A stretch of 11,699 bases of DNA, from the NCBI GenBank assembly GCA_001430745.1, contig KQ482076.1, forward strand, positions 245,628-257,326, read 5' to 3'. Positions 1 through 11,699 of the stretch are shown in pieces (the stretch's first letter is position 1; each line of letters opens with the position of its first letter). The notes under the pieces are model-generated. The model ran no database searches and was not told where the DNA came from. It was given only the letters and a program-made list of their open reading frames with translations. Source of the stretch: Auxenochlorella pyrenoidosa (taxonomy: Eukaryota; Chlorophyta; Trebouxiophyceae; Chlorellales; Chlorellaceae). The translations under genes were made by a program, and so were the position numbers.

Positions 1-1
1 G

Positions 2-226
2 CCGCCACCCAGCCCTTCCCCGCCGCCACCCCGCCCGTCTCCACCTCCTCCTTTGCCGTCACCGCCTCCTCCAAGAAAAGCACCGCCGCCACCAAATAAA
101 AAGGCCCCACCACCACCCCGCCCCCGGCCGCCTCGCCCAGCACCGCCGCCCCGGCCCCGGCACAAACCGCCGCCGCCCTGGGCTCGGCCAGCTCCGCAGC
201 GCCTGCCGCCGCCACCACGCAAGGTG
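2..226 (+). other. Proline-rich exon segment (SPPPP / KAPPPP repeats)
   Basis: Open from the window edge, with Pro codons at more than half of positions and Ser, Lys and Arg between the Pro runs. Such blocks are typical of rod-like hydroxyproline-rich wall proteins in green algae. The block ends near position 223-229, where two overlapping donors (AAG|GTGGTG and GTG|GTGAGG) both leave phase 0. The open frame beyond 230 loses the Pro bias, which supports an exon end here. The low complexity gives no family identity. Confidence 0.65.
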
Positions 227-972
227 GTGAGGTTTGGGCAAGGAAGCGTGTCCAGTGGGCATTGGGCCGATACTGCGCGAGTTTAAGGCTGCATAAACAT
301 AAACCTTCATACAACTGTGCAGGCCCAAGCAGCCTTTTACTCGTTTGCAACCTCTGGCCATCTTCACTTGCAGTGCGCACGCGCCGGCGAGCAGTGCGAG
401 CGGTCCACGCTGTGCTGCCCAGGCTCGACATGCGTCACGATTAGTGCGCGAGGCGGGCTGTGCGTGAGCGCCCGGGTGAGCCTGGCAGGGTGCACCAGTC
501 ACGTGACTCGTGCACAGGGCAGTGCAGCGGAGCGTTTGCTTGGCGGGCGGTGATGTCGAGCCTGCCCATGTACCGCAACAGTGTCGCGCAGACGCGGTGG
601 CCAGTGGGCACTGGCCCATGGTGCGCTGGCTTTTTGGCTGCACGCTCATGAATCTGCATACAACTGCAGGCCCAATCAGCCTGTTTACCCATTTACGACC
701 TCTGGCCATCTTCACTTGCAGTGCGCACGCGCCGGCGAGCACTGCGGCCGGTCCACGCTGTGCTGCCCGGGCTTGACATGCTTCGCAATCAGCGCGCGAG
801 GCGGGCTGTGCGTGCGCGCCCGGGTGAGCCGGCGTCCAGGCTCCCAGCGCGGCGCCTTGGGCACAGGGCCCTGCAGCGAAGCTGTTGGTTGGCAGATGTC
901 GATCCTGACCATGTCCCACAGAGGTGTCGTACAGACGCAGAGCCAGGGGATGTAGTTAGATGCATCATATGA
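2..972 (+). CDS. Proline-rich (extensin-like) protein with two knottin-like cysteine modules, 5'-partial, 5 exons
   Basis: Probably a secreted or cell-wall hydroxyproline-rich glycoprotein; the 5' end and any signal peptide lie outside the window. Proposed exons: 2-226 (or 2-223), 374-475, 528-596, 722-823 and 877-972 (TGA), all joined in phase 0. Exon 1 reads as SPSPPP, SPPPP and KAPPPP blocks with interspersed Lys and Arg, as in extensin or pherophorin spacers. Exons 2 and 4 (34 codons each) encode six cysteines spaced C-x6-C-x5-CC-x4-C-x9-C, beginning CARAGE. This is the spacing of inhibitor-cystine-knot (knottin) folds. Exons 3 and 5 each add two cysteines around a shared HVPQ-x-C-R core. 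Exon 5 continues to a stop after VVRCII. Conserved donors (CGG|GTGAGC) and acceptors (cttgcag, ctgcag) in both copies support the model. The introns of 52 and 53 nt are very short. No family was recognised. Knottin assignment rests on cysteine spacing only, and function is unknown. Confidence 0.68.
374..475 (+). other. Knottin-like cysteine module exon, copy 1
   Basis: A symmetric 102-nt exon, phase 0 at both ends, between acceptor cttgcag and donor GTGAGC. It encodes 34 residues with cysteines spaced C-x6-C-x5-C-C-x4-C-x9-C and a CCPG core. An alternative donor at 464 (TGC|GTGAGC) exists only in this copy. The donor at 476 is conserved in both copies and is preferred. Confidence 0.7.
722..823 (+). 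other. Knottin-like cysteine module exon, copy 2
   Basis: Same length, phase and splice sites as copy 1. All six cysteines and the RSTLCCPG core are retained. Nine codons differ from copy 1. Six of these change the amino acid (Q/H, E/G, S/L, V/F, T/A, S/R) and three are silent, and the replacements all fall between or after the cysteines. Confidence 0.7.
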
Positions 973-1278
973 AGCAGCATGGGCAGCAACACCACCTAGT
1001 CAGTCGGTTGCTCACATGGTACCTTCGCCCCTTGCTGCAGAACTGATGGCGTCCTGCATTGATGCTGGGCGCGGCCTGCCGCCATGCCAGCAGCGAGCAA
1101 GGTGCCACGCACCAAGGGGGCTCAGCGCCAGCTCTGCCAGCGCTGCCAAGCTGGCATGCACGGTGCGGCTTTGCTAGCGGTTGCAAGCTGCTCACAAGGA
1201 GCCTGGGGCTGCCAGCGGGCCCTTGCCGCCAACACATAACAGCAAGCAGCTGTTCGACACACCCTGCACATGTCCACC

Positions 1279-1283
1279 TGTAA
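1279..1283 (+). terminator. Candidate polyadenylation signal TGTAA of the proline-rich/cysteine-module gene
   Basis: This is the first TGTAA downstream of the stop at 970-972. TGTAA is the usual poly(A) signal in green algae. It implies a 3' UTR of about 310-330 nt. No transcript evidence is available. Confidence 0.45.
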
Positions 1284-1299
1284 CAACCAGGCAGGGTGT

Positions 1300-1900
1300 G
1301 CTCCTGGGGACGAGCTCAGAGCTGCAAGCGGCCTGCCAGGCGGCAGTTGGACACTGTTGAAAAGCTCGGCCTCAAAGGTGGGCTGCAGCCCCTTGCTTTC
1401 ACGCGTCGTTGCTTACATGCGACATTAACTGCCAGTGCAGAGTGCAGAGAACCCGGCTTAAGCCAAGCTTGAGAATATGTGCGAAGAACGGACAGGCTGC
1501 AGACCTTCCGGCAGGAGGTCGAGGTCATCGAGAGCTGCTGCCAGCTCTTGCAGCGGGTGTGCCGCCCCGGGGCTGCTGCGCCCTGCCTGGCTTTGATGTG
1601 AGGGCTGGGGCGCGTGCCAGCTGCCTGGGCGGCTCCAAACGGGGGAGACATCGCCAGGCGCTTGTGCTGCCCTCCTGGCAGTTTTGTCAAAGCCAGCCTG
1701 GCGCGCCTGTCACACATGACCCCACCGTGCAGCGACGGCATGTGTGCCAGTTGTGCCAGCCCATTTCCGACAAGTCCGGCGCCTGCGGGCAGCAGAATCT
1801 GAGCACGCACTTTTTCGATGAGCGGGTGGGCCTCCTGTAGTGGCGGGTGTTGGGTTGAAGCCCTGACAGGGCATTTGCGCCTGCCCCGCTTGCAAACTAG
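1300..1900. other. Unassigned stretch with only weak coding candidates
   Basis: About 600 bp between the poly(A) signal of the first gene and the possible leader of the RR-TZF gene. Open frames exist on both strands: + 1409-1840, - 1316-1915, and a short + segment near 1480-1590 containing EVEVIESCCQLL. None has a clear start, a consistent splice chain or a recognised family. The + frame near 1735-1810 contains VCQLCQ followed by NLSTHF, faintly like the first half of a BED or C2H2 finger, but a stop follows. It may be promoter, decayed sequence or an unrecognised exon. Confidence 0.3.
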
Positions 1901-1903
1901 AAG

Positions 1904-2129
1904 ATGCCTGCCCAACTTGGTAAGTGGCAGAGCGGGCGGGTTCCCAGAAGACCTGGATTGCCCGGCCTACACCAGATATGCAGCGGGGGACGGCAGGTTG
2001 CGCCATTGGTGGCAAGCAGCCGCCGACTACCGGACGACCTCTCCTCCTGCAGACAAGCTCCGACGGGCTCCCGAGGCGCCGCCACGGGAGCTCTCGGCAA
2101 AAGAAGAAAGGTGTGCCCATCTGTGGTGA
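1904..2129 (+). other. Candidate spliced 30-codon upstream ORF in the RR-TZF 5' leader
   Basis: An ATG at 1904, directly after an in-frame TAG, opens MPAQL and reaches a strong donor G|GTAAGT at 1920. A pyrimidine-rich acceptor (ctcctcctgcag) ends at 2052. Splicing 1904-1919 to 2053 gives a frame starting MPAQLDKLRR, rich in charged residues, that stops with TGA at 2127-2129. A further acceptor (cttcttctttgcag, ending 2328) precedes the RR-TZF start codon, so this may be 5' leader exons of that gene. The phase does not allow fusion to the RR-TZF frame with the donors seen (2111 or 2126). It could also be a separate small transcript. Confidence 0.35.
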
Positions 2130-2378
2130 GGCAGCACACACGACTCGGGGCCAGTTCTTGGGCAGCTCAGCCCCGCTTCCCCCGCAAATCTGCAATCACT
2201 CGGAAGAGAGAAAACCTCAATTCTTTCCGACAACCTTCTGGCCCCTTTGGTTGTCCCCTCCAGCACGGCATCCCTTACTCTCGGTGCGAGGCTTTCCCGA
2301 CCCCGTTTGAAGTCCTTCTTCTTTGCAGCAGCACCCGGCCGATCGCTCCAACGCCCCGGCAGGGCCCCGGCAGTCGCC

Positions 2379-5300
2379 ATGGCCACCGAACTCGCGGCTG
2401 CGGGTTTTGAGGGCTTGGACGCAGCGGACAATGAGGCTATATTTAAGAGCGACGCCTTTCGCATGCAGCACATGAAGGTAAGGGGTCGCGGCCGCTCCCG
2501 AGGGGCACGGGAATGCTCGCGCCCTCCCTGGCAGCTCCTCGGGCGGCTCCTGAGGCCCCCGCTAGCCCCGACGACTCTCTGAGACGTCTAGGATCGCACA
2601 ACATCCCGCGGCGGAGAAGGGAGTCGGGTTTGCAGCTTCTGCTTGGTGCTGCTTCTGCTCTCCGCCGCCCCAGCTCGGCCCGCAGCTGGCCCCTGAAGCC
2701 CACGATCTGCTTGCTGTCGCGCAGGTGCTGCCCTGCTCCAAGCGGTTCGTCCATGACTGGACAGAGTGCCCGTTTGCGCACCCGCAAGAAAAGGCACGGC
2801 GGCGTGACCCACGTGTGCACAACTACACAGGCATCGCCTGCCCCTCTATGAAAAAGGTGAGCACCTGTTAGGGCAGCCCTGGCTACCCTTGAGGGCCGCG
2901 CGTTCCTCATTCGGGAGCGCGCATGATACCGAGCATTGCTAATGGGTCCACGCTCGGTGCATCCTGTTTGGAACTGCCGCGGGTTCCGACACCTGGTAGC
3001 GCTCGGCAGGGCGTTGCTCGCAGCATTCAGCGCTGCTGAGGCTCTTTGGCGCCGCGGCGTCAGCGGGCTTTCGCCGCGCCGGAACAAAACATTGCCCAGC
3101 ACGATACCCGTCCCGCTGGTCCTCCACCCCTGCAGGAGGGTTGCTGCGCCTTTGGCGACCACTGCCCATATGCACACAACGTCTTCGAGTACTGGCTGCA
3201 TCCAACACGGTGGGTGCTGGGCTGGCGCTGTGCCTGGTTGTGATGCATGGTTTGAAGCGGTGCCGTGTACCGCACGTAAACATGCAGCGGTCACTTGCGA
3301 GCAGCCAGCAGCCGGTAAGTACACCACCGCCTGCGCCCCAGCATGCACCCGCTGGCCCTTGCCCCCCCGGCAGGTACCGCACCCAGCTCTGCAACGACGG
3401 CAGCAACTGCAAGCGCAAGATCTGCTTCTTCGCGCACAGGTGCGACCGGCGCCGCGCCTTTGCGGCGAGAGTATCTGCTGACCCCCGCCCTGCGCGCTCG
3501 TTTCGTTTCGGCTGCAAAGCTGTGGCACACGTGCAGGCCAACCAAGCCTCGCAGGCCGGATGCCTGTCCACGCTGAGCGCTCCGCCCCCCCAAGACCCGC
3601 CAACACTCCACCCCCACCGCCACCCTACCCCACTCCTCCTGCCGCAGCCTGGACGAGCTGCGCGTGCCCGCCTGCAAGCCGTTTGTCTCCCCAGAGGCGC
3701 TGGCCTCTGCCGCCGCCTCGGCTGCCGCAGACGCCGAGGCCAAGCGCAAGGCGGCCACCATCGGCAGCCCCCTGTCGGCCTTTGCCGCGCTGTCGCCCGG
3801 CCCCTCGCCGCAGCGCTCCAGCCTTGACGCCCTGCGCGCCGCCTCGCTGGCAGCCGAGGTGCGGCTGAGCGGCGCCTCGGTGGTGGCGCCGCACTCGCCG
3901 GCCACGGCAGACGAGATGGCGGCGCCGCCGGGCACCCCGCATGCTGAAGCGGCAGTGCATGCCACGCTGGCGCAGCTGGCGGGCGCCGGCTTCACCGCGC
4001 AGGCGCGCGCAGGGCCGGGCGGGGTTGTGCAGCCAGCTCGGGTGCCCCAGCATGGGCAGGGCTAGCGCTGCGTGGCGGGACCTGTGGCAGGCAGCCCCCG
4101 CCCGCGCCTGGCTGCAGCCCTGTGCGTGTGTCTCTGCCTGGACAGGCGCCCCGCTTAGGCCGCCCACCCCGCCTACCCACGCCCTCTCCCTGGCCCCCCC
4201 CCGCCTGTGTGTGCAGGACCAGCAGGTGATTGAGCTGGTGACCGGACTGCTGGCGCAGGACAAGGTGACCCCGGAGCAGGCGGCCACCATCCTGCAGCAG
4301 ATGCTGCCGCCCGGCACGCTGAGCCAGCTGCAGGCGCACCTGACCACGCCGCGCGGCGCGGAGGAGGGGCGCTACAGGTGAGGGTCCTCTGGCGCGACCT
4401 GCTCGGGCTGCTGGCCGGGTGGCTGTGTGCGTGTGTGCGCGCCTGGGGGGCGCTGCAGACTGCTGCGCAACAGCACGCGCATTGTTCTCCTGCTGAGGGC
4501 ATCTGGAGAGCGCCCCGCAGCTGCCAGGCTCGCCCCTCTTGAGTCGGAGCAGCAGGGGGTGAGGCAGCTGCATGGGCGCTGAACTGCAGCCCAACCCCCG
4601 GTGCCATGCTCAACCCGCCGTGCCTGCCGCGCCTGCTGCCTCCTGCCTTGCAGCGACCCGCTCAGCCCGGCCGCCACGATGCGCGGCGGCAGCTTTGAGG
4701 GCGCGTCGTCGGCGCCGTCGGCGCTGGCCGGCTCCCCCGCCCGGCAGCTGCCGCAGCAGCCGGCTGGCCTGACCATGGAGCAAGTGGCTGCTGTGCAGGC
4801 GGCGCACAGCCTGGGCATGGGCTACTCTGGTGGGTTGCGGCGCGCCGCCGCCCTGCTGTGCATGCCGAGCCGGGCGCGTGCCTTGCGCTCTGGCGGCCAG
4901 CGCACCACATGGCACTCGCACTGCTCCCACCATGCGCCCCTGCTCCAGCCTCCGCCCTCGCCCCTCCCCCCTGCTGCGCAGGCGGCCCCTCGCTGGCGAG
5001 CCACAGCCTGATGGGCCACATGGGCCAGGAGGCCCCCCGCCAGAGCATGGACAGCCTGCGCTCCAGCTTTGACACAGGTGCTGCCCCGCCTGCCCCCCGT
5101 AGCTGCCGCAGCAGCAGCAACAGCAGCACGGGCACTGAGCCTGGCGGGCAGTCGCTTGCTGAGGGGGGCAAGGGTGTGGGGGAGCAAGTGCAGACAGCGC
5201 CAGCTCAGGCACGGGGGGCAGGGCAGCCTGACCAGCAGCAGGCGCAGCAGCATGCACGGCAGCCGCAGCAGCACTTGGGCCTGCAGCAGCAGACGCCCAG

Positions 5301-7631
5301 AGTCTCGGCAGAGGCGGCTCTGCAGCGGGCGTCACTGGAGGAGGGTGCCGCCGCTGCCTCGCAGAAGCGTGCAGCACAGCAGCAGGCGGCACTGCACGCT
5401 GCGCAGCAGCACCCGCACCAGCATGCCCTGCTGCATGCCCTGCTGGCCCCGCAGCCGCAGCAGCGCGGCAGCGCGGCAGTCGAGGCGGCGCTGCAGCAGC
5501 GTCGCCACCTGCTGCAGCTGCACACGCTGCAGCAGCACCTGCTGCAGCAGCAGCAGGCCGCGGCCGGCGGCCAGCGGCCCAGCGAGGACTCGAGTGCGTA
5601 GTCTAGGCCTAGCGCTTGGCTTGCCCGCATGCCTGCTGCCCACCCGTCGCCAGCCGCGCCCTGCCTGCCTCGCCCGCCTGTGTGCCGCTGCCCACCTGCT
5701 GCCCCGCGCGCTGCTGCGCGCCGCACAGTGCTTTCCTGCCGAGCGAGCCAACTGCATGACTGGCACCGAGTCCCCGCAAAGACAGCCGTGGCAGCAGGCA
5801 GCAGGCAGCGGCACTTGGCGCGGTGCCGCGGCTCACGGGCCCAGCCTGACAGCCAGCGTCTCCATCTGTAGACCCCTGGATGGGCCGACCCCGTGGCACC
5901 CGCCTGACCCTCTGCACACCCCCCTTCCCTGGGCCTGCCTGCCCTGCAGCCCGCATGAGCTTTGAGATGGGTGGCCGCGGCAGCATGGACATGCTGGGCA
6001 CGCCGCGCACCAGCCTGGATGCCACCTACCCCTCCAACCTGGTGCCCACCCTGTCGGGCAGCCTCTCGGGGCAGGTGCGCTGGCCCTGCTATGTGGCTGG
6101 GTCGCTGCGTTGTGACCCTCTGGTTGGGGCACATCTTGTGTGTGCGTCTTGCGCTTGTGCGTCTTGCTGCATCTTGATTGGCAGGCGGTGGGGAGATGGC
6201 AGGGGGAGCGGTGGCGCACCGGGTCGTCGAGGCAGGCAGCCGCTGCTCTTTCCAGTCGTCCCTGCCCTGCGGCCCTGCTCTTGCCGCAGCGCACCGCCGC
6301 CGCAGCGCTGGCAGCGGCCCCCGGGCCGGCAGGGCCGGCCACGCCCTCGCACGACGGGGGCGAGATGCTCTTGCGCAGCCAGAGCGTGCCGCCTGGCCGC
6401 GTGGCGCGCGTGAGTGCGGCCCCCATGCCGACACAGGGCGCCCAGGCCCAGCGTACCAACCCTCCTGATGCCAACTTGTGCCCCTTGCGCTGCGTCCAGG
6501 GCCACGCGCGCCCACCCAAGCCGAGCCGCCCACCCGCTGCTCCCCCCAACGCCACTCCCTCCCCCTGCATCGCCGCTCATCCGCCCCGCCCCGCGCCCCG
6601 CCCCCACGCCCCCGCAGTTCTCCTCTGGCCAGCTCAGCTCGGTGCCCGAGGGCTTCCCCATCATCAACGCCCCGCCCCCCAGCTCCAGCTGGGGCGCCGG
6701 CCGCTTCTCGGTGGACTCTGCCGCCGACCGGCTGAGCGAGGACCTGAACCGCCTGAGCTTCGAGGGCGCCGCCAGGTGAGGGGGGGCCCTGCTCCGCAGG
6801 CCCAGGGCCAGGGCTTGCACGCACGGCACCCCTGCACAACCCGCAGCGGACGAGGGCTTCCGGCCCCCGGCTGCATGGCTGCCCCACAGGCGGCGCGTGC
6901 CCGGCCAGCAGCCGCTGGGATCGCAGCCCCCGGTGTTGGTCTGTGACGCTCTGTGGCCTGCGCGCGCCTCACTCCCCCTCTCCTGCACCCGCTCGCCCGC
7001 TCCCCCTCCCCTGCAGGGCGGCGCCCAACCCCACCGCCAACCCCTACGCCTCCAGCTTCTTTGCCCCAGGCGCCACCGCAGCCGCCGCCCTTGGGGCCGG
7101 CATGGCCGACCGGCGCAGCCTGAGCCTGCCGCCGCTGCCGCCCGTGCGCACGTCCGCCCCTGGGCGCTCCGCAGGTGGGGGGTGCTCCGCGCCTGGGTTG
7201 GGCCAGCCTGCCCACGGCGGCCCCAGCCTGCCTTGACCGGCTCATGCTGCTGCGCACCAGGCGGCATGCCGCGCCTGGTTGCCGCAGGCGGGGAGCAGGC
7301 TGTGCTGCGTCGGTTTGAGCACCGACCTCCGGCCCCTGCTGCCCTGGCTGTCTCAAGCTGTGCTGCGTGGGCTGAACACCGACCTCCCACCCCTGCTGCC
7401 CTGGCTGTCTCAAGCTGTGCCGCGTGGGCTGAACACCGACCTCCCACCCCTGCTGCCCTGGCTGTCTCAAGCTGTGCTGCGTGGGCTGAACACCGACCTC
7501 CCGGCCCTGCTGCCCTGGCTGTCTGTGCAGGGCACGACCAAGAGGAGGCGGCCGCGATTGCCGCTGCCAACGCCGCTGCCCACCACCACCAGCAGCTGCT
7601 GGGCGGCACGGCCATGCACCGCCTGCAGTGA
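2379..7631 (+). CDS. RR-TZF (plant-type arginine-rich tandem CCCH zinc finger) RNA-binding protein, 13 exons
   Basis: The RR-TZF family binds RNA, typically AU-rich 3' UTR elements, acts in P-bodies and stress granules, and promotes mRNA turnover. Exons: 2379-2477, 2725-2856, 3136-3209, 3374-3439, 3648-about 4023, 4217-4377, 4654-4829, 4982-5593, 5950-6074, 6290-6409, 6618-6775, 7017-7174 and 7261 (or 7531)-7631. The longest product is about 875 residues. Zinc ligands: C37-x5-H43-x4-C48-x3-H52, the family's leading motif; an arginine-rich KARRRDPR; then C72-x8-C81-x5-C87-x3-H91, a 16-residue linker containing YWLHP, and C108-x5-C114-x4-C119-x3-H123. The rest is Ala/Ser/Pro/Gln-rich. The start has good context (GCCATGG), and FKSDAFRM precedes the first motif as in relatives. 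N-terminal ankyrin repeats, found in some plant members, are absent. Junctions are phase-consistent, but the donor of exon 5 is ambiguous (4024, 4027 or 4042), and exons 8 and 13 have in-frame alternatives. The family call is firm; targets are unknown. Confidence 0.9.
2725..3439 (+). other. Zinc-finger core of the RR-TZF protein, split over exons 2-4
   Basis: Exon 2 (2725-2856) carries the leading CHCH motif, the arginine-rich block and the first Cys of the first CCCH finger. Exon 3 (3136-3209) supplies the rest of that finger and the YWLHP linker. Exon 4 (3374-3439) encodes YRTQLC to CFFAH, the second finger. Both CCCH spacings match the RR-TZF consensus, so the RNA-binding unit appears functional. 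Confidence 0.92.
5078..5593 (+). repeat. Gln-rich low-complexity segment with CAG runs, possibly an optional exon part
   Basis: 172 codons in the RR-TZF frame, dominated by Gln, Ala and His with short CAGCAG runs ([13 protein letters not shown]). It starts at a usable donor (ACAG|GTGCTG, 5078) and ends at another (TCGA|GTGCGT, 5594). Both leave phase 1 and both fit the acceptor at 5949. The segment stays open for its full length. It resembles the prion-like regions common in P-body and stress-granule proteins. Whether it is always included cannot be told from DNA alone. Confidence 0.65.
7300..7530 (+). repeat. 57-bp minisatellite, about four copies, at the last exon border of the RR-TZF gene
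   Basis: Copies begin near 7321, 7378, 7435 and 7492 with accgacctcc, and the last is truncated. A degenerate partial copy precedes them near 7300. The period is 19 codons, so the array is open in the RR-TZF frame and would read [19 protein letters not shown] per unit. Acceptors lie on both sides (ending 7260 and 7530) in the same phase. The array is therefore either translated or removed as the 3' end of the last intron. The acceptor at 7530 has the better pyrimidine context. Confidence 0.8.
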
Positions 7632-8482
7632 GGGCGCTCCCGCCGTTGGACACGCCGTATAGCGGCAGGCGCGCGCGCCTGGCGCACCACCTCTGCCTCT
7701 TCTTTTCCCTGCCCCAATTCACCCATCTTATTTCGCCACGGAACCAGGAACGACCGCGGCTCAACATGCCTGGCAGCGGGTCGCACTCCCACCAGCTAGG
7801 CAGCCGCACTTCTGCCTGCCATTTGTGGACAGTACACACGCTTTTCTGCGATATGCACTTGATTGATCCAGGGCCTATACGCACGTCGCAACCACCCCTT
7901 ACCTCGCGTGAAGGGAGCACCACCGCCGCTCACCTTTAATTGCCTGCGGCACACCTCGCAAGTTCTGCCTTTTCATCCCCACGAATCCGCGCCAACAGCA
8001 CCTAAATGTGTTGGCCTTGCTGCCTCAGGTCCCATGCCCGAATGCCCCCCAGCGTTGCCTCTCCCCTAATTTTGCTCACCGCTTGCGCACCAGACCAATG
8101 AATGTCCTCCCCTCTTCTTGCCCGCCCACTCTCTTCCTTCTCGATTCCCCCTTTTCGCGCACGCCGCGCCTTGCATCTGTGCTACATAGGCCTTCCCTTT
8201 TCCCTTGGCACTTTTTCGGGAGCACTGCTGCCATCGGCAGGTGCAAATAAACAACCGATGCTGTGAAGCCAGCCCCCAACCAGCTTTGAACATGGCAAGT
8301 TTAGTTCAATTTCATCTTGCGAAGCTCCATGCCACAGTGCACTCCCCGCCTGGTGTTTGCTTTCGCATTGTCAGTGACCGCCGCCTGGACCCTTCCCCCC
8401 GGGCTGCCAATCCAAGCATCTTCCCGCACCCAACCCAGAACCCGAAGCATGCGCACGTGCGCCTCACCTGCCCAAGCCTTCC
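7632..8482 (+). other. 3' UTR of the RR-TZF gene, pyrimidine-rich, about 850 nt
   Basis: The stretch after the TGA at 7629-7631 is C/T-rich on the + strand with scattered short open frames and no splice-linked coding chain on either strand. Long pyrimidine-rich 3' UTRs fit a green-algal gene. No second gene was seen here. Confidence 0.5.
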
Positions 8483-8487
8483 TGTAA
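8483..8487 (+). terminator. Candidate polyadenylation signal TGTAA of the RR-TZF gene
   Basis: This is the only TGTAA on the + strand between the RR-TZF stop and the next gene, about 850 nt after the stop codon. The long distance leaves room for a variant signal used earlier. Confidence 0.45.
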
Positions 8488-8940
8488 TGAAAGTGCCGCG
8501 TTCAATCACACGTAGCCTTGTTGCCGGGTGCTCCATCCCTTCTTGGGTGTTTGACCAAAGCAGAATTGGATGAATTTGTTGGGAGGCAGCCAGCAGCAGC
8601 CAGCCCCGGCACGGTTGGGATGGCGTGCAAGGCGGGCTTGAAAGTATCCAAGACATGCTTGCGGCAGGTTGCACTCGCAAACTGGAGGCACAGGCGGCAG
8701 GTGGGTTGGCCAGTTTGGGAACGCGTCTGGACCCATTTCTCATGCCCCCAAGGACATTGAGGCCTCATGAGGCTGGATTTTGATTGGAAGGAGGGATTGT
8801 CCATGTCAACAAGACCGTCAGTGACTGAACCGCCTCTGGCCAGGATTCTGCGTGCGGGGCAGGTTCTGCAGCAGTACTACCTTCCTGCGGGCAGGCGACA
8901 CGGTTTGACGTTGTCTGAGTATTTCTCTCATCGCTCGTAG
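8488..8940 (+). other. Intergenic region and likely promoter/5' leader of the membrane-protein gene
   Basis: No convincing coding frame was found. Just before the next start codon the sequence (tatttctctcatcgctcgtag, ending 8940) resembles a splice acceptor, so a leader exon may lie upstream. The TAG is also an in-frame stop directly before the ATG. Confidence 0.35.
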
Positions 8941-10170
8941 ATGGAGGCGGGGCAGAGAATTGTGCCCCCTGCTGCCAGCGAGACAGCGCCTATAGGAACG
9001 GCTCTGTCGCCCAACGCCGTTCTCAGCTCCACAACAGGTGGGACGATAGTTTGTGCGGGTCTCGGGAGGTCGCAGAGGGCCCGAGCAGGCTGCAAGGCTA
9101 GGGCAAAACAGCAAGCGCCGCTGCGTGCCTCAGCTGTGTGTTACAGTGTGTGGAACGCACGAGTATCCTTCGTTGAGTCTTAGCAGCCGAGGAGGCCGAA
9201 GCCGGCCGCCACGCCAAGATATGGTCTCGCCGCCCCCGCCGCCGCCTCCTGCCTCTGCTACCTGGCCGCAACGCCGTTTGCCGTCCTGCCTGCAACTGTG
9301 CGCCGCCTGCCCCCACGACCTCTTCCGCAGTCGCCATCGCGTGCAGCGCCACCGCGGGGGGCGTCATCCTCGTCTTCCTCCTGCTCTTCTGGGCCGCGTG
9401 GAGCGACTGCAGCTGCACCATGACCTGGCCCTGGCGGCGGCGGCGGCAGGGAGCTGTGCTGGCAGAGAGGGCAGATAGTGCGGGCTCCACGGGCAGCCTG
9501 CCTTCCAACGGGGCCCCTGCAGGGGCAGGACCCAGCAAGGCGGGCGGGCAGGCCTCCCAGCAAGGCCCCGCGCAGCAGCTGGTGGCTGTGCTGGTTATGC
9601 AGCCAGACGACGCGGCCATGGTGGGCGTCACACACGTGCCTGCACAGCCTGGTGAGCCGCAGGCGGCTGGCAAGTGCTTGCTGACAGATTTGTGGCTCCA
9701 AGGACAGCCCCCGTGCCTGCCTGGGGACGGTTGGTTCCCCGGCAGCCTCAGGCTGTGCCGCCTTCCCTCGCCAGCATGCATTTGGTAGTGCCCCTTGGCC
9801 CCCCCCATGCCTGCTGCGTTGCATTGCCGCCCTGGGCAGCCTCTGCGGCATGCAGAGGTGGCATCCCAGCCTGCCTGCATGCACAGGCCTGAGGCTGCCG
9901 CTCACAACACCCCGCCCGGCTCGTGCCCCCCGCTCTGCTGCAGGCGCCGCCGCCGCCGCGCCCCCCCGCCCGCGCAGCTCCGACAGCGACAGCAGCACCG
10001 GCAGCGGGCGTAGCAGCCGTCGCAGCAGCAATGACGTGGGGGCTGCATACCTTGCTGAGCTGGAGGAACGGGAGGCGAGCCGGCGCGAGATGAGCCGCCG
10101 CAACGCGGGCCTGGCAGGCACCCCCGCCGGCGCGTGGGGGCTCGGCTTCTTTCCGTCGTACATCATCTGA
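8941..10170 (+). CDS. Single-pass membrane protein of unknown family, 3 exons, 214 residues
   Basis: Exons 8941-9037, 9331-9651 and 9944-10170 join through GT-AG introns, both in phase 1, and end in TGA. The ATG follows an in-frame TAG. Residues 1-32 are Ala/Thr/Pro/Ser-rich with no signal peptide. Residues 33-56 (ATAGGVILVFLLLFWAAW core) form one strong transmembrane helix. It is followed by two cysteines (C59, C61) and a basic WPWRRRRQ patch, which by the positive-inside rule suggests an outside N-terminus and a cytosolic C-terminus. A Gly/Ala/Ser/Gln linker leads to a hydrophobic LVAVLVMQPDD stretch (about 113-123). A Ser/Arg-rich stretch (about 151-168) could be phosphorylated. Then come a charged helix (YLAELEEREASRREM, about 175-189) and an aromatic tail ending in FFPSYII. 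No enzyme motif was seen and the family was not recognised. It could be a receptor-like adaptor or scaffold, but this is only inference. Confidence 0.75.
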
Positions 10171-10929
10171 GGCCGCCTGCAGCGCGGCCCCCGGAGGCAG
10201 GCCTGGCGCCTGCAGCAGCAGCGGCGGCAGCTGGCTGCTGGCCCCTTGAGCTAGACCTGCAGCCTGCGCCCCATGCAAGCATGGCGCCTCCCACCAGCAC
10301 TATGCAGCAGGGTAGTGGCCTCCCCCCCTTCTTGAAACACAGCGCTACCCCGCAGCGTGCCCATCCCTCAGCGCCGAGTACCCACCCATCAGTTTTCGTA
10401 CTCCTCGCCTCCTCTTGCAGTCGCCTCTCGCTTTCCTCTCTACCTCGTCGCCTTCAGCTGTCCTCAGGCCCACACAGTGGGACCAGCCATGTGGACTCAA
10501 CCCTGTTTCGCCATGTCAATTTCGTGTTTGTCTCTGTTCCGCTGTCCTGACTACCTCAACCCTGCTGTATCTTCTGTCTCCACAAAACCTGTACCTAGTC
10601 CTCCCTAGTTTTCCCAGACAGTCTGCCCCTTCCGAGCGCATGCTACATTCTGATTTGTTCACAAAGAGCACACTCTTCGCGCGCCATGCTGCAAGCAAGG
10701 CCGAGAAATAGGTGGCGGCACACGAACCCGCACCAACCCGCAAAAGGCAAAGCACCCGGTGCTGCAAATGCGGAGAGCAGCATGCCAGATGTCAAGCACT
10801 TGCACCGCTGGCGGCGGCTGGCAAAGGGATACATCGCAAGCGTTGGGAGGGACGGGCTTTTCCAGCTCTGCCTGCCCCGGCCTGCATTTCCATGCCCAGC
10901 TGGCTTCTACTGACAGCCTAGAGGTTGCA
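10171..10929 (+). other. 3' UTR of the membrane-protein gene and convergent intergenic region
   Basis: No convincing gene on either strand. The part from about 10340 to 10640 is pyrimidine-rich like the RR-TZF 3' UTR. No exact TGTAA occurs on the + strand here. TGCAA variants occur near 10273, 10690 and 10762. The membrane-protein transcript probably ends in this stretch, facing the minus-strand gene. Confidence 0.4.
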
Positions 10930-10934
10930 TTACA
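10930..10934 (-). terminator. Candidate polyadenylation signal (TGTAA on the minus strand)
   Basis: TTACA on the + strand reads TGTAA on the minus strand, about 175 nt beyond the stop codon of the minus-strand gene (11109-11111). The distance is typical for a green-algal 3' UTR. Confidence 0.45.
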
Positions 10935-11108
10935 GGGGAGGGGTGCCCCGGCACAGCCACAGATGCACTATCATGGGAGCAGGGGGCGCGGCACGGGGGG
11001 TGGAGGGCCCCGCGCACGCGCTGCCGGCGCCGCCGCCTCGCCCTGTGCGCCGCCGCGGCGGGTGGCCCCGCGGCGTGCGGCGCTCTTGCTGCTGCAAGGC
11101 CGGGCTGC

Positions 11109-11532
11109 TTACGCGGCGTGGGCCTTGTTCAGCACCACGCCCTCGAACTGCACAGGAGAAGGGGTGGGGGGGCGAGGCCAGGGTGGGTCGGCGGCGTGCT
11201 CATGCTTGGGACAGCTGGGCAGAGCCGGCGGCCAGCCTTCCCCTTTCCAAGCAATGCCCGCTGGCACAGTCGATGAGGGCGCAACCCCTGCCGCCCAGAC
11301 GCAGCCGCCGCTGGCGCGCTCGGCAAGCACACGCACGACCCCCCTTCCCCTCTAAGCCATCTGAAGGACGGAAGGCAAGCAGGGCCGCGCGCCCCGACCC
11401 GTAATACAGGGTTCAGGGTTCAGAAAGGGTTAAGAAAAGGGTTTAGCAGGGCGGCCCGACACCCACCTTGGACTGGAACCAGCGGATGGCGTCCTCCTTG
11501 GTCACGCGGTGCTGCACGCCCACCTTGGCCAG
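11109..11532 (-). CDS. C-terminal two exons of an unidentified minus-strand gene (5' part outside the window)
   Basis: Reading right to left, exon 11532-11467 follows acceptor gcag and encodes 22 residues starting LAKVGVQHRV and containing KEDAIRWFQSK. It ends at donor AAG|GTGGGT. After a 319-nt intron (acceptor ctgtgcag) the final exon 11147-11109 encodes FEGVVLNKAHAA and stops with TAA. Both exons join in phase 0. The mix of charged, aromatic and hydrophobic residues is that of a folded globular domain, unlike the repeat-derived frames around it. I could not place the 34 residues in a family. Gene orientation is supported by both splice sites and by a TGTAA signal downstream. The upstream exons lie beyond position 11532, most likely outside the window. 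Confidence 0.62.
11407..11451. repeat. Degenerate telomere-like repeats inside the minus-strand intron
   Basis: The stretch holds GGGTTCA twice in a row, then GGGTTAA and GGGTTTAG, close to the plant and green-algal telomere unit TTTAGGG. The array is short and imperfect. It lies between the two exons of the minus-strand gene, so it is interstitial rather than a chromosome end. Confidence 0.5.
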
Positions 11533-11536
11533 CTGC

Positions 11537-11556
11537 GGGGGGGGGGGCGGGGGGGG
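11537..11556. repeat. Poly-G/poly-C tract at a splice acceptor
   Basis: On the + strand eleven G, one C and eight G follow ctgc. On the minus strand this is a C-tract ending in gcag, the acceptor of the 22-residue exon. It serves as an unusually C-pure pyrimidine tract. The + strand could form G-rich secondary structure. Confidence 0.7.
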
Positions 11557-11660
11557 CGCGCGCATTTGATTTTAGTTCATTCTTCTTCGTTTGTTGTTTC
11601 CTTTTTGGGGGGAAGGAGCTGCAGGCGGCGAGGGGCAAGCGCGCAAGCCGGCTTCCGCAT

Positions 11661-11677
11661 GGCTCGGCGGCCGAGCC
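11661..11677. repeat. Short perfect inverted repeat (7-bp arms, 3-bp loop)
   Basis: GGCTCGG and CCGAGCC flank CGG. It is GC-rich and probably lies in an intron of the minus-strand gene. Such small hairpins are expected by chance in GC-rich DNA. Confidence 0.4.
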
Positions 11678-11699
11678 GCCAGGCGAGCGAGGATCAGAG

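Follow-up and report, generated by a model that had tools for sequence, protein, structure and literature searches.

A duplicated knottin-like exon in a candidate proline-rich protein gene of the green alga Auxenochlorella pyrenoidosa

What kind of gene ends in two near-identical cysteine-rich exons, and what might a second copy add to its product? The question is raised by the start of a stretch of 11 699 nucleotides of the Auxenochlorella pyrenoidosa genome (51.6 Mb in 65 contigs), hereafter the window (C64:245628-257326), for which a preliminary description had proposed a tandem cassette encoding an eight-cysteine, knottin-like module. Knottins are chiefly familiar as small peptides from animals, fungi and land plants. 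The explanation that we favour, with moderate confidence, is that of a proline-rich, secreted-type protein whose terminal knottin exon, a family-wide module, has been duplicated, and whose tip may dock to the wall. It is built on the duplication, the common exon boundaries, the family and the predicted fold, all of which were observed; docking would be the inferred part.

The tandem unit and its gene model

An N-run of ~5.9 kb lies directly 5' of the window (L002 3107-9000; C64:239734-245627), so that the gene enters the window already within a proline-rich exon. The features of the locus, all on the plus strand, are as follows.

2..226, +, proline-rich rod, 3' part of an exon that starts in the upstream N-run; open frame, translation PPPSPSPPPPRPSPPPP...PPPPRKV
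227..373, +, intron of 147 nt from rod to module 1 in the preferred model; donor 227 in the top 2.4%, acceptor 373/374 in the top 2.5%
248..596, +, tandem unit copy 1; local alignment to 597-939, and 90% over 147 nt in a repeat search
374..475, +, module exon 1, predicted six-cysteine knottin, CARAGEQCERSTLCCPGSTCVTISARGGLCVSAR; translation, homology and predicted fold
476..721, +, intron of 246 nt linking the two modules in the preferred model; donor in the top 0.7%, acceptor in the top 2.5%, length within the mapped range
597..939, +, tandem unit copy 2; local alignment to 248-596
722..823, +, module exon 2, predicted six-cysteine knottin, CARAGEHCGRSTLCCPGLTCFAISARGGLCVRAR; translation, homology and Pfam scan
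824..1040, +, intron of 217 nt in the preferred model; donor in the top 0.7%, acceptor CCCCTTGCTGCAG/AAC in the top 1.5%
1041..1046, +, last coding stretch of the gene, in the terminal exon of the preferred model, AAC TGA (Asn, stop); translation, the C8 relative being readable likewise

The two units align locally with a score of 328, where 200 shuffled pairs reached 30 at most; this bears out the proposed two-unit tandem with a period of ~349 bp. With gaps left out, the units are 83% identical in the upstream intron and 89% in the module exon. The module exons differ at 11 of 102 bases, six of them third codon positions (P = 0.12); six of the nine changed codons change the residue, all 12 cysteines are kept, and the peptides are 82% identical over 34 residues. 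The copies are each other's nearest relatives, at 83% over the six-cysteine core against 63% and 67% for the next best. As originally described, both 102-nt exons encode C-x6-C-x5-CC-x4-C-x9-C, and the module exon is in phase 0, addable as a whole. Strong splice signals flank both exons. What was copied is this phase-0 exon for a predicted 34-residue knottin, along with the intron before it and the flank after it, in one unit of ~349 bp.

Splice sites were ranked among the 452 GT and 725 AG sites of the window by a small model built from 13 mapped introns, four placed exactly via one related protein (P0003, below) and nine by homology via another (P0004), one of these with a GC donor; these introns measure 119-420 nt (median 207). 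Donors 476 and 824 fall in the top 0.7%, and acceptors 373/374 and 721/722 in the top 2.5%. The rod donor GTG/GTGAGG at 227 ranks in the top 2.4%, against the top 22% for an alternative donor at 224, and acceptor 1040/1041 scores best between 860 and 1399. All three introns of the preferred model are thus within the mapped length range, with sites in the top 2.5%. The C8 relative, read by eye, goes from CIRGQ through an intron to Gly-stop, like the preferred window model. Since both exon boundaries are in phase 0, the transcript would most simply read rod, module 1, module 2, Asn-stop, with the second knob added without a frameshift, and the gene whose 3' end lies in the window would encode a proline-rich, secreted-type protein ending in two tandem six-cysteine knottin modules. 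Counting against this gene model, no transcript of the window gene was found in protein searches over candidate lengths of ~222-707, 511-1627 and 67-213 aa, the scoring in the 511-1627 aa search covering the best 7996 candidates by shared words.

Alternatively, each transcript could carry a single module, whether by alternative exons or by retention of the intron downstream of module 1 (stop at 551-553), to give isoforms and no double knot. Read-through is indeed open for 25 codons after module 1 and for 43 after module 2, and the C55 relative P0003 has 19 extra residues past its knot. However, the donors are strong at both copies and four other genes hold double knots in one exon, and we regard such isoforms as unlikely.

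Upstream, L002 1-3100 (C64:236628-239727) holds a gene that we take to resemble a YJU2/CCDC94-type splicing factor (MGERKVLNKYFPP...DFDPSK). Downstream, a CCCH zinc-finger gene of the AtC3H23-like type (PF25512, 58.4 bits with hand-joined exons) occupies window positions 2380-7630, its extent judged by eye, and a minisatellite at 7299-7524 (3.9 copies of a 57-nt unit, 94% matches) lies inside the region of that gene.

Relatives, predicted fold and possible role of the module

Own-genome searches with single modules, repeated with the modules found, gave 16 modules at 11 loci, the window included. Those outside the window are distributed as follows.

C26 (two), C55, C8, C49 and C53: single-module loci
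C61 (two loci), C63 and C35: two modules in a single exon

These counts are lower bounds, with weak candidates on C53, C43 and C49 standing outside the 16; in weak matches on C23, C11 and C30 a scripted check found the six-cysteine pattern absent. On C53, the further module (L063) lies at 275048-275233, and its last loop is 15 residues long. With another candidate ~5 kb off, at C53:280550-280687, it possibly forms a further cluster. The genes of C64 (the window), C26b, C61a and C63 run into N.

All 16 modules, and two from related proteins, have six cysteines in the order C-C-CC-C-C. C-x6-C-x5-CC occurs in 16 of 16, the next loop has four residues in 15, and the final one is 8-15 residues long. 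In nine of 12 module exons an AG acceptor stands directly before the first cysteine codon, and in the other three it stands one codon earlier. The first modules of the C61 and C63 genes are 58-74% alike across genes, as against 31-46% to the second module of their own gene, so that this doubling is old and separate from that of the window. The family, as had been suggested, appears to have spread by exon duplication or shuffling.

A first protein search found three relatives, P0003, P0004 and P0005, each of which ends in one module. P0003 agrees exactly with the C55 gene across four introns, the last of them in phase 0 and ending CTGCAG/TGC. P0004 (587 aa), related to the C26 gene, must be spliced, because its matches span ~3.7 kb of genome while its longest contig is 2175 nt. 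The 'lgn' contigs of both appear to be transcript assemblies. Homology to P0004 puts the last intron of the C26 gene at L010, reverse strand, 7045-7206, where it would have a GC donor (GC-AG). P0005 is an annotated protein of Micractinium tetrahymenae, the one named relative found, in keeping with the attribution of the module to a green alga. PMC12516953 describes a genome of this species annotated using RNA-seq, which may or may not be the assembly of P0005.

The N-terminal parts of the module proteins differ. On the one hand, P0003 and P0005 match the choice-of-anchor R domain (37.7 and 45.1 bits; NCBIfam cut-off 30), and P0004 has no NCBIfam match, although it aligns with P0003 (32%) and with P0005. 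On the other hand, three of eight pieces from C61, C49 and C8 (two of them from a single C61 locus and the third from C49) pass the Pfam cut-off for NHL, and C49 exons joined by hand match NHL propellers of solved structure (best E 1.2e-33); two C8 pieces are NHL-like by eye, and the Pfam scan gave no match for them. C35 has two LysM-like stretches, at 21.0 (cut-off 20.9) and 19.2 bits; in this LysM-like protein with a terminal double knottin (L058 ~6425-7712), LysM is a possible glycan-binding partner of the knot. A proline-rich rod precedes the module in the window, in C26a with its relative P0004, and in C8, C49, both C61 loci and C63, and there is none in P0003 or P0005. Hydrophobic stretches were seen by eye near the N-terminus of P0003, P0004 and P0005, while the 5' end of the window gene lies in the N-run. 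A full-length model of P0003 was poor (pLDDT 48.6, from a three-row alignment).

The module itself has a predicted fold similar to that of solved knottins, with a small beta sheet and a knottin-like backbone. Together with the cysteine spacing, this agrees with the knottin-like character first proposed and suggests that the window module is a six-cysteine knottin, in which the disulfides would run I-IV, II-V and III-VI, with III-VI threading the ring. The best matches of the module, both by profile and by fold, include wrightide R1, a plant knottin that inhibits alpha-amylase. The solved chains of wrightide R1 (2MAU/4BFH) and of the sponge asteropsins are 30-37 residues long, whereas the algal module terminates larger proteins of secreted type, and in a green alga. 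The double-knot toxin DkTx (6CUC; Foldseek probability 0.91) and a remipede double-ICK (7RZ3; 0.66) likewise have two cystine-knot lobes per chain, but the window tandem differs from both in being a recent, intron-flanked exon duplication with its knots after a proline-rich rod. Two unnamed viral proteins in BFVD, A0A6B9UR32 and A0A0M5KJJ9, have a similar predicted knot (probability 1.00; TM 0.82 and 0.83 by query, identity 40% and 47%, E 0.08 and 0.12).

Pfam family PF07740 (Toxin_12, an inhibitor cystine knot family; cut-off 21 bits) is passed by seven of 11 module stretches: C26b (22.2), C55 (23.3), C8 (23.4), C49 (21.5), two from C61 (36.1 and 33.4) and C63 (30.0), those of C61 and C63 holding two modules each. 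Window copies 1 and 2 (19.9 and 20.3), C26a (19.9) and C35 (15.6) fall below it, as do full-length P0003, P0004 and P0005 (15.8, 13.5 and 19.9); P0005 bears a precomputed PF07740 label. One C61 stretch barely passes Dickkopf_N (25.4 against 25). Unlike Toxin_12, the algal modules are without venom context, and the name appears to reflect common cysteine spacing rather than demonstrated activity. A different affiliation, with fungal CBM1 (1CBH, 7YHF), was set aside because aromatic residues are scarce. CBM1 has a flat face of these, which stack on cellulose, while the algal modules have 0-1 W, Y or F per exon in the 12 counted (none in copy 1, one in copy 2).

The 12 counted exons all have a positive net charge, from +2 to +9. 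The proline-rich rods of the window (2-226), P0004 and the C8, C49, C61 and C63 loci are SP/PPPP-rich, like hydroxyproline-rich wall glycoproteins of green algae. In a review of the green-algal matrix (PMC10762512), such glycoproteins are described for the coverings of Chlamydomonas and Volvox, cellulose and chitin-like polymers are reported from Chlorella walls, and the word 'knot' does not occur. Our best inference, from sequence features, is that a cationic, disulfide-locked tip would dock the rod to wall or matrix: the protein would be secreted there, the small cationic knob would bind a wall polymer or anionic partner, and duplication would raise avidity.

The main rival to docking has the knob serve in defence or inhibition, as an amylase or protease inhibitor or an antimicrobial domain displayed on, or released from, the rod. 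The likeness to wrightide R1, the cationic modules and the Toxin_12 matches would all suit such a peptide, but fold similarity says nothing on function, both window copies score below the Toxin_12 cut-off, and the module lies at the C-terminal end of larger proteins or close to it, where no cleavage site was identified. We consider an inhibitory role unlikely and retain docking as the preferred reading.

Six cysteines or eight

The preliminary description had paired each knottin exon with a further short exon, to make a tandem of eight-cysteine modules.

528..596, +, proposed second exon of copy 1, RSVCLAGGDVEPAHVPQQCRADA; open frame, unsupported as an exon
877..972, +, proposed second exon of copy 2, RSCWLADVDPDHVPQRCRTDAEPGDVVRCII, stop; open frame, unsupported as an exon

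Both frames are open and both hold the HVPQ-x-C cysteine, but to join them requires introns of 52 and 53 nt, against 119-420 nt in the 13 mapped, and sites that are weak: the tail acceptors rank in the top 15% and 36%, and donor 597 in the top 18%. These ranks are within the spread of the mapped sites, which scatter so widely (leave-one-out scores of -2.5 to 15.0 for 13 acceptors and -0.1 to 10.1 for 12 GT donors) that weak tail sites could still be used. As for cysteine 7, in the unit alignment copy 1 reads GTT TGC (Val-Cys) where copy 2 reads TGT TGG (Cys-Trp), so that the TGC of copy 1 aligns with TGG and the TGT of copy 2 with GTT; the two cysteines come from different codons and lack positional homology. 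The proposed tail exons (78% identical; the short introns, 72%) are also less alike than the upstream introns (83%).

Substitution pattern and relatives speak on both sides. Six of 10 substitutions in a 45-nt gap-free block of the tail are at third codon positions (P = 0.08), an excess no worse than that of the module exon, so that the tail may still be coding. An own-genome search with a two-tail query gave a C8 match that extends past the module into tail 2 (query 23-76, 41% identity). The two would favour eight cysteines, at a strength too weak to decide. That search gave nine matches, and no match beyond C64 covered either tail on its own. The protein ends two to three residues past cysteine 6 at the two C26 loci, C49 and C35 and in P0004 and P0005; this ending varies, with P0003 running on for 19 residues and the C61 genes appearing, by eye, to go on into a further short exon. 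We rejected the eight-cysteine module as the main model on the non-homologous cysteine 7, the short introns and the weak sites, and consider it improbable. What stands of the original reading is the tandem unit with its 102-nt, phase-0 exons and a knottin-like module of a spreading green-algal family; the second exons, and with them the eight-cysteine cassette, are unsupported.

Equally improbable is a decaying, unexpressed gene fragment with duplicated exons at the edge of the N-run, to which the unseen 5' part and the lack of a matching transcript in the three protein searches would lend themselves. Against it, every one of the 12 cysteines is preserved, both module exons keep intact splice signals, and neither exon contains a stop.

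An exon-borne knot in Chlorellaceae

No algal knottin family was found in the literature searched, which comprised titles and abstract openings with thin coverage of subscription journals. What is new, as far as that search shows, is not the fold but its deployment as an exon-borne tip across several algal scaffolds. We tentatively propose, as a possibility rather than a probability, that in Chlorellaceae a phase-0 exon for a cationic cystine-knot tip may serve as an interchangeable docking module, shuffled onto unrelated extracellular scaffolds (choice-of-anchor R domain, NHL propeller, LysM) and often ending a proline-rich rod. Double knots would have arisen on two or more occasions, through an old doubling inside a single exon and a recent one, in the window, of whole exons. 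If true, this would amount to a knottin-based code for wall or matrix targeting in a lineage where knottins seem undescribed.

The known range of knottins would widen if a unicellular green alga uses one exon-encoded knot to tip several scaffolds of secreted type. The window would offer a clean natural case of exon duplication, with two intact, intron-flanked copies, 89% identical, beside older double knots. For biologists of the algal wall, it would provide a concrete candidate for fixing proline-rich glycoproteins in place.
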